In this document: one piece after another, positions 1 to 64,000 of the stretch | Numbering within the stretch: the first letter of the stretch is position 1 | Layout: each line of letters starts with the position of its first letter | Source of the DNA: Balneola sp. | GTDB taxonomy: Bacteria > Bacteroidota > Rhodothermia > Balneolales > Balneolaceae | Direction: 5' to 3' | Length of the DNA: 64,000 nt | Assembly (NCBI GenBank): GCA_002696035.1 | Contig: NZQV01000017.1 | Coordinates: forward strand, 101,690-165,689 | The notes under the pieces: generated by a model | The model's database searches: none | Told to the model about the DNA's origin: nothing | What the model saw: only the letters and a program-made list of their open reading frames with translations | Made by a program: the position numbers and the translations under genes

Positions 1-429
1 TAATACATTTTCTACAGTATCAGAATCTGTCAAATGTTTTCTCAGACTTCCATATTGCTTGTTGTCAAGACCATCAAAAGGTTCTGCACCCTCACCTGAT
101 ACAAGATTCTTGGTTTTACTATTAATAATATTCATGATGCCATTTAATTCATCATACCTTTGATTATATTTTTCAAATAGCTGAAAAAATATACTCATGT
201 CATTGTGCTTCTGTCTCATAAAAGCAAAGAGCAGAGTCAGAATACCTAATATCATTCCAAGCCATGTTCGGAATTCTATTTGATCGTCCGGTACAGCACC
301 AATAATTCCACCGTCTGTTATTACATCAACAATCGAAAAAGCTATTACTACTAATAGACAAAGTATGAGGAATGAAATTATCCCTTGATCATGTCTGTAT
401 AACCAAAACTTAATTCTATAGTGATTCAT
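1..429 (-). CDS. Partial membrane protein, possible phage abortive-infection (putAbiC-like) protein
   Basis: The reading frame is open from an ATG at 427-429 to the left edge (143 codons), so the C-terminus is missing. It starts one base after the methyltransferase stop codon, which implies translational coupling in one operon. Two hydrophobic segments are visible at about residues 17-38 and 53-70. They are followed by a charged stretch with the pattern FFQLFEKYNQRYDEL (about 78-92), which recalls the start of the cytoplasmic part of putative phage abortive-infection proteins (two N-terminal TM segments, then an FFxLL-like motif). Seen: the frame, the TM segments and the coupling. Inferred: an AbiC-like role, supported mainly by the defence-gene neighbourhood. 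It could equally be another two-TM membrane protein. Confidence 0.5.
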   Translation of the reverse strand, partial: MNHYRIKFWLYRHDQGIISFLILCLLVVIAFSIVDVITDGGIIGAVPDDQIEFRTWLGMILGILTLLFAFMRQKHNDMSIFFQLFEKYNQRYDELNGIMNIINSKTKNLVSGEGAEPFDGLDNKQYGSLRKHLTDSDTVENVL

Positions 430-430
430 T

Positions 431-2338
431 TTACACCGTTCTGAATTCAATTTCTTTGCTCTTAAATAGCTGAACGGCATTGGTCTTTAAGGCATCCGCA
501 TCATCACCTGTAAATCCATTGTCGAGGCATATTACTCGTTGTGGTTCTTTCTCTGAAATAGCATCTAACACCTCAAAGGTTAAACCTTCAGCCAAGCAGA
601 TCATGAGTTTGCCATCTTCCACATTGAATACATTCTTACCTTCAAGTTCTATCTTCTCAATGTTTGCCGTAAGGGGGAAGCCGGATTTAAGGATGAGTTC
701 AAATAAGATACTTTCTTTTTCATTTTCCGGATTTAGATGATCAGAGAATGCATCCAATTGTTCTTTCAATTTCTCCGGTTCAATATCTACACCGGGGGCC
801 TCCCAAACTTTAAAATTGGATGGGGTGAGTTTTAAGACTTTAAAACCCAGATCCAGTTCTTTCTCCTTTTTACTTTCCTCTTTGAGTTCCAGTTGCTTGC
901 CTGATTTTTGATCTTCCTTAATTTGTTTAATGACTCGTCGGATACGTTCTTTACCAATATCCGCAATACTTCCAAAACCGGCTTTTCTTGCTTCTGATTT
1001 CTCCTCTGTTGGCTCAGGAATCTGAACCATTATAAATTTTCGGTTTCCTCCATCTTCATGATTTTGATTTAGTACTGAGTGAGCTGCAGAACAGGAGCCA
1101 GCAAAAAAATCTAAAATAATGTCCTCTTTTTGAACATTTGCAACCTTTATAATTCTTCCCAATAACCTTATCGGCTTAGGTCCGTCAAAATACCCCCTAT
1201 CATCAAACAATTTCTTAACTTCTTGTCTTCCTTCTTGGTTGTGTCCCACATCTTCATGAAGCCATAAAGTTGTTGGAACAATACCATCTTGAATTTCAGA
1301 AAGAAATCTTTTAATTCTGGGTACGTTATTGCCATCTTCACCAAACCAAATCCTATTATCTTCAACTAACTCTTCAAATTTCTCCTTTGATACCCTCCAG
1401 CATGAGCCATGTGAAGGATTAACTATTCTACCCGATGGAGTCTCAATTGGGTAATCATACTTTTCAGAATATGTCTTAACTGTTAAATCACCTGAAGCCC
1501 AAGCACCCCTGGGATCATTATCAATATTCTTATACCTACTATCTTGATCTTCAGTTCGTTCTAATCTGCCTGCCTCAAAATTTGAACTGTCTTTTGAGTA
1601 CATAAGAATATAATCATGACTGTCTGATAAAAATTTCGCGTCATTTTTAGGAGAAAATGCTCTTTGCCAAATTATGGATGAAATAAAATTCTCTTCACCA
1701 AAAATTTCATCACATACTTTCTTTAGGTTAGCCATTTCATGGTCATCAATCGAAATAAAAATTACTCCATTTTCCTTCAACAAGTTTTTAGCCAAAAACA
1801 AGCGAGGATACATCATATTCAACCACTTGGAATGGAAACGCCCTTCCGTTTCTTTATTAGAGGACTGCCAATTTCCCTCCGCATCTTTTTGCCCCGTATA
1901 TTTCAAATAAGTATCCAGGCTTTCCGTGAAATTGTCCGGATAAATAAATTCATTCCCGGTATTGTAAGGGGGATCTATATAGATCATTTTTACTTTCCCG
2001 AAGTAACTCTTTTGAAGTAGTTTAAGCACTTCTAAATTATCCCCTTCAATAAACAGGTGTTCCGTCTCATCAAAATTTACCGACTCTTCACGATCCGGTC
2101 TTAATGTAGCAACACTTGGCTGCTGAATAGTTTTCATGCACTCCGCCTTACCCGGCCATTGCAATCCAAACCTCTCTTTACCGGGATCTACCCATTCACC
2201 GAGCACTCGCTTCAGGTGATCAAAATCTACTTTGTCTTCTCTAAAAACTTCAGGGAACAGTTGTTTCAACTGCTGCTTCTTTTCATCAGTGATGTCCATT
2301 GAGCGGAGATCGAGTTTATCTGGGGTTTCTTTGGGCAT
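431..2338 (-). CDS. Type III restriction-modification-like adenine-specific DNA methyltransferase (Mod)
   Basis: A 635-residue beta-class N6-adenine methyltransferase that would transfer a methyl group from SAM to adenine in a short asymmetric site. Catalytic motif IV is DPPYNTG at residues 122-128. SAM-binding motif I comes later, as LDFFAGSCSAAH (409-420), the order expected of the beta class. Motif I reads GSCSAAH where GSGTTAH is more usual. Length and architecture fit Mod subunits of type III systems. No Res helicase-nuclease is visible: the next gene downstream is the small membrane protein at 1-429, and upstream is the divergent SIR2-HerA pair. It may therefore be an orphan or part of a hybrid system whose remainder lies off the left edge. 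Its 174-bp upstream gap is shared with the SIR2 gene and may hold divergent promoters. Confidence 0.88.
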   Translation of the reverse strand: MPKETPDKLDLRSMDITDEKKQQLKQLFPEVFREDKVDFDHLKRVLGEWVDPGKERFGLQWPGKAECMKTIQQPSVATLRPDREESVNFDETEHLFIEGDNLEVLKLLQKSYFGKVKMIYIDPPYNTGNEFIYPDNFTESLDTYLKYTGQKDAEGNWQSSNKETEGRFHSKWLNMMYPRLFLAKNLLKENGVIFISIDDHEMANLKKVCDEIFGEENFISSIIWQRAFSPKNDAKFLSDSHDYILMYSKDSSNFEAGRLERTEDQDSRYKNIDNDPRGAWASGDLTVKTYSEKYDYPIETPSGRIVNPSHGSCWRVSKEKFEELVEDNRIWFGEDGNNVPRIKRFLSEIQDGIVPTTLWLHEDVGHNQEGRQEVKKLFDDRGYFDGPKPIRLLGRIIKVANVQKEDIILDFFAGSCSAAHSVLNQNHEDGGNRKFIMVQIPEPTEEKSEARKAGFGSIADIGKERIRRVIKQIKEDQKSGKQLELKEESKKEKELDLGFKVLKLTPSNFKVWEAPGVDIEPEKLKEQLDAFSDHLNPENEKESILFELILKSGFPLTANIEKIELEGKNVFNVEDGKLMICLAEGLTFEVLDAISEKEPQRVICLDNGFTGDDADALKTNAVQLFKSKEIEFRTV

Positions 2339-2512
2339 GCTATAGGTATATTCTAATTGTTTTGACTTAATCTAACAAAACCCTATTCCTTATGAAATAA
2401 GAGTATTTGTTTCAATGAATTGAGGAGTGTAAATCAATCCTTTAGTAATTTTTTAATGTTTGAGAAGAATATTGCATCTTAGCGTGAACTGATTGTTTTA
2501 AACATAGACATA

Positions 2513-3751
2513 ATGAAAGATTTAGACTGGAGTAAAGAACACATCTTATGGATTGCAAATAATGTCCCTGAAGAAGTAGGTGATCTGGATTCAAAAGTTT
2601 TAAGGAAAAAAATTGAACCTTGGCTTACAGCTGTTTTTCAAAGTGAACACCTTTCTCTATTACTTGGTACTGGAATTACAACGGCTGTTGTTAATGAAGC
2701 AAATCAAGAAGCCCAAGCTATGGATCGACTTGAATTTTCCACCTGTGGAAATGTGATTAAGGATTCGGCTGATGAGTCAGCAAAGCTTATGGACAGAGGC
2801 AAAGCAAATTTTGAAGATGATCTAAGAACAGCAATTGAGCTCTGGAATGGATTGAAAATTTCCAAAAACGATAAGGCAAAAGCCTTGAAAAATGAAATTG
2901 ATACTCAGTTAGTCAACTTAGTTAAAAGCCTACTCGAAAATGAAAAAAAAGTGCTTGAATCAACTGACTATCATTCAGCTATGGCGCTACTAAAACAATT
3001 TCTAATTAGTTTTAGTAGCCGTACTGCTACCAGAGACCGACTTCATATATTTACTACCAATTACGACAGGTTCCTTGAACATGCTTTAGACTTATCTGCA
3101 ATCCATGTTTTAGATCGGTTTATTGGGAAACTGTCCCCAATTATGCGAATGAATAAGATGGAGTTGGATTATCATTATAACCCACCAGGAATTAGAGGTG
3201 AACCCAGATATGTTGAAGGGGTAGTGCGTTATACTAAGTTACATGGTTCACTGGATTGGCGGTTAAATAATAATGAAATCAGAAAAGAGCCTATTCAATT
3301 TGGTGAGGTTCCCGATAAAATTTCTAATCCATTTGAAGCTAAAGTAATTTATCCAAACTCTGCAAAAGGGATTGATACAGCCTATTTTCCTTATTCTGAA
3401 CTATTCCGTGATTTTTCAAGCGCAACCTGTCGACCAAACTCAGTTCTGATTACATATGGTTACGGTTTTGGCGATACCCATATTAATAACATCATACTTG
3501 ACATGATGACGATCCCCTCAACTCATCTTGTCATCATTTCATATGATAAAGCTGATGGTAGAGTTGAAAAGTTTGTCAATAAGTGTAATCCATCTCAATT
3601 GACTCTTTTAATAGGCAACCATTTTGGAAAGCTGAAAACTCTCGTTAAAAATTATCTACCTAAATCAGCAATTGATAGAATTTCAAAACGACAAGCAAAA
3701 GTAATGGAAGTAAGAAAGGAAATTGACAATTCGGACGATACAGATGAGTGA
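2513..3751 (+). CDS. SIR2-domain NADase-type antiphage effector (SIR2-HerA system)
   Basis: A 412-residue protein with a SIR2-like domain of the defence type. It has LLLGTG at 49-54 (NAD-binding GAG-like loop), TTNYD at 181-185, KLHGSLDW at 242-249 (contains the conserved catalytic-type His) and YGYGFGDTHIN at 315-325. In antiphage systems of this class the SIR2 domain depletes NAD+ when activated. The stop codon overlaps the start of the downstream HerA gene (ATG at 3744), so the two are translationally coupled, as expected for subunits of one complex. The sequence matches the Nezha/SIR2-HerA two-gene layout known from defence surveys. No Shine-Dalgarno sequence is obvious before the ATG. 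Function follows from family and context; triggering and target phages are unknown. Confidence 0.88.
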   Translation: MKDLDWSKEHILWIANNVPEEVGDLDSKVLRKKIEPWLTAVFQSEHLSLLLGTGITTAVVNEANQEAQAMDRLEFSTCGNVIKDSADESAKLMDRGKANFEDDLRTAIELWNGLKISKNDKAKALKNEIDTQLVNLVKSLLENEKKVLESTDYHSAMALLKQFLISFSSRTATRDRLHIFTTNYDRFLEHALDLSAIHVLDRFIGKLSPIMRMNKMELDYHYNPPGIRGEPRYVEGVVRYTKLHGSLDWRLNNNEIRKEPIQFGEVPDKISNPFEAKVIYPNSAKGIDTAYFPYSELFRDFSSATCRPNSVLITYGYGFGDTHINNIILDMMTIPSTHLVIISYDKADGRVEKFVNKCNPSQLTLLIGNHFGKLKTLVKNYLPKSAIDRISKRQAKVMEVRKEIDNSDDTDE

Positions 3752-5858
3752 TTACCAGGATACATACGACTTTGAACATATAAGAGAACAAGCAGTCGGC
3801 TCAGTTGAGTTCGTATCTCCTCATGAAATTAAGGTTTTATTGGATATTAATGCTCCCAAGAACACCGCAATCAATACTGGAACCCCTCAACTTTTTCCAA
3901 AAGTAAATGGATTTGTGCTAATACCTAATGAAGCTGGAGCTTTGGTCTGTATTATTTCATGGGTAGGAGTTGAATACTCACAATTTCCTAAAAGAAAAGG
4001 TTATCAGGATTTTAATTTAATTGATCTTCCATTCCCCCTAAGAAAGTTATCAATAAGCCCACTTGGCAACCTAAAGGAAAACAATGGGGAATATGAAATA
4101 GAGAGAGGTGTATTTAGTTTTCCTTCCGTGGGGGATATAGTTGTTGTGCCAAACAAGGATCAGCTTCAAGCAATTGTCCAGAATAAGGACAAAAATGCAA
4201 AAGTTAAAATTGGAACTTCTCCAATGGCTGCAAATGCACCAGTTTATGTTAATCCGGATAAAATCTTCGGAAGGCATACCGCCGTTCTTGGCAATACCGG
4301 TAGTGGTAAATCATGTTCAGTGGCAGGTTTGATCAGGTGGTCTTTAGAAGCAGTAACTAAAGAATTAGGAGAAGGAGAAGAATCTAACTCAAGGTTTATA
4401 GTGTTAGATCCTAATGGAGAGTATTCAAAAACATTTGATGATTTAGGTTCTACTGTAAACAAATATCAAGTTAAAATAGATGATGATGTCAATACAGGTG
4501 GTATTGAGCAGTTAAAAATCCCTTCATGGATGTGGAATAGTTTTGAGTGGAGCTCTATTTCACAAGCTACACAAAAAACTCAACGACCTATTTTGAGGAG
4601 AGCTTTAAAAGAGGTTAAAGCTGGTACAGATGATAATGAAGTTGATCTATTATTACCTAAGCGTACTATTACAAGCTTATTAATAAGTTTGAAAAATATA
4701 GAGAAATCAGGAGTAAGCGGTTATGCAGAATTTCCTGGTAAGCAAAATTTGGGCGAAATGCTTCAGTCCTCGATAGAATCTCTTGCGGTAGTGGCCGAAG
4801 ATTTAGAAGGTGATGCACGTAAAAAAATTCGCGAAATTGCCAGCTCAATAAATACTGTTTTAAATAGAAGAAAACCCAATAATAGCGGATATTATCCGGC
4901 TTTCAATTTAAAAGATATTTCTGAAATCAAGGAAAAAATTCAGGATGCACAAACAGTTTTTGGTGAGCTAACCCCTTATGAAGGACCTGATGAAGATACT
5001 CCTTCATTTTTTGAGAATGAAGATTTCGTAAGTCATTTAGAGCGACTTGCAAATGAGAATAACGTTCAACAATATTTAGATTTTTTCATAATGCGAATAC
5101 GAAGCATTCTAACTGATGTACGTATTTGTTCGGTAATCGAAACTTCCTCTGATACTGAAGTTACTCTTGAAGATTGGCTTGAGGATTATATAGGAGAGAA
5201 TGAAAAGCCCTCGATTAACATTATTGATCTATCGCTGGTACCCTCAGAGATTTTGTTTATCGTAGTTGCTGTATTAACTCGTATCATTTTTGAAGCACTT
5301 CAGAGGTATAGAAAGAAAACCAAACAGGTATTGCCCACAACCTTAGTGGTAGAAGAAGCTCATAATTTCATTAAGCGTTACAATACAGACCATGATGAAA
5401 TTTCAGCCAGTCGGCTTTGTGCTCAGGCTTTTGAGAAAGTAGCAAAAGAGGGAAGAAAGTTTGGTTTGGGGTTGGTTATTTCTTCTCAAAGACCTTTTGA
5501 GCTTTCTCAGACGGTTTTATCTCAATGTAATACATTTTTACTTCATCGCTTGGTTAATGATAAAGATCAGGAGATGGTTAAGAAGTTAGTTCCAGATAAT
5601 TTGGGGGGAGTTTTGAATGAACTCCCCATTTTGCCTACCCAAAAAGCAGTTCTTTTGGGGTGGGCTGCACCAATTCCGACATTGGTTGAAATGAATTACC
5701 TACATGAAGAGCAACGGCCAAAATCCGAAGATCCTGATTTTTGGGATGTTTGGACAGGAAAAGAAAAACGAGAAGTCGATTGGAGCGCAATTGCTAAAGA
5801 GTGGCAAAACTTTGACAAAAATGATAGTGAAGAAGATGGAAATGCTAAGCAAAGTTAG
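3744..5858 (+). CDS. HerA/DUF87-type hexameric ATPase (SIR2-HerA system)
   Basis: A 704-residue HerA-FtsK superfamily ATPase. It has an N-terminal HAS-barrel-like beta region (about 10-150), Walker A GNTGSGKS at about 183-190, a FIVLDPNGEYS segment typical of HerA, Walker B LVVEEAHNF near residue 537, and the EGRKFGLGLVISSQRP segment that follows in HerA proteins (sensor and arginine-finger region). I chose ATG 3744, which overlaps the SIR2 stop by 8 bases, rather than the in-frame TTG at 3723 seven codons upstream. HerA assembles as a hexamer and in the known system scaffolds SIR2. The gene's last 4 bases overlap the end of a convergent 58-codon frame on the other strand. The paired layout makes the assignment strong. 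Confidence 0.88.
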   Translation: MSDYQDTYDFEHIREQAVGSVEFVSPHEIKVLLDINAPKNTAINTGTPQLFPKVNGFVLIPNEAGALVCIISWVGVEYSQFPKRKGYQDFNLIDLPFPLRKLSISPLGNLKENNGEYEIERGVFSFPSVGDIVVVPNKDQLQAIVQNKDKNAKVKIGTSPMAANAPVYVNPDKIFGRHTAVLGNTGSGKSCSVAGLIRWSLEAVTKELGEGEESNSRFIVLDPNGEYSKTFDDLGSTVNKYQVKIDDDVNTGGIEQLKIPSWMWNSFEWSSISQATQKTQRPILRRALKEVKAGTDDNEVDLLLPKRTITSLLISLKNIEKSGVSGYAEFPGKQNLGEMLQSSIESLAVVAEDLEGDARKKIREIASSINTVLNRRKPNNSGYYPAFNLKDISEIKEKIQDAQTVFGELTPYEGPDEDTPSFFENEDFVSHLERLANENNVQQYLDFFIMRIRSILTDVRICSVIETSSDTEVTLEDWLEDYIGENEKPSINIIDLSLVPSEILFIVVAVLTRIIFEALQRYRKKTKQVLPTTLVVEEAHNFIKRYNTDHDEISASRLCAQAFEKVAKEGRKFGLGLVISSQRPFELSQTVLSQCNTFLLHRLVNDKDQEMVKKLVPDNLGGVLNELPILPTQKAVLLGWAAPIPTLVEMNYLHEEQRPKSEDPDFWDVWTGKEKREVDWSAIAKEWQNFDKNDSEEDGNAKQS

Positions 5859-6031
5859 CGTTGGTTCACATTCTTGAAATATTCTTCCAGCATAAATTCT
5901 ATTTCGAGAAATATAATCCATTCTTTCGATTCCACAACCTCACTCAATAACTTCCAGGATTCCTCCCAAGTGAGAGTGCCACGTACTAAATTGTGTATGC
6001 CTTTTGTTAGTCTAAGCTCTTTCTCAGTCAT
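5855..6031 (-). CDS. Small acidic hypothetical protein (58 aa), convergent to HerA
   Basis: An ATG at 6029-6031 opens 58 codons to a TAA at 5855-5857, overlapping the HerA stop tail to tail. The product is rich in Glu, Trp and Leu (for example LTWEESWKLL near residues 20-29) and would be helical and acidic. It lies just beyond the attC-like element at 6111-6162, on the same strand as the other orphan genes, so it could be a small cassette gene. No family is recognised. Its small size and lack of a clear ribosome site mean it may not be translated. Confidence 0.35.
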   Translation of the reverse strand: MTEKELRLTKGIHNLVRGTLTWEESWKLLSEVVESKEWIIFLEIEFMLEEYFKNVNQR

Positions 6032-6110
6032 TTAAAGCTGTTTTTGCTTAAAACTTTATATAGTAAGAGCGATGAGGATGGAATTCCTTACAGTTAATTT
6101 TATAACATTT

Positions 6111-6162
6111 CAGGGTTTAAGCAACGAGCCTAATTGTAGAATTAATGTCTCGAACCCTAAAC
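6111..6162 (-). repeat. attC-like inverted repeat D
   Basis: On the + strand the arms are AGGGTT...CGAG and CTCG...AACCCT around a short spacer, with a taagcaa bulge in one arm only. Unequal arms with unpaired bases are typical of integron attC hairpins. The arm sharing CTCGYTGCTTAAAC (minus strand) is also found in element C at 7998-8024. The element lies immediately downstream of the minus-strand gene 6185-6769, where an attC of its cassette would be. No covariance search could be run. Confidence 0.5.
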
Positions 6163-6184
6163 GAATCCATGTGAAGCCACCTTA

Positions 6185-6769
6185 TCATTGCTCTTTAAAT
6201 ATAAAATATATAGGCTTATACCTTGGTCCAAAAAATGAGGAGGCTGGTAAAGAGGATCTGGCTTCTCTAATGAAGTTTTCAAAGCTTTTCATATCGAAAA
6301 CATTACTATTTTCGATCATTTTGATGATTTCTAATTTTCCTAAAACGAGATCACCTTCTGCCAAAATTGCACTTATAGGATTTAAATAATTACTTAATAG
6401 ATCTCCTTTTAGGGTTAACCATAAAACATCAATCTCATTAGATAAATCCCAGAAATTTTTTGCTAATGGACAACCAGCTATTACTGGCAAGTTGTGCGAT
6501 ATGGCGTATTCTTGAAATTCTAACAACTCTGGGTTTATAGTTATATATATATCATCACTTTTGTCATTTTTAAGTTTAGGTCTTCTTGGAAACACTGCAA
6601 GTAATTTGAATCTATCATCTAAATGAACGGCCTTGGAAATGTTGCTTGTTTCCCGAGTCAACCATGGATACACTGGTACAACCGTTTTAAAGTGATTACC
6701 CAACTTCGATTTTAAATCGGAAGTTAAATAATATTCAGCTGTATGTTCGTTGATGAAGCTAGTAGCCAT
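6185..6769 (-). CDS. Hypothetical protein (194 aa), probable cassette gene
   Basis: No family is recognised. The product is soluble-looking with no signal peptide or TM segment. It is a mixed alpha/beta sequence with a short basic patch (PRRPKLKNDK, about residues 61-70) and a central hydrophobic stretch around VIAGCPLAKNFWDL. It is flanked on both sides by attC-like elements (6111-6162 downstream, 6795-6889 upstream), and its start codon lies about 25 bases from the core end of the upstream element, as in integron cassettes. Composition is AT-rich like the rest of the island. Its location beside SIR2-HerA makes a defence or toxin-related role possible, but nothing in the sequence shows it. 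Confidence 0.6.
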   Translation of the reverse strand: MATSFINEHTAEYYLTSDLKSKLGNHFKTVVPVYPWLTRETSNISKAVHLDDRFKLLAVFPRRPKLKNDKSDDIYITINPELLEFQEYAISHNLPVIAGCPLAKNFWDLSNEIDVLWLTLKGDLLSNYLNPISAILAEGDLVLGKLEIIKMIENSNVFDMKSFENFIREARSSLPASSFFGPRYKPIYFIFKEQ

Positions 6770-6794
6770 GTAAAACAGTTATTGAACACTAATA

Positions 6795-6889
6795 GCCCAG
6801 CGCTTAGCAGGCACTGGGATTATGAGTTAAAAATGGATTAATTATTAAAAACAGGTAACTTCGGACTCCAACGCATTGTTCGCATCACC
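6795..6889 (-). repeat. attC-like inverted repeat A
   Basis: The core half at 6795-6826 aligns base for base with that of element B (10622-10653): both begin GCCCAGCGC and end GATTATGAG, with about eight mismatches over 32 bases. The opposite half (6854-6889) contains GCGAACAATGCGTT on the minus strand, resembling the inverse core of attC sites. It lies between two minus-strand orphan genes and about 25 bases before the next start codon. Confidence 0.55.
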
Positions 6890-7030
6890 GACTAATACTT
6901 TTGTGCCCTTTTTCCAATTGGACTAGGAGAACCTAGTAAGCAATCCAACGAGGACGCTAGGAACGAAGTTAATTACCATTCCTAAACGATCTGATGGAGA
7001 AAACATGAATTTTTCTCATAATTCTTATTC

Positions 7031-7939
7031 TCACTTTGACTTAAGTGATTTAGCCTTATCATAGATTCTTTTCCCATCAAAATGGACTTCAATTCTTTCT
7101 TTGCAATTCAAAAATATTTTTTCTGACTCATTTGCACTATGAATTGCAGAGCTCAGGTCCCCATAAATCGAATATAAAGATGGGTACTGGGATTTGAAAT
7201 CAACAGGTAATCCTTCTGCATATTTTTGAATTACACTATCTGCCTTATCCAAATTCTCATCAATATCACTTCTACAATATTGTTCAATGAATACTCTAAG
7301 CATGAACAGTGCCGGTAATACCTGACCTGAGTTGTATGCAATAATCGCACCTGTGAAGTAGTTGTTAAAATCATTTGGAATAAAATTGGGTATATTAACA
7401 ATCTCCATTGGAGACCTGCCTGTTAAGGTTATTTTATCCTTATCTCTTTGCGCTTGAAAAACCTCTAATCCATTCCTGCAGCTTTGACAATGGAATGTAA
7501 AGGTAAAAACACTTTTAAATTCAGGAACTTTTTTATCAATAAATCTTCTTACTCCTTTTAGAGCGTCGTCAGTTCTTAGAAGATTCATTGGGCCTGATTC
7601 TGCGCAATTTCCACAGGTAGATTTTATACTGTTTAATTTGAAGCTAAATCGTCCAACATCATCATAACCCAATCTTTGGCTTTTGACTGAACTGGGATCT
7701 AAGGCTTCCCAAGACATAAGTTTAAATTCTTCAATTATTTTTAAAGCCTCCTCATACTTAATGTTAGCAGAAAACAAATCGCATTTTGCCTTGATAGATT
7801 TTAAAAAATTATCATCTATAACCTTCACGTTTTGGTAAAGGTGCTTCTTTTCTAAAAGTTTTTTAAAGCAAGATTCAATTCTACTTTTTAAATCATTTTC
7901 TAATTCGAATTTTGAGTAGATAATTAAGTTTGATGACAT
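7031..7939 (-). CDS. Zinc-ribbon protein with DUF4145/HEPN-like C-terminal helices (302 aa)
   Basis: Two Cys pairs, CGNC (about residue 110) and CQSC (about 150), suggest a zinc ribbon in the middle of the protein. The segment after it, with FTGAIIAYNSGQVLPALFMLRVFIEQ in overlapping pieces around residues 192-217, resembles the helical core of DUF4145 and related HEPN-like proteins, and a second helix near the end carries SAIHSANES. The N-terminal 90 residues are helical and unassigned. DUF4145 proteins are common in phage-defence and restriction contexts. The gene lies between attC-like elements A and C on the minus strand. Seen: the Cys pairs and order. Inferred: zinc binding and the DUF4145 link; no catalytic RX4H motif is seen here. 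Confidence 0.6.
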   Translation of the reverse strand: MSSNLIIYSKFELENDLKSRIESCFKKLLEKKHLYQNVKVIDDNFLKSIKAKCDLFSANIKYEEALKIIEEFKLMSWEALDPSSVKSQRLGYDDVGRFSFKLNSIKSTCGNCAESGPMNLLRTDDALKGVRRFIDKKVPEFKSVFTFTFHCQSCRNGLEVFQAQRDKDKITLTGRSPMEIVNIPNFIPNDFNNYFTGAIIAYNSGQVLPALFMLRVFIEQYCRSDIDENLDKADSVIQKYAEGLPVDFKSQYPSLYSIYGDLSSAIHSANESEKIFLNCKERIEVHFDGKRIYDKAKSLKSK

Positions 7940-8157
7940 TAAAAGTATATTTTGTTTTCTATATTAAAAATAATCAGATTAATTATTTAATACTAAAGAC
8001 CCAACGTTTAAGCAGCGAGTCTGGTTACTTCAATTAGGGTTTTGGGCAGAGACTTGTAACCTTACAATCTTTCAGTTAGTAGTTTTCAATTGACACTGAG
8101 TTAGTTCTATTGTCGGCTTCCCCAAAAACTGGACCAGTTAAAAGTAGAATGTTCGGG

Positions 8158-8943
8158 TTAATTTAAGAGTTCTATCGGTGTTTTATACCCCAAAGATTTA
8201 TGGGGGCGGTGGTGGTTATAATCGTACATCCATTGCTGCGTTTTTTCTCGCACTTCATCCAGAGTTTTAAACACATACGCGTTCAGCAGTTCCTGTCGCA
8301 TACTTCCATTTAAACGTTCTATATAAGCATTTTGCGTGGGTTTACCCGGCTGGATAAAGGCCAAGGTGATTTGGTGCTCCTTACACCACTGGTCGAGTAT
8401 TATGGATATAAATTCCGGGCCGTTATCCACCCGGATCATCTTCGGAAGCCCTCGAGTTTCTTTAAGCCGTTTGAGCACTCGAATGACCCGCAGCGCAGGC
8501 AGACTCGTGTCGGTTTCGATCCACAGCACCTGCCGGTTGTAGTCATCGATCACATTCAGCAGGCGATAACTACGCCCGTCCCACAGGCTGTCGTGCATAA
8601 AGTCCAGGCTCCATACCTGATTGGGCTCTTCTGGCTGGAAGAGGGTTTGTTTAGCTCGTGCTGGAAGTCGTTTCTTTGCTCTGCGACGAATGTTGAGTCC
8701 TAACATCGTATAGACCCGGTAGATCCGTTTATGGTTCCACGCCCAGCCCTGGTTGCGAATTCTCCAGTAACAGCTCCAAAAGCCAATGGAAGGATGTCGG
8801 TCAACCAAAGCTAACAGCACATCAATCACATAGCTGTCATCTTTCGGCCTGTGCTGGTAACTATAGGTGCTGCGGGGAAGGCCCACGGCCTTGCAGCCCT
8901 GACGAATGGATATCTTATGCTCATCTCGCATATGAGTTACCAT
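8158..8943 (-). CDS. IS3-family transposase OrfB (DDE integrase domain)
   Basis: A 261-codon frame with the HTH-like region of IS3 OrfB (RHPSIGFWSCYWRI) followed by the rve catalytic core. The first Asp is in WSLDFMHDSL, the second in RVDNGPEFIS, and the Glu in QNAYIERLNGS. The C-terminal NHHRPHKSLGYKTP motif is intact. The frame actually continues upstream of its first ATG (KKAVSPDVKRE), so the working protein is most likely the OrfAB fusion made by -1 frameshifting at 8970-8977. Length and motifs are normal for the IS407 group. Confidence 0.93.
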   Translation of the reverse strand: MVTHMRDEHKISIRQGCKAVGLPRSTYSYQHRPKDDSYVIDVLLALVDRHPSIGFWSCYWRIRNQGWAWNHKRIYRVYTMLGLNIRRRAKKRLPARAKQTLFQPEEPNQVWSLDFMHDSLWDGRSYRLLNVIDDYNRQVLWIETDTSLPALRVIRVLKRLKETRGLPKMIRVDNGPEFISIILDQWCKEHQITLAFIQPGKPTQNAYIERLNGSMRQELLNAYVFKTLDEVREKTQQWMYDYNHHRPHKSLGYKTPIELLN

Positions 8944-8963
8944 TTCCCGCTTAACGTCAGGAC

Positions 8964-9230
8964 TTACAGCTTTTTTTCCATTACGTCTTTGAGGGCATGA
9001 TGAACCAGACTCAAGTCCGCATACATACGCTTCAGGCGACGGTTTTCGGCTTCCAATTCTTTCAGACGCGTAAGCTCACTGACGCTCATGCCTCCGTACT
9101 TGGCTTTCCAGTTATAGAAGGTAGCCGGGCTAATTCCGTGCTCACGAGCCAGATCGGCTACTTTGCGTCCCTGCTCATGCTGGGAGAGAATAGAGATGAT
9201 TTGGGATTCGGTAAATCGAGATTTTTTCAT
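8964..9230 (-). CDS. IS3-family transposase OrfA (helix-turn-helix, leucine zipper)
   Basis: An 88-residue DNA-binding subunit that recognises the IS ends. The N-terminal HTH is typical (RFTESQIISILSQHEQG, then VADLAREHGISPATFYNWKAKYGG), and residues 55-75 form the leucine-zipper-like LKELEAENRRLKRMYADLSL used for multimerisation. It ends in EKKL at a TAA just past a run of seven adenines, the expected place for the -1 frameshift that joins it to OrfB. Confidence 0.93.
   Translation of the reverse strand: MKKSRFTESQIISILSQHEQGRKVADLAREHGISPATFYNWKAKYGGMSVSELTRLKELEAENRRLKRMYADLSLVHHALKDVMEKKL
8970..8977 (-). promoter_or_regulatory. Programmed -1 frameshift site (A7G)
   Basis: On the minus strand the codons GAA AAA AAG near the end of orfA form an A7G slippery run. 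Slipping back one base gives KKAVSPDVKRE and reads on in frame into orfB, a sequence typical of IS407-group OrfAB fusions. The site is inferred from family knowledge and the conserved junction. Confidence 0.75.
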
Positions 9231-9376
9231 AGGTCAAAAGTAAGAGTTTTTCTACTTTAGACCGGACGAATTTTAGGGAAGCTGACACTATAATCTAGTA
9301 TGCAACCTGATAAACTTGAAATCCTTTGCCGATGGTATGAAGTGTCCGACTCATTATACGGCTTGGGTTAAGAAGT

Positions 9377-10597
9377 CTAGGTAAGTATCGTTGATCCTGT
9401 TTTTATGATTATACTTTCTGATATGAAGTACATTAAGGGTAATTCTTTACTAATTATTTCTTCTTGGCCCCCAAAGGGTATAAGCCTTGTTTCTTTTAGA
9501 TCTTCTTTATTGTGAACTATGATATTTCGAATATGATATATTCTTCTTGCTATTGAATTGGCAAATTTATCAGATTTGAGTTCAACCTTAAATTGCTTGT
9601 CAAAAATATTGTTAGATTCTGAGTAATGAATGCCTTTCTTTTCCTCGTAATCCTTAATCCAATCCTTAATCTCATTCAGTTCAAAGTATTCTCCTAATAC
9701 CATTTCAAGCATTTTTTGCTCATTACTTCTTTGGTCTTGTTTTCGTACAGTATCGACTAATTTTTTTAACTCTTTAGGTTTTTCAATCGAAAATGTAGGA
9801 GATGATATTTTATCTGAAACTAAGCTGTATAAAACTTTCTCTGATGACGAGATGAAAAAATATTCAATGATATTATACAAAGCTAAGTAACTGAAAATCG
9901 GACTTGCGCTTGAAAGAGCTAAATTATGATATGATATAAGCTTTTCATTATAATTTCTGACTGGGAATTCAGGATATCTTCCATGGGACTCATAAAAAAA
10001 TTGATCCTTTTTATCCCAAAATTCTAACGGTACAATTGCTTTTCCACTAGAATAGGAAATATTAAATAGTGCTGATTTGGCTATTTTGTGCAGATAATTC
10101 TTGTCGGAAAAATTTACATAAGAATCTTCAGCAGTGACTTTTATTGAATAAGCGATATTTGATAATCTATTAAAAGGTATTGTATCACCACTCATAAAGC
10201 CTGATAACAAAAAACTGTCAGGATAGCGTCCTGAAATATGATTATACAAGTTATTATCAATCAAGAAGAGAATAAAAAAGTTTGAAATCTGCGACAGGTC
10301 TACTCTAATATTACCGGAAGAATTTTCAAGTCTTTCATTTATATAAGTACCAAATGGATAATGAGAACCCTTCGCTAGTTTAGGTTCTACAAATTGTTCA
10401 AAGTAACCGTTATAGAAAATTGAAGTTTCTGGATCATTAACAATCTTAGATCTTCTTTGGTAATAGTATTCTAGGTCAAGCTTATCTAAACTCAGTATAG
10501 CTCGCCCAGCTTCCAAGTGTAGACTCTCTTCAGTTTCACCTACTATAGAGACTTCGAAATCAGTAAATATTGCATCACAAGCTTTTTGGAAATCCAT
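9377..10597 (-). CDS. Hypothetical protein (406 aa) with C-terminal HEPN-like RX4H motif
   Basis: No close family is recognised. The first 250 residues are mixed alpha/beta without signal peptide or TM segment. The C-terminal quarter is helical and contains ARRIYHIRNIIVHNKED, in which RNIIVH fits the R-X4-H motif of HEPN ribonucleases and of apea-type HEPN domains found in abortive-infection proteins. The gene starts about 25 bases past attC-like element B and stops just before element C, so it has the layout of a cassette gene. A HEPN RNase or toxin role is inference from one motif and from the island context; a non-catalytic HEPN scaffold is also possible. Confidence 0.6.
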   Translation of the reverse strand: MDFQKACDAIFTDFEVSIVGETEESLHLEAGRAILSLDKLDLEYYYQRRSKIVNDPETSIFYNGYFEQFVEPKLAKGSHYPFGTYINERLENSSGNIRVDLSQISNFFILFLIDNNLYNHISGRYPDSFLLSGFMSGDTIPFNRLSNIAYSIKVTAEDSYVNFSDKNYLHKIAKSALFNISYSSGKAIVPLEFWDKKDQFFYESHGRYPEFPVRNYNEKLISYHNLALSSASPIFSYLALYNIIEYFFISSSEKVLYSLVSDKISSPTFSIEKPKELKKLVDTVRKQDQRSNEQKMLEMVLGEYFELNEIKDWIKDYEEKKGIHYSESNNIFDKQFKVELKSDKFANSIARRIYHIRNIIVHNKEDLKETRLIPFGGQEEIISKELPLMYFISESIIIKTGSTILT

Positions 10598-10621
10598 GAT
10601 TACTTTCTTCTAAGCCTACCG

Positions 10622-10726
10622 GCCCAGCGCATAACGGGGGCGGAGATTATGAGTTAATTAACGGCTAAAAATTTAAAACAAACAACCCTGTAAACCGATG
10701 CTACGGCCGCATCCTCAGTTATGCAC
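10622..10726 (-). repeat. attC-like inverted repeat B
   Basis: Matching boxes GTTATGC (minus strand, core end) and GCATAAC (distal end) bracket arms of GC-rich sequence (CTCCGCCCCC and GGATGCGGCCG) that can pair imperfectly. This is the layout of attC sites, with one mismatch to GTTRRRY/RYYYAAC in each box. The core half is shared with element A. It lies immediately downstream of gene 10730-11584. Confidence 0.6.
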
Positions 10727-10729
10727 TTA

Positions 10730-11584
10730 TTATGTAGTTTTTTTTTCAAAGGATTTAGCTTGGGGTGAATTATATATTCTAGATCTTTTTCTATACCATT
10801 CGGGTGGGTTTAGATGCTCAGGAAATCTAATTGTACCACGATTTAGCCAGTAAATTATTAGTGGAATAGTAAATACTAAAGGAATTATTAATGCTGCTAT
10901 TGGTAAAAGTAAAGTCCAAGCATTTTCCCAACCTCCAGTTATATGTTTATAAATATACGGAACAGAAATAATTGCAGCTATTTGCAAAATTAATGGGATT
11001 ACGCAGCCGAGTTCTGGAAAACTAAGAGAGTTTTTCTCTTTTTTCCCTTTGATTAAGCCATCAGGCATACCAATAATTGTTCCTTTTAAGCTAGCAACAG
11101 TATCAGGACTATCTGTTACAATTTGAATTATTCCTCCATCTAAATGATCAAGAAAATCAAAGTCAATAATTGCACTAGCTTTGCTATTCACTTCTTTTAT
11201 TTTTTGGATAGAAACATTGCAAACATCTCTTGTTACCCCACTTATATTAATATCAAGTACATTAGCTCCATCTATTTCAACTCGAAGAGGATCATTACTT
11301 GTCAAGTCTTCTTTTGATATTGGAATACGACCAAAATTTGTAAAACGCACGTATTGAAGAATCACACTGTTAACAGTCTCTCTGCTTTCTCCAGTTCCTT
11401 CATAAACAATTTTAATTGAATACCCACTTTGCTTTGAAACAGCATCAGCAATTGGTGTTGGAGGTAAAATGTCATATGTAAGTTTTTTTTCTTTGTGGCT
11501 AGTCCGAAAGGCATAAATAGCATACCCTAAGCTAATAATAGTAAGTATAGCACCTATTATTCCTACAACAATACCTGTTTCCAT
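10730..11584 (-). CDS. Hypothetical membrane protein (284 aa)
   Basis: One TM helix lies at the N-terminus (VVGIIGAILTIISLGYAIYAF, about residues 6-26). A soluble beta-rich domain of about 160 residues follows, and two further TM helices lie near 196-215 and 225-245 before a basic tail ending in KSFEKKTT. The central domain (SGYSIKIVYEGTGESRE, then LQYVRFTNFGRIPISKEDL) resembles the beta-sandwich seen in many uncharacterised membrane-anchored bacterial proteins. It lies directly upstream of attC-like element B on the cassette strand. A sensing or membrane-disruption role in defence would fit the layout but is speculation. Confidence 0.6.
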   Translation of the reverse strand: METGIVVGIIGAILTIISLGYAIYAFRTSHKEKKLTYDILPPTPIADAVSKQSGYSIKIVYEGTGESRETVNSVILQYVRFTNFGRIPISKEDLTSNDPLRVEIDGANVLDINISGVTRDVCNVSIQKIKEVNSKASAIIDFDFLDHLDGGIIQIVTDSPDTVASLKGTIIGMPDGLIKGKKEKNSLSFPELGCVIPLILQIAAIISVPYIYKHITGGWENAWTLLLPIAALIIPLVFTIPLIIYWLNRGTIRFPEHLNPPEWYRKRSRIYNSPQAKSFEKKTT

Positions 11585-11791
11585 AAAAGAGTTTTAGTTA
11601 AAAAAATAATTTAAGCCATATTACATACCAATGATAAACATTTAAACTACCACAAAATATATCATTCAAACAAGGAATCCATTCTAAACTTTAGAAATCA
11701 ATGTATTTACAGGAAAATGATCAATAAACTCATTCAAATAAATTGGCTGAATAAAAGTTCATTAAACATTCGTTTTCAAGGAATCTTCTTC
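11585..11791. other. AT-rich intergenic stretch, no gene seen
   Basis: Very AT-rich sequence upstream of gene 10730-11584. It probably holds that gene's promoter, but I see no motif good enough to mark. No attC-like repeat was recognised here, so the upstream cassette boundary of the last orphan gene is unclear. Confidence 0.4.
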
Positions 11792-11917
11792 TCAGCGCAA
11801 TAACCATATATCTTGATCATGCCACCCGTCTCTTTCCAGCCGAGCTTCAAATTTGCGAGAAATAGTGTGAGCTATAATGGGTGTATCTGAAGGGATGATT
11901 ATCTTAAAGTCTGCCAT
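11792..11917 (-). CDS. Small hypothetical protein (41 aa)
   Basis: The frame has an ATG at 11915-11917, preceded at a suitable distance by GAGAGGAA, one of the clearer Shine-Dalgarno sequences in the island. The product starts MADFKIIIPSDTPIIAHTIS and continues through KFEARLERDGW to a TGA at 11792-11794. The pattern (a short beta segment, then an amphipathic charged helix) looks protein-like, but no family is recognised. It could be a remnant of a longer gene. It sits between the orphan-gene array and tRNA-Phe. Confidence 0.45.
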   Translation of the reverse strand: MADFKIIIPSDTPIIAHTISRKFEARLERDGWHDQDIWLLR

Positions 11918-12144
11918 AATATCAATTCCTCTCTTCCACTCACATGAATTAAAGTCTAATTAAATCATTTTTGTAAGTAATATCAGGCTATCGCAGTCAA
12001 TACCTTAAAGTATTTTGAATGCAGCAACCATATATTTATTGCAGAAAATTTCATCCTATTTCGTATCAATAAGCATGAAACCCCTTCAATTTGAAGTACC
12101 CTCCAGTTACCCTCAGCCCAAAATACAAGGCGATTTTATACAAA

Positions 12145-12191
12145 ATAAAAAAGCCTTGAGCCGCTATAAGTTAATGCGAGTCAAGGCTTTA
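12145..12191 (-). terminator. Rho-independent terminator after tRNA-Phe
   Basis: AAGCCTTGA (12151-12159) pairs with TCAAGGCTT (12181-12189) around a 21-base loop, and on the minus strand the hairpin runs into TTTTTTATTTT. It lies 9 bases past the 3' end of the tRNA and so ends its transcript. Confidence 0.75.
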
Positions 12192-12199
12192 CTTGAGTG

Positions 12200-12272
<73 letters not shown>

Positions 12273-12286
12273 TTTCACAAGGACGG

Positions 12287-12317
12287 CAAAGATAATGGGT
12301 TTCTTAGCTACATACAA
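12287..12317 (-). promoter_or_regulatory. Bacteroidota-type promoter of tRNA-Phe
   Basis: On the minus strand, TTG (12315-12317) is followed by exactly 20 bases and then TATCTTTG (12287-12294), a perfect TAnnTTTG -7 box. The tRNA begins 14 bases further on. Spacing and boxes equal those found in front of the glp regulator gene. Confidence 0.75.
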
Positions 12318-12350
12318 TATTGAATCGTACTTCTTTCAAAAAAAATTGGC

Positions 12351-14054
12351 TTAAGGGATCTGAATATCCTTTAAACGAAGCTGAAGGGTTCTCCGGCCAT
12401 TCCAGTTATTTTCTTCCAACACATAGGCCACTTTGAACGGTTTTTCATTCCGTACGGCCGGCAGAAATTCATGCATGTTAAACCCGATGGTATCAAACAC
12501 CCCCGAGCCGTTTTGGCGAACTCTCATCTTCAGATGTCCATTACCCACAATGGTGGGTTCGCCTACTACTTTCACGCCCTCACTCATAAAAACCGGACGC
12601 AGGTTTCCGGGGCCAAATGGTTCAAACTGACTGAGCAGCTTCCAGAACTTCATATCTACATCTTCGAGATCGAGTTTGGCATCTACGGTAAGTTCAGGCT
12701 CAAAGGAGTTTTCGGAAAGATCGGTGTAGGCCAGATCATTCATGCGTCGGCGGAATTCACTCAGGCTGCCTTCTTTCAGTGTAAGTCCGGCCGCAAATTC
12801 GTGTCCGCCAAATTGCTCCAGCAGATCTCCGCATTTTTTGATAGCATCATAGATATTGAAGCCTTTCACACTTCGGGCCGATCCTTTTATTTTTCCATCC
12901 ACGTTACTGAGCATAATGGCCGGGCGGTGATACAGATCCACCAAACGGGAAGCTACAATTCCTATCACCCCCAGGTGCCAGTCTTCCTGATACAGTACAA
13001 TGGTCGAAACTTCTTCCATATCGAAATCTTCTTCGATCTGAGCCATCGCTTCTTTCATGGTTCTTGAGTCTGTATCGCGGCGTTTCAGGTTCACCGATTC
13101 CAGTTCGTGTGCATGTGACTTTGCCTCGGCCATAGTTTCAGAGATCATGAGCTTCACAGCCGTACTGGCATCTCCCATTCGTCCCGCAGCATTAATTCGG
13201 GGACCTATGGAAAAGACGATCTTGGAGGTATTCACCTCTTCCTGAGAAACATTGATCAGCTCAAGCAACGCTTTTATACCTACCCGGGGATTTCTCTGAA
13301 CCATTTTAAGCCCGGCTTTCATAAGCACACGATTTTCATCGATGATGGGCACAATATCGGAGGCAATGGAAATGGCTACGAGATCCAGAAATTTATAAGA
13401 GACTGATTGAGGCAGGCCCAGCTTTTTGATGGTTCCCTGAATGAGTTTATACCCTACGCCGGCTCCGGAAAGTCCATCGAAAGGATAATTACAATCCGGT
13501 CGTTTGGGATCGAGTACCGCTACTGCATCGGGGATGCCGTCGCCAACAGTATGGTGATCACAGATCACGAGGTCGATGCCTTTTTCTTTGGCAACTTTGG
13601 CTTCTTCGATAGCAGTGATCCCGCAATCCACAGATACGATCAGTGTAGCCCCGATCTCTTCAGCGTATTTAATGCCATCGGGATTGATGCCGTAGCCTTC
13701 CTTAAATCGGTGTGGGATATAGTAATCGGCATCTACTCCAAATTCCTTTAGAAAAATATAGAGGCAGGAAGTAGCCGTAGTTCCGTCTACGTCGTAATCG
13801 CCGTAAACGAGTACTTTCTCACTTTTACGGATAGCCAATGCAAGGCGTTCCGCACCGGCATCCATGTCCTTCATTAAAAAAGGATCGTGGACGTTCTCTA
13901 TCTCTGGTCTGAAAAAGTATCTTGCTTCATCGTATGTTTTTATGCCGCGGATAGCCAGTAATTGGGCTATTTTGTCCGGAATTCCGAGCTGCTCTGCAAG
14001 TGTTGAGGCAGAGTCCTCCCCTTCCGGCTGCGCGAATACCCAGCGGAATGACAT
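12351..14054 (-). CDS. recJ: Single-stranded-DNA-specific exonuclease RecJ
   Basis: RecJ degrades single-stranded DNA 5' to 3' in recombination and mismatch repair. The 567-residue protein has the DHH phosphoesterase signatures: VYGDYDVDGTTAT near residue 80, SVDCGITA near 140, ICDHHTVGD near 165 (DHH motif) and DPKRPDCNYPFDGLSGAG near 180. The DHHA1 domain follows with GSARSVKGFNIYDA and GGHEFAAGL, then the OB fold. Length is normal. It stands alone with the start at 14054 and a gap of about 300 bases to the divergent leucine dehydrogenase gene. Confidence 0.97.
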   Translation of the reverse strand: MSFRWVFAQPEGEDSASTLAEQLGIPDKIAQLLAIRGIKTYDEARYFFRPEIENVHDPFLMKDMDAGAERLALAIRKSEKVLVYGDYDVDGTTATSCLYIFLKEFGVDADYYIPHRFKEGYGINPDGIKYAEEIGATLIVSVDCGITAIEEAKVAKEKGIDLVICDHHTVGDGIPDAVAVLDPKRPDCNYPFDGLSGAGVGYKLIQGTIKKLGLPQSVSYKFLDLVAISIASDIVPIIDENRVLMKAGLKMVQRNPRVGIKALLELINVSQEEVNTSKIVFSIGPRINAAGRMGDASTAVKLMISETMAEAKSHAHELESVNLKRRDTDSRTMKEAMAQIEEDFDMEEVSTIVLYQEDWHLGVIGIVASRLVDLYHRPAIMLSNVDGKIKGSARSVKGFNIYDAIKKCGDLLEQFGGHEFAAGLTLKEGSLSEFRRRMNDLAYTDLSENSFEPELTVDAKLDLEDVDMKFWKLLSQFEPFGPGNLRPVFMSEGVKVVGEPTIVGNGHLKMRVRQNGSGVFDTIGFNMHEFLPAVRNEKPFKVAYVLEENNWNGRRTLQLRLKDIQIP

Positions 14055-14350
14055 GATTATTTTGTGCTTTATTTTTATTCATAAAGGCGATGCGGCGGTC
14101 AAACCGGATTGCCAACGCTTTCGCGTGCTTATTGGATATATAAAATACTATTAAACTTGAGAAATTCAGCCTCTTTGTTCAATAAAATAAAAAGGATTTC
14201 ACGAAGGTTCATTCCTGAGGCTTTTTCACGCATTTTCTTACAAACTTTTGTATCGATGAGCGTTCACAGGTTGAGAACCGGCAAATAAATCCCGACCTTG
14301 GAAGCGGTTCCAAAAACGGATCTCCATGAATTAATAGTTATATTTACGCC

Positions 14351-15526
14351 ATGACTAAAACCATTGAAAAAGCACCTAAACCATTGACACAAGAGAACAA
14401 GAATTTTCCCATTTTTAATGAGCTGGCTAACAAAGAGCACGAACAAATTGTGATCTGTTCTGATCCTGATACCGGCTTGAAAGCCATCATTGCCATTCAC
14501 AATACCACGCTCGGCCCTGCACTTGGCGGAACCCGTATGTGGAATTATGAAACGGAAGAGGCCGCAATAAAGGATGTGCTCCGACTTTCCCGCGGCATGA
14601 CCTACAAAGCAGCTATTTCCGGGTTGAATTTAGGCGGAGGCAAAGCCGTCATTATTGGCGACCCTCACACCGAAAAAACCGAAGCTTTATTCCGTTCTTT
14701 CGGACGCTTTGTGGATGGCCTTGGTGGTCGTTACATCACTGCCGAAGATGTTGGAATGACCGAAAAAGAAATGGAGTGGATCTATTCTGAAACCAAGTAT
14801 GTAACCGGTATCCCCAAAGCACTGGGCGGAAGTGGAAACCCGTCTCCTGTAACAGCTTATGGCGTATACATGGGCGTTAAAGCCTGTGCCCAAAAAGCTT
14901 ATGGAAACGACTCTTTGGAAGGTAAGAAGATCGCCCTTCAGGGAGCCGGAAATGTAGCTTCTTATTTTGCACGTCATGCCGCAAAAGAAGGCGCTGAACT
15001 TTTTATATGTGATATATACGATGAAAAAGCCAAAACCCTTGCTGAAGAAGTTGGTGGCAAGCTGGTTGATCCGAATTCCATTTATGGACTGGATGTCGAC
15101 ATTTTCACCCCTTGTGCGTTAGGCGGGGTGATCAACGATGATACCATGGATGAGTTCAAATGTGATATCATTGCCGGCGGAGCCAACAACGTGTTGGATG
15201 AAGAAGACAAACACGGGCAGATGCTACTCGATAAAGGTATTATTTATGCTCCCGATTATGTGATCAATGCCGGTGGTATCATCAATATTGCAAGCGAGTT
15301 GGAAGGCTACAACGAGAAGCGCGCTATGCAAAATGCCGGAAACATCTACACCACCATCACTGACATTTTGAACTATTCTGAAGAACACGGGATCCCGGCT
15401 CATAAAGCTTCGAATGACCTGGCAGAAAAACGCATAGAAACCGTTGGGAAGATCAAGAACAAATACTCTTCCAATGCCAGCATCTCCGGCCGACTCGGAG
15501 GAGTGTATAAGCGATTCAATGACTGA
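14351..15526 (+). CDS. ldh: Leucine dehydrogenase (Glu/Leu/Phe/Val dehydrogenase family)
   Basis: NAD-dependent oxidative deamination of leucine and other branched-chain amino acids to 2-oxo acids. The 391-residue protein has the family's substrate site GPALGGTRMW and LNLGGGKAVI (contains the catalytic Lys region), AEDVGMTEKEM, and the Rossmann domain ALQGAGNVASYFARH (about 197-211). ADYVINAG-like APDYVINAGGIIN and GGANNVL are intact. It is closer to leucine/valine dehydrogenases than to glutamate dehydrogenases by length and by the PALGGTR motif. A clear terminator follows. A phenylalanine dehydrogenase activity cannot be excluded from sequence alone. Confidence 0.92.
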   Translation: MTKTIEKAPKPLTQENKNFPIFNELANKEHEQIVICSDPDTGLKAIIAIHNTTLGPALGGTRMWNYETEEAAIKDVLRLSRGMTYKAAISGLNLGGGKAVIIGDPHTEKTEALFRSFGRFVDGLGGRYITAEDVGMTEKEMEWIYSETKYVTGIPKALGGSGNPSPVTAYGVYMGVKACAQKAYGNDSLEGKKIALQGAGNVASYFARHAAKEGAELFICDIYDEKAKTLAEEVGGKLVDPNSIYGLDVDIFTPCALGGVINDDTMDEFKCDIIAGGANNVLDEEDKHGQMLLDKGIIYAPDYVINAGGIINIASELEGYNEKRAMQNAGNIYTTITDILNYSEEHGIPAHKASNDLAEKRIETVGKIKNKYSSNASISGRLGGVYKRFND

Positions 15527-15560
15527 TCATTGAATTAAGCTGCTTTAGTTTTTTGTAAAA

Positions 15561-15593
15561 GAAAAGGGACGCATGAATTGCGTCCCTTTTTTT
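15561..15593 (+). terminator. Rho-independent terminator of the leucine dehydrogenase gene
   Basis: GGGACGCA and TGCGTCCC form an 8-bp stem with a 5-base loop, followed by seven T residues. It lies 35 bases past the stop codon. Confidence 0.9.
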
Positions 15594-15721
15594 ATGGGGT
15601 AGAATGTGAGATAATCCTTTTGGGCTTCGCTTAGCCAATAAGTATCAGCAACTGATTTGATATTAGTTACCCGCATTCGCAGGATGACTCTCAGCCTGTA
15701 CTATTTCCAGTTACCAATGGT

Positions 15722-15749
15722 GAGGCGGACAGGCTGTCCGCCTTACGTG
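15722..15749. repeat. Short palindromic repeat (GGCGGA-type), copy 1
   Basis: AGGCGGACAGGCTGTCCGCCT is a palindrome with one central unpaired base, followed by TACGT. A near-identical element (GGGCGGATGGGCTATCCGCC, then CTACGT) lies at 23381-23406. Both sit directly beyond the 3' end of a minus-strand gene, so they may be REP-like elements that also stabilise transcripts. Confidence 0.7.
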
Positions 15750-15751
15750 GG

Positions 15752-17125
15752 TTAATCACCAAAACTACCGGCAGGCCCGGGAAATACCACCGGACTTTCA
15801 AATCCATCTTTCGATACGCTTGCCACGCCGAAGTAGTAATTATCGATAACTACATTTTCGAGGGTGTGCTCGGTTACATCGGCTGGAACAAACTCACTTT
15901 TTTGCCATTGGTTGGCGTCAGTGAGCCTCCAGTAGATCTTGTAACCGGCCAGTTGAGGATTTTCTTCGGGATCGAGGGCTTTCCAGCTCAGGGTTGCACT
16001 TGGACGAACCGCTCCGGAAATTTGCACTTCGGCCGGCGGACTTGGTGCCCAGCTCATGGCGGCCATCGTTACGGCATTTAAACCGGTCAGTTTGGCGGCA
16101 AAATCAAATTCCACTTCGCTAAGTACATCGCCGTATTCAACACCATCTTCGGTTCTGAGATCCTGATGCTGTCGGTTATAGTCTTCGTTGGTTTCCATGA
16201 TTCGTACTGCAGGAAATCCAACATCGTTGAATGGACGGTGATGTCCGCCACGGCCAAAACGATCGAGGCGATAGATCATCATCACATCTAAATTACGGAT
16301 GTAGAGGTCAGCCATTTTATCAACGTAGCGCGCCAGATTCCGGGATGGAGAATCCACTTCACCGCCGGTAAATCTCCGAATTCGGGCTTCGCGTTCTGTT
16401 TCAACCGCTCGCGTTCCTTCCGAAAACACGCGGGCCGTGGTGTTGTCGATCACACCATTGATGCCCTGTATATTTCCGATCATATCGTTGTTCAAAACGC
16501 CTTTGATATCCCAGCCTTGCTCTTTGGCGTGTTCAGCGAGGATCTGTCCGCCAAATAATCCCTGCTCTTCTCCGGAAAGCTGTGCATACATAATGGAGCC
16601 CTCAAATTCATACTGACTCAATACCCGCGCGGCCTCCAACACTCCTGCTACTCCAGAGGCATTATCGTTTGCGCCGGGCGATGTAGATTCGCCATCCATC
16701 ACATCACTTACTCGAGAATCAATATCGCCGCTCATCATCACAAACCGGTTTGGATCGGCCGTACCACGCTGAATAGCCACTACGTTTACTATTTCAACGG
16801 GTTCGGGAATTCGGTTCTCACCCCCAACATAATCCCGCACATAAAACACTTCGAGGCATCCTCCGCAATCGGCTGAAATACGTTCAAATTCTTCTTTCAG
16901 CCAGCGCCGGGCAGCTCCAATTCCTTCTGTTTCAGATGTAGTGTCGGATAGGGTATGGCGGGTATCAAAACTGACGAGCTTGGTGATATCGGCTTCAATG
17001 CGTTCTGCAGAAGTTGCAGCTCCGATCTGCCGAAGTACTTCGGTTTGAGGAGTTTGGGAAAAAGCTGTTCCCGCAATCATCATCACAAATAATAAAGAGC
17101 AAACAGTAGCTTTTAATGTTTTCAT
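15752..17125 (-). CDS. Secreted M28-family metallopeptidase with C-terminal fibronectin-like domain
   Basis: A 457-residue exported zinc aminopeptidase-type protein. The signal peptide is visible at residues 1-23 (MKTLKATVCSLLFVMMIAG, then FSQ). Metal-site motifs in order are GDIDSRVSD, PGANDNASG, SGEEQGLFGG (acid catalyst and ligand), NNDMIG and GGHHRPF. The first ligand position reads GDIDS where GHxDS is usual, so a His ligand seems replaced by Asp. A beta-sandwich region of fibronectin type III character follows from about residue 365 (SGAVRPSATLSWKALDPEENP in pieces). It stands alone and is followed by a palindromic repeat. Substrate is unknown; peptides or bound proteins at the outer surface are likely. 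Confidence 0.88.
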   Translation of the reverse strand: MKTLKATVCSLLFVMMIAGTAFSQTPQTEVLRQIGAATSAERIEADITKLVSFDTRHTLSDTTSETEGIGAARRWLKEEFERISADCGGCLEVFYVRDYVGGENRIPEPVEIVNVVAIQRGTADPNRFVMMSGDIDSRVSDVMDGESTSPGANDNASGVAGVLEAARVLSQYEFEGSIMYAQLSGEEQGLFGGQILAEHAKEQGWDIKGVLNNDMIGNIQGINGVIDNTTARVFSEGTRAVETEREARIRRFTGGEVDSPSRNLARYVDKMADLYIRNLDVMMIYRLDRFGRGGHHRPFNDVGFPAVRIMETNEDYNRQHQDLRTEDGVEYGDVLSEVEFDFAAKLTGLNAVTMAAMSWAPSPPAEVQISGAVRPSATLSWKALDPEENPQLAGYKIYWRLTDANQWQKSEFVPADVTEHTLENVVIDNYYFGVASVSKDGFESPVVFPGPAGSFGD

Positions 17126-17175
17126 AGGTCAATTTTTGTTGAAATTATAATAGGAGCCTTTGAGCTCGTAGTACG

Positions 17176-17595
17176 TTATTGGTCTTGATTGAGGTATTCT
17201 TCCATATTTTGCTGGAATTTCACCTGGGCTTTTAATCCTGTTCGGTGGCCTAAATAAGAACCCAGAGCACAGGCCAGGATCACCGTAAACTGAAAGGTCA
17301 GGTTGGATTGCCCAAGCCCGGTATCATAGATCTGAACCCAGATGAGAGGCGGAGCAGCAACCAACAGTCCAAAAATATAGGGAATGGGATTGGGTCCCTG
17401 AAGGCGGCGCATAAATCGTCTGCCGCTCACAGAAATAATATTCATATACACCAAGCCGAATCCAAGCAGAAACAGGGTCCCTACAAAAGTGGGATCACTG
17501 ATCTTCACTAAAAATTCGGATGAGAACAGGGTAAAAGCGGCCGAAATGATGAACACACCGGACGCATAAAAAAGAAATCGGGGCAGGTTATCCAA
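17176..17595 (-). CDS. Small integral membrane protein (139 aa), unknown
   Basis: Four hydrophobic helices are visible (about residues 9-28, 38-57, 70-92 and 98-118). They are followed by a short amphipathic tail (KAQVKFQQNMEEYLNQDQ). No family is recognised. It lies between the M28 peptidase and a DUF456 membrane protein on the same strand, with gaps of about 50 and 90 bases, so co-transcription is possible but not shown. Confidence 0.7.
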   Translation of the reverse strand: MDNLPRFLFYASGVFIISAAFTLFSSEFLVKISDPTFVGTLFLLGFGLVYMNIISVSGRRFMRRLQGPNPIPYIFGLLVAAPPLIWVQIYDTGLGQSNLTFQFTVILACALGSYLGHRTGLKAQVKFQQNMEEYLNQDQ

Positions 17596-17686
17596 AATGG
17601 AAATAAAATTTGGTTAATGGCTTTTTGATGAGCTGAAATTCCAAAAAAGAAATCCCAAATTCCAATGCAGATATATCTTTTAACGG

Positions 17687-18157
17687 TTACAGGTTCGTGA
17701 AAAAGTAGAACCCCATAATTCCGGCAGCTATTACTTTTAAGCCGGTGGCTGCCATAAAGCCTGCAAATGCCCCCAAAGCTGACTTCAGAGCCCGATCTGA
17801 TCTTTGTCCGGCCAGAATTTCACCCGCAAAAGCGCCGATGAGTGGGCCGATCACGAAACCTAAAGGAGGGAAAAATAATCCAGCGACCAAGCCAACCACG
17901 CTGCCGGTTACTGCATACGGAGAGCCACCCGACCTTTTTGTGGCCCAGGCGGGAATCACATTATCCAGCACAAAACCGAATAGTATGGCAATACCGGCCC
18001 AGATCAACATAAAGGTGAGGGAAAAAGGGGCCGATACAAACTGAAGCACCAATAAACCAGCGTAACTGAAGGGAAGCCCGGGTACAACCGGCAGAAAAGC
18101 ACCGATCAGTCCGGCAATGATCAGCAACGCTCCAAAAATTAGAATAATTGTTTCCAT
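17687..18157 (-). CDS. DUF456 family membrane protein
   Basis: A 156-residue protein with the DUF456 hallmarks. It opens with a glycine-rich helix ending LIGAFLPVVPGLPFSYAGLL, then has paired helices with the glycine-zipper pattern GSVVGLVAGLFFPPLGFVIG and IGAFAGEILAG. Five hydrophobic segments are visible. The family has no settled function. It starts about 37 bases from the next upstream gene and is probably part of the run 17176-20600 on this strand. Confidence 0.9.
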   Translation of the reverse strand: METIILIFGALLIIAGLIGAFLPVVPGLPFSYAGLLVLQFVSAPFSLTFMLIWAGIAILFGFVLDNVIPAWATKRSGGSPYAVTGSVVGLVAGLFFPPLGFVIGPLIGAFAGEILAGQRSDRALKSALGAFAGFMAATGLKVIAAGIMGFYFFTNL

Positions 18158-18193
18158 ACACAGTGAACGTGGTTAATAGCACTAAGTTACGCT

Positions 18194-18502
18194 TCAGATA
18201 TTTTGTCGGTCCACGATCTTATTTTCTTCATCGATGAAGCCCTCTATACGAGCCAGCTGAATGAGCGTGGTTGACAGTAATTGATCAAGGTTGATAGCAG
18301 ATGACTTCAGCCACTTGTGAGTGTCGCGGTCTTCGGGATATTTTTCGATGCAGTTTTCGGTATATCGCTCGAAATCGCGCACAACTTCCAGGATGTCCAA
18401 TAATTTATTGGGACACTGGCATTCGATCATATCCGCATGTTTGCGAAGTTCTTTGGCTGCTTCCTCAGAAACCTGAGTGCCGTCTTCTACAGTAATTTGC
18501 AT
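18194..18502 (-). CDS. Conserved hypothetical protein with CxCP motif (102 aa)
   Basis: A small, mostly helical, soluble protein. The motif ECQCPNKLLDILEVVRDFE (about residues 27-45) and a third cysteine in YTENCIEK suggest a metal or redox site. I recall small proteins with CxCP and a following helix pair in related bacteria, without a named function. It lies 15 bases downstream of the nucleotide-cyclase gene, which itself is 1 base from hutH, so the three probably form one transcript. Confidence 0.7.
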   Translation of the reverse strand: MQITVEDGTQVSEEAAKELRKHADMIECQCPNKLLDILEVVRDFERYTENCIEKYPEDRDTHKWLKSSAINLDQLLSTTLIQLARIEGFIDEENKIVDRQNI

Positions 18503-18517
18503 AATAAATGATAGTAT

Positions 18518-19111
18518 TTAGGAATTAGTATTTGTTGGGAGAAACCAGTGGGTTTGAACCGGCTTCTTTTTACCGCGAATTGACTTCAACGGCATCTTTT
18601 GAAATTGAAAATCATCTTTTAATACCTGATAGACCTCATCTGAACATAATACATCCACGGTATAATGTTTGGTCAATTCTTCGATCCGTGCTGCTACATT
18701 CACGGTATCGCCCAGCACGGTGGTTTGTTTTAGCTGATTGGTCTCGAGCCTGCAGTAGGCGGCCTCTCCGGTGTGAATACCAATACCAACCGCAACCATA
18801 GACTCTACCTTAAAATACCGGCTTGCGTTGATCTCTTTCAGCGTGCCACGTATTGAAACACAGGTTTTTGCCGCTAACTTCACATGATTGTCGGCTTCTC
18901 TGGCAAACCCAAAGTGGGCCAGAAAGCCATCTCCGGTAAAACGATCAACGGTACCTCCGTTTTCTTCTACAACTTCCCCAAGAACTGCCAACACCGTGTT
19001 TGCAAATTCAACAGCCTCAAAGGGATCTTTATCATCAAATAAAGAAGTAAAGTTCCGGATATCACAAAACAAGACCGTACCTACTTTCTTCTCCGGATTT
19101 TGGGCATTCAT
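18518..19111 (-). CDS. Class III adenylate/guanylate cyclase, stand-alone catalytic domain
   Basis: A 197-residue protein that is almost only the cyclase homology domain, which makes cAMP or cGMP from ATP or GTP. The metal Asp residues are in FCDIRNFT (about 16-23) and FTGDGFLAHFG (about 63-73). The LGDTVNVAARIEEL segment carries the base-contact Asp and the Asn and Arg of the transition-state site. The Lys often found before GDG is Arg here (VDRFTGDG). There is no visible sensor or membrane domain, so activity must be controlled by a partner or by expression. The start codon is one base past the hutH stop, a tight coupling that is unusual for a cyclase. Confidence 0.88.
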   Translation of the reverse strand: MNAQNPEKKVGTVLFCDIRNFTSLFDDKDPFEAVEFANTVLAVLGEVVEENGGTVDRFTGDGFLAHFGFAREADNHVKLAAKTCVSIRGTLKEINASRYFKVESMVAVGIGIHTGEAAYCRLETNQLKQTTVLGDTVNVAARIEELTKHYTVDVLCSDEVYQVLKDDFQFQKMPLKSIRGKKKPVQTHWFLPTNTNS

Positions 19112-19112
19112 A

Positions 19113-20600
19113 TCAATTCAGCTCCAGTCCCCTGATCAACTGTTCATCTTCCAGTAACGCTACAGCACTGTTAATTTCATCCTTGAAAAAGTGATCCTCA
19201 TCGGCATGTGCAATGTGTTTTCGAATATAAGCATGCGCTACATCCACGCCATGGCCGGGTTTCATTGGTTTTCTGAAATCCAGCGCCTGTGCTGCCGTAA
19301 ACATTTCTATAGCCAGTACCTGCTCCACATTTTTGAACACATTCAGCAATTTCAGCGCGCCGATGCTTCCCATACTCACATGGTCTTCCTGCCCCAGGCT
19401 GGTGGGAATGGAATCCACAGAGGCCGGATGGCAAAGCACCTTATTCTCAGAAACCAAAGCTGCGGCGGTGTACTGCGGAATCATAAAACCGGAATTGATG
19501 CCGGTTTCCTCCATTAACAAGGTGGGCAAACCGTCATGACCTTCCAGCAACAGATACGTTCGCCGTTCAGAAATACTTGCCATTTCGGCCAGCGCAATGG
19601 CGGCATAATCAAGCACCAAAGCCAACGGCTGACCGTGAAAATTCCCGCCCGAAATAATATCCCCGTTAGGGAACACCAGCGGATTATCGGTTACAGAATT
19701 GATCTCGGTTTCTACTGTCTTCACACAATGCGCAATGGCATCCCGGCTTGCTCCATGTACCTGAGGAATACATCTCAATGAATATGGATCCTGAACTTTG
19801 CCGCAATTTCGGTGCGATTCCAGGATCTCACTTTCTGCCAGTAGATTGCGTACATTTTGCGCTACGGTCTGCTGTCCTGAATGAGGGCGGATTTCATGAA
19901 TCCGCTTATCGAATGGTTTGATGCTTCCCTGCAGCGCCTCCAGGCTCATTGCCCCTAAAAGATCGGCTACCTTCAACAGGTTCATGCTTTTTTCTAGTAT
20001 GTATGCTCCATACGAACTCATCAACTGCGTACCATTGATCAGGGAAAGTCCATCTTTGGGTTGAAGGTCGATGGGTTCCTTGTTGTGCTTTTTCAGAACC
20101 TGATCAGCAGGAATGGTTTCTTTTCCTTCTTTATCCCAGAAGGAACCAAAGCCCAACAGCGGCAGTGACATATGCGCCAGCGGAGCCAGATCTCCCGACG
20201 CTCCCACACTTCCCTTTTCCGGGATAGCAGGAATCAGATCGTGCTCTTCAAAATAGAGCAGTCGCTGAAAGGTTTCGGTAGAAATGCCGGAATATCCCAA
20301 TCCCAGTGCATGGATTTTGAGCTGCAGCATCAGCCGGGAAATATCTTTAGAGATCAGATCACCGGTCCCCACCGCATGCGATAAGATCAGGTTCCGCTGC
20401 AATTGTTTCAGTTGATCGGCCCCAACCCGCTTGTTGGCAAGAATCCCAAATCCGGTATTGATGCCGTAAAATGCCTCATTCTTATTGAGCGCTTCTTCCA
20501 CCACGCTCCGCGAATTTTCAACTCGTGAAGGATCTTTTCTTAACTCAGAAATTGACTTCTGAATATCAGAATACAGTTTTTCTACTTTTATATGAACCAT
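19113..20600 (-). CDS. hutH: Histidine ammonia-lyase
   Basis: Removes ammonia from L-histidine to give urocanate, the first step of histidine breakdown. The 495-residue protein has the MIO-forming Ala-Ser-Gly in GSVGASGDLAPLAHM (near residue 140), the FYGINTGFG loop near 41, NGTQLMSSYG, QDPYSLRCIPQVHG and GGNFHGQPLA. Length is normal. hutU, hutI and hutG are not in the window, so the rest of the pathway lies elsewhere or the product is used alone. The downstream neighbours on the same transcript are the cyclase and a CxCP protein, not hut genes. The MIO family also includes phenylalanine and tyrosine lyases, but the overall match is to HutH. Confidence 0.93.
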   Translation of the reverse strand: MVHIKVEKLYSDIQKSISELRKDPSRVENSRSVVEEALNKNEAFYGINTGFGILANKRVGADQLKQLQRNLILSHAVGTGDLISKDISRLMLQLKIHALGLGYSGISTETFQRLLYFEEHDLIPAIPEKGSVGASGDLAPLAHMSLPLLGFGSFWDKEGKETIPADQVLKKHNKEPIDLQPKDGLSLINGTQLMSSYGAYILEKSMNLLKVADLLGAMSLEALQGSIKPFDKRIHEIRPHSGQQTVAQNVRNLLAESEILESHRNCGKVQDPYSLRCIPQVHGASRDAIAHCVKTVETEINSVTDNPLVFPNGDIISGGNFHGQPLALVLDYAAIALAEMASISERRTYLLLEGHDGLPTLLMEETGINSGFMIPQYTAAALVSENKVLCHPASVDSIPTSLGQEDHVSMGSIGALKLLNVFKNVEQVLAIEMFTAAQALDFRKPMKPGHGVDVAHAYIRKHIAHADEDHFFKDEINSAVALLEDEQLIRGLELN

Positions 20601-21004
20601 TCTATCCTTTTTTTGGCTTGATGCTTACCTATCTGACCAACTTCCATATTTGATATCAGAAGAACAATTAGATTCCCGCCTGCGAGGGAATGACCTTTTG
20701 TAAGTTTCGTGTCTATTTACGCACCAACTTTATCACTTCCCTCCACTCCGTCATCCCCGCGCAGGCAGGGATCTGATCAACATAAAAACCGATATAAAAT
20801 TGGTCTTTGGTTGTCACCCCGACACGGGATGACAACTTCTTGAAGCTTATAACCAAACTCAGGTTAATTCCAAAAGCTTCACAAGCGTTATGTGCTGAAG
20901 GTCGTCAGTTAAGGTTTGGAATTCAATCCCTTCTTGCAACCGTTCAGGGGTTTGGGTATCATCGGGCTGCTTACGAATTTCATCCTAACCTAATTTCATT
21001 TCTT
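20601..21004. other. Intergenic region between hutH and the POT transporter
   Basis: Divergent starts leave about 400 bases. It holds the promoter region of hutH, family 1 repeat copy 1 (20667-20778), and the leader of the transporter gene. An in-frame GTG at 20807 exists, but the stretch from there to 21005 does not look like transporter sequence. Confidence 0.6.
20667..20778. repeat. Family 1 palindromic MITE-like repeat, copy 1
   Basis: Both ends are near-copies of GATTCCCGCCTNCGCGGGAA in opposite orientation. The left end is TTAGATTCCCGCCTGCGAGG, and the right end, read inward, is a GATC...CCCTGCC form followed by GATGACGG. Each end is itself a short palindrome. The layout is shared with 22679-22794 and 23215-23325. 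Confidence 0.85.
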
Positions 21005-22519
21005 ATGGCAAACGAACAAGACAGCAATTCCACTTCGTTTTTTGGTCACCCCCGTGGACTTGCGACCCTCTTTTTTACAGAGATGTGGGAGCGATTCAGT
21101 TATTACGGCATGCGTGCCATCCTCGTACTTTTTATGGTAGATGCTATCAACACCGGCGGACTTGGCCTGGATGATAAAACTGCTACTGCCATTTATGGAC
21201 TATATACCATGTTTGTGTATTTGCTTGCTTTGCCGGGTGGCTGGCTGGCTGATAAATTCATGGGACTGCGAAATGCCATCTGGTACGGTGGTATCATTAT
21301 CGCGGCCGGACACTTTGCCATGGCCATCCCAACAGACCAAACCTTCTATCTCGGTCTTGTTCTTATCGTCATTGGAACCGGATTTCTTAAGCCAAATATC
21401 AGCTCTATTGTCGGAGGTTTGTATTCCGACAATGAATCTGCCCGACGCGACGCAGGTTTTTCGATCTTTTATATGGGGATCAATATCGGAGCCTTTATTG
21501 CACCTATTGCAACCGGTTGGTTGGGAGAAAGCATTAACTGGCATTATGGATTTGGACTTGCCGGCGTAGGAATGGTCCTTGGATTGGTTCAGTATAAGAT
21601 CACAGAACATTATCTGGGAGATGTCGGGGTTTTGCCGGAACAACTCGACGATCCTGAAAAACAAGCCAAACGACATTCCCGCATCAAAAATGCGCTTTGG
21701 ATCATAGGGATAGCCCTTACTGCATTTATTGGTTTGGTAATGGCCGGCACCATCACCATCGATCCAGTGGCAATTGCAGATGCCTCAGGAGTTATCATTT
21801 TTGGCTTGGTGATCGCCTACTTCGTGTATGTTTTTGTTGCTGAAGAACTCACCACGGATCAGAAAAAAAAGATCGGGGTGATCGCTGCTTTATTTGTCTT
21901 TTCTGCCATTTTCTGGTCAGGCTTTGAGCAAGCTGGTTCATCCCTGAATCTCTTTGCCGAGCGTTACACCGATAGATTGATGTTTGGCTGGGAAATGCCG
22001 GCAAGCTGGCTTCAATCCGTGAATGCCTTCTTCATTATCACCTTAGCTCCTGTGTTTGGATGGCTTTGGGTTTGGCTTGCAAAACGAACCCTGGAACCTT
22101 CTACTCCCGTTAAGTTTGCACTTGGATTGATCTTTCTGGGAGTCGGATTCTTAGTGATGATGTTTGCCTCCTATTACGTAGTGGATGGAAATCAGGTGTT
22201 ACCAACCTGGCTGATCATGACGTACCTCTTTCACACCATCGGTGAGCTTTGCCTGAGTCCGGTTGGATTGAGCGCCGTAACCAAACTCGCACCCAAAAAA
22301 TTAGTGGGACAAATGATGGGAATCTGGTTTATGTCCATTGCCTTTGGGAACCTTATCGCGGGCCGTGTGGCCGGACAGTTTAATCAGGAAGACATTGCTG
22401 CCGACCCCGGCTTACTGCCCGATCTCTTTTGGATCATTGTGATCACCACTGTGGGTGGTGGCCTTGTGATGCTCCTTCTCAGTAAACCCATCCGCAAACT
22501 AATGGGGAATGTGAGATAG
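21005..22519 (+). CDS. Proton-dependent oligopeptide transporter (POT/PTR family)
   Basis: A 504-residue inner-membrane symporter that imports di- and tripeptides with protons. The POT signature TEMWERFSYYGMRAILVLFM is intact, including the ExxER motif for proton coupling, and about 12-14 hydrophobic helices follow, with the second signature region FYMGINIGAFIAPIATGWLG. The ATG at 21005 (MANEQDSN) is chosen because family members begin shortly before the ExxER motif; the longer frame from GTG 20807 would add 66 unrelated residues and cross into leader DNA. It is monocistronic with a strong terminator. Confidence 0.93.
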   Translation: MANEQDSNSTSFFGHPRGLATLFFTEMWERFSYYGMRAILVLFMVDAINTGGLGLDDKTATAIYGLYTMFVYLLALPGGWLADKFMGLRNAIWYGGIIIAAGHFAMAIPTDQTFYLGLVLIVIGTGFLKPNISSIVGGLYSDNESARRDAGFSIFYMGINIGAFIAPIATGWLGESINWHYGFGLAGVGMVLGLVQYKITEHYLGDVGVLPEQLDDPEKQAKRHSRIKNALWIIGIALTAFIGLVMAGTITIDPVAIADASGVIIFGLVIAYFVYVFVAEELTTDQKKKIGVIAALFVFSAIFWSGFEQAGSSLNLFAERYTDRLMFGWEMPASWLQSVNAFFIITLAPVFGWLWVWLAKRTLEPSTPVKFALGLIFLGVGFLVMMFASYYVVDGNQVLPTWLIMTYLFHTIGELCLSPVGLSAVTKLAPKKLVGQMMGIWFMSIAFGNLIAGRVAGQFNQEDIAADPGLLPDLFWIIVITTVGGGLVMLLLSKPIRKLMGNVR

Positions 22520-22543
22520 GATTTTAGAACTTGTTTTATTTTC

Positions 22544-22575
22544 AAAAGGGACAGTTAAAAGCTGTCCCTTTTTTT
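22544..22575 (+). terminator. Rho-independent terminator of the POT transporter gene
   Basis: GGGACAG and CTGTCCC form the stem around TTAAAAG, followed by a run of seven or more T. It lies about 25 bases past the stop codon. Confidence 0.88.
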
Positions 22576-22678
22576 GGTATACATTTTCAAATATGATCCT
22601 TTTTTGGCCGAAAGTCCTCCTCGCGCAGCCGGAAATCAAAAATAACACCAAGAGTAAACTTCCTTTCTAAGTTGAAGA

Positions 22679-22794
22679 ATAAGATTCCCGCCTTCACGGG
22701 AATGACCTTTGGATAGGTTATGGATCGACTTTGGCAAGTGTCCAAAAAAAACCGCACCACCCCGTCATCCCCGTGAAGACGGGGATCTGATTAT
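22679..22794. repeat. Family 1 palindromic MITE-like repeat, copy 2
   Basis: The left end is AAGATTCCCGCCTTCACGGG; the right end is CCGTGAAGACGGGGATCTGA. The two are mutual inverted repeats of about 26 bp. The inner 60 bp are not conserved with copies 1 and 3 except for short GCCAAAA/CCAAAA-like patches. It is one of two copies bracketing the GIY-YIG gene. Confidence 0.85.
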
Positions 22795-22831
22795 ATCTAA
22801 AGGCAGATATGGTCAAGCCAAACCCGTTCAT

Positions 22832-23140
22832 TTAAAAGTGCATCCTGCCATCAGGCAAAATTTCATTCCAGAAATCCTTCATCGTAGGATTGATCGATCT
22901 GATCAAATTAACTTTCCATTCTCTATTCCACTTCTTGATCTGCTTTTCTCTGGTAATTGCCTCATACATCGTTTGATGAATGTCGTAGTACATCAGATAG
23001 TACGTGTTGTATTTTTTTGAGAATTCACAGCCCTGCCCTTTTTTATGATCAAAGACTCGTTGAAGGAGATCACTTGTGACCCCAGTGTATAACACCGTTC
23101 TTTTGCTATTTGCCAGTATGTAAACATACCCCTCTTTCAT
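22832..23140 (-). CDS. GIY-YIG domain nuclease-like protein
   Basis: A 102-residue single-domain protein: YVYILANSKRTVLYTGVTSD carries the GIY and YIG-like elements, LLQRVFDHKKG holds the catalytic Arg and the helix after it, and EAITREKQIKKWNREWKVNLI contains the conserved Glu and the Lys-Trp-rich segment of the UPF0213-like group. Small free-standing GIY-YIG proteins of this type are common in Bacteroidota and Balneolota and have no settled role. Here the gene lies alone between two copies of a palindromic repeat, 38 and 75 bases away. Confidence 0.9.
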   Translation of the reverse strand: MKEGYVYILANSKRTVLYTGVTSDLLQRVFDHKKGQGCEFSKKYNTYYLMYYDIHQTMYEAITREKQIKKWNREWKVNLIRSINPTMKDFWNEILPDGRMHF

Positions 23141-23214
23141 ACTTAGTTAGAGTGATGAAAAGGGGATTCCTTACAGACTTTTTTTTGAATTCGATTTTGG
23201 GGTAATAAATACAA

Positions 23215-23325
23215 TTAGATTCGCGCCTCCGCGGGAATGACCTTGGAGAGATTTTAGATTGATTTCAGTGAGTGCCAAAAATTACCCACCAACCCGTCAT
23301 CCCTGCGAAGGCAGGGATCTGATTA
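23215..23325. repeat. Family 1 palindromic MITE-like repeat, copy 3
   Basis: The left end is TTAGATTCGCGCCTCCGCGG; the right end is CCTGCGAAGGCAGGGATCTG followed by ATTA. It has the same architecture and length as copies 1 and 2, with a few compensating changes in the palindromic ends. Confidence 0.85.
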
Positions 23326-23380
23326 CAACCACCCAAAAAATATCAGATACCTATTCAGATTGAATTCCCAAATTCAGCAG

Positions 23381-23406
23381 GGGCGGATGGGCTATCCGCC
23401 CTACGT
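23381..23406. repeat. Short palindromic repeat (GGCGGA-type), copy 2
   Basis: GGGCGGATGGGCTATCCGCC, then CTACGT, sits 4 bases from the stop codon of the porin gene. It matches copy 1 at 15722-15749 in layout, in the flanking TACGT and in its position just past a minus-strand gene. Confidence 0.7.
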
Positions 23407-23409
23407 CTT

Positions 23410-24582
23410 TTAAAAATTAAGCTGCATTCCCACGACCAATGCCTGATAGTCACTTTGTGCATCAGAGGTAAAACGTTGTAGTTCGCCGATCATAGTGAGG
23501 TTGTCTGTAACTTTATGACGCGTAAACAGCATAGCCAGCGTGTTCTTGATATCCGGCGAAGAACCTACCACTGTTGAATTCGCATCCTGAGATCCTTCTC
23601 CATAACTCACCCCAAAAGTAGTTCGCTGCACCGCATAAGTTACTTCGGTGTACCATTGTTGAGCATCCACTTCAGCTTGTGCAAGTCCGGTGCCTGTCAG
23701 ACTGATTCCGATCAACCCATCAGCGCCCACACCGCTTGTTTGCGAATAGCTCCCGGTAAATCCAAACCCGGATACACTCATTCGGGCTCCCGCATCCCAT
23801 CCGGAAATATTGTACTCATAATCGGCACTTACCACATTTACGTTTTGGAGCATTCCACCGGCCCAGAAATCAATGGATCCTGATTCCATATCAAATAAGT
23901 AATTCGCCTGTGCTTCTAATCTGGGAAGAGGTGTTTCCACATTTGCTTGAGAAGTTCCACTCGGTTTTTCTGGGTTGATGAGGCCGGCCTTCACCGTAAA
24001 TCCATTTATAGCAGGAGTAGTGTAGGTGATCCTCGGGTTGAAGTTTGCGTAGGTATATCCGGTTCCGATCCGGCCTAATGTTGCATCCGCTGCATCAGGT
24101 CCGCCAAAACGGCCAACGCCCATGCCACTACCCGCATCACCAATAGAACTGCTGTTAAAAATACCGAAGCCTTTCCCGATATTAACGGTTCCGAAATCAC
24201 CGGAAACCTGGATATCAGCTACCCGTCCTTCAAACAAACCGGCATTCTGTACACTTGGCCCCTGTAGGTGATGGTTGATCTGAAAGATCCCCTTCACCTG
24301 AATGCCATTCATTTCCGGAGCTGTGATGTTGAAGTTGATGCCTCCGGGATTAAAACCTGACATTACCCGAGTGGCAAACTGGTCATTACCATTGGTACTA
24401 TAGTTGTTATGACTTGAAGCCACGAGGAATACCGGAAGCTGCCCGGTAACATGAAGTCCCCAACCTTCATTGGTTTCAAAATTTACACCCTGCGCTTTTA
24501 ACTGACTGGGCTGCAATGAAAAAGTAAATAAAAGTATAAGCGTGGTTCCAAGTAGCGTTTTAAGTGTCTTCGAAAAATTCAT
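23410..24582 (-). CDS. Outer-membrane porin-like beta-barrel protein
   Basis: A 390-residue exported protein with a signal peptide (residues 1-30, ending SQLKAQ) and alternating hydrophobic beta strands through to a final YQALVVGMQLNF that ends in Phe, as outer-membrane barrels do. The N-terminal pattern after the signal (GVNFETNEGWGLHVTGQLPVF in pieces), the NIGKGFGIFN segment and the late FGVSYGEGSQD strand recall the Gram-negative porin family. It lies at the end of the glycerol gene cluster on the same strand, so it may serve as the entry channel for glycerol, but the 245-base gap to glpF contains a repeat and co-transcription is not certain. Confidence 0.8.
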   Translation of the reverse strand: MNFSKTLKTLLGTTLILLFTFSLQPSQLKAQGVNFETNEGWGLHVTGQLPVFLVASSHNNYSTNGNDQFATRVMSGFNPGGINFNITAPEMNGIQVKGIFQINHHLQGPSVQNAGLFEGRVADIQVSGDFGTVNIGKGFGIFNSSSIGDAGSGMGVGRFGGPDAADATLGRIGTGYTYANFNPRITYTTPAINGFTVKAGLINPEKPSGTSQANVETPLPRLEAQANYLFDMESGSIDFWAGGMLQNVNVVSADYEYNISGWDAGARMSVSGFGFTGSYSQTSGVGADGLIGISLTGTGLAQAEVDAQQWYTEVTYAVQRTTFGVSYGEGSQDANSTVVGSSPDIKNTLAMLFTRHKVTDNLTMIGELQRFTSDAQSDYQALVVGMQLNF

Positions 24583-24646
24583 AATGAGTCCTTTCTTGAT
24601 GGTTGGTTTGTTTATTAGGTATGAATCTGAGGTTCGTAAACTTTAT

Positions 24647-24800
24647 TTGTCACTCTGAGCGCCCCGAAGTTTGGTTGAATCTGTTTTCCTTACGCGAAGA
24701 GTCTCAATGTCAGTTCCACATCTCAGCTTGTTTACACTTTGAGATCCTTCGCGTTATACAACTATCCTCAAATCTCCAATTTGAGCGCTCAGGATGACAA
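24647..24800. repeat. Family 2 inverted repeat, copy 1
   Basis: The ends are TTTGTCACTCTGAGCG and GAGCGCTCAGGATGACAA, an inverted pair. Inside are GCGAAGAGTCTCAA and TTTGAGATCCTTCGCG, a second inverted pair. The same order of four blocks occurs at 49144-49296. Confidence 0.85.
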
Positions 24801-24827
24801 CTTTTAGAGATCGACCTTCATTACTTG

Positions 24828-25592
24828 CTAAAGTAGCAGATAGACAAGTCCAGCCAATACAGCTCCGACTGAAGGAGCTACAATTGGAACCCATGAGTAG
24901 GCCCAGTCGCTGCTACCTTTCTTGGAAAAGGGCAAAACAGCATGGGCAATTCTTGGTCCCAGGTCACGGGCAGGATTAATGGCATACCCCGTCGGGCCAC
25001 CCAACGCCAGACCGATACCAAATACCAACAATGCAACCGGTAGTGCCGACAATGCGCCAAGCCCGAAACCAACTTCCTCGCCGTTTATAGTGATAGTCGA
25101 TAAAAATTCGCCATTCACATCAATGAAACCGGGACTTGCCAGATACAAAATTCCAAATATCAGGATGAACGTCCCTATCACTTCAGTCATAAAATTTGAG
25201 CCATAATTTCGGATCTCAGGGATGGTGGAGAATACTCCGAGTTTGGTTGTTTCATCTTCCGTTGCTTCAAAGTGATCTTTATAGGTGAGCCAGGTCAGAA
25301 ACCCTCCAACAAATCCACCGGCTACCTGGGCAAGGATGTAAGGCACCACCATCGCCCAGTCAAACAGTCCGGCGGTTGCCAATCCCAGCGTTACGGCCGG
25401 GTTTATGTGGGCTCCGCTAAACTGCCCCATAGTGAATACAGCTATGAATACGCCCATTCCCCATCCCCAGGTAATGACGATCCAGCCGCTGCTGTTGCCT
25501 TTGGTTTTGTTTAAGATCACATTTGCTACCACACCGCAACCAAAAAGCAGCAGAATGGCGGTTCCTATAAATTCAGCTAAGATCGGACTCAT
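24828..25592 (-). CDS. glpF: Glycerol uptake facilitator (aquaglyceroporin)
   Basis: An inner-membrane channel for glycerol (254 residues). Both half-helix signatures are present: SGAHINPAVTLG near residue 62 and GYAINPARDLGPR near 200. The Asp after the second NPAR is the mark of glycerol facilitators rather than water-only aquaporins. Six TM helices fit. The start at 25592 (MSPILAEFIGTAILLLF) is chosen over an upstream in-frame ATG at 25661 because ACGGAG lies at Shine-Dalgarno distance and because family members begin at this residue. Directly downstream of glpK (gap about 136 bases). Confidence 0.93.
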   Translation of the reverse strand: MSPILAEFIGTAILLLFGCGVVANVILNKTKGNSSGWIVITWGWGMGVFIAVFTMGQFSGAHINPAVTLGLATAGLFDWAMVVPYILAQVAGGFVGGFLTWLTYKDHFEATEDETTKLGVFSTIPEIRNYGSNFMTEVIGTFILIFGILYLASPGFIDVNGEFLSTITINGEEVGFGLGALSALPVALLVFGIGLALGGPTGYAINPARDLGPRIAHAVLPFSKKGSSDWAYSWVPIVAPSVGAVLAGLVYLLL

Positions 25593-25728
25593 GATTTGTT
25601 CTCCGTTACAATTATTGTTCTTTTTTGATGGTGCGACCAGATACACTTCCGGTACATCCACGTTTGGGTTATTCTGCCGGTTGAATGCTCGTAATACCCG
25701 GCAGATTCAGTTACATTCAATGTTATGA

Positions 25729-27228
25729 TTACCGATCGTCAGCCCAGGTAATAGCTGCGTTTACGGCTCGTTGCCAGCCTTTGGTAAGCTCTTTTACTTT
25801 GGCAGGCTCCATTTCCTGATCAAATTGCTTATCCACTTTCCAGAGTTTTCGGATCTCTTCGATGTCATCCCAGTACCCAACGGCGAGACCGGCCAGGTAA
25901 GCAGCTCCGAGTGCGGTTGTTTCGGTTATCACGGGACGAATAACCGGCACATCTGCCAGCAGATCACTCTGGAATTGCATCAAGGTATCATTCACGGTTG
26001 CTCCGCCATCTACCCGGAGTTCTTTTACTTCAATGCCGGCATCGGCTTTCATGGCGTTCAACAGATCCATCACCTGATAGGCAATAGAATCCTGGGCAGC
26101 TCTGGCAAGGTGTGCGCGATTGGTTCCGCGGGTGATTCCCACCATGATTCCACGAGCGTGCTGCCTCCAATGAGGGGCTCCCAATCCGGCAAAAGCGGGC
26201 ACCAGATATACACCGTCCGAATCCTCTACTTTATTGGCAAAATATTCGATGTCTTTGGATTCCTGAATGATGCTCATCTCATCGCGCAGCCATTGTACCA
26301 CGGCTCCTCCGATAAAAACAGATCCTTCTAGCGCATATTCCGTTTTCCCATTGATCTTCCATGCCACGGTAGTCAGCAGGTTGTTCTCTGATTTCACAGG
26401 CTTCTCTCCCACATTCATCAGCATAAAACATCCGGTTCCATAGGTGTTTTTGACCATGCCGGGCTCAGTGCACATTTGTCCGAACAGGGCGGCTTGCTGG
26501 TCACCGGCAATTCCTGCGATCGGTACTTTGCTGGCAAAAAGGGTAGTCTTTGTTCGCCCGTACTCCTCACTCGACTGTTTCACTTCCGGAAGCATGTTTT
26601 TGGGGATGTCCATCAACTCCAGCAACTCTTCATCCCATTCCATTTTATTGATGTTGAAAAGCATAGTTCGGGAGGCATTGGTAACATCAGTGATGTGCAA
26701 TTCACCCTGGGTAAAATTCCAGATCAGCCACGAGTCAATAGTCCCAAAGGCAAGTTCCCCTTTTTCGGCTTTTTCGCGGGCTCCTTCTACATTATCCAGG
26801 ATCCATTTTACTTTGGTTCCGGAGAAATAGGAATCAACAACCAGCCCCGTTTTCTCTTTGATCATCTCAGCATGACCTTTTTCTTTGAGCTGATCACAAT
26901 ATTCGGAGGTACGGCGATCTTGCCATACAATAGCATTATAGATGGGCTTCCCTGATTCGCGATCCCAAACCACCGTGGTTTCCCGCTGATTGGTGATCCC
27001 AATGCCTGAAAGCGCTTTTCCGTTGATACCTGCTGAAGCCACGGCCTCGGCTGCAACTCCTGCCTGTGAAGACCAGATCTCCTGCGCATCATGTTCCACC
27101 CAACCGGGCTTCGGATATATCTGCCTGAATTCTTTCTGAGCCACGGATACGATCTCTCCCTTTTTATTGAAAAGCATCGCTCGTGAACTTGTGGTTCCCT
27201 GATCTAAGGCTAAAATAAATTGTTCCAT
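25729..27228 (-). CDS. glpK: Glycerol kinase
   Basis: Phosphorylates glycerol with ATP to sn-glycerol 3-phosphate in the cytoplasm. The 499-residue FGGY-family protein has [14 protein letters not shown] at the start (phosphate-binding loop), [12 protein letters not shown], the FGGY signature [13 protein letters not shown] and [10 protein letters not shown]. The C-terminal ATPase segment has [18 protein letters not shown] and [12 protein letters not shown]. Length is normal. It lies 19 bases after glpD, so the two are surely co-transcribed. Confidence 0.97.
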
Positions 27229-27247
27229 AACAACTCCGGTTGGTTCT

Positions 27248-28852
27248 TTAATTACTATTTATTGTTTCTAAAGCTTTCGGTGTGTACTCCTGCAACACGT
27301 ACCGGTTTGCAAGTGTAGTAAATTCTTTTATTTGATGGGATATCCATTCCTCATCATAACCCAGCTCGCCGGCCATCAGTTCAGCAACCGTTTCAGCCAT
27401 ATCCATGGCCACTCTGGCATCCAGGAATAATATCCGGATTCGCCGGGCCAGGAAATCTTCTACGGTTCGGGCCATTTCGTTGCGAGCGGCCCATATAACT
27501 TCTGCCGCAATATGTTCATGATCGGGGTGAAGTTTTTCTTTTAAGGATGAGTTTTCCTTAGCCATCTCCATGATGGCATCTCGATCAGAGCCGTAGAAAT
27601 ACAACGGATCATTATAATCTGTGCTTTCTTCAAATCCGTGAACTTTGAGTGATTCGCTGGTGGACTTCCGCCTCTCCATCCCTGCCACTTTCTCCGCTTT
27701 ATCAATAGTATCCTCACCCATCTTACGGAAAGTGGTCCATTTCCCACCGGTGATCGTGATCAATCCTGATTCCGAAACGATCAGCTTATGGCTTCTGGAA
27801 ATCTCCTTGGTCTTGGTATCACCTTCTTTAGGAGCGGCCAGTGGACGTAAACCTGCAAACACACTTCTCACATCAGCGCGGGTTGGTTTTTTAGCGAGAT
27901 ACTTTTGAGCGGTCTTCAATATGAATTCGATCTCCTCCTCTTTGGCCATCGGCTCCAGACTGTGTTCATCCAGTGGAGTATCGGTGGTACCTACCACAAC
28001 TTTGTTGTGCCACGGCACGGCAAACAGGACGCGGCCGTCATCGGTTTTTGGGATCATGATGGCATCTTCACCGGGCAGGAATTCCTTATCCAAAACCAGA
28101 TGCACACCCTGACTCGGCTTCACCATTTCCTTGTGCTCATCCTTATCCATCTTCATGATCTCATCCACAAAAACTCCTGTAGCGTTGATCACCGCTTTGC
28201 CCTTGAGCTCATATTCTTTTCCAGTCTCACGATCTACTGCCTTCACCCCAGAGATACTTTCGTTTTCTTTCAGTAATCCGGTGACCTCAAAATAGTTCAG
28301 TGCTACACCATCATTTTCATTTATGGTTTGAGCCAGATTGACGGAAAGGCGGGAATCATCAAATTGCCCATCGTGGTAGATAACTCCTCCACGAAGTCCT
28401 TTTTGTTCTATAGTAGGCAGACGGCGAATGGTTTCTTTTTTTGAAATGGGTTTCGATCGTCCCAAACTCAATTTCCCCGAAAGCAGATCATACATGGTGA
28501 GTCCGATCGTGTAGTAATATTTAGTCCACCATTTATAACCGGGAATGACAAAGATCTCGTTTTGAACCAGGTGAGGAGCATTTTTTTGAAGGAGTCCGCG
28601 CTCACGCAGTGCTTCCCGCACCAGCGCAATATCACCCTGTGCCAGATACCGGACTCCGCCATGCACCAACTTTGTACTGCGGCTTGATGTCCCCTTGGCA
28701 AAATCAGATTGCTCCAGCAACAGGGGCTTGTATCCACGACTCACCGCATCCAATGCCGCACCCAATCCCGTAGCCCCTCCTCCAATAATGATCACATCCC
28801 ATTTTCCTGACTGACTCTCTTCTACTTTTTGAAGTAATTTCTGTCGTTTCAT
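27248..28852 (-). CDS. glpD: Aerobic glycerol-3-phosphate dehydrogenase
   Basis: FAD enzyme that oxidises sn-glycerol 3-phosphate to dihydroxyacetone phosphate and feeds electrons into quinone at the membrane. The FAD-binding motif [17 protein letters not shown] is near residue 24, followed by [27 protein letters not shown] (substrate-site signature) and the C-terminal DAO_C domain. The frame extends to ATG 28867, but the second ATG at 28852 has AAGGTG placed six bases ahead and is preferred (534 residues). It is the promoter-proximal gene of glpD-glpK-glpF, divergent from the DeoR-type regulator. Confidence 0.96.
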
Positions 28853-29062
28853 GATATTCACCTTCATAGATGTTGTTTCATTTTATTCTGTTATTAATTT
28901 ATACAAAACAAATCGAAAGGCAAATTTTATAATTTCAAAATATTTCAAAACACCATTGCACGCTAAATGACTATCTATGAGGAGTTTAGGTCAGCAACAC
29001 CTAATCCTTTATGTGGGTCAGGCCTGCCTAATGAGTTTCACTTTGTTTCATATGTGTGCGTA

Positions 29063-29094
29063 TTTGTGCTATATCATCTTTGATGTTATATTTG
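29063..29094 (+). promoter_or_regulatory. Bacteroidota-type promoter of the glp regulator
   Basis: TTTG at 29063-29066, 20 bases, then TATATTTG at 29087-29094, a perfect TAnnTTTG. The start codon lies 22 bases further on. This is the same spacing as the tRNA-Phe promoter at 12287-12317. Confidence 0.7.
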
Positions 29095-29116
29095 AAACCA
29101 ACCAAAACAGCTTTTT

Positions 29117-29881
29117 ATGACAGTAACGGAACGACACGAAAAAATTCTTCAGGAACTGAAAGAAAACGGAAAGGTCAGTGTGCAAGAGTTAAGCAATGAG
29201 CTTGACGTATCTGAAGTAACCATCAGAAAAGATCTTCGGGTACTGGAGGATAAAGGCTTGCTTTTCAGAACGCATGGAGGAGCCACGCAAAGTAATCCCT
29301 ACACCAGCGACCGGCCGGTTTCGGAAAAAGAAAAGATCCAGGCCGAAGAAAAGAATGCGATAGCAAATGAAGCAATCAAGCTTATTGGTGATAATGACTC
29401 CATTATTCTGGCTTCAGGAACTACCATACTTGCAGTGGCTCGGAAAATTCACCCCGAAAAAAGACTGAATGTGATTACCTCTGCACTTAACGTGTCGCTG
29501 GAATTATCGCAGCATGAGAATGTGGAAGTGTTACAGCTGGGCGGGCAACTCCGGCAAAGCTCAACTTCTGTGGTAGGTCCGTATGCCGAGCAGTTTATGG
29601 AAGGCATTACCTGTGGCATCTTGTTTTTGGGTGTGGATGGCATCGACCTTGATCACGGACTCACCACTTCGAACCTGATGGAAGCCAGCCTGAACCAGAA
29701 ATTCATTGACGTTGCTCAATACACGGTGGTGGTAGCAGATCATACCAAATTCGGAAAGCGGGGATTCAGCCGTATTTGCAGCCTCGATAAAGTCCAGCAC
29801 ATTATCACCGACGATGGCATTGCACCGGAACTGATCAATAAACTGGAAGAAGCCGGTGTACAAGTGACCGTTGCCAAATAA
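29117..29881 (+). CDS. DeoR/GlpR-family transcriptional regulator
   Basis: A 254-residue repressor. The N-terminal winged helix reads RHEKILQELKENGKVSVQELS followed by LDVSEVTIRKDLRVLEDKGL (recognition helix), and the family signature RTHGGA is at about 54-59. The C-terminal DeoR sensor domain carries NDSIILASGTTILAVAR (sugar-phosphate binding loop), VITSALNVSLELS and FLGVDGIDLDHGLTT. Its place divergent from glpD-glpK-glpF makes it the likely glycerol-3-phosphate-responsive repressor of that operon. It is followed by a bidirectional terminator. Confidence 0.9.
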   Translation: MTVTERHEKILQELKENGKVSVQELSNELDVSEVTIRKDLRVLEDKGLLFRTHGGATQSNPYTSDRPVSEKEKIQAEEKNAIANEAIKLIGDNDSIILASGTTILAVARKIHPEKRLNVITSALNVSLELSQHENVEVLQLGGQLRQSSTSVVGPYAEQFMEGITCGILFLGVDGIDLDHGLTTSNLMEASLNQKFIDVAQYTVVVADHTKFGKRGFSRICSLDKVQHIITDDGIAPELINKLEEAGVQVTVAK

Positions 29882-29912
29882 AAAAGGGAACCACTTCAGC
29901 TCCCTTTTATCT
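29879..29912. terminator. Bidirectional terminator between the glp regulator and the convergent gene
   Basis: AAAAGGGA and TCCCTTTT form an 8-bp stem with flanking A and T runs on the two sides, so it can act for both convergent genes. It overlaps the regulator's stop codon. Confidence 0.75.
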
Positions 29913-29932
29913 ATAACATCCTGTCTCGGATC

Positions 29933-30668
29933 CTAAAATCCTTTTGCGAATCCGGCTCCTATAAAAGTAATTTCGTTTTCGGTGTCATAGCCGATATTTG
30001 CATCAAGCTGAACACCGCTGTTTAACCCAAAAGTAATACCGCCCTCTATCCAGTGTTGCTCAAAATTGCCGTAATATCGTCCTGCATATCCAAAATAGCC
30101 GCCAACATTATCGGAAATGGTAAAGCCCGGGGTCACCGTAAACAGCCAGTGGTCCTCAAGATCACCAACACCTAAAGTGTATCCCAGATTTGACGAAAAG
30201 CTCAGGGTTTCATGAAACGCATAATCCGCAAGCAGACCAATGGAAGGCACCACTTCATTGCTTGTGAACTCATCAGATCCAACAGGTAAGCTTATTTCCG
30301 CCAGGGCCGAAAGATCTATTTTACTTTCATTTGAAAGCAGCTTGTATTTCGCCCCAATGCCCATATCCTGAAAGCCTGTAACCGTTCTGCTGCCACCGAG
30401 CAATTCCTGGTCAAAAGACGTATAAGATCCTAAAAGAGCTCTCACTTCAAATTGCTCAGTCAATCCATATCTGAGTAGCAGCTGACCAATATCAAACTGT
30501 TGATTGAAATCTGTATTACTGAATTGAATTCCGCCCTCAAGCCCAAGCATGTTTTGTGGCGTGATGGAAGAGCCGGTTCCAGCCGGGACGATCCGGGGAA
30601 TATGATTGAGCCTGCACAAACTGAAATCCAAAAATCAAGAGGACGGTAAACGATAATATCTTTTTCAT
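29933..30668 (-). pseudogene. Outer-membrane beta-barrel protein (phenol MetA-degradation-like), frameshifted
   Basis: The 232-codon frame starting at 30631 lacks a plausible start. In another frame an ATG at 30666-30668 opens a clean signal peptide, MKKILSFTVLLIFGF then VQAQ, followed by SYSPDRPG. The expected continuation is DRPG then GTGSSITPQN, and exactly that GTGSSITPQN is in the downstream frame, so one extra base (near 30581) separates the two parts. The rest is a transporter-like barrel: repeated amphipathic strands, LSALAEISLPVGSDEFTS, YRNF-like YYGNFEQHWIEGG, and a C-terminal Phe. Either the gene is inactivated or there is a sequencing error. Its expected product is an outer-membrane protein of about 245 residues of the PF13557-like group. 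Confidence 0.8.
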
Positions 30669-30786
30669 AGGATTGAATTTATTGCGGTTGATTAGAACCA
30701 AATGTACAGAAATGAGCTTTAAATCCGTAGTTATTAACCACGAATTATGCTTACGGTTTTCACACCAAACTGCCTATCTTTTAGCC

Positions 30787-32160
30787 ATGACAGACATCAA
30801 CCAAAAACCACCTATCGCTGCTATTGCCACTCCGGTTGGGGAAGGCGGAATTGCCGTTATTCGTGTTTCCGGAAAGGATGCGATCGCCACAGTGGAGCAG
30901 GCCTTTAAAGGCAAAGACCTCACCCAGCAAAATTCCCATACCGTTCATTTTGGTAAGATCATGAACAAGGACGGACTCCCGGTGGATGAAGTGTTGGTGA
31001 CGCTCTTTCATTCTCCACGATCTTATACCGGCGAGGAAACAGTGGAGATCTCTTGTCATGGTGGAGTATTAGTTACCCAATCGGTACTGGAAACCATTTT
31101 AGCGCTTGGGGCGAAGTCAGCTGAACCGGGTGAATTTACGCAGCGAGCCTTCCTTAATGGGAAACTGGACCTGGATCAGGCCGAAGCCGTTGCGGATCTC
31201 ATTCACGCCAAAAGCTCCAAAGCGGTGGATGCGGCGCACCAACAATTGGAAGGTCGACTGGGCGAGCACATCAAGAAATTCCGTCAACAGATCATCGATG
31301 CCACGGCGATGGTGGAACTGGAACTGGATTTTATTGAGGAGGATGTGGAGTTCGCCAACAAGGAACAGCTCCAAAAACTCCTTGAAGAGCTGGATACAGA
31401 GATCACCGAATTGCTGGAAACCTATGAAACGGGTCGACTGGTAAAAGATGGCGTGAAGACGGTTTTGATCGGCCGCCCCAATGCTGGCAAGTCTACTTTA
31501 TTGAATACGCTGGTGGGCAGCGATCGTGCCATCGTAACCGAAATTGCCGGCACCACCCGCGACACCATCGATGCCGACTGGAGTTATGATGGACTCCTCT
31601 TCAAACTCATTGACACGGCCGGATTGCGGGAAACCGAAGATGTTATAGAGGCCGAAGGTGTAAAACGCTCCCAAAAAGCTTTTGAACAGGCCGACCTGGT
31701 GATCTACCTGAAAGATCTCTCTCAGCCTTTTTCTGAAGTAGAGCGAAAAGAGATCGCCGATTTTCAATCGCGTGCTAAAGATACGCCTTTTATCCTGATC
31801 GGAACGAAAGCAGATATTGAAACGGATGAGGAGTGGCGCACGGAATTTGACCTGAAGATCTCAGCTTTGGAAGGTGAGAAGATCAAAGAATTGAAACAGC
31901 TGCTAAAAGACCGTGCTCTGGAAAACAAACATTATGATGCCTCCAGCCTGCTCGTTACTTCTACCCGCCACCGCGATGCCCTTCAGAAGACACAGGAGCA
32001 CGTCCGATCTGCCCTGCGTGCTTTAGGCCAAAATATGACCGGGGATTTTCTCTCCATAGATCTGCGAGCCGCTTTGAAAGAACTGGGAACTATTACCGGG
32101 GAGATCACTAATGAAGATGTTCTCGATAGCATTTTCTCTCGGTTTTGCATCGGGAAATAG
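30787..32160 (+). CDS. mnmE: tRNA uridine-5-carboxymethylaminomethyl GTPase MnmE
   Basis: With MnmG, installs the cmnm5 group on wobble uridine of some tRNAs. The 457-residue protein has the N-terminal folate-binding domain (IAAIATPVGEGGIAVIRVSG), then the GTPase G1 GRPNAGKST, G2/G3 TRDTIDADW and DTAGLRETED, G4 GTKAD, and the C-terminal CIGK motif with the catalytic Cys. The frame extends to 30673, but the ATG at 30787 fits the family start (MTDINQKPPIAAIATPVGEG); the 38 extra residues do not. It stands alone. Confidence 0.97.
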   Translation: MTDINQKPPIAAIATPVGEGGIAVIRVSGKDAIATVEQAFKGKDLTQQNSHTVHFGKIMNKDGLPVDEVLVTLFHSPRSYTGEETVEISCHGGVLVTQSVLETILALGAKSAEPGEFTQRAFLNGKLDLDQAEAVADLIHAKSSKAVDAAHQQLEGRLGEHIKKFRQQIIDATAMVELELDFIEEDVEFANKEQLQKLLEELDTEITELLETYETGRLVKDGVKTVLIGRPNAGKSTLLNTLVGSDRAIVTEIAGTTRDTIDADWSYDGLLFKLIDTAGLRETEDVIEAEGVKRSQKAFEQADLVIYLKDLSQPFSEVERKEIADFQSRAKDTPFILIGTKADIETDEEWRTEFDLKISALEGEKIKELKQLLKDRALENKHYDASSLLVTSTRHRDALQKTQEHVRSALRALGQNMTGDFLSIDLRAALKELGTITGEITNEDVLDSIFSRFCIGK

Positions 32161-32220
32161 ATTGTAATTCGTTCACTGTTTCTGACTGTCCTCCCCGTAA
32201 GTAACAGCGAGCTGTTCTTG

Positions 32221-32333
32221 CTGTCCCTCCAAAGGGACACAGGGTTCTTGTCTTTAAGGGAATATAGTCCTCAATCAAACATTATAATTCATAGCTAAAT
32301 CCTGTCCCTCTTTGGAGAGAGAGGATTTAGCTA
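32221..32333. repeat. Family 3 inverted repeat, copy 1
   Basis: The left end is CTGTCCCTCCAAAGGGACA with AGGGTTCTTG after it; the right end is CTCTTTGGAGAGAGAGGATT. The same blocks in the same order are at 57500-57621. The ends can pair through GTCCCTC...and GAGGGAC-like arms. Confidence 0.7.
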
Positions 32334-32385
32334 TGTCCCGAATGCTCGGGAAGAGAGGGCCGTGTTTGAAAGCGCAAGTTATCCC

Positions 32386-33630
32386 TTACTCATATCTGAG
32401 CGATTCCACCGGATCTACTTTGGCTGCTTTGATGGCCGGGAAAACTCCGGCAAGCAGGCCGATCAATCCTAAAACACCAACCGTCAGGATTACGGCTACC
32501 TGAGAGATCTCAGGATTTCCAAGAAAATCGCCTGCACCGCCTTCCAGGTTCAGGGCCCGGACTCCATATACAATGCCACTTGAGATCAGGATTCCTATGC
32601 CGCCCCCTAAAAAGGAGATGAACAGGGATTCAAATATGAACTGTGTGATGATGTGCACTCTTCTTGCTCCCACGGCGATCTTCAACCCAATTTCACGGGT
32701 CCGTTCTTTCACTACCACAAACATGATGTTTGCCACACCAACTCCGGCTATCATCAGGGTGAAAAAACCTACGGTGAACAGAAACATTTCCAGCCCCAGG
32801 GATACTTTTCGATTCATTTCTTCTTGCTCTATAAAATCCCACATGGGCATTGCTTGCTCGTCGGCCGGATCAAAATTGTATTTAGCGGACATGATCTTCG
32901 TAATACCGGCTTTGATGTCTTCCTGAAGTGAAGGATCATCGGGGCGAATGAGCATGGAGCCTATATTTCGATAACCGTACATATTTCTGAACGTTGTATG
33001 TGGGATGATGGCACGATCCGCATCCGGACCGTTATTCATAGATGTCTGCATTTTCGGCTTCATCACCCCAACTACGGTAAATGGAGTGTTGTCGAGCATC
33101 ACCTGCTGTCCAACCGGATCTTCGTCCCCAAAAAGACGCACTGCGATCTCATCTCCCAGAAAAAGTACTCTGCGCATTTCATCTACATCTCGCTCATTGA
33201 TGAATCGTCCACCGGCTGCCGGATACATGGTACGCATGATCTCGAAATCGGGGTTCACCCCTTCCATATAGGTGTTTGTAGTGACGTCTTCGGTTTTTAG
33301 CTGAGCTCCCCAACGTCCATATTGTGGACTTGAATACTGTATGCCCGGAACAGCTTTTTGAAGCAGATCCACATCTTCTTCGGTAAATGAAATTCGGCGC
33401 CCAATACCAAGCCCCTCATAATTCACGCTGGTTTGACCGCCGTAAACGATGATCACCTGATTTCCGGCTCCTAGCATTCCTTTTGTCATGCTTGTTCCGA
33501 GTCCCTTACCGAAGGCCAGTAGCAGGACCACGGAAAGCGTCCCCCAGGCAATGGCTGTCAGAGTGAGAAAAGAACGAAGCTTTTGCTTGGCCAGATCAGA
33601 GAAAAATTCGGTAAATAATGTTCGCCACAT
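32386..33630 (-). CDS. MacB-type ABC transporter permease, copy 2 of a tandem pair
   Basis: A 414-residue membrane protein of the MacB/FtsX class without an ATPase domain. There is one N-terminal TM helix (LRSFLTLTAIAWGTLSVVLLL), a long periplasmic MacB_PCD domain (about 45-280), then three C-terminal TM helices with the FtsX pattern (VGVANIMFVVVKERTREIGLKIAVGARR, in pieces). It lies 22 bases downstream of a paralogous permease and, with it and the HlyD-type protein, forms a three-gene operon. The two permeases could make a heterodimer. Confidence 0.93.
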   Translation of the reverse strand: MWRTLFTEFFSDLAKQKLRSFLTLTAIAWGTLSVVLLLAFGKGLGTSMTKGMLGAGNQVIIVYGGQTSVNYEGLGIGRRISFTEEDVDLLQKAVPGIQYSSPQYGRWGAQLKTEDVTTNTYMEGVNPDFEIMRTMYPAAGGRFINERDVDEMRRVLFLGDEIAVRLFGDEDPVGQQVMLDNTPFTVVGVMKPKMQTSMNNGPDADRAIIPHTTFRNMYGYRNIGSMLIRPDDPSLQEDIKAGITKIMSAKYNFDPADEQAMPMWDFIEQEEMNRKVSLGLEMFLFTVGFFTLMIAGVGVANIMFVVVKERTREIGLKIAVGARRVHIITQFIFESLFISFLGGGIGILISSGIVYGVRALNLEGGAGDFLGNPEISQVAVILTVGVLGLIGLLAGVFPAIKAAKVDPVESLRYE

Positions 33631-33652
33631 ATGTTCAAATTTGATGATTCAA

Positions 33653-34882
33653 TTATTTTCGTAAACACTCTACGACATCGAGCCGAGAGGCGCGCCACGC
33701 CGGTAAAAATCCGGAGGCCAGCCCCACAAAACCGAGTACCGCAAAGGCGATCAGTCCTACTTCGGGAGAGAAATACGGGGTACCTACAAACTCTTTGATC
33801 GGTATATCTTGCATCAGCTCCACCAAAACCCACCCGATGAGATAACCGGCCGATGCCCCTATCCCAATGATCATGAAGGTTTCCAGGAAGAACTGGATCA
33901 TGATATGATGCCGGCGGGCTCCCGTAGCCCTGCGGATACCGATCTCTTTCATGCGTTCCTGCACTACTACGAACATGATATTTGCCACGCCGATACCTCC
34001 TACTGCCAGTGTAAAAAATCCGATCAGCCCCAAAAATCCGTTTATACCTAAAAACATGACGTTGATAAAAGACCAGAATTCATTGGTATCCCAGATACCG
34101 ATCGCGTCTTTATCGGCAGGATCAAAGCGGTGTTTTTTGCCCATTACTTCATACACCTGATCCTGGATTGATTGGGCAAGCGCCGGGTCTGTGGGGGTGT
34201 ACAAAATATTATTGATAATGTCGGTGCCCATCATTGCCGAAAAAGTGGAAGCCGGGATAAAAGCACGGTCTTGATCGCGCTGATTGTAGGATGAGTTCTG
34301 TATCTTCTCCTGCATCACCCCAATAACGGTGAACGGTGTATTGGAGACCATAACTTGTCTGCCAACCGGATCTTCGTCCCCAAAAATATTTTCCGCTAGT
34401 TTATTTCCCAGAAAGATCACTCTTCTTCGTTCGTCCAGGTCTCGCTGATTCAGCCACCGTCCGCCGGGCTGTTGAAATACATTCCGCAATTCCTGATAGA
34501 CCGGATACACTCCTCCAACCGATGAATTCCGGCGTTTTTCTCCATTGGATACCACCAGACTTCGGCTATACTCAGGAGTTGCCACATCGATATTTGGAAT
34601 CTGATCTTCCAGGATTTGAGCATCTGCTTCACGATATCGAACAGGACGCCCTATGCCGTAGCCTTCAAACGGTTTGGTGGTTTGGCCTCCAAACATGATA
34701 GCGATCTGATCTCCCATCCCCCGCATATTCAGCACGGTTTGATCGCGGAAGCCCATCCCAAAAGCCAGCAGTAAGATCAGCGTTGCAGTTCCCCACATGA
34801 TCCCAAAGATGGTAAGGAAGCTTCGCAAGCGCTGCTGATTCAGATTTTGAAATAATTCTTTTATTAAAGCTGATGGTGACAT
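33653..34882 (-). CDS. MacB-type ABC transporter permease, copy 1 of a tandem pair
   Basis: A 409-residue permease with the same plan as its neighbour: TM helix at 19-41 (SFLTIFGIMWGTATLILLL), MacB_PCD periplasmic domain, and three C-terminal helices with VGGIGVANIMFVVVQERMKEIG and IRRATGARR. The two permeases share many patches (NTPFTVIGVM and GDEDPVGRQVM) and so arose by duplication. The gap to the HlyD gene upstream is 22 bases. Confidence 0.93.
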   Translation of the reverse strand: MSPSALIKELFQNLNQQRLRSFLTIFGIMWGTATLILLLAFGMGFRDQTVLNMRGMGDQIAIMFGGQTTKPFEGYGIGRPVRYREADAQILEDQIPNIDVATPEYSRSLVVSNGEKRRNSSVGGVYPVYQELRNVFQQPGGRWLNQRDLDERRRVIFLGNKLAENIFGDEDPVGRQVMVSNTPFTVIGVMQEKIQNSSYNQRDQDRAFIPASTFSAMMGTDIINNILYTPTDPALAQSIQDQVYEVMGKKHRFDPADKDAIGIWDTNEFWSFINVMFLGINGFLGLIGFFTLAVGGIGVANIMFVVVQERMKEIGIRRATGARRHHIMIQFFLETFMIIGIGASAGYLIGWVLVELMQDIPIKEFVGTPYFSPEVGLIAFAVLGFVGLASGFLPAWRASRLDVVECLRK

Positions 34883-34904
34883 CCCGAACCTCTATTGATG
34901 AATA

Positions 34905-36026
34905 CTATCTGACTGTGAGCGTTTTAACGGGGCGCTCCAGAACTTTATCGCCTTCACGGAGCCCTTCAAGTACGGCCACGGTGATGGCGTCACTCATTCC
35001 GATCTGAATCTCGATCTCGGTTCGGCTGCCCGGTTCTTTTCCCGGAATATCCACAAACGCCTTACCGTCTCTCATGGTAACGACGCGTTCGGGAATGGTC
35101 AGCGTGTTTTCCATTTTTTCGATGATGATATCGGCATTGGCAGAATAACCGGCTCGCAACACGGCTCCTTTTGTGTCAGTGATCTTGATCTCAACAGGAA
35201 ATACAGTGGCGTTGTCCTGCTCCTGTGCCTTTAGCGAAATATGCGCCACTTCACCTCTGATGGTATCGGAAGGAAGGGCTCCGATCTTGATATCAACTGG
35301 CATACCTATTACCACTTTCCCGATATCAATTTCATCTACCGTACCTTTGAAAAGGAGATTATCCATTGCTGCGATGGTCATCAAAGGGGTTCCGGCCTGG
35401 TAGGAGGTTAGCGGAACAACCGGTTCTCCGACATCAACGAGTTCTTCAAGAATATATCCGTCAATAGGTGCACGAATCACAGATTCGATCAGAACATCTC
35501 CCATCTTGATGCGGCCCGACTCAAGCAGTTCCAGTCGTTCTTGTGCAATTTGCTTTCTCACCAGAACATCACTGTGACGTTCCTTAAGCTGATCGTAATC
35601 CTGCTGAGCTACTAATTTTCGCTCCATCAGCTGGTCCATTCTGTTTAGCTCTTTTTGGAGATTCTCTTCCTCGATCTCGATACGCTCTAAGCTCCTTTTG
35701 GCTTCTGCCAGCTCCAATGGTGTAGGATCCGGACTGACCTCGATCAGCGGATCTCCTTTTCTCACATAATCTCCGGCCTCAGCATACAGCTTACTCACCA
35801 CTCCCGATAATTTTGATTTCACTGCAATTTCATTTTCCGGTTCAATAGTGCCAACGGCGAGTGCCTTTTCAACGATGGTTCCTATCTCCGCCTTTACGTG
35901 AGGCTCCTCTTGTTCACCAGTCTTTTCGGTGTTGTTACTGTAGACGAAATAAGATCCGCCGCCGCCTAACACAACGATAACTATGGTTACTATCCAGATC
36001 AGTTTTGTTCTTTTTTGTTTTGCCAT
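34905..36026 (-). CDS. HlyD/MacA-type periplasmic efflux adaptor
   Basis: A 373-residue membrane-fusion protein that links an inner-membrane transporter to an outer-membrane channel. One N-terminal TM helix (LIWIVTIVIVVLGGGGSYFVY), a lipoyl-type beta domain (GTIEPENEIAVKSKLSGVVSKLY and SVIRAPIDGYILEELVDVGE halves), and a coiled-coil hairpin between them (about residues 108-165, LAEAKRSLERIEIEEENLQKE...LMERKLVAQQDYDQL). It is the first gene of the operon with the two MacB-type permeases. The ATP-binding subunit needed by such a complex is not in this operon. Confidence 0.92.
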   Translation of the reverse strand: MAKQKRTKLIWIVTIVIVVLGGGGSYFVYSNNTEKTGEQEEPHVKAEIGTIVEKALAVGTIEPENEIAVKSKLSGVVSKLYAEAGDYVRKGDPLIEVSPDPTPLELAEAKRSLERIEIEEENLQKELNRMDQLMERKLVAQQDYDQLKERHSDVLVRKQIAQERLELLESGRIKMGDVLIESVIRAPIDGYILEELVDVGEPVVPLTSYQAGTPLMTIAAMDNLLFKGTVDEIDIGKVVIGMPVDIKIGALPSDTIRGEVAHISLKAQEQDNATVFPVEIKITDTKGAVLRAGYSANADIIIEKMENTLTIPERVVTMRDGKAFVDIPGKEPGSRTEIEIQIGMSDAITVAVLEGLREGDKVLERPVKTLTVR

Positions 36027-36164
36027 GATTGTATTGTGAAAATGAATTGGTTTTGAGAGCCTCTACGCGTTCACCTTCAAATTGTTTCTGATCTTTTGTT
36101 ACTGACTTTAACTTCATTTCCATCAAACACCTTCTTAACACCTCTGTGGCGTGACTTTCAACCA

Positions 36165-36198
36165 TAAAAAAACCCGTGAAATAACTCACGGGCCTTTA
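36165..36198 (-). terminator. Rho-independent terminator of the nitroreductase gene
   Basis: On the minus strand GGCCCGTGAGTTATTTCACGGG forms a 7-bp stem (CCCGTGA/TCACGGG) followed by TTTTTTT. It lies 25 bases past the stop codon at 36224. Confidence 0.85.
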
Positions 36199-36223
36199 CA
36201 AATAAACCTAACCGGATATTTTA

Positions 36224-36868
36224 TCAGGCTAATTCCGGTACATCAGGTTTCAGAAATAACTCGTCTTTTGGCCGGCGGACTTTCTTCATTGGGGCAAGCC
36301 AGTCATTGCCTTCATCGCGATAGCCGAGCGTTAAAATAGCGATACTCTTCAGTCCCTTTTCCGGGAGATTGAGTAATTCATCCAGCTCTTCGTTTTTGAA
36401 TCCTTCCATAGGCGTGGCATCAACTTCTTCGATAGCTGCTGCCGAAAGCCCAAAGCCGAGAGCAATGTAAGCCTGCCGTGCTGACCAGTTAAACTGCTCT
36501 TCCACAGATCGCGAAGCCACTCCTTTTGCCATATTTCGAACCGGTTCCAGTTCCTCTTCACTCATTTCACGAACTTCTCCTGTCAGTCGTACAAATTCGT
36601 CAATACGCTCCTGTGTGACCTCATCCCAGGCCGCAAATATCAGCACATCAGATCCATCTACGATCTGGGTTTGGCCGTACGCAACCGGCTGTATCTGCTT
36701 TTTCAATTCCGGATCAGATACATGGATGACACTGAAAGGCTGGAGGCCGATAGACGTCGGTGCCATTTGAATGGCTTCTAAAATAGGATCCAGTTTTTCT
36801 GGCGGAACTGATTTTCCATTCATACTCTTGGTAGCGTATCTCCACTGTAAAGCTTCTTGTAATTTCAT
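36224..36868 (-). CDS. NAD(P)H-dependent nitroreductase family protein (FMN)
   Basis: A 214-residue nitroreductase-fold protein that would reduce nitro compounds or quinones with NAD(P)H. The FMN site begins MKLQEALQWRYATKSM (Arg/Tyr pattern RYATKSMNG) and continues with MAPTSIGLQPFSVIHV. The C-terminal half has WSARQAYIALGFGLSAAA and LKSIAILTLGYRDEGNDWL. It is an NfsB/MhqN-like type of normal length, monocistronic, with a terminator behind. A perfect 7-6-7 dyad 25 bases upstream of the start suggests a repressor. Confidence 0.93.
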   Translation of the reverse strand: MKLQEALQWRYATKSMNGKSVPPEKLDPILEAIQMAPTSIGLQPFSVIHVSDPELKKQIQPVAYGQTQIVDGSDVLIFAAWDEVTQERIDEFVRLTGEVREMSEEELEPVRNMAKGVASRSVEEQFNWSARQAYIALGFGLSAAAIEEVDATPMEGFKNEELDELLNLPEKGLKSIAILTLGYRDEGNDWLAPMKKVRRPKDELFLKPDVPELA

Positions 36869-36893
36869 AATAATTTGTTGAGTGAGTTAATAA

Positions 36894-36913
36894 ATAGTTT
36901 CATGTTAAACTAT
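36894..36913. promoter_or_regulatory. Candidate operator upstream of the nitroreductase gene
   Basis: ATAGTTT-CATGTT-AAACTAT is a perfect dyad with 7-base arms and a 6-base centre, 25 to 45 bases ahead of the start codon. A near copy (GTTTCAATGTTAAACTA) precedes the ring-cleavage operon at 46502. A MarR-type quinone sensor such as MhqR is the natural guess, but no such regulator is in the window. Confidence 0.5.
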
Positions 36914-37019
36914 CTCAACAAACGTGCCGCAATTCAATATCCTTCCAAATTGACCTCAATCAAATTCTTATACTACCGATAGGTTCCATCTATGGCATTT
37001 GCTCAAATTCACACCAAAT

Positions 37020-37053
37020 AAAAAACCCGCCTGCCTTTCGACAAACGGGTTTA
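37020..37053 (-). terminator. Rho-independent terminator of the M16 protease gene
   Basis: On the minus strand AAACCCG...CGGGTTT pairs around a 16-base loop and is followed by T residues. It lies 30 bases past the stop codon at 37084. Confidence 0.75.
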
Positions 37054-37083
37054 AAATGATAAGGAATCGAGAATCAAGGACCC

Positions 37084-39966
37084 TTATTCGTCCCCTCCTT
37101 CTTTTTCAGCTTCACCTTCCTGATAATCGGTAATGATGTCGCCTTTCTCTGTTACCGCAACTACTTCGTAACCCAGAGCTTCCAGGTTTTCACGATGCGC
37201 TGCGGCATCACCTACTACAAGAATGTAGAATTCATCGGGCTGCAGATGCTCTTTGGCAAGATCATCAATTTCAGCTTTTGTTATGCTATTGATGATATCT
37301 GATTGCTTTTCAACGAAGGTTTCATCAAGGTCATATCGTACGATCTCACGCAGGAATCCTGCTTTTTGGCCCGGAGTCTCATATTCACGGGCATCGCGCT
37401 GACCAATGGAATTTCGCATGAAAGTGAGTTCATCTTCCGTAATGCCGCCTTCACGATATTCGGTGATCTCTTTCATGAATTCGTACACCGCACTATCGGT
37501 TGCAGCTGATTTGATACCTGCCGATGCCGTAAATGGCCCGGGTTCGTCAGAGGCGCTGAAGTAAGAACGTGCACCGTAGGTCCAGCCTTTGTCTTCACGA
37601 AGGTTCAGGTTGATCCGGCTGTTGAATGCACCGCCCAACACGTAATTCATCAATCCGGTTTTAAAATACTCGCCGGTCGCATCGTAGGTCAGGTCGGTCA
37701 TGTAACCAATTCTGATCTGGGATTGTGGCGCACCGGGCTTATCAACCAGGTACACTTTCGTTTTGTCAGCAGATTTCACTTCAGGAAGTTCAGGTACTTC
37801 AGCTCCTTTTGCTTCCCAGTCTTTAAGGAATCCAAGTTTTGAAGTGATCTCTTCTCGTTCTACATCACCTACAATCACCAGCTCGCTTAAAGAAGGATCA
37901 TAGTATTTGTTGTAAAATTCTCTGACATCATCCAGCGTAATGCGCTCGATGGTTTCTTCCAGTCCACTTGCGGAAACGGAGTAGATATGCTCATCTCCAT
38001 AAAGAAGTCGGTCATACACCATTCCTGCCACAGAAGCGGGGTTTTGGTAGCTCGATTTCAAGCCTTCAAGCTGCTGCATTTTTACACGGTTGAAATCATC
38101 TTCCACAAAAGCGGGACGCATCAGGATCTCTTCAGCCAGTTCCAGAGTTTTGTCGAGATGTTTTTTCAATGTACTGATGTACACCGTTGTTGTGGAATTT
38201 CCTGATGAAACGCGAACAGTACTCGCTGTTTTTCGGAGTTCTTCCTGTATCTCTTCGGCTGTATAATTCTCAGTAGATTCGTTCATCATGGAAGATGTCA
38301 ATGAAGCCAGGCCTGCTTTATCCGGGGCGTAGGCATTCATTCTATGACCACCTTTAATGGTAAGCTGCATCGTAACGATGGGCACTTCGGTATAATTTGT
38401 TCCGATCACCTTGATGCCGTTGTCGAAATCGGTTCTCCAGTATTCAGGAACCTGAACAAGGGGAGCTGCTTTGGCTTCTGGCGTTTTGCTTCGGTCAAAG
38501 TCATCACCGGTTGGTCGTTCGTACTCAAGGCCGGTATAATCAACCTCTGGATACGGATGTTCACCCTCTGTTGGAGCTGTGTAATTGTCTGGTTGAGCCG
38601 GCTCTGCATTTTCATTTGGCAGTACACTTTGAATGACCGCAGGCTGATCATATACGTATTTATTGAACACACGCATGATATCTTCAGCTGTAACATCAAG
38701 ATATCGCTGCAGATCGTTATTGATGTAATCTGCAGAAGGCGCAAAGGTCTCATAACTGGCCAGCTGTGATACCTTACCACTTACGTTTGTAAGGCGATTC
38801 ACAAAGCTGGATTCATAAGAAGCCTTAATTTTCTGGAGATCTTCTTCTGAAACACCATCTTCAGCAAACTGCTCCAGAATACCGCGCATTTCTTCTTCAA
38901 AGTCGGATAATGTTTGACCGGGATAAGGAAGCACGAACATGCTAAACTCACCGGCTAGCTCACTTGAGCTATTACCTGCAAAGGCCTGAATGGCTTTCTG
39001 AGTTTGAACAAATTTCTGGAAGAAATAAGAACTACGTCCGGTTCCCAGAATCTGAGCCAGAAAGTCCAATGGTGCTTCATCCTCGTGATAACTCGGCACC
39101 GTAGGATAGGTGAAGATCAGTGCCGGGAAACGTATGTTGTTATCCACGTAAGAAACGTAGCGATCATCTTCGAGGGTTACCCGCTCCAGGTCCATATCCG
39201 GAACTTCAGGACCGGAAGGAATCACCCCAAAATATTTTTCGACCAGGGCTACTACTTCTTCAGGATCTACATCTCCACCTACAGTAAGCACTGCATTGTT
39301 TGGACCATACCAGCGAAGGAAAAAGTTCTTAAGATCTTCAAGATTTGCGCGGTCAAGATCTTCCAGTTTACCGATGGTCAGCCAGGAATATGGATGCCCA
39401 TATGGATAAAGTGAAGCCGCATTCAGCTCGCTGTATAAACCATACGCGCGGTTATCATAATTCTGCTGCTTCTCGTTCTTAACGGTAGAACGCTGGATCT
39501 CAAATTTCTCCTGGGTTACAGCAGGAAGAAAAAACCCCATTCGGTCGGCCTCAAGCCAAAGTGCAACTTCAAGCTGATTGCTGGGTACGGTTTCAAAATA
39601 GTTGGTCCGGTCGCGGTTGGTTGTACCATTCAAGGTTCCGCCCGATTCTGAGACGATCTTGAAATGTTCTTCATCAGCTACGTTCTCAGAGCCCTGGAAC
39701 ATCATATGCTCAAAAAAGTGAGCAAAACCGGATTTCCCAATTTCTTCTCTTGCAGAGCCTACATGATAGGTCACATCAACATGCACCAAGGGATCGGAAT
39801 CATCTTCGTGAATGATAAGTGTCAGCCCGTTTTCGAGCTCATATTTTTCATACGGAATAACGAGTTCGTCATCCGACTTTTCTACTTTCTCTATCAGTTT
39901 TGTTTGCCCATAACCTAGGTTCACAAACAATAGAGAAACTAAAATTACAGAAAGTAAGTGTTTCAT
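37084..39966 (-). CDS. M16-family zinc metalloprotease, two-domain form
   Basis: A 960-residue exported peptidase (signal peptide 1-20, ending NLGYGQ). The active domain has the inverted zinc motif HFFEH at 83-87 (HxxEH) with a distal Glu in the N-terminal half. The second, inactive M16 domain begins near residue 515 (FDNGIKVIGTNYTEVPIVTMQ in pieces). Such pitrilysin-type proteins degrade peptides in the periplasm or at the cell surface. The C-terminus is a low-complexity acidic tail (EGEAEKEGGDE). It is monocistronic. The start at 39966 is supported by the signal peptide. Confidence 0.93.
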   Translation of the reverse strand: MKHLLSVILVSLLFVNLGYGQTKLIEKVEKSDDELVIPYEKYELENGLTLIIHEDDSDPLVHVDVTYHVGSAREEIGKSGFAHFFEHMMFQGSENVADEEHFKIVSESGGTLNGTTNRDRTNYFETVPSNQLEVALWLEADRMGFFLPAVTQEKFEIQRSTVKNEKQQNYDNRAYGLYSELNAASLYPYGHPYSWLTIGKLEDLDRANLEDLKNFFLRWYGPNNAVLTVGGDVDPEEVVALVEKYFGVIPSGPEVPDMDLERVTLEDDRYVSYVDNNIRFPALIFTYPTVPSYHEDEAPLDFLAQILGTGRSSYFFQKFVQTQKAIQAFAGNSSSELAGEFSMFVLPYPGQTLSDFEEEMRGILEQFAEDGVSEEDLQKIKASYESSFVNRLTNVSGKVSQLASYETFAPSADYINNDLQRYLDVTAEDIMRVFNKYVYDQPAVIQSVLPNENAEPAQPDNYTAPTEGEHPYPEVDYTGLEYERPTGDDFDRSKTPEAKAAPLVQVPEYWRTDFDNGIKVIGTNYTEVPIVTMQLTIKGGHRMNAYAPDKAGLASLTSSMMNESTENYTAEEIQEELRKTASTVRVSSGNSTTTVYISTLKKHLDKTLELAEEILMRPAFVEDDFNRVKMQQLEGLKSSYQNPASVAGMVYDRLLYGDEHIYSVSASGLEETIERITLDDVREFYNKYYDPSLSELVIVGDVEREEITSKLGFLKDWEAKGAEVPELPEVKSADKTKVYLVDKPGAPQSQIRIGYMTDLTYDATGEYFKTGLMNYVLGGAFNSRINLNLREDKGWTYGARSYFSASDEPGPFTASAGIKSAATDSAVYEFMKEITEYREGGITEDELTFMRNSIGQRDAREYETPGQKAGFLREIVRYDLDETFVEKQSDIINSITKAEIDDLAKEHLQPDEFYILVVGDAAAHRENLEALGYEVVAVTEKGDIITDYQEGEAEKEGGDE

Positions 39967-40125
39967 AATTGTATGGTGTTTATATGATTTAGTATTGCCT
40001 GAATTTTAAGGAGGAATTTACAGAAGCCCAAGGCATTTGGAATTTTACACGTAATTTTTGGCCTCTTGGTTACCCCGATAATTACTACTACCATTATAAT
40101 AAAATATTATTCAAATATTACCTTC

Positions 40126-40133
40126 TAAATTTG
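40126..40133 (+). promoter_or_regulatory. Possible -7 box upstream of cysE
   Basis: TAAATTTG matches TAnnTTTG, about 97 bases ahead of the start codon. No good -33 TTG lies at the right distance, so this is only a candidate. Confidence 0.3.
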
Positions 40134-40229
40134 CCGACCTGAAACAGAACGCCTTCATTAAATGGGGTTTAGTGAACTGAATCCTTATCTTTTATTGTTA
40201 GGCTTTCCAACCTGTCACACAGCAACATC

Positions 40230-41057
40230 ATGATCTCTCAGGATTTTATAAAAGTTTTAGCAGCTGCCCATCGGGATGCCTCCAAATGTCCGCCCCCGGA
40301 AATGGTGATCACTTTCTTCGAACACCTTCTTAGTATATTATTTCCTGAATTCTCCCGAAATCGCCAATCTGATGAAGCCGGAATTCAACAAATACTCCAA
40401 AAATGTAAAACCGAACTTCGCACGATCTTAGATCAAAATGAAGAGTGTGTAGAAAGCGACCGAAGCGGACTTGAAGATGCCTTTTTTGAACAATTACCTT
40501 CTATCCGAACGGCTCTTTTAAAAGATATAGAAGCAATTTTTGCCGGAGATCCTGCTGCCCGTAGTAACGGTGAGATCATTCGAACATACCCTGGCTTTTA
40601 TGCCATGGCGGCTCACCGAATTGCCCACGAACTACTTAAACTTGGGGTGAATTTGATTCCCCGCATCATCTCTGAACACGCACACAAACAAACCGGAATC
40701 GATATTCATCCCGGTGCTGAGATCGGTGATCACTTCTGCATCGATCATGGAACAGGCATCGTGATCGGAGAGACCACGAAGATCGGATCCCATGTCAAGA
40801 TCTATCAGGGTGTAACATTGGGCGGATTGAGCGTAAATAAAGAAGATGCCAAGAAAAAACGTCACCCCACTATTGAAGATAACGTGGTTATCTATTCGGG
40901 AGCTACAATTTTGGGCGGAAATACTACTATTGGGGAAGGGAGCATCATTGGCGGGAATGTATGGCTCACTAAAAGCGTGCCCCCAAATTCCAAGATCTAC
41001 TACCAAGCCAAAATGACGAATTCCGAAGGAGAAACGGATACCATTACCTACAAATAG
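40230..41057 (+). CDS. cysE: Serine O-acetyltransferase
   Basis: Transfers acetyl from acetyl-CoA to serine to give O-acetylserine, the substrate of the next gene's product. The 275-residue protein has an N-terminal helical domain (1-130) and then left-handed beta-helix hexapeptide repeats with GIDIHPGAEIGDHFCIDHGTG (substrate-site Asp and His), VIGETTKIGSHVKIYQGVTLGG and ATILGGNTTIGEGSIIGG. It is of the EpsC-like longer type. The gap to the cysteine synthase gene is 116 bases, so co-transcription is probable. Confidence 0.94.
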   Translation: MISQDFIKVLAAAHRDASKCPPPEMVITFFEHLLSILFPEFSRNRQSDEAGIQQILQKCKTELRTILDQNEECVESDRSGLEDAFFEQLPSIRTALLKDIEAIFAGDPAARSNGEIIRTYPGFYAMAAHRIAHELLKLGVNLIPRIISEHAHKQTGIDIHPGAEIGDHFCIDHGTGIVIGETTKIGSHVKIYQGVTLGGLSVNKEDAKKKRHPTIEDNVVIYSGATILGGNTTIGEGSIIGGNVWLTKSVPPNSKIYYQAKMTNSEGETDTITYK

Positions 41058-41173
41058 AATCCCAATCTATTTGTGATTAGATCTTGAGCAGCTTGCCTTG
41101 CTTGAAACTAAAGGGCAAGTTGACCGACCTACGATCTGAAACCTTTTTGCACTAATGTAAAAATCATAAAACC

Positions 41174-42055
41174 ATGAACATCGAAGAACTTATTGGCAAC
41201 ACGCCGCTTATTGAACTACGGAATATTCCCACCAACAAAAATGTCACGATCTACTGCAAGCTGGAGGGGCAGAATCCCGGTGGCAGCGTTAAAGACCGTG
41301 CTGCTTTGGGGATGATCAACGGAGCGCTGGAACGCGGAGACATCATACCCGGAGACACCTTAGTGGAAGCAACCAGCGGAAATACAGGCATTGCACTGGC
41401 TATGATCGCCTCCCTGAAAGGACTCCACATCAAGCTGCTTATGCCCGAAAGTGCCACCGAAGAACGTATCAAATCCATGAAGGCTTATGGAGCTGAAGTG
41501 ATCCTTACACCCGCAGAAAAAACCATCGAGTACTCTCGGGAACTCGCGCAGGAAATGGCTGATGAACACGGATATTACCAACTCAACCAATTTGCCAATC
41601 CCGATAACTATAAGATGCACGCTCGCACCACCGGACCTGAGATCTGGCGAGACACGGATGGCAAGATCACACACTTTGTATCGGCCATGGGAACCACCGG
41701 AACCATTATGGGCGTGTCCCGGTATCTGAAAAGCCAGAATCCTGACGTTCAAATTGTAGGAACTCAACCCACGGAAGGTGCTTCCATCCCGGGAATCCGA
41801 AGATGGTCGCCGGAGTATTTACCAAAAATATTTGACGACAAACGTGTTGACCGAACCGTGGATGTGAGTCAGGATGAAGCTACCACCATGGCCCGACGTA
41901 TGGCCAAAGAGGAAGGCATCTTTGCCGGAATGAGCAGTGGCGGTGCATTGACGGCGGCACTCAAAGTAGCCGAGGATCTTGATGAAGGTGTCATAGTCTG
42001 CATCACCTGCGATCGTGGAGACCGGTATTTAAGCTCTGTCTTATTTGAGGAGTAA
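41174..42055 (+). CDS. cysM: Cysteine synthase (O-acetylserine sulfhydrylase), CysM type
   Basis: PLP enzyme that makes cysteine from O-acetylserine and sulfide or thiosulfate. The 293-residue protein has GQNPGGSVKDRAAL near 32-45 (PLP Lys in SVKDR), ATSGNTGIALAM near 66 (phosphate/substrate loop), GTTGTIMGV near 177 (PLP phosphate loop) and GISSG-like GMSSGGALTAA near 258. The short form and PGGSVKDR rather than GGSVKDRI resemble CysM (B-type). It works directly with the upstream CysE. Confidence 0.92.
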   Translation: MNIEELIGNTPLIELRNIPTNKNVTIYCKLEGQNPGGSVKDRAALGMINGALERGDIIPGDTLVEATSGNTGIALAMIASLKGLHIKLLMPESATEERIKSMKAYGAEVILTPAEKTIEYSRELAQEMADEHGYYQLNQFANPDNYKMHARTTGPEIWRDTDGKITHFVSAMGTTGTIMGVSRYLKSQNPDVQIVGTQPTEGASIPGIRRWSPEYLPKIFDDKRVDRTVDVSQDEATTMARRMAKEEGIFAGMSSGGALTAALKVAEDLDEGVIVCITCDRGDRYLSSVLFEE

Positions 42056-42298
42056 TATCATCCAATTTCTTGATGCGAAGATGATTGATCAGTGATCGAA
42101 ATGCTCTGCGAACATCCGCGTAAGACTCTGCGCAAATCAGCGATAAATTCATGGTTTTAACTGTCTCAAAAATTGAAAGTTTCCGAGAGGTTCTGCGAGG
42201 CACTAACTTTGTAAACAGACGTAGCCTTTGAGCTAATTTTCAATTTATTATTCTCGGAGATTCACGCGGATTGAAACGCAGAGTTTCGCTGAAACTGA
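42056..42298. other. Intergenic region with short degenerate repeats
   Basis: Convergent gene ends. The sequence contains several related CTGCG-type words (CTCTGCGAAC, CTCTGCGCAA, GTTCTGCGAGG, CGCAGAGTTTCGC) in both orientations, which looks like the remains of an inverted repeat element. No gene is seen. Confidence 0.4.
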
Positions 42299-43474
42299 TT
42301 ATCCGCTTTGAATGACCTTCTCAAAATTCACCGGATCGGTTGCTCCCTCCGTATTCACCAACAGTATTTTAGATTTTGAATTCAGTTCTAACTTTTCTTT
42401 GATCGCTGAATAATTCGGGTTCCTGCACATTTCTATCAATGCTCCAAAAGTCACCGCGCCGGCTTCCCCTGATATTATTATGGGATCACTTTTTTCGGGA
42501 TGATAATAACTTCGCATCCCCAACGCCGAGATCTTATCCGAACAGCTCAGCATAAAATCGGTCCCATCACGAATAACAGGCCATGCAATAGGATTGGGCT
42601 CGGCGCAGGCAAGTCCGGCCATCATGGTATCTACTTTTCCCGGATAGTTGTGTGCTTTCCCGTCGTTTATTTGTGCGGAATGATAAAAGCAGTTGGCGCA
42701 GTCCGGTTCGGTAATTATGATCTTGATGCCGTCACTTTCATAAACTGTTCTGAAATACTGAATGAGTGAACTCGCCAAACTACCAACACCGGCTTGAATA
42801 AAAATATGGGTTGGAACATCCCAGGCTAACTGCTCCTTCACTTCTTCAAAAATTGTTGAATAACCTGCGATGATCCATTCGGGAATTTGGGTATAATTTT
42901 CCCAGGCGGTATCTGAGATCACCTTCCAGCCGTATTCTTCAGCATCCTTGGCGATCTGTCGGGCGGCATCATCGTAACCTCCTTCAAAAATGGTGACCGT
43001 TCCGCCCACTTTTTCAATAGCTTCAATTCGTGCCGACACCATTTCTTTGGGAACGTAAATTTGTGATTCATAACCCAATTTGGAGACAATATACGCCACA
43101 CCCAACCCGTGATTTCCATCAGTCATCGTAGCAAAAACGATCTCTTCCGAATCAGGGAAATTTGTGGCGTGAAGCTGCTCGAAATGCAAATCCTCAAGAT
43201 CATACCGCTGCTGCAAAAATCGAGCAATGGCAAAAGAACCTCCGAGCGCCTTGTACGACTTCAATCCAAAACGATGACTTTCGTCTTTAACCCAAATTCG
43301 ATTCACCCCCAACTTTTTGGACAGCGCATTCAATGAGTGCAATGGAGTGATGGAATACTCCGGTAATTGTCGATGAAATTCCAGAATCGAATCGGTTGGA
43401 AATGCATCCCATTCCTTCCAGGTTTTTGGATTCACTTTTTGATTGGGTACAAAACTCAAAGATGTTTTAGCCAT
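42299..43474 (-). CDS. Diaminopropionate ammonia-lyase
   Basis: PLP enzyme that converts 2,3-diaminopropionate (and D-serine in some cases) to pyruvate and ammonia. The 391-residue protein matches the DpaL/YgeX pattern: KDESHRFGLKSYKALGGSFA near 65-84 with the PLP Lys in SYKALGG, ATMTDGNHGLGVAY near 120, and GVGSLASSLIQYF in the phosphate loop region. The second gene of a two-gene operon with the M20 amidohydrolase (gap 3 bases). In E. coli ygeX also lies beside a peptidase gene, ygeY, so the pairing is conserved in principle. Start at ATG 43474. Confidence 0.92.
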   Translation of the reverse strand: MAKTSLSFVPNQKVNPKTWKEWDAFPTDSILEFHRQLPEYSITPLHSLNALSKKLGVNRIWVKDESHRFGLKSYKALGGSFAIARFLQQRYDLEDLHFEQLHATNFPDSEEIVFATMTDGNHGLGVAYIVSKLGYESQIYVPKEMVSARIEAIEKVGGTVTIFEGGYDDAARQIAKDAEEYGWKVISDTAWENYTQIPEWIIAGYSTIFEEVKEQLAWDVPTHIFIQAGVGSLASSLIQYFRTVYESDGIKIIITEPDCANCFYHSAQINDGKAHNYPGKVDTMMAGLACAEPNPIAWPVIRDGTDFMLSCSDKISALGMRSYYHPEKSDPIIISGEAGAVTFGALIEMCRNPNYSAIKEKLELNSKSKILLVNTEGATDPVNFEKVIQSG

Positions 43475-43477
43475 TTT

Positions 43478-44719
43478 TTAGCGCTCCAATAATACCAACA
43501 ACACATGCAGCAACGTATTGATACCGCGTTCCAGGTCCTCGTCTTTGGTAAACTCCTCGATGTTATGAGAAATACCATCCACCGAAGGCACAAAGATCAT
43601 CGAAGTTGGACAAACCGCTGCCATCATCTGCGCATCATGTCCGGCCCCGCTGATCATTTTTCTGGATGAGTAACCTAATGTTTCAGCTTGTTTTTCGATC
43701 AGATCGGCGACTTCCGGGGAGAAATCTACCGGCTCAAACCGAACGAGTTCTTTACGTTCAAAACGAGTTCCTTCAGTATCACATAGCTCTTTCAGTTTTT
43801 GATCTACAGTATTCTGAAGTTCATGCAATGTCTCTTTTTCAGGGTGACGAAGATCGGTAGTCAACCTCACTTTTTCGGGCACTACGTTGATGAGGTTGGG
43901 AGAAACTTCTGTAATTCCAACCGTTCCGGCTCCGCCCAGTGCTTCTGCCTTTTCGCGAACAAAAGCGGTCAATTGAGCCGCTACTAATCCGGCATCATTC
44001 CGAAGTGGGATGGGCGTTGTTCCGGCATGGGCAGCCCGACCTAAAATTTGATATTCCGTCCAAAAAATACCCTGCACTTTAGTGACGGCGCCAATATCGA
44101 TTTCCTCATTCTCCAGGATCGGTCCCTGTTCAATATGGATCTCCACAAAATGCGAAACCGGAAAATCTCCCGGTTCCATCTCTCCTTTATAACCGATGCG
44201 TTCCAGTTCTTCTCCAAGCTTCACCTTGCCATCCACAGATTCAATATCGTAGAGTTCTTTTGGGGTGTTCGCTTTTTTGAATGCCAGGCTGCCCATCATA
44301 TCCGGGGTGAACCGAACGCCTTCTTCGTTTGTAAAACTGGCAACTTTCAGCGGTCTTTTGGGTTGAATGTCATTTTCCCGGAGGGTTTCAATGATCTCCA
44401 GTCCACCTAGAACGCCCAATGGACCATCGAAAAGTCCGCCGGTTCCCACGGTATCCAGATGGGAGCCGGTCATTACGCACGGGGCATCGGTTTGTCCGGG
44501 CAGGGTGATGAACATATTCCCGATCTGATCCACTTCAAGCTGAAGCCCCAGTTCTTGCACCCACTTTTTCAGCAGATTACGGGCAGCCTTGTCTTCATCA
44601 GAAAGTGCAAGCCGACAGACCCCGCCACCATTCATCGCGCCTATCTTGTTTAGCTCATCCAGCCTTTTTTTGAAGCGCTTAAAGTTGATTTGGAGTTTAG
44701 ATACATCATTCATGCCCAT
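43478..44719 (-). CDS. M20-family amidohydrolase (N-carbamoyl-amino-acid hydrolase/allantoate amidohydrolase-like)
   Basis: A 413-residue metal hydrolase of the HyuC/AllC type. Metal motifs are TGSHLDTVGTGGLFDGPLGV (near 80-99, His and Asp ligands), SFTNEEGVRFTPDM (near 127) and EIHIEQGPILE (near 190); the dimerisation domain is in the middle and the last ligand is in SGAGHDAQMMA (near 365). It would open N-carbamoyl or ureido groups of amino-acid-like substrates. With the following diaminopropionate lyase, a pathway that frees and then deaminates an unusual diamino acid is plausible. The true start may be the third codon's ATG instead of the first. Confidence 0.9.
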   Translation of the reverse strand: MGMNDVSKLQINFKRFKKRLDELNKIGAMNGGGVCRLALSDEDKAARNLLKKWVQELGLQLEVDQIGNMFITLPGQTDAPCVMTGSHLDTVGTGGLFDGPLGVLGGLEIIETLRENDIQPKRPLKVASFTNEEGVRFTPDMMGSLAFKKANTPKELYDIESVDGKVKLGEELERIGYKGEMEPGDFPVSHFVEIHIEQGPILENEEIDIGAVTKVQGIFWTEYQILGRAAHAGTTPIPLRNDAGLVAAQLTAFVREKAEALGGAGTVGITEVSPNLINVVPEKVRLTTDLRHPEKETLHELQNTVDQKLKELCDTEGTRFERKELVRFEPVDFSPEVADLIEKQAETLGYSSRKMISGAGHDAQMMAAVCPTSMIFVPSVDGISHNIEEFTKDEDLERGINTLLHVLLVLLER

Positions 44720-45140
44720 ACATACTTTTTCTTCGATGATACTGATACTTCTTCTATGATTTCAATAACTCTTATAGAAAGTTGGGCCGTCCCTACCGAG
44801 ATTTAGGAACTTCTGCCTTAAATGTTGAATGTTCTTTGTTCAATGTTCCATCGGCCTCAGAAGAAAGAGCGTATAGAAGATGACGGAATGAAGCGTTAAG
44901 AAAGAAATCATACCGCTGAACAACTAAGAAGCAATCTCCGATCGTGAAGGAGCATTGATTTCTTTTAGCGTAATGAAGTCAGCTTTAGCTCTTTTTTCGC
45001 AGCCGGGAGCTTTTGGTTCTTTTGTCGGTACAAAAGAACAGGAGCTGGCAAAGATCAAAACGGAGAAGTGGGAAGCTGGAGCTTCGGGGAGACCGCTATT
45101 TAAGTTCACCCCTTTTTGACGAATGACAACTGAAGGCCAT
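44720..45140. other. Intergenic region upstream of the amidohydrolase operon, no convincing gene
   Basis: It contains the amidohydrolase promoter region, several AATGTTGAATGTTC-type words (near 44,820), and an inverted patch around TTTTGGTTCTTTTGTCGGTACAAAAGAACAG (in two arms: GTTCTTTTGT and ACAAAAGAAC). A 61-codon frame at 44924-45109 has no ribosome site and overlaps this palindrome, so it was not called. Confidence 0.5.
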
Positions 45141-45174
45141 AAAAAAGTCCTGCAAGATCGTACAGGACTTTTTA
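45141..45174 (-). terminator. Rho-independent terminator of the lipoprotein gene
   Basis: AGTCCTG and CAGGACT form the stem around CAAGATCGTA, with T and A runs on each side. On the minus strand it follows the stop codon at 45192 by about 18 bases. Confidence 0.85.
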
Positions 45175-45191
45175 TTTACTCGCAATTCGTA

Positions 45192-46175
45192 TTAGTAGCT
45201 ATTCAAGATCGTTTCAGCATCCGTTCCATGGTCAACCAATTCAAGGGAAGAGATCACTTCTTCGTTTTCCATCGTAGCTGATTTTATTACTCCACCCGGA
45301 ACTTCTTCAGAAGTAGCTTTCCATAATTTCAGAGAAATATCCGGAGCCACGCCAAAGTCTATAAGGTCTGCAGTAAAAGATCCCTTGGGAACAGTCACTG
45401 AAATTCCTCGCTCAGTTGTTGCCCCTTCGATGGATTCTTCTGTCAGTTGTTGAGGCTGTGAATACCACCCCTCTGAAACAGGTTTTTCCTGGGGTTCGGA
45501 ATCTCCCATTTTTTCCCGCATCCGAACAATTTGCTGACGGTCTTCCGCAAACAACACTTCAGCTACATAAGCAGGCTCCTCCCGGTCATCTTCATTATAC
45601 ATTATGATCTGCCACCACTGTTGACCGTTCTTAAGTTTTTTGAGAAATCCTTTTTTCATTACAGCTCCAACTTCTCCTTCATTGTCAGATATCTGCCATT
45701 TCGTCCATCCGCCTTCCGGGTAATCTTCCACTTCAAGTTCATAGCCATATCCTGTAAAAAGATAATTGAACATCATGGGGTACATATTTACGCCCATATT
45801 CATCCCACCAAAATTCAAGGCTCCCACTTCAACCTCTCCGGTTAGCCGGGCAGTCAGGGTTGAACCGTTGTCCGATGGCATGGTCACCACCATATTATTG
45901 GGCATATAATTATCTGCATAAACGCTGATGTTGTGCACTCCCACTGTTCCAAAACGAATGGTCGCCACTCCATTTACATCTGTTGAAGACTGACGTCCAT
46001 TAGAAGCTTCTACTTGCGCTCCCTGAATGGGATATCCTTCCTGATCTACAACTCCAATTTGCACTGAATTGATAGGGACCTGATTCAGCATTGAAGCGCC
46101 GGGGACCATGCATCCCGTAAAACCGAGGAGTATAAGAATGCTTAGACTGAGTGTGATCTTTGCATCCGAAAACAT
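45192..46175 (-). CDS. Lipoprotein with carboxypeptidase regulatory-like (Ig-fold) domain
   Basis: A 327-residue exported protein. Residues 1-21 are a hydrophobic signal ending LLGFTGC, with Cys22 as lipidation site. An Ig-like carboxypeptidase-regulatory domain follows (IGVVDQEGYPIQGAQVEASN then GVATIRFGTVGVHNISVYADNY). The central region has two methionine/glycine-rich strands (NFGGMNMGVNMYPMMF). The C-terminal half has an EVEDYPEGGWTKWQISD domain of unknown kind. No enzyme motif is seen. Located alone; a periplasmic or surface scaffold is the most that can be said. Confidence 0.75.
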   Translation of the reverse strand: MFSDAKITLSLSILILLGFTGCMVPGASMLNQVPINSVQIGVVDQEGYPIQGAQVEASNGRQSSTDVNGVATIRFGTVGVHNISVYADNYMPNNMVVTMPSDNGSTLTARLTGEVEVGALNFGGMNMGVNMYPMMFNYLFTGYGYELEVEDYPEGGWTKWQISDNEGEVGAVMKKGFLKKLKNGQQWWQIIMYNEDDREEPAYVAEVLFAEDRQQIVRMREKMGDSEPQEKPVSEGWYSQPQQLTEESIEGATTERGISVTVPKGSFTADLIDFGVAPDISLKLWKATSEEVPGGVIKSATMENEEVISSLELVDHGTDAETILNSY

Positions 46176-46501
46176 AATAATCCTGTTTTGATTGTACCTT
46201 TATTTACACAAGAATATAATAAACACAATCGGGATTGTGCTGCATTTCTATATTCTTATGTGGATTTTATTTGTCATCGTATATAGATAAGATCGAGATC
46301 GTTCACAACCTCCGAAAATATGTGGACTTAAAATATGCGCAAATAAAAAAAATTTTGACTGCGTTTCCCGAAAAAAGTTGAAGAAAAAAATGAGCTGCTA
46401 TTCAGTCAGGAAGATGAAGACTGTCGCCTCACGCTTATCAAAACGGGGTGCCTGATGATGAAATAAATCAAATCAATGAAATGATTTCAGTATAATAAAA
46501 T
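46176..46501. other. Intergenic region between lipoprotein gene and ring-cleavage operon
   Basis: Divergent starts, AT-rich. The only element worth marking is the operator-like dyad just before the dioxygenase start. No frame longer than about 22 codons looks real. Confidence 0.5.
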
Positions 46502-46518
46502 GTTTCAATGTTAAACTA
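46502..46518. promoter_or_regulatory. Candidate operator upstream of the ring-cleavage operon
   Basis: GTTTCAATGTTAAACTA differs from the nitroreductase dyad (GTTTCATGTTAAACTA) by a single inserted base and lies 20 to 36 bases ahead of the start codon, the same relative position. It is one of two sites that look controlled by the same aromatic- or quinone-responsive regulator. Confidence 0.45.
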
Positions 46519-46537
46519 ATTAATAAAAACTGATATC

Positions 46538-47488
46538 ATGGAACTTCAAAAGGTCATCAAAGGACTTCATCACGTAACTGCCACCGTTAACGATGCACAA
46601 GAGGACTACGATTTTTATACCAAAGTGCTTGGACTCCGGCTCGTTAAAGAAACCGTAAATTTTGATAATGAAGCCGTCTATCACTTTTATTATGCCGATG
46701 AAATTGGAAATCCCTCTACGGTCTTCACCACCTTTCCGTACAAAGATCAGGGTGTTCGGCAAGGTGTGATCGGCAATGGTCAGGTAGTACAAACTTCTTT
46801 TTCTATTCCCCATGATGCCCTGGACTTCTGGGAAAAAAGATTGATAAATAACGGACTCAGCTACTCTAAAACCAAACGTTTTGGATTGGAAACACTCGTC
46901 TTCACAGATCCTTCCGGGCTGGTCTTAGATCTAAAAGCCAATCCTCAGGATACCCGTGAAGATCATATCTGGAGTACTGATGATATCCCAAAATCGAAAG
47001 CTATTAAAGGTATTCACAGTGTAACCTTCAGTGTAGAGGATGGAGACGCTACCGGGAAATTCCTGGAGAACTTTGGCTATCGTAAAGTGATGGGAGAAGA
47101 TAATCTCACCTTATATGAAGTGGGAGAAGGCGGTCCCGGAAATTCAGTTATCATGCGCAGTAATCCCGATGGTGATACCGGCATAAACGGCCTTGGAACG
47201 GTTCATCACGTAGCTCACCGGGTTGCAGATCTTGAAACACTGGAAAAAGTTCGAAACTATATTGAAGATGACCTTGGCATAGACATCACCGAAGTGAAAG
47301 ACCGCAAATATTTTAAATCCATCTATTTCAGAATTCCCGGAAATGTACTGTTTGAAGTGGCCACCGAAGAACCCGGATTTCTTATCGATGAAGACAAAGA
47401 TGAACTCGGTACTTCGTTGAAATTACCTGATTGGCAGGAAGTCCGAAGAGAAGAAATTGAGAAAAATCTGATCCCTTATGAGCGATAA
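46538..47488 (+). CDS. VOC-superfamily extradiol dioxygenase, PcpA/LinE/MhqO type
   Basis: Non-haem Fe(II) enzyme that would cleave a hydroquinone-type ring (1,2-cleavage beside a hydroxyl). The 316-residue protein has two VOC modules: GLHHVTATV at the start, GIHSVTFSV near 158, and VHHVAHRV near 222. Comparing with the PcpA residues as I recall them (iron ligands His11, His227, Glu276; second-shell Thr13, Arg259, Tyr266), the equivalents here are His12, His224, Glu273, Thr14, Arg256 and Tyr263, all present with matching spacing. MhqO-type proteins share this fold. Its reading frame overlaps the CoA-transferase A gene by 11 bases. Context points to hydroquinone or chlorohydroquinone as substrate. 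Confidence 0.85.
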   Translation: MELQKVIKGLHHVTATVNDAQEDYDFYTKVLGLRLVKETVNFDNEAVYHFYYADEIGNPSTVFTTFPYKDQGVRQGVIGNGQVVQTSFSIPHDALDFWEKRLINNGLSYSKTKRFGLETLVFTDPSGLVLDLKANPQDTREDHIWSTDDIPKSKAIKGIHSVTFSVEDGDATGKFLENFGYRKVMGEDNLTLYEVGEGGPGNSVIMRSNPDGDTGINGLGTVHHVAHRVADLETLEKVRNYIEDDLGIDITEVKDRKYFKSIYFRIPGNVLFEVATEEPGFLIDEDKDELGTSLKLPDWQEVRREEIEKNLIPYER

Positions 47489-48338
47489 AATAATTCCCCT
47501 TGAAAAAGCCATTGCTGATCACATTCAGGATAGAGATGAAGTGGCCCTTGAAGGTTTCACGCACCTGATCCCTTTTGCAGCCGGACATGAGATCATCCGC
47601 CAGCAAAAGAAAGATCTGACGCTTATCCGTATGACGCCCGATCTGATCTATGACCAGATGATAGGAATGGGAATGGCGAAGAAACTGGTGTTTTCGTGGG
47701 GAGGAAATCCGGGCGTGGGTTCTCTGCACCGCCTTCGGGATTCCATTGAAAATGGCTTTCCGCATACTATAGAAATTGAAGAACACAGTCACGCTGATAT
47801 CTCCAGTGCCTATGTGGCCGGAGCCTCGGGATTGCCTTTCACCGTACTCAGGGGCTATACCGGAACCGATCTTGCCAAGCAAAATCCGGAATATGTGAAG
47901 TGGATCGAATGTCCGTTTACCGGAGAAAAGCTGGCAGCTACTCCTGCCTTCACCCCGAATGTCACCGTGATTCATGCCCAGCAAGCTGATCGGAAAGGTA
48001 ATGTAAAATTGTGGGGTATCATAGGAGTACAGAAAGAGGCAGCAATGGCTGCAAAGAAGATAATCGTGACCGTTGAGGAGATCGTAGATTCTTTTGAAGA
48101 TGGAGATGTAAACGCCACCATCATTCCGCACTGGCTGGTTACGGCAATCTCAGAAGTCCCGGGCGGTTCAAAGCCTTCTTATGCCATGGGATATTACAAG
48201 CGAAACAACGAATTTTATAAACAATGGGATGAAATTTCCCAAGACCGCGATCGCTTTCATGAATGGATGGACACCTATGTCACAAAAGTTGAAAATTTTA
48301 ACGAGCATCTTCAAAAATTAGAGGTTAATAATGGCTGA
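47478..48338 (+). CDS. CoA-transferase subunit A (3-oxoadipate/glutaconate type)
   Basis: A 286-residue subunit of a class I CoA-transferase that would move CoA from succinyl-CoA to beta-ketoadipate. It has GFTHLIPFAAGHEIIRQ near 24-40, FSWGGNPGVGSLHRLRD near 74-90 and FTPNVTVIHAQQADRKGNV near 160-178. It overlaps the dioxygenase gene by 11 bases and the B subunit by 8, which points to one operon and stoichiometric synthesis. Members of this branch include LinG and CatI-like proteins. The catalytic Glu lies in the B subunit. Confidence 0.9.
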   Translation: MSDKIIPLEKAIADHIQDRDEVALEGFTHLIPFAAGHEIIRQQKKDLTLIRMTPDLIYDQMIGMGMAKKLVFSWGGNPGVGSLHRLRDSIENGFPHTIEIEEHSHADISSAYVAGASGLPFTVLRGYTGTDLAKQNPEYVKWIECPFTGEKLAATPAFTPNVTVIHAQQADRKGNVKLWGIIGVQKEAAMAAKKIIVTVEEIVDSFEDGDVNATIIPHWLVTAISEVPGGSKPSYAMGYYKRNNEFYKQWDEISQDRDRFHEWMDTYVTKVENFNEHLQKLEVNNG

Positions 48339-49098
48339 TTATACCAAAGATGAAATGATGACCATTACCGCAGCGAATAAGCTTAAGGATGGGATGGTTT
48401 GTTTTGTGGGAATTGGTCTGCCAAGTGCTGCCTGTAACCTTGCCCGACTCACTCATGCCCCAAATGCGGTATTGATCTATGAGTCTGGAACCATTGAAAC
48501 CAAACCGGATGTACTTCCACTTTCGATCGGCGATGGTGAATTGGCTGAAACCGCCAGTCATGTGATTTCCGTCCCAGAGGTATTCAAATATTGGTTGCAA
48601 GCCGGAAAGGTAGATGCCGGATTTTTGGGTGGAGCTCAGATTGACAAGTTTGGGAATATCAATTCTACGGTGATCGGAGATTATAACAATCCTAAAGTTC
48701 GCCTGCCCGGAGCCGGTGGTGCACCGGAAATTGCATCCAACGCCAAACAAACGCTGGTGGTGATGCGCCACTCCAAACGAGCCTTCGTGGATAAAGTAGA
48801 TTTCATTACCTCGACCGGATACTTGAATGGCGGAAGTGAGAGAGAAGAACTCGGAATTAAGGGAGAAGGCCCGGCAGTCATCATCACCGATCTTGGAATC
48901 CTCAAACCCGATCCTGAAACCAAAGAATTCTATCTGGAAAGCATTCATCCTGACGTCACTGTAGATGAAGTGCGGGAAAACACCGGCTGGGAGCTGAAAA
49001 TTGCGGAGGAGTTGGAAACTACTCCTGAACCTTCAGCAGAGTATCTGGGTATTTTGCGGGATTTGAATGAGCGTACTGCTTTGGCCCATTCTGGCTAG
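48331..49098 (+). CDS. CoA-transferase subunit B (3-oxoadipate/glutaconate type)
   Basis: A 255-residue catalytic subunit. The class I glutamate nucleophile is Glu51 in AVLIYESGTIE, followed by PLSIGDGELAETASHV. Further down are FLGGAQIDKFGNINSTVIGDY and GAGGAPEIASNAK, normal for the family. It pairs with the overlapping A subunit. The 255-base gap to the maleylacetate reductase gene is filled by a repeat element, so the operon may once have been tighter. Confidence 0.9.
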   Translation: MADYTKDEMMTITAANKLKDGMVCFVGIGLPSAACNLARLTHAPNAVLIYESGTIETKPDVLPLSIGDGELAETASHVISVPEVFKYWLQAGKVDAGFLGGAQIDKFGNINSTVIGDYNNPKVRLPGAGGAPEIASNAKQTLVVMRHSKRAFVDKVDFITSTGYLNGGSEREELGIKGEGPAVIITDLGILKPDPETKEFYLESIHPDVTVDEVRENTGWELKIAEELETTPEPSAEYLGILRDLNERTALAHSG

Positions 49099-49143
49099 CA
49101 CATATTTACGCTACGGCTCATAAAACGTAACCTTCATACCTTG

Positions 49144-49296
49144 TTGTCACCCTGAGCATATTAGTAGTTTAACTAAGGTATATAGTATTCTGCGAAGGGT
49201 CTCAAAAGCCTAAACTGTTCAGTTGTATAAACGTTTGAGATCCTTCGCGACCAACAAGTATTTCTACTAAAATTTTTGAAGCGCTCTGGATGACAA
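49144..49296. repeat. Family 2 inverted repeat, copy 2
   Basis: Blocks TTGTCACCCTGAGC, GCGAAGGGTCTCAA, TTTGAGATCCTTCGCG and GCGCTCTGGATGACAA appear in the same order as in copy 1 at 24647-24800. The copy sits between the CoA-transferase and maleylacetate reductase genes of the aromatic operon. Confidence 0.85.
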
Positions 49297-49353
49297 ATTT
49301 AAAGCTTTTGCTCAAACACCCATGAATACGAACCTACTAACTTTAGAATATCC

Positions 49354-50403
49354 ATGAATTTTACGTATCGCTCGTATCCCAATAAAATTATTTTTGGAAC
49401 GCCTGTACTTGAGGCGCTTCAGCAAGAAACCGATAAGCCCACTAAATTTTTTGTGATCGGCAGTAGCCGATATAATGAGCTGATTGATGAAATCCGCCAG
49501 CACCCAAATATTGAAGTGGTCTATCACTTTGAGAACGTCATTCAACATGTACCGAAGGAGTCGGTGGATAAAGCAGTTGAAGCAATCACCAATTCCGGAG
49601 CAGATGTAATTCTAGTGATCGGCGGTGGCTCATCGGTTGGTTTAGCAAAAGGTATGGCTCTGAATCACCCTCTTCCTATCTGGTCGGTAACAACAACCTA
49701 TTCGGGATCGGAAGTCACCAATATTTATGGCATTTCAACCGATGGAAAAAAAGACGTAGGCCGTGCTGATATAGTGATGCCGGCGAAAGTATTCTATGAC
49801 CCTTCACTTTCACTTAGTTTGCCTTTGCACCTGGCATCTACCAGTGCAACCAATGCGCTCGCCCATTTAGTGGAAGCAATGTACAGTCCGGAGATCAACC
49901 CGATTACATATGAAGTTTCATTACTTGGAATGCGGCACCTGCTTAAAGGAATGAAGAGCTTGGCAAAAGAGCAGAAATTAACTGAAGAAACCAACGAGAA
50001 CCTGCTTATGGGTGCATATCTGGCTGGGAAATCGCTGTGTGAGGTGACCATGGGACTTCATCACAAAACTGCGCACGTGTTGGGAGGAAACTTTGGGATG
50101 GAGCATTCCCGGGTTCACACTGTGATCTTATCTTACACACTTGCGCACCAATGGGAATTTTTATCAAGCTCGCTTCAGGCTGATCTTAAGGAAATTACCG
50201 GTTCAGAGTTCCCCCCGGCTGCTCTAAAGGAATTGATCGAAGATATGGGTGCAGCAACGGATCTGAAGAATATTGGTTTTAAAGAAGAAGATATTTCTGA
50301 AGAAGCCCAACAGATCTGCGCTATCAATTTTGAAAGTCCGGCTCCCATTACCCCGCCAAATATTGAGGAAATGCTGGAAAATGCTTTTAACGGGAAAATA
50401 TGA
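49354..50403 (+). CDS. Maleylacetate reductase (iron-type alcohol dehydrogenase family)
   Basis: Reduces maleylacetate to beta-ketoadipate with NAD(P)H, the step between ring cleavage and the CoA-transferase. The 349-residue protein has IGGGSSVGLAKGMAL (about 90-103, nucleotide binding), TTYSGSEVTNIYGIS (about 114-128), and the metal or active-site segments NALAHLVEAMY and MGLHHKTAHVLGGNFGMEHSR. The TTYSGSE...GISTDGKKDVGR pattern separates maleylacetate reductases from other members of the family. It corresponds to linF in the lindane lower pathway. No thiolase (linJ/pcaF) is in the window. Confidence 0.85.
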   Translation: MNFTYRSYPNKIIFGTPVLEALQQETDKPTKFFVIGSSRYNELIDEIRQHPNIEVVYHFENVIQHVPKESVDKAVEAITNSGADVILVIGGGSSVGLAKGMALNHPLPIWSVTTTYSGSEVTNIYGISTDGKKDVGRADIVMPAKVFYDPSLSLSLPLHLASTSATNALAHLVEAMYSPEINPITYEVSLLGMRHLLKGMKSLAKEQKLTEETNENLLMGAYLAGKSLCEVTMGLHHKTAHVLGGNFGMEHSRVHTVILSYTLAHQWEFLSSSLQADLKEITGSEFPPAALKELIEDMGAATDLKNIGFKEEDISEEAQQICAINFESPAPITPPNIEEMLENAFNGKI

Positions 50404-50408
50404 TCAAC

Positions 50409-50441
50409 AAAAAAAGCTCAGCACCGGATGATGCTGAGCTT
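50409..50441 (-). terminator. Rho-independent terminator of secG
   Basis: AGCTCAGCA and TGCTGAGCT form a 9-bp stem with an 8-base loop; on the minus strand it is followed by a run of seven T. It lies between the convergent maleylacetate reductase and secG genes and may also slow the former. Confidence 0.85.
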
Positions 50442-50464
50442 GATATCTTAAGGTCTTAGGGCGA

Positions 50465-50860
50465 TTAGTTATCGCTACCAGAATTGTCTTCAGTTCCACC
50501 TTGCTCTTGCTGTCCCTGTGTTTGGGGGATAGCAGGTGCTGTTTGAGATGGTGACTCAATAGGAGCATTTACTCCGGGGGCACCTTCCTGCAAAATACTT
50601 CTGTCAGGTTGCCCACGATCGATCGCGAAGTTAGCCAATACACATAACACCAAAAATAGTGTTGCAAGCACTGACGTTGATTTTGAAAGCAGATCTGCTG
50701 TTCTGCGGGCACCAAGGCCACCGCCTCCGCCACCACCGATGGCTCCGGCACCACCCATTCCAGAAACTCCTCCTCCCTGTCCCGGTTGCAACAAAACAAC
50801 CACGATCAACAGGAAGCAGATAACAGCAACAATTCCTACAATAATATTATATAACAGCAT
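50465..50860 (-). CDS. secG: Preprotein translocase subunit SecG
   Basis: A 131-residue inner-membrane component of SecYEG. Two TM helices frame the conserved loop: residues 3-25 (LYNIIVGIVAVICFLLIVVVLL), then QPGQGGGVSGMGGAGAIGGGG, then helix 2 at about 58-78 (STSVLATLFLVLCVLANFAI). The C-terminal tail is a long Pro/Gln/Glu linker (PSQTAPAIPQTQGQQEQGG), which is normal in FCB bacteria. Confidence 0.93.
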   Translation of the reverse strand: MLLYNIIVGIVAVICFLLIVVVLLQPGQGGGVSGMGGAGAIGGGGGGGLGARRTADLLSKSTSVLATLFLVLCVLANFAIDRGQPDRSILQEGAPGVNAPIESPSQTAPAIPQTQGQQEQGGTEDNSGSDN

Positions 50861-50954
50861 GTAATTAGTTTATTAACTTTTTGAAGGATGAAAAGATACC
50901 CATTTTTGCCTACTATCCCAAGCATACACGCCTCAAAAAATTCATTTCTACAGA

Positions 50955-51878
50955 ATGGAAGATTTTATTAACAGCATTCAGGAAATCATAAGTAACTCTC
51001 CGAGCCTAACTGTTCAAATTGCAGAGACGGTGGGTATTATATTTGTGTTGTGGATGCTCCGACTTTTTGTCGTCAGAATTCTTCAGCGTAATGTAGAGAG
51101 TAAAAAGTCGGTCTATAAATGGAAAAAGAATACCACCTACATCATATTTACTATTGGTGCGCTCATTCTGGCTCAGGTATGGTTTTCTGCTCTTGGACAG
51201 TTAGGGACCTTTCTGGGATTACTTTCGGCCGGTATCGCTATTGCATTGAAAGATCCGGTGACAGATATGGCCGGATGGTTATTTTTGATCTGGAGAAAGC
51301 CATTTGATGTGGGAGATCGTATTCAGGTTGGCAATTCAAAAGGAGATGTGATCGACATCCGCGTATTCAAATTCACCATGCTCGAGATCGGCAACTGGGT
51401 AGATGCCGACCAAAGCACCGGGCGCGTCATTCATATCCCAAATCACAGAATATTTTCAGACGACATTGCCAACTATACCAGTGATTTTGAGTGGGTATGG
51501 AATGAAATGGGCGTTTTGGTCACCTTCGAAAGTGACTGGAAAAAAGCCAAGAAGATCCTTCAGGAAATTGCTGATGAAGTTTGCAAAGAGTTTGTGGAAC
51601 AAGCCCGAAAAGAGGTTCAAAAAGCGGAAAAATCATACCTGATCCAATATCAGTATCTCACACCTATCGTGTACACAGGCGTAAAAGACAGCGGTATCAA
51701 TCTCACCATTCGGTATCTCACAAATCCGCGAATGAGACGCAGTATTTCACAAAAACTATGGGAAACTATTTTAGAACGGTTTGAAGAACATAACAATATT
51801 GATTTTGCCTACCCTACCGTCCGCTATTACGACAACCCTACCGAAGGTAAACCCGGAACTATTCCCTCCGGGGATTAG
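50955..51878 (+). CDS. MscS-family mechanosensitive ion channel
   Basis: A 307-residue protein with three N-terminal TM helices, the third (LGTFLGLLSAGIAIALKDPVTDMAGW) being the pore helix with the Gly/Ala packing pattern. The cytoplasmic beta-domain follows (FDVGDRIQVGNSKGDVIDIRVFKFTMLEI in pieces). It would release osmolytes on hypo-osmotic shock. Two MscS features are clear: the KDP after the pore and the SIxNRIF-like IHIPNHRIFSDDIANYT. It is divergent from secG and monocistronic. Confidence 0.92.
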   Translation: MEDFINSIQEIISNSPSLTVQIAETVGIIFVLWMLRLFVVRILQRNVESKKSVYKWKKNTTYIIFTIGALILAQVWFSALGQLGTFLGLLSAGIAIALKDPVTDMAGWLFLIWRKPFDVGDRIQVGNSKGDVIDIRVFKFTMLEIGNWVDADQSTGRVIHIPNHRIFSDDIANYTSDFEWVWNEMGVLVTFESDWKKAKKILQEIADEVCKEFVEQARKEVQKAEKSYLIQYQYLTPIVYTGVKDSGINLTIRYLTNPRMRRSISQKLWETILERFEEHNNIDFAYPTVRYYDNPTEGKPGTIPSGD

Positions 51879-51961
51879 AAATAGGAAATTTTAAATATTG
51901 AATTAGTTTCACCAAAGAAGCTTTCCATAATTCAACATTTATAATTTATCATTCAGAATTT

Positions 51962-52645
51962 CTAATCTTCATCCGGTCCGTCATAATTTCTGAGTTTAGG
52001 GATCGGCTGAATGAGCTCTTTGAAATTATTGGAGGGGTCATTCACCAATTCAGGCACTCTGAACACCGTCATATCCGGCAACAGGTGATTTCCGGAAAAT
52101 CCATTTTTCACCATTTCCGGAGCTCCTTCGCTAAGCCATGGGCCGAAATCTTTTTCCTCAAGTATAGCCGGCATCCGGTCATCCAGGGGTTCAACCAAAG
52201 GATTCGCAGCCATCGTGAGCGCCGCAAAAGTATGAACGCTACGACCTTCCTTATTTTGAAACACATTACAGACGCCCGCCACTGCAGTCACATCCCGCGT
52301 TATCACTCGCAAATAAAACGGCAATGGATCTTCCACCGATTCCTTCCACTTATAAAAACCTGAGATCGGGATAATGCATGGAGATTGTTTGAGTAATTTC
52401 ATCACGCTCTCATTCTCCGAAGCATCTTCATGTCTAATTCTCGTGCCTCCATCATCTTCACCTTCAAATTTCAACCCCCACACCGATTGCACAATACCCC
52501 GTCCTTCTTCTGTAGATATGATGATCGGCATAGTAGCTCCGGGAATCACATTGTAATTAGGCTCATACAGGATCTGTGAATCCGACTTCACCCCAAATGT
52601 ACTTTCTACGTCCAGTTTGTCAGCCTCAAATACATATCGCTTCAT
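51962..52645 (-). CDS. SRAP (YedK/HMCES-like) protein lacking the catalytic residues
   Basis: A 227-residue protein of the SOS-response-associated peptidase fold, which normally traps abasic sites in single-stranded DNA through Cys2. Fold motifs match: EPNYNVIPGATMPIII near 28-43, CIIPISGFYKWKE near 90-102, and LDDRMPAILEEKDFGPWL near 154-171. But the second residue is Lys (MKRYVF instead of MCGRF), GFYEW reads GFYKW (Glu to Lys99), the HDRMP His is Asp155, and the NARAET motif is absent (TRIRHEDAS). All four known catalytic positions are changed. The start is firm because AAAGGAG precedes it at the right distance. Function is unknown; binding without crosslinking is possible. Confidence 0.85.
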   Translation of the reverse strand: MKRYVFEADKLDVESTFGVKSDSQILYEPNYNVIPGATMPIIISTEEGRGIVQSVWGLKFEGEDDGGTRIRHEDASENESVMKLLKQSPCIIPISGFYKWKESVEDPLPFYLRVITRDVTAVAGVCNVFQNKEGRSVHTFAALTMAANPLVEPLDDRMPAILEEKDFGPWLSEGAPEMVKNGFSGNHLLPDMTVFRVPELVNDPSNNFKELIQPIPKLRNYDGPDED

Positions 52646-52835
52646 GGTATCTCCTTTATTTGCTTTGGTTTACTTGTGATAACGTAAAATTCCGATTCTA
52701 TTGTTCAATTATTATTAACCGGTATTCTTCTGAGGGACTTCTGACAAACTAAGAATTTTAGGCCCTGACTATTGGCACCTTTCCCGCACGCCCTAAAATT
52801 CACTACCTTCTACGCTCAACAGAACTTAACATGCT

Positions 52836-53762
52836 ATGAAAAATTCATTTTATAATCCGGGTGAAAACCGAATTCCTGCCTTATTTCGGATCATCGGCTT
52901 CGTTTTTCTCTTCCTCTTTTTCACGGGAATTCCGACCCTAATCCCATTTCCACTGGCTGTATATATTACGCAGTCGCTTCTTGCACTGATCTTATTCTAC
53001 GGTTTCTTCCGATATGTAGATAAAAGGCACTGGCAGTATTCAGGACTTATCATCAACAAAACATGGCTCAAAGAGTGTGCGGTAGGAATTATGATCGCTG
53101 CTGCAACCATGGGACTTATTTTCCTCACACAATGGCAAACCGGCACTCTTGAAATTACCGGCTACGGCTGGGAACGCTCTTTTGAACAAGGATGGCTGAT
53201 GGCATTTGTATTCTTCTCTGTGCGCATGATATCGGTTGGATTCTACGAAGAACTCATGACCCGCGGTTACCTGATCCCCAACATCACAGAAGGATTTACG
53301 CTTGGAAAGATCACCCCGCAAAAAGCCACTATCATAGCTATTACGGTAAGCTCGGCATTATTCGGAATTATGCATGCCGGAAATCCCAATGCATCTGTCA
53401 CTGCGGTAATAAATATCTTTTTGGCTGGGGTGATGTTAGCCGTACCCTTTGTACTTACCGGACGACTGGCGCTCTCCATCGGCATACATTTTTCATGGAA
53501 TTTCTTTCAGGCTGGCATTTTTGGATTTCGGGTAAGCGGACTGGAGGTTCGGAGCTCACTGATACAGATTCAACAAGGCGGCTCCGATTGGTGGACGGGT
53601 GGAGCCTTTGGTCCGGAAGCAGGTGTGATCGGTATTTTGGGGATTCTACTCATCTTGGCGACTACACTTCTCTACCTAAAATGGAGCGGTAAAAAACTTG
53701 AGTTTTCGGATCAGTTTAAATCAACATTCCAGACTTTAAACGCGCCTCATTCATCTGAATAA
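52836..53762 (+). CDS. CPBP-family intramembrane metalloprotease
   Basis: A 308-residue multi-pass membrane protein (about eight helices). Abi/CPBP motifs: EELMTRGYL near 138-146 (EExxxR, motif 1), FGIMHAGNPNAS near 178 (FxxxH, motif 2), and HFSWNFFQ near 217 (HxxxN, motif 3). This matches the Rce1-like protease fold. It is alone on its strand, so its substrate is unknown; bacterial members often act on peptides or anti-sigma factors. Confidence 0.92.
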   Translation: MKNSFYNPGENRIPALFRIIGFVFLFLFFTGIPTLIPFPLAVYITQSLLALILFYGFFRYVDKRHWQYSGLIINKTWLKECAVGIMIAAATMGLIFLTQWQTGTLEITGYGWERSFEQGWLMAFVFFSVRMISVGFYEELMTRGYLIPNITEGFTLGKITPQKATIIAITVSSALFGIMHAGNPNASVTAVINIFLAGVMLAVPFVLTGRLALSIGIHFSWNFFQAGIFGFRVSGLEVRSSLIQIQQGGSDWWTGGAFGPEAGVIGILGILLILATTLLYLKWSGKKLEFSDQFKSTFQTLNAPHSSE

Positions 53763-53917
53763 GGTTAATTTTTACCTTCCGTGTTTCCTTCTCAGGGATG
53801 GAGTTTCATTATTCCCTGAGCTTGGTCTTCATTTTTTATATATTGGGAAGTCTTCTTAGTGAAGACGAGATCTTTGAAAATTGAACTATAACGCCAAAAA
53901 TGAAAGAGGTGTAACCA

Positions 53918-55501
53918 TTGTCTTTTGAAGAATTTGGCCTCAGCCCCGAATTGATGAGCGGGCTGGCCGACGTACGAATTAAAGAACCCACACCTCTCCA
54001 GAATGAAGTTATTCCACCGGCATTACAAGGCAAGCATTTACTTGTAAAACATGAAGCTGGTGATGATGGAGTATTTTTGATACCCGCATTGCAAAAACTG
54101 ACGACTAACGGAGAGGTTTCTGGCACACGAGTTTTAATATTAACACCATCTGTTGAGCGAGTTAAAGAGTTAGATGAAACTGTTTGGGCTATGGGCTACC
54201 ATGCTCAAATTAGCAGTGCAGCACTTTCCATGAAGGGAATTCGCACTGAACAAGAACAAGCGATGAAAGATGGCGCACCGGTTGTGATAGCTAATCCCGG
54301 CCGGCTGATTGAAATACTGGAAAACCATAAGCTAACGCTTCCTCACGTGGATCTTATCATCATTGATGAGGCTCACGGCATGGAGAACTATAACCTGGTG
54401 AGCCGGGTGAAGGACATCATGCAGAAAGTAGAGGGCGACCCGCAAGTGCTTATTTTTTCCAAGTCCAACAATAAAGCCGCACAACAACTGTCTTCTGACC
54501 TGTTAAAAAATCCGCAGGTTATCGGTTTTGATGATGACGCTGTTTCCGAAAGTAAAGAAGAAGCTAAGTCTGAGCCGGAAGCTAAAAAGGAAGAACCTGA
54601 AGCTGATACCAACGACCAAGCTGATGAAGAATTTGAGCTTGATCAGGAGGAAGTGAACCGTAAGCTGGCCGAGGCTAGTGTAAGCGTCGTGCTCAACCCG
54701 GAGGAAAAAGAAGAAGCAGAAGAGAAAAAAGCTGAACAGCAGGCCCCCGCAGATGAAGAAGAACCTGAACCGGTTCCTGAAGATCTGAAGCAAGCATATA
54801 TTTACGTACCTCCTCGCGCTAAGATTTCCACTTTGCTCGCTCACCTTGAGAAAACACTAACGGATAAGATCGTTGTTTTTGCGGCCTCCAAGCGCACTAC
54901 CGATCGTCTGTTTCGCATCATCCGCAAAAAGGGATGGGGTGTGGTGAGCATCAACAAAGGACTGAAGCAGGAATATTATGATGAGCGCTTCGGGAAGTTT
55001 ACCTCCGGTGATATGAAGATCTTGCTGGTTGGCGGACTTTCGGCCACGGAAGTGGAGCTCGATGAAGTGAAGCAGGTCATCAACTACGACGTGCCGAACG
55101 AAGTGGAAGAATACAAGTATCGCGCCGAATTAGTTGGCCGCGGAAAAGCTGCCCGGATCGTGTCTCTGGTTTCCAAAATGGATAAAGATGACATTGATGA
55201 GATCGTGAAGAAAGTGGGTTATGCGCCTACCGAACTTCCACTGCCTGAAGAGGTAAAAGAGAAGAAAAGCCGTGGTAAAAATAACAATAAGAGCAATAAA
55301 TCATCCGGCAAAAAGAAAAACAATAACAAGAAACGTGAGAAAAAACGTCGCCAGCCTAAAAAGGAAAAGCAGTCCAATGGACTTCCTCGTCCAACGTACG
55401 ACGGTCTTTCCGGTGGAAAAGAAGGCGATGAAAATGGCAAACGTCCAACACCAAGCAGCTCAGATGGAGCCTTTGGGTGGATCAAAAAGCTGTTCAACTG
55501 A
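53918..55501 (+). CDS. DEAD-box helicase homologue lacking the Walker A motif
   Basis: A 527-residue protein with the DEAD-box plan but a broken ATPase. It has the Q motif (FEEFGLSPEL then EPTPLQNEVIPPAL), then HEAGDDGV at 45-52 where AQTGTGKT should be, IDEAH at 149-153 (motif II), NPGRLIEIL (motif Ib), and no SAT (SKS at 181-183). The RecA2 domain lacks both ARGID (VGGLSATEVELDEV instead) and HRIGRTGR (AELVGRGKAAR). A long acidic insert (about 208-285) and a basic Asn/Lys tail (about 438-490) flank the core. TTG 53918 is the start, with AGGTG ahead of it. It is probably an RNA-binding protein without helicase turnover. Confidence 0.88.
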   Translation: MSFEEFGLSPELMSGLADVRIKEPTPLQNEVIPPALQGKHLLVKHEAGDDGVFLIPALQKLTTNGEVSGTRVLILTPSVERVKELDETVWAMGYHAQISSAALSMKGIRTEQEQAMKDGAPVVIANPGRLIEILENHKLTLPHVDLIIIDEAHGMENYNLVSRVKDIMQKVEGDPQVLIFSKSNNKAAQQLSSDLLKNPQVIGFDDDAVSESKEEAKSEPEAKKEEPEADTNDQADEEFELDQEEVNRKLAEASVSVVLNPEEKEEAEEKKAEQQAPADEEEPEPVPEDLKQAYIYVPPRAKISTLLAHLEKTLTDKIVVFAASKRTTDRLFRIIRKKGWGVVSINKGLKQEYYDERFGKFTSGDMKILLVGGLSATEVELDEVKQVINYDVPNEVEEYKYRAELVGRGKAARIVSLVSKMDKDDIDEIVKKVGYAPTELPLPEEVKEKKSRGKNNNKSNKSSGKKKNNNKKREKKRRQPKKEKQSNGLPRPTYDGLSGGKEGDENGKRPTPSSSDGAFGWIKKLFN

Positions 55502-55537
55502 TATCACAGATTTTGTGATTTACTGATTACACAGACT

Positions 55538-55569
55538 AAAAGGCGCATCGGTTGATGCGCCTTTTTTTT
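55538..55569 (+). terminator. Rho-independent terminator of the DEAD-box-like gene
   Basis: AAAGGCGCATC and GATGCGCCTTT form an 11-bp stem with a 4-base loop, followed by eight T residues. It lies 37 bases past the stop codon. Confidence 0.92.
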
Positions 55570-55658
55570 GTGGATTTAGTTTCAGTACTTAGTTATACAT
55601 TATTATTTATCAATCTTGGGAATCACACATCTCCCTGTAAATGAACTAATTCACTCTC

Positions 55659-55765
55659 GGTCCCTCTTCTAAGGGAAATTCTAATTGATTGAACTCTCAT
55701 CTAATTCCAAATTCATAGTTTTAACCTATCCTCGAAACTATAAAATCTCCCTTTGAAGAAAGACC
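55659..55765. repeat. Family 3-like inverted repeat
   Basis: The left end reads GGTCCCTCTTCTAAGGGAA and the right end, read inward, GGTCTTTCTTCAAAGGGAG; the 19-base ends are clear inverted repeats of one another about 107 bases apart. The GTCCCTC...AAGGGA pattern relates it to the copies at 32221 and 57500. No gene lies inside. Confidence 0.7.
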
Positions 55766-55884
55766 AATTGAGAGCCTAGAGGAATGTTCAGGGATCTAAG
55801 AACACTTCAATGTTCGGTGTTCTTTATTGAATGTTCAATGTTCATTCACTACCATCCACTGCACCAATAAAAAAATGAGATTCT

Positions 55885-57450
55885 ATGAGCAACGATTTCG
55901 CCGGAACCAAGCAAAAATGGAACGATCCCAAAACGCGTCGAAAAATTGGAGTAGGTGCGTTTATCGTCCTTATCATCGCGGGAGTGTATGCCGGGGTGAA
56001 TGAAGTTTTCCCGGAGCAAGATGGTCATTATGGGTTTTGGTCGATAATGCCACCAGTTGTTGCCATTGTACTCGCTTTTTATACACGCGAAGTTGTTAGT
56101 TCATTATTCCTCGGAATTTGTTTGGGTGGTGTGATCTCCGGGCAACTCAATATTGTACAGGATTTCCTGATCCCTTCTGTTGGAACCGAAAGTTTTGCGC
56201 TTATCATCATTGTATACCTGTGGGCACTGGGTGGACTGATCGGTATCTGGACCCGAACGGGGGGAGCTGAGAAATTTGCCATTTGGGCCAGTGAGAAAAT
56301 GGTGCGCGGACCTCAAACCGCTAAATTCTTCACCTGGATGATGGGACTCATTTTCCATCAGGGCGGAACCATTAGTACCGTTTTGACTGGTGCCACCGTT
56401 CGTCCCATTGCCGACAAGCATAACGTCTCGCACGAAGAATTGGCTTACATGGTCGACTCCACCGCCTCTCCCGCAGCAACACTCATTCCCTTCAACGTAT
56501 GGCCTTTTTATGTAGGTGGTTTGGTGATCGGTACACTTCCTTTTTTAGAGACCACACAGCAAAGTATCTCCTTTTTCTTTTCTGCTTTGCCCTATAATTT
56601 CTATGCCATCTTTGCCATTCTTTTAACACTGCTTTTTGCCTGGGATAAATTCCCGTACGTACCCGGAAAGAAAATGAGAGCTGCCATCAAACGAGCTCGC
56701 TCAGGTAACGGCCTCGACCGTCCGGGAGCTTCTCCCATGGCAGCTGATGAACTCACCAAAAGCGCTGTTCCCAAAGACTATAACCCGGGATTAATCGATT
56801 TCTTTGGTCCCATTGGCACTCTTCTTGGTGTTGCCATTATTCCATACATAATCTCTCGATTTGTGCTGAATATGGGAGAAGATGCAATATTGCTCATTGC
56901 CGAAGCATTCATACTGGCCGTGCTAGTTGGGTTCGGAATCGCACTTGCCAAAGGAATGAAGCTGCAGGAAGTTATCGATGGTTTTATTGACGGCTGTAAA
57001 GGCGTAACCATTGGAGCCATCATTCTTGCTCTTGCCGTAACCCTGAAGGAAGTGGCCGATGCAGTCGGAACGGCTCCTTATGTGGTCGATCTGGTTGGCG
57101 ATGTCATTCCCGCTTTCCTTCTTCCCGGATTACTGATGGTGCTGTGCATGCTGATCGCTTTCTCCACCGGAACTTCCTGGGGAACGTACGCCGTCGTATT
57201 TCCAGTAGCTATCCCATTAGCCTGGGCCGTGGTTCCAGATCCGTTCTTTATCACCCTTTGTTTTTCTGCGGTGATTGGTGGAGCCGTTTTTGGAGATCAG
57301 TGCTCGCCTATTTCTGATACTACCATTCTTTCTTCATTGGCAACGGGATGTGACCTCATGGATCACGTTCAAACCCAGTTTCCTTTAGCTATTTTAGCCG
57401 GAATACTGGCCGTGATATCTTATGCAGGAATGGTAATTTTCTTTGTTTGA
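55885..57450 (+). CDS. NhaC-family Na+/H+ antiporter
   Basis: A 521-residue inner-membrane protein that would exchange sodium and protons. It has about eleven or twelve hydrophobic helices. Conserved NhaC segments are STVLTGATVRPIADKHNVS near 167, DSTASPAATLIPFNVWP near 192, FSTGTSWGTYAVVFPVAIP near 430, and GAVFGDQCSPISDTTILSS near 472, the last carrying the ion-site residues. N-terminus of 24 soluble residues is normal. It is alone, downstream of a repeat-rich leader. Confidence 0.93.
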   Translation: MSNDFAGTKQKWNDPKTRRKIGVGAFIVLIIAGVYAGVNEVFPEQDGHYGFWSIMPPVVAIVLAFYTREVVSSLFLGICLGGVISGQLNIVQDFLIPSVGTESFALIIIVYLWALGGLIGIWTRTGGAEKFAIWASEKMVRGPQTAKFFTWMMGLIFHQGGTISTVLTGATVRPIADKHNVSHEELAYMVDSTASPAATLIPFNVWPFYVGGLVIGTLPFLETTQQSISFFFSALPYNFYAIFAILLTLLFAWDKFPYVPGKKMRAAIKRARSGNGLDRPGASPMAADELTKSAVPKDYNPGLIDFFGPIGTLLGVAIIPYIISRFVLNMGEDAILLIAEAFILAVLVGFGIALAKGMKLQEVIDGFIDGCKGVTIGAIILALAVTLKEVADAVGTAPYVVDLVGDVIPAFLLPGLLMVLCMLIAFSTGTSWGTYAVVFPVAIPLAWAVVPDPFFITLCFSAVIGGAVFGDQCSPISDTTILSSLATGCDLMDHVQTQFPLAILAGILAVISYAGMVIFFV

Positions 57451-57499
57451 TAGAGAGTAGGTTGACGATCCTCCCTGAAAAATTAATAAATTAATTTTT

Positions 57500-57621
57500 C
57501 TGTCCCTCCGGAGGGACATAGGTTCTTGGGCTTTGGCAATCATGCTTGCGTAGGTAACGATTGTCTACTTTTGGCAAGAACTATCTCTCTTTGGGGAGAG
57601 ACCGGATTTGGCTTTAGCTAT
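57500..57621. repeat. Family 3 inverted repeat, copy 2
   Basis: The left end is CTGTCCCTCCGGAGGGACA, TAGGTTCTTG; the right end is CTCTTTGGGGAGAGACCGGA, then TTTGGCT. It matches 32221-32333 block by block. Confidence 0.7.
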
Positions 57622-57626
57622 AATCC

Positions 57627-57646
57627 AGAGAGAGAGAGAGAGAGAG
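57627..57646. repeat. (AG)n dinucleotide repeat
   Basis: An uninterrupted run of ten AG units ends at GGAATG. It lies directly after family 3 copy 2 and about 110 bases ahead of the endonuclease III gene, so length changes could shift that gene's leader. Simple repeats of this length are rare in this window. Confidence 0.85.
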
Positions 57647-57754
57647 GAATGATGCCTGATTCGAACCCGACATATAATTCAACCTGCGTATCTATTCACA
57701 AAATCATACCTTCAAACGCACTCTAAACTGTTTATTGAAAACCGATCACTAAAT

Positions 57755-58456
57755 ATGGCGAAAGAAAAGAACAAACTTCCAAAGCTCCCCAGGAAATCAA
57801 AAAAACAGAAAGAGCGGGCGCTGGAAATCCTCAATGAGCTCTACAAATACTACCCAAATCCGCATTGCGAGCTGAATCATCGAAACCCTTTTGAGCTGCT
57901 GATCGCTACTATTTTGAGTGCGCAGTGCACGGATGTCCGCGTCAACAAAACCACGCCGGATCTGTTTGAAACCTATCCAACTCCGGAAATGATGAAGGAT
58001 GCCCCGCTGGAGGAACTTGAAGAGTTGGTGAGATCTACGGGATTCTATCGCAACAAGGCCAAATCGCTGAAGGAAACGTCCCGAATTTTGGTCGAAGAAT
58101 TTGACGGGGAAGTCCCGCAAAATATGAAGGACTTGCTAAAGCTACGCGGAGCCGCCCGTAAAACCGCTAATGTGGTATTGGGGAATGCCTTCGGAATTAA
58201 TGTTGGCGTAGTGGTAGATACGCACGTAAAACGGTTTTCCAATCGATTCGGTCTCACCAAGGAAAAGAAGAACACCAACAAAATAGAAAAGGACCTGATG
58301 GCGTTATTTCCCCGCGAAAGCTGGACGGACCTGTCACACCTGATGATCCATCACGGTCGTGGCCCCTGTAAAGCCCGGATCTCGGAAGCACCGGATCATC
58401 CCCTGTGCAAAAATTACGGGGTGAATTGTAAGTGCCAGAATATGCGCGAAGAGTAA
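57755..58456 (+). CDS. nth: Endonuclease III (DNA glycosylase/AP lyase) with atypical cysteine cluster
   Basis: Base-excision repair glycosylase that removes oxidised pyrimidines. The 233-residue HhH-GPD protein has ILSAQCTDVRVNKTTPDLF near 50, then the hairpin LRGAARKTANVVLGNAFG near 130 (family norm LPGVGRKTA, with the catalytic Lys in RKTAN) and VDTHVKRFSNRFGL near 153 (catalytic Asp). The iron-sulfur region at the C-terminus is GPCKARISEAPDHPLCKNYGVNCKC, with spacing C-x12-C-x6-C-x1-C instead of C-x6-C-x2-C-x5-C. So a 4Fe-4S cluster in a different loop, or none, is possible. Confidence 0.9.
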   Translation: MAKEKNKLPKLPRKSKKQKERALEILNELYKYYPNPHCELNHRNPFELLIATILSAQCTDVRVNKTTPDLFETYPTPEMMKDAPLEELEELVRSTGFYRNKAKSLKETSRILVEEFDGEVPQNMKDLLKLRGAARKTANVVLGNAFGINVGVVVDTHVKRFSNRFGLTKEKKNTNKIEKDLMALFPRESWTDLSHLMIHHGRGPCKARISEAPDHPLCKNYGVNCKCQNMREE

Positions 58457-58465
58457 TTATAAATT

Positions 58466-58522
58466 TTAAATGTTGAATGAGCAGCCTGCCATTTAACATT
58501 CAACATTTAGCACTCAACATTT
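58466..58522. repeat. AT-rich imperfect palindrome
   Basis: TTAAATGTTGAATG and CATTTAACATTCAACATTTA face each other around AGCAGCCTGC, directly after the nth stop and reaching the next start codon. Related words (AATGTTGAATGTTC, TTCAACATTTATAA) occur near 44,820, 51,935 and 55,810, so this is a dispersed intergenic word. Confidence 0.6.
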
Positions 58523-59770
58523 ATGAAGGATAAACTATTTAACTCCTACACCGACCCCATCCCACCACTGCGGTTTGATGTACAGATCATTCCCATAAAA
58601 CAGGATGGAGAGACCTATCTCTACTTTCAGGATCAATACGGATATGCTACCAGCGATTTTGCGATTCCTCAATCGGCCCGTTCTATAATTGGGTTGTTTG
58701 ATGGACAGCGCAGCGTGGAGGACATTATGGAGTTTTCCGGCAATGGTGTCACCAAAGAACAGATCCTGGAATACGTTCAATTTCTGGATGAGAATGCGCT
58801 GCTGCATTCCCTTTATTTCAAAAAACATGCAGAACACACGGAACTGCAGTACGAGCAATCGGAAGTGCATAACTCCATTACGGCGGGACTTGCCTACCCC
58901 GATGATCCTGAGGAAATCACTCACTTTTTGAACGAAGCGTTTGAAAAGCTCCCGACTTCGGATCCGGTTCAAACTGCAAAAGCCTTGTATGCACCGCATA
59001 TTGATATTCGGGTGGGGATGAACAGTTATGTAAAAGCTTTTTCGGCCCTCAAAGATCTTAAACCCAAACGTATGGTGATGCTGGCAACGTCTCACTATTC
59101 CGGCATGTATCCCGATATTTATGAAGAGCGGCCGTTTGTGATCGCTAACAAGGATTTTAAAATGGTGAATGGAACCGTGAAAGCGGATCATGATGGAATT
59201 CAAAAGATCCGCGAGCAGATCGGGGAAGATCTCGAACATTATGGCGTCACTTTTCAGGATCGGGCGCACCGGATCGAGCATAGTATTGAACAACATCTCA
59301 TTTTCATCAATCACCTTTGGGAGCATGATTTTTCAATGATCCCGATCGTTGTGGGAAGCCTGGATGAATTGTTCTACAAAGCCGATGGATTTCAGGGACA
59401 ACAGGTGGAAAATTTCAGCGGATTGCTGGCGGAATTATTTGGTGATGACGATGACACCTTCTTTTTGATCAGCGGAGATCTGGCCCACATCGGAAAGAAA
59501 TTCGGCGACGAAAAACCGGCTAAAGAACTATTTGAGGACATCCGAAATTTTGATGAATCTTTTCTCGATCTCGGAGCCTCCGGTTCACCCCAAAAAATAC
59601 TGGGGCTGATGAGTGAAAAATATGACCCTTATCGCATCTGCGGATATCCGCCGCTTTACTCATTCCTAAAAACTATCCCAGATCTGACGGGCGAAATTCT
59701 GACTTACGATATCTGGGATGAAAGCGAGCGGGAAAGTGGTGTTAGTTTTGGATCGATCTTGTATCGGTAA
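58523..59770 (+). CDS. MEMO1-family protein with N-terminal PqqD-like domain
   Basis: A 415-residue protein whose C-terminal part (about 130-415) is a MEMO domain, as in AmmeMemoRadiSam protein B: ALYAPHIDIRVG near 154, ATSHYSGMYPD near 191, RIEHSIEQHLIFINHL near 251, and LISGDLAHIGKKFGD near 313, each a metal-site or core motif. The first 100 residues are a separate domain: LYFQDQYGYATSDFAIPQSA followed by LFDGQRSVEDIM and GVTKEQILEYVQFLDENALL, a winged-helix pattern like PqqD or its relatives. The companion AmmeMemoRadiSam genes are not nearby, so this looks like a free-standing fusion of unknown role. Confidence 0.85.
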   Translation: MKDKLFNSYTDPIPPLRFDVQIIPIKQDGETYLYFQDQYGYATSDFAIPQSARSIIGLFDGQRSVEDIMEFSGNGVTKEQILEYVQFLDENALLHSLYFKKHAEHTELQYEQSEVHNSITAGLAYPDDPEEITHFLNEAFEKLPTSDPVQTAKALYAPHIDIRVGMNSYVKAFSALKDLKPKRMVMLATSHYSGMYPDIYEERPFVIANKDFKMVNGTVKADHDGIQKIREQIGEDLEHYGVTFQDRAHRIEHSIEQHLIFINHLWEHDFSMIPIVVGSLDELFYKADGFQGQQVENFSGLLAELFGDDDDTFFLISGDLAHIGKKFGDEKPAKELFEDIRNFDESFLDLGASGSPQKILGLMSEKYDPYRICGYPPLYSFLKTIPDLTGEILTYDIWDESERESGVSFGSILYR

Positions 59771-59933
59771 TTTTTAAAGGTGAAGATAAACCTTTGATAA
59801 CATCTTTCGGCCGGAGATAAAGGCAGGATCCGGAACGGAACATTCGGAATGAGCTTAACGATCTTAAATCATCCCAAGCTTCTCATATCTTTGATTCTTA
59901 TTATAGGCATCTCCTTTAACCAAATTCGGGCCC

Positions 59934-61268
59934 TTGAAAAAAATAGAATTCCCACATCCGTTTGCCATTTTGCTCATCTTTATTGCGCTGGCTGCAGTGC
60001 TGACTCACATCATTCCATCCGGCTCTTACGACCGAACCCTGGATGAGGAAACGGGACGGGAAGTGGTAGTGAGTAACAGCTACAAACAGGTGGAAGCCGA
60101 ACCGATTGGCGTTTTTGATGCTGTGATCAAAGTTCCGGAAGGCATTGTGTTCGGCGCCGACATCGTGATCCTGATCCTCATTGTGGGCGGGGCTTTTGTG
60201 GTGGTTGATAAAACCGGGGCCTTTAACGACGGACTTGCTGCACTCATTCAACGGTTTCAGCATACACAAGCACGGGTTATGATTTTGGTGGGGATCGTAT
60301 TTGCCACGGCCGGAGCACTCAACAATACCTATGAAGAAATTATCGCCATGATTCCTTTCCTGATGGTGATGACCGATCGGCTCGGATACACCAAGATCTC
60401 TGCTATAGCCATCAGCGCCGGGTCTGCAACTATTGGAGCCGCTTTCAGTCCCATCAATCCATTCGGAGTTTTGTTGGCTCAGAAGATCTCTGATGTCGCA
60501 CCATTTTCAGGCACCTTCTTTCGCATTGTCATATTGCTGATCGTTCTTACCTTCTGGATCTGGTGGGTACTTCGAGTTGGGAAAGACTCCGAGGCCAAAC
60601 CGATCAAACCGGCAGCAAGATCAAAACTTCCGCCCCGTTCTGCCATTATTCTGATTCTGGTGCTGCTCACCTTTGCCATCATGGTGTACGGAATTTTAGC
60701 TTGGGACTGGGATTACAACCAGATGTCGGCCATATTCTTGGTGCTTGGTTTGGTGGCTGGATTGATAGGGCAGCTTGGCGTCAACGGTACTTCGAAAGCA
60801 TACGCACTGGGCTTTCAGGAATTGGCATTTGCGGCCATCGTGGTCGGACTTGCCCGCAGTATTTACCTGATCCTGGATCAAGGGATGATCATCGACACCA
60901 TTGTATATGGACTTTTCAATCCGCTTCAAGATCTGCCAACTGCACTTTCTGCTTTTGGGATGACGATCTCCCACGCCCTTATTCATATTCCCATTCCAAG
61001 CAACTCAGGTCAGGCCGTTCTCACCATGCCGTTACTTACGCCACTTGCTGATCTCATCGGGATGTCGCGACAAGTGATGATCCTTTGCTATCAATACGGT
61101 GGCATTATCATGGATATGATCACTCCAACCAACGGCGCCCTACTCGCTATGTTAACTGCCGGTGGAATTTCCTACAAGGAATGGATCATGTACTGCTGGA
61201 AACCGTTTTTGATCATCATGGCCATTTCACTCTCAGCTATTATGACGGCTATTTTGATCGGGTTGTGA
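59934..61268 (+). CDS. YfcC-family (C4-dicarboxylate/basic amino acid) membrane carrier
   Basis: A 444-residue multi-pass membrane protein of the YfcC/DcuC-like ion-transporter superfamily. It has a first helix HPFAILLIFIALAAVLTHIIPSG, a periplasmic segment (YDRTLDEETGREVVV), then NNTYEEIIAMIPFLMVMTD near 123 and GSATIGAAFSPINPFGVLLA near 162, both conserved half-helix loops, and a mirrored second half ending MITPTNGALLAMLTAGG. TTG 59934 is the only plausible start: the next in-frame stop is upstream at 59904 and no ATG or GTG intervenes. The substrate is probably a dicarboxylate or amino acid. Confidence 0.88.
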   Translation: MKKIEFPHPFAILLIFIALAAVLTHIIPSGSYDRTLDEETGREVVVSNSYKQVEAEPIGVFDAVIKVPEGIVFGADIVILILIVGGAFVVVDKTGAFNDGLAALIQRFQHTQARVMILVGIVFATAGALNNTYEEIIAMIPFLMVMTDRLGYTKISAIAISAGSATIGAAFSPINPFGVLLAQKISDVAPFSGTFFRIVILLIVLTFWIWWVLRVGKDSEAKPIKPAARSKLPPRSAIILILVLLTFAIMVYGILAWDWDYNQMSAIFLVLGLVAGLIGQLGVNGTSKAYALGFQELAFAAIVVGLARSIYLILDQGMIIDTIVYGLFNPLQDLPTALSAFGMTISHALIHIPIPSNSGQAVLTMPLLTPLADLIGMSRQVMILCYQYGGIIMDMITPTNGALLAMLTAGGISYKEWIMYCWKPFLIIMAISLSAIMTAILIGL

Positions 61269-61299
61269 GAATTTTAAATTCAAAATTTTAAATTTAAAA

Positions 61300-61629
61300 T
61301 TACTCCTTGATCTCCATTCGCTCAGCGAAGTAATCACAAAAATCCCGCATGTCGCCGGCAATGCGTTCGTCATCGATGGAGGTTTGGAGGGTGTCGGCCA
61401 TGGTCACTAACGTTTGGTGGAAGAAGATCTTCATTTCGTCCACGGTCATGTCGCGGGTCCACAGGTCGAGTTTGAGGGTGTCTTTGTTGTGGGAATCCCA
61501 GAAAGAAAGCAGCATAGCCCGACAGTTTACGGCATCCACATTGGGCATGTCATCGGCTTTGAACGCGATGTTATCCGCTACATTCTTTTCATCTAAATCT
61601 ACAGTAATCTTGATCTCTTTTTTCGGCAT
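61300..61629 (-). CDS. gldC: Gliding motility protein GldC
   Basis: A 109-residue protein with a strong match to GldC over its length: KEIKITVDLDEKNVADNI near 4-21, then LLSFWDSHNKDTLKLDLWTRDM and VDEMKIFFHQTLVTMADTLQ, ending RDFCDYFAERMEI. In flavobacteria GldC is linked to gliding and type IX secretion and is soluble. No other gld or por genes are near, so its role here is unproven. Its presence supports an FCB-group host. Confidence 0.95.
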   Translation of the reverse strand: MPKKEIKITVDLDEKNVADNIAFKADDMPNVDAVNCRAMLLSFWDSHNKDTLKLDLWTRDMTVDEMKIFFHQTLVTMADTLQTSIDDERIAGDMRDFCDYFAERMEIKE

Positions 61630-61950
61630 GAATTTCGTTCTTTTTGAATTTCCTCAAAACTAAGGGTTTTTGGGGTGAATTCATTTTATAAGGCTACGAA
61701 TTTTTATCCACTTATAATTTTTAAGTGAAGCCCTGAAGGACTTCGTTTGTGTACTGAAAAATATTTGATCTCAAAAAACACTGTCACCAAAATCCGTTTT
61801 TAGTCAAGTACGCAAGCGAAGGGATTTACCCCTTCATACAAATTTTAGTGTTTTAGATTTTTCGTAGTAAACCCACCGATTAATTTCATACCGCACCCAA
61901 TTAATCCATATTTTTAGCCCTTCACTTTTCATTCAGACATTCATCAAACA
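61630..61950. other. Intergenic region between gldC and the ABC-F gene
   Basis: Divergent starts. It contains a short inverted pair around GAAGGGATTTACCCCTTC (61819-61836) and long A/T runs that probably hold both promoters, but no motif passes as a promoter. No gene is seen. Confidence 0.5.
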
Positions 61951-63921
61951 TTGTTAGCACTCGAAAATATTACGTTGCATTTGGGCGACCGCGAACTCCT
62001 TGACGGCGTCAGCACTTTCATCAATCCCGGTGAGCGAATTGGACTTGTTGGTCCTAACGGAGCAGGAAAATCTACCCTGCTTAAGATCATCATGGGCATT
62101 CAGGAAAAGGATGATGGCACCATCTCACTGGCTAATGAAGAAACATTAGGCTATCTCCCTCAGGATGGCGTTGATCCGGATTTTACCCTCACCGTTCTGG
62201 AAGAAGTAGAAACGGCTTTTGCTGACCTATTTGAGCTTGAGATGAAAGTGAAGAGTATTCAGGAAAAGCTTTCACAGGTAGATCATGAAAGTAAAGAATA
62301 CGAAAAACTGATGGAACAATATGGAGTTCTGCAGACGGAACTAGAGGCCTCCGGTTTGTATGAATTGCGCTCGCAGGTGGAAAAAATACTCATGGGACTC
62401 GGTTTCACCGAAGAAGATTTTCACCGAAATACGTCCGAATTCAGCGGTGGCTGGCTGATGCGTATTGCCCTCGCCAAGCTGTTGCTACGCCGTCCTACAT
62501 ATCTGCTTTTGGATGAGCCAACCAACCACCTTGATATCGAATCGTTGCAGTGGATGGAGAATTTTCTCAACAGCTATGAAGGAGCCGTGGTTGTGGTTTC
62601 GCACGATAAGGCTTTTCTCGATACCATCACCAACCGAACGCTGGCATTGCGACAGGGGAAAATTTCTGACTACGCCGGCAACTATTCCTTCTACGAAAAA
62701 AAGTGGGCAGAGGAACGGGAGCTATTACTAAACGCTAAAAAGAATCAGGAAAAAGAGATCAAGCAGACGCAGGAATTTATTGATCGGTTTCGGTATAAAG
62801 CGTCGAAGGCCAGTCAGGTGCAAAGTCGCATCAAGCAGCTTGAGAAGCTGGAGGAAATTGAAATTGAGGAGGAACAGGACAACGTTTCGTTTCGTTTTCC
62901 GGAACCGGGACGCAGCGGACAGGTGGTGATGAAGCTGGAAGACCTCCACAAAAGCTACGATGAGAACACGGTGTTTGAGGGCATCGATTATGAAATTGAG
63001 CGGGGTGATAAAATTGCGGTCGTGGGACCTAACGGCGCTGGTAAGTCAACGTTGATCCGGATCATAGCCGGGAATGAATCATTCCAGAAAGGAGATCGCG
63101 TTGTTGGGCATAACGTGACGGTGAATTACTTCGCGCAGCATCAAGCCGATGAACTCGATCCCAATCGAGATGCTCTCGAAACCATGCACGATGCCGGTTC
63201 TGGGGAAAAGGAAAGTAGGCTAAGAACCATTTTAGGCTGTTTTCTTTTTCAGGGCGATGATGTGTTCAAGAAAGTGAAAGTACTTTCAGGTGGTGAAAAA
63301 AGTCGGCTGGCGCTTGCCAAGATGCTCCTTTCTCCTGCAAATCTCCTCATTTTTGATGAGCCTACCAATCACCTTGATATGAGCAGCAAGAACATCCTTC
63401 AGCAAGCCATTCAGCAATATGAGGGAACATGTTTGATCGTATCTCACGACCGGGATTTCCTGGATCCCATCGTGAATAAAGTCTTGGACGTACAGCCGGG
63501 ATATATCAAAACCTACCTGGGGAATGTGTCTTATTATTTGGCTCGAAAAAAGGAAGAAGAGGCTGCGGCCGAAGCGGCGGAAGAATCCGTTCAACAACAG
63601 GAGCAGGAAACCAATCAGCTTTCCCGTAAGGAACAGCGACGTATTGAGGCAGAACGGCGAAATGCACGAAACCGCCAAACCAAGCCGATCCGGGAAAAAA
63701 TTGAGAAAGTGGAAAAGGAGATCGAGGAACTGGAATCCCGCAAAAAAGAGATCGAAGAAGCCATGGCTCAGCCCGATTTCTACGACGATGAGGAGAAAGT
63801 GAAAAAATTCTCATTAGAATATGATCAACTCAAAGCCGACCTTACAGACCGATACTCGCAATGGGAAGAGTACCAGCAGCGCCTGGAGGTTATCGAGGAA
63901 GAATTTAGCAGTGAGCAGTGA
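61951..63921 (+). CDS. ABC-F family ATPase (ribosome-associated, EttA/Uup-like)
   Basis: A 656-residue soluble protein with two ABC domains and no membrane part. Domain 1 has Walker A GPNGAGKSTLLK at about 34-45, signature SGGWLMRIALAK, and Walker B LLLDEPTNHLD. Domain 2 repeats this (GPNGAGKSTLIRI, LSGGEKSRLALAKM, IFDEPTNHLD). Between them is the PtIM-like linker (about 230-330) of charged helices, and a C-terminal coiled coil rich in Glu and Arg (about 560-655). Such proteins bind the ribosomal E site in translation rescue or antibiotic protection. The start is TTG, and its stop codon lies in the tandem repeat that follows. Confidence 0.93.
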   Translation: MLALENITLHLGDRELLDGVSTFINPGERIGLVGPNGAGKSTLLKIIMGIQEKDDGTISLANEETLGYLPQDGVDPDFTLTVLEEVETAFADLFELEMKVKSIQEKLSQVDHESKEYEKLMEQYGVLQTELEASGLYELRSQVEKILMGLGFTEEDFHRNTSEFSGGWLMRIALAKLLLRRPTYLLLDEPTNHLDIESLQWMENFLNSYEGAVVVVSHDKAFLDTITNRTLALRQGKISDYAGNYSFYEKKWAEERELLLNAKKNQEKEIKQTQEFIDRFRYKASKASQVQSRIKQLEKLEEIEIEEEQDNVSFRFPEPGRSGQVVMKLEDLHKSYDENTVFEGIDYEIERGDKIAVVGPNGAGKSTLIRIIAGNESFQKGDRVVGHNVTVNYFAQHQADELDPNRDALETMHDAGSGEKESRLRTILGCFLFQGDDVFKKVKVLSGGEKSRLALAKMLLSPANLLIFDEPTNHLDMSSKNILQQAIQQYEGTCLIVSHDRDFLDPIVNKVLDVQPGYIKTYLGNVSYYLARKKEEEAAAEAAEESVQQQEQETNQLSRKEQRRIEAERRNARNRQTKPIREKIEKVEKEIEELESRKKEIEEAMAQPDFYDDEEKVKKFSLEYDQLKADLTDRYSQWEEYQQRLEVIEEEFSSEQ

Positions 63922-64000
63922 GCAGTGAGCAGTGAGCAGTGAGCAGTGAGCAGTGAGCAGTGAGCAGTGAGCAGTGAGCAGTGAGCAGTGAGCAGTGAGC
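63907..64000. repeat. Heptanucleotide tandem repeat (AGCAGTG)n, at least 13 copies, running off the window
   Basis: Perfect AGCAGTG units begin at 63907 inside the last codons of the ABC-F gene (giving Ser-Ser-Glu-Gln-stop) and continue without a mismatch to the edge, more than 13 units. Because the unit is 7 bases, each frame reads a different series, and the TGA that stops the ABC-F frame is formed by the repeat itself. The true length cannot be seen. Confidence 0.97.

Follow-up and report, generated by a model that had tools for sequence, protein, structure and literature searches.

A probable eroded integron front end in a tRNA-Phe island of a Balneola genome

Integrons are gene-collecting devices best known from antibiotic resistance, and a row of unfamiliar minus-strand genes in a 64-kb stretch of a Balneola genome (the window, on contig C21) raises the question of whether an integron once assembled it. 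A sequence-only reading had proposed an integrase-less array of gene cassettes divided by attC-like hairpins. We conclude, with a probability of about 0.87, that 5855-11810 is the front end of an integron, now eroded, consisting of an attI relic and four pairs of a gene and an attC-like site (a single one of these sites passes an attC model) with no intI adjacent, at one end of a 42.7-kb tRNA-Phe island. The genes are likely cassettes collected by the integrase IntI; intI has likely been lost since, and we predict that the row can now move little or not at all. The features are listed in Table 1.

Table 1. Features of the array, its head, and its neighbors in the window.
Feature	Position	Strand	Remarks
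Type III restriction Mod	431..2338	-	Res adjoins outside the window, L111:16901-19792
SIR2 and HerA genes	2513..5858	+	matches to PADLOC models
58-aa ORF	5855..6031	-	own promoter motif at 6063-6091
attC D, eroded	about 6102..6190	-	half-site 9.9; R1 6.6 bits; nhmmer E 11
Putative cassette gene 4, 194 aa	6185..6769	-	family without a name (80 rows); ends on site D
attC B, eroded	about 6789..6889	-	half-site 8.8; nhmmer E 0.017
Putative cassette gene 3, 302 aa	7031..7939	-	weak HEPN-like C-terminal fold
attC C, R'-side part	7993..8110	-	half-site 25.7, the window's best; nhmmer E 0.026
IS3-type insertion sequence in attC C	8111..9287	-	ORFs 8964-9230 and 8158-8943
attC C, R''-side remainder beyond the IS	9292..9376	-	read by eye, without score
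Putative cassette gene 2, 406 aa	9377..10597	-	predicted HEPN-type C-terminal domain
attC A	10614..10735	-	R1 44.7 bits, E 5.1e-9; half-site 25.2
Putative cassette gene 1, 284 aa	10730..11584	-	ends on site A
attI relic	11610..11775	-	homolog of the attI in the C3 integron
Worn intI promoter region	11776..11807	+	motif with four mismatches; own gene intI absent
Right 63-bp end repeat	12185..12247		in the 3' part of tRNA-Phe (12200-12272)

We scored the candidate sites with an attC covariance model (R1) built from 42 sites at seven other integron loci, with the window's own genome held out, and with a half-site matrix derived from other genomes and run over both strands of the 64-kb window. As a positive control, R1 recovered all four intact attC sites (62-114 bits) of a complete chromosomal integron that the same genome carries on contig C3 and whose intI scores above the family cut-off. 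In the window, R1 was passed by site A, in which the R'' and R' boxes are altered, and failed by B, C, and D. The four top half-sites of the window were exactly A-D, with the next score on either strand at 5.1. Among 200 dinucleotide-shuffled windows, the half-site score was reached in none for A or C, in 11 for D, and in 18 for B; half-site scores of at least 8.8 on the minus strand of 5800-12000 occurred in 2 of 2000 shuffles. With nhmmer, A gave E 1.5e-7 (best other match, 4.6; reversed window, 6.4), and D was without support. None of the R''-side halves had a significant half-site score. The proposed array of attC-like sites is thus partly confirmed, with half-sites placed better than chance and one site of four passing the covariance model. 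The motifs GTTATGC/GCATAAC, which had been taken for the site boxes, correspond to the inner L boxes, and the R boxes are found farther out, beyond a spacer of sequence TGGGYC.

The sequence-only reading had named two findings that would speak against it: no attC match above threshold, and the same repeats scattered through the genome beside unrelated conserved genes. Within the reach of R1, we found neither: A matches the held-out model, and the R1 matches on C3, C14, C16, and C21, the arrays whose genes were inspected, lie within cassette-type gene rows. Further R1 matches fall on C2, C11, C12, and C20.

The order gene-site is repeated four times on the minus strand, with ORFs of 284, 406, 302, 194, and 58 aa between 5855 and 11584, the first four of them each followed by a candidate site. 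One repetition is interrupted by an insertion sequence (IS) with CTAT duplicated at its edges (8107-8110 and 9288-9291), and this part of the proposed array is therefore the IS itself. The claim that the genes end close to such sites held for the 284-aa gene (10730, at A) and the 194-aa gene (6185, at D), but the 406-aa gene ends (9377) at the stretch read by eye, unscored, as the other side of C, and the 302-aa gene ends (7031) about 140 bases from B. Family matching alone gave no usable match for the 284-aa product. The 406-aa product has an invariant R-x4-H in its predicted HEPN-type domain and is DzbB-like (E 1.8e-7); two of the array's products are predicted to have HEPN ribonuclease activity.

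At the head of the row, the block at about 11610-11807 shows homology to two parts of the complete C3 integron, its attI and its intI promoter. Aligned with the C3 attI, 11591-11830 scored 123 (500 shuffles: mean 16, maximum 47), blastn gave 79% over 11713-11807 (E 8e-15), and the score of the promoter part alone was reached by none of 1000 shuffles. The homology stops at the crossover point, and the relic has its recombination point near 11612, with GTAATAT where GTTA is expected. Judged by its sequence, 11610-11807 would supply the attI element of a complete integron. No TIGR02249 match was present on contig C21 at E 0.001, and tblastn gave nothing credible as an intI remnant at the locus; because no remnant was found, it is the attI and promoter relic that speaks for a former intI. 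"Integrase-less" is thus an apt description of the locus but not of the genome, which has the C3 integron and two further intI genes on phage contigs.

The array, the SIR2-HerA genes, and a type III restriction system share one 42.7-kb tRNA-Phe island, with the array at the island's end. An identical copy of the right 63-bp repeat lies at the left end (C21:71257-71319), in direct orientation and including the tRNA end, and a 401-aa tyrosine recombinase, the island integrase, is encoded about 165 bp inside it. In genome G024, the left flank runs directly into tRNA-Phe (96% across 99 alignment columns) and is accompanied by the same neighbor gene, and a second empty site, in G029, matches at 89%. 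Direct repeats, an integrase near one end, and empty sites in relatives together mark a tRNA-integrated island. Some of its genes resemble phage-defense systems: besides the neighbors in Table 1, a TrlF-family gene outside the window (L111:1787-4765; 731 bits, cut-off 350) is bounded by attC matches of 58.4 bits (L111:1628-1743) and 38.6 bits (4785-4874). The putative cassettes in the window itself yielded HEPN-type predictions only. The SIR2, HerA, and methyltransferase (type III Mod) genes reported beside the array are indeed there, on the same island. The idea that SIR2-HerA is a cassette-borne defense system found no support, with no R1 match in 1-5855 and the genes on the strand opposite the array; like the type III system, it is a neighbor on the island and not attC-flanked.

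The case for a decayed integron end draws on these lines jointly: attI homology to C3 that ends at the crossover point, recovery of site A by a model blind to this genome that also recovered the C3 control, four best half-sites that coincide with A-D in a same-strand gene-site-gene order, and the island's ends, integrase, and empty site. Counted against it are the failure of B, C, and D with R1, the scores of B and D, each within the shuffle range, the nhmmer result for D, the R''-side halves, and the missing intI remnant. In the mechanism that we propose, an IntI of the C3 type would have recombined circular cassettes, each a gene with its attC hairpin, at G|TTA of attI, which would yield a same-strand row of genes with an attC at the end of each. 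Later, intI would have been lost, the R boxes and stems worn by mutation, and one attC split by the IS. The genes would now be ordinary island cargo, and any movement would proceed through the island's own integrase.

We weighed this reading against three others. Ordinary intergenic hairpins or terminators among unrelated island genes could resemble attC by chance, and B and D alone, with three of four sites failing the covariance model, could be of that kind; for A and C, however, chance is refuted (0 of 200 shuffles each), and the four places are the window's four best in a row headed by an attI relic, which leaves this explanation hardly credible. A different possibility is that the CALIN (a cluster of attC sites lacking an integrase) still works, with the C3 IntI excising and shuffling its cassettes in trans and the attI relic serving as a live docking site. 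C3 does encode an intact IntI, site A still scores 44.7 bits, and on C14 a row of three attC matches starts with an attI that lacks intI and is 95% identical to the C3 copy. Against this, GTAATAT stands where the window's attI core should have GTTA, amid many changes, A has altered boxes, C is split, and B and D are barely recognizable. We consider continued function very unlikely.

The third alternative, which we rate as unlikely though less so than a working CALIN, is that the block at 11610-11775, instead of being attI, is a small mobile unit (an ORF-less cassette or an element of MITE-like kind) present ahead of other genes as well, the array then being cassettes plus such a unit. In line with this, copies of the block on C14, on C8, and in other genomes start sharply near an outer inverted repeat, without the intI promoter, and some genomes that have copies possess an intI of their own with a different type of attI. 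Yet the right end of the block is a crossover-like core found upstream of intI at 17 of the 22 loci listed, with a variant at 2 more (it is absent at L104, L035, and the empty L013 stretch); in C3, and partly also in G031, the block separates intI from the first cassette; and the window copy continues into a worn intI promoter.

We compared the decayed integron end with known systems. The definition of a CALIN asks for at least two detected attC sites (IntegronFinder 2.0, PMC9024848). The locus resembles a CALIN in that attC-type sites and cassettes form a row that lacks intI, but one of four sites passes R1 (with the half-site matrix, A and C are clear and B and D weak), an attI relic is present, and the row lies within a tRNA integrative island. 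As three of four sites are below model detection and an attI relic stands at the start, we read the locus as a decayed integron end and not as the intact CALIN first proposed. The CALIN of Shewanella prophage M16-3 (PMC9892861) also has an attI without intI heading cassettes in an inserted element and a complete integron elsewhere in the same genome; it differs in belonging to another phylum and being flanked by prophage genes rather than placed in a tRNA-Phe island with defense genes, and the window's sites are eroded. In Treponema phagedenis (PMC3607928), attC sites likewise persist after loss of intI, but there it was a chromosomal integron that the lineage lost, the analysis there did not cover attI, and the window's genome keeps a working-looking integron elsewhere. 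That C3 integron shares the attI family and attC plan with the locus but has intI and intact attC sites. Our literature search found no integron study of this group, although a complete integron has already been published for the related Salinibacter ruber (PMC9024848). The locus would add integron parts that ride on, and decay in, a tRNA integrative island beside defense systems.

Observations made along the way may matter more than the array itself. Within the family, attC turned up in 71 of 89 genomes, two phage contigs carry integrons, and attI sites without intI occur in other genomes of the family too; therefore, one integrase may act on several loci. We entertain, as possible but on balance doubtful, a distributed integron in Balneolota, in which one integrase, induced jointly with the DNA-uptake machinery by way of a promoter common to both, would serve several attI sites on chromosome, islands, and phages, and captured DNA would be stored at many loci instead of one array, the locus in the window being a decayed outpost. 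In Proteobacteria, intI is known to be controlled by the SOS response. Here, the intI promoter motif is common to comEC, radC, ssb, recF, and recQ, which suggests competence-type control of intI, in place of or besides SOS; if true, cassette capture and DNA uptake would be directly linked.

The gene row in this stretch (C21:101690-165689 of a 3.97-Mb draft genome) is the decayed end of an integron on a tRNA island, a known kind of system in a new variation. The sequence-only reading had proposed an integron-derived array, and this was sound in substance: its row of minus-strand genes was recovered, and, as it had noted, an integrase is missing, with neither an integron-integrase model match nor a credible remnant of intI on contig C21. 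Coordinates are collected in the table below.

To score the attC-like sites A-D, we used a covariance model (R1) trained on 42 attC sites, none of them from the present genome, that were taken at seven integron loci (L032, L033, L037, L038, L039, L040, and L105). The training sites follow the textbook plan: R″ (TAAC), spacer AA, L″ (GCGTTTCAA.CGGAC), a variable loop, L′ (CCGCTTAAACGC), spacer TGGGYC, and R′ (GTTA). The proposed structure was formed in 90.4% of cells, and both sides changed in 11 of 21 pairs. Its covariation score of 0.188 was reached by none of 500 shuffles (which overstate significance for related rows), and sliding the structure by 1-3 columns left only 0.028-0.063. As a positive control, R1 found all four attC sites of the complete integron on contig C3 (62.3-114.3 bits). 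Its sole match in the window up to E 10 was site A at 10614-10735 (−), with 44.7 bits and an E of 5.1e-9; with filters off, 5700-12200 gave eleven further matches, all ≤9.4 bits, D having 6.6 bits (E 2.9). A 28-column matrix of the conserved L′-R′ half, run on both strands of the 64 kb, gave its four best scores to minus-strand places, in the order C (25.7), A (25.2), D (9.9), and B (8.8); the next hit scored 5.1. Maxima in 20 plain shuffles averaged 3.5 (highest 15.6); 200 dinucleotide shuffles reached the level of A or C 0 times, D 11 times, and B 18 times, and a score of at least 8.8 on the minus strand of 5800-12000 occurred in 2 of 2,000 shuffles. Searches with nhmmer supported A, B, and C and did not agree with the half-site result on D. 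The R″-L″ halves were not significant (window best, A at 4.6; shuffled maxima averaging 4.8). Site A is therefore old yet readable, C is well preserved on only one of its sides, being interrupted by the insertion sequence, and B and D are eroded; of the four sites proposed earlier, A is upheld by R1 and C by its half-site, and B and D score weakly when taken singly. In addition, site A resembles one of the cassette boundaries on C3, with 80% identity along 45 bp (E 6e-4).

The head of the array retains an attI relic. Window 11713-11807 aligns with the DNA directly upstream of C3 intI (E 8e-15; 79% over 96 columns). A longer alignment, of 11591-11830 with the C3 stretch that separates intI from its first cassette, scores 123, whereas 500 shuffles gave a mean of 16 and never exceeded 47; none of 1,000 shuffles equalled the promoter part of intI taken by itself. 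Homology among the attI copies stops at a AATAATATG|TTA-like core, which forms the cassette-strand end in 17 of 22 intI upstream stretches; L011 and L014, both phage-contig loci, have a variant core, and none was seen in L104 (truncated), L035, or L013 (empty stretch). The C3 integron itself has the classical layout of intI followed by a divergent gene row with attC between genes, among which toxin-antitoxin-like genes were recognized by eye. That IntI captures cassettes is well established for other integrons, and the array genes were probably acquired in this way. The array is predicted to be immobile at present.

The island measures 42,680 bp and is bounded by a 63-bp repeat (window 12185-12247, identical to C21:71257-71319); a 401-aa tyrosine integrase (Arm-DNA-bind_3, Phage_integrase) starts ∼165 bp inside the left repeat. 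In a genome of the same genus (G024), the left flank joins tRNA-Phe directly (96% over 99 columns) and the neighboring gene is shared (83%); G029 has the same junction at 89%. Both junctions represent an empty site. None of the ∼14-kb stretches that follow recJ and tRNA-Phe in ten relatives gave an attC match with R1 (E up to 1). The SIR2 and HerA genes, previously described as a defense pair beside the array, lie on the same island, but neither stands between attC matches; among the listed cargo, only the TrlF gene does (58.4 and 38.6 bits). The TrlF unit would be a cassette-type pair with defense-associated genes inside the island. A separate cluster at L111:13427-16897, adjoining the type III restriction genes, holds a RES-domain gene, a 153-aa HEPN-like gene, and two unknown genes, one with a weak cll likeness in PADLOC.

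Features of the array, its island, and related loci (plain positions are window positions)
Feature	Location	Remarks
tRNA-Phe	12200-12272	right end repeat in its 3′ part
Five minus-strand genes	5855-11584 (−)	284, 406, 302, 194, 58 aa in order of transcription
IS3-type element	in gene row	1177 bp, CTAT duplication
Defense cargo	island	SIR2 550.6 bits, HerA 923.9, type III Mod 735, type III Res 1014.6
Further cargo	island	FRG gene (PDC-S15, 147.5), TrlF-family 731 (cut-off 350), RES, weak HEPN match, YqaJ
TrlF-family ATPase, 992 aa	between attC matches at L111:1628-1743 and 4785-4874	
TrlF unit	L111:1118-5678 = C21:82807-87367	FRG-domain gene after TrlF
C16 phage integron	G000:C16:31885-36142	L013, L014
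C2 phage integron	G000:C2:63328-64793, 92826-92949	L011, L012, L168
C14 attI copy	C14:350310-352524 (L157)	95% to C3 type; heads row with three attC matches
C8 attI copy	C8:112637-112785 (L158)	81% to C3 type
R1 matches in genome (at least 25)		C2 2, C3 4, C11 1, C12 3, C14 5, C16 5, C20 2, C21 3
Promoter motif, examples	6063-6091 (−), 23146-23174 (−); L009:18687-18715 (+)	

Elsewhere in the genome, integron integrases exceeded the NCBIfam cut-off of 265 bits on C3 (431.8), C2 (361.1), and C16 (341.3); the closest named intI relatives are Balneolaceae-type records at ∼60-64% identity. C2 and C16, both with intI, also encode tailed-phage head genes (terminase or protease, portal, major head protein), with at least five attC matches on C16 and two on C2, and their integrons are phage-borne. 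R1 gave at least 25 matches genome-wide (E up to 10; 150 of 968 first-look candidates scored). Across the family, 71 of 89 genomes have an attC match (E up to 0.001) and 48 of 89 an intI above the cut-off. Attachment sites of the C3 type without adjoining intI occur at three places, on C14, on C8, and in the window; no attC match accompanies the C8 copy in the 10.8 kb fetched. Counting copies that adjoin intI (C3, G031), attI block similarity was present in 16 of 89 family genomes, and the 20-base core (≤2 mismatches) occurred 30 times in 22 of 89 (reversed pattern, 3). A published parallel is a Shewanella prophage with a CALIN that has its own attI, integrons in phages being likewise reported there (PMC9892861). 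In the intI upstream regions of L032-L040, L105, L159-L164, and L175, the attI short-repeat sets each differ by eye (e.g., TTATCC/GGATAA, GTTATGCGACAT, GTTCAATAA), also between close species. The pattern would fit a swap of attI type or of integrase specificity.

A motif, GTAAGGANT-N13-17-TCTNAC, lies upstream of intI in strict form in 17 of 21 loci (15 of 19 when two loci, whose genomes probably duplicate those of two further loci, are discounted). It has one mismatch in L035 and L105 and occurs in phage contig C16 only with 3 mismatches; it was not found in truncated L104. Among loci from other groups (33 of the 68 fetched), none had the strict motif and 3 had it with 3 mismatches. The own genome has 30 places with GTAAGGANT-N13-16-TCTNAC and none with the reversed pattern, and 48 of 57 family genomes have the motif at least once. 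We assigned to each of the 30 sites the longest frame starting ≤220 bases behind it and profile-searched 16. Among these frames are the C3 intI and the intI on phage contig C2, ComEC, a YifB-type ATPase (the family of ComM), Ssb, RadC, RecQ, and RecF (103 bases behind the motif), along with GIY-YIG, PD-(D/E)XK, and DUF559 proteins, IS200 and REP-type (Y1) transposases, 23S-IVP proteins, and PAS, TPR, and unknown genes. ComEC scored above the Pfam cut-off and below the NCBIfam equivalog cut-off because the locus end cuts the gene. The set resembles a regulon for competence or DNA uptake with the integron integrase among its members; a literature search on such a motif or regulon found no paper. 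In the known scheme, intI is under SOS control (PMC3108266); for Balneolaeota, a LexA regulon of the conventional type is reported (PMC8565304). The motif also stands immediately ahead of the 58-aa ORF in the window (5855-6031, −) and of its 54-aa paralogue at C14:671082 (L247), the two sharing the start MTEKELRLTKGIHNLVR.
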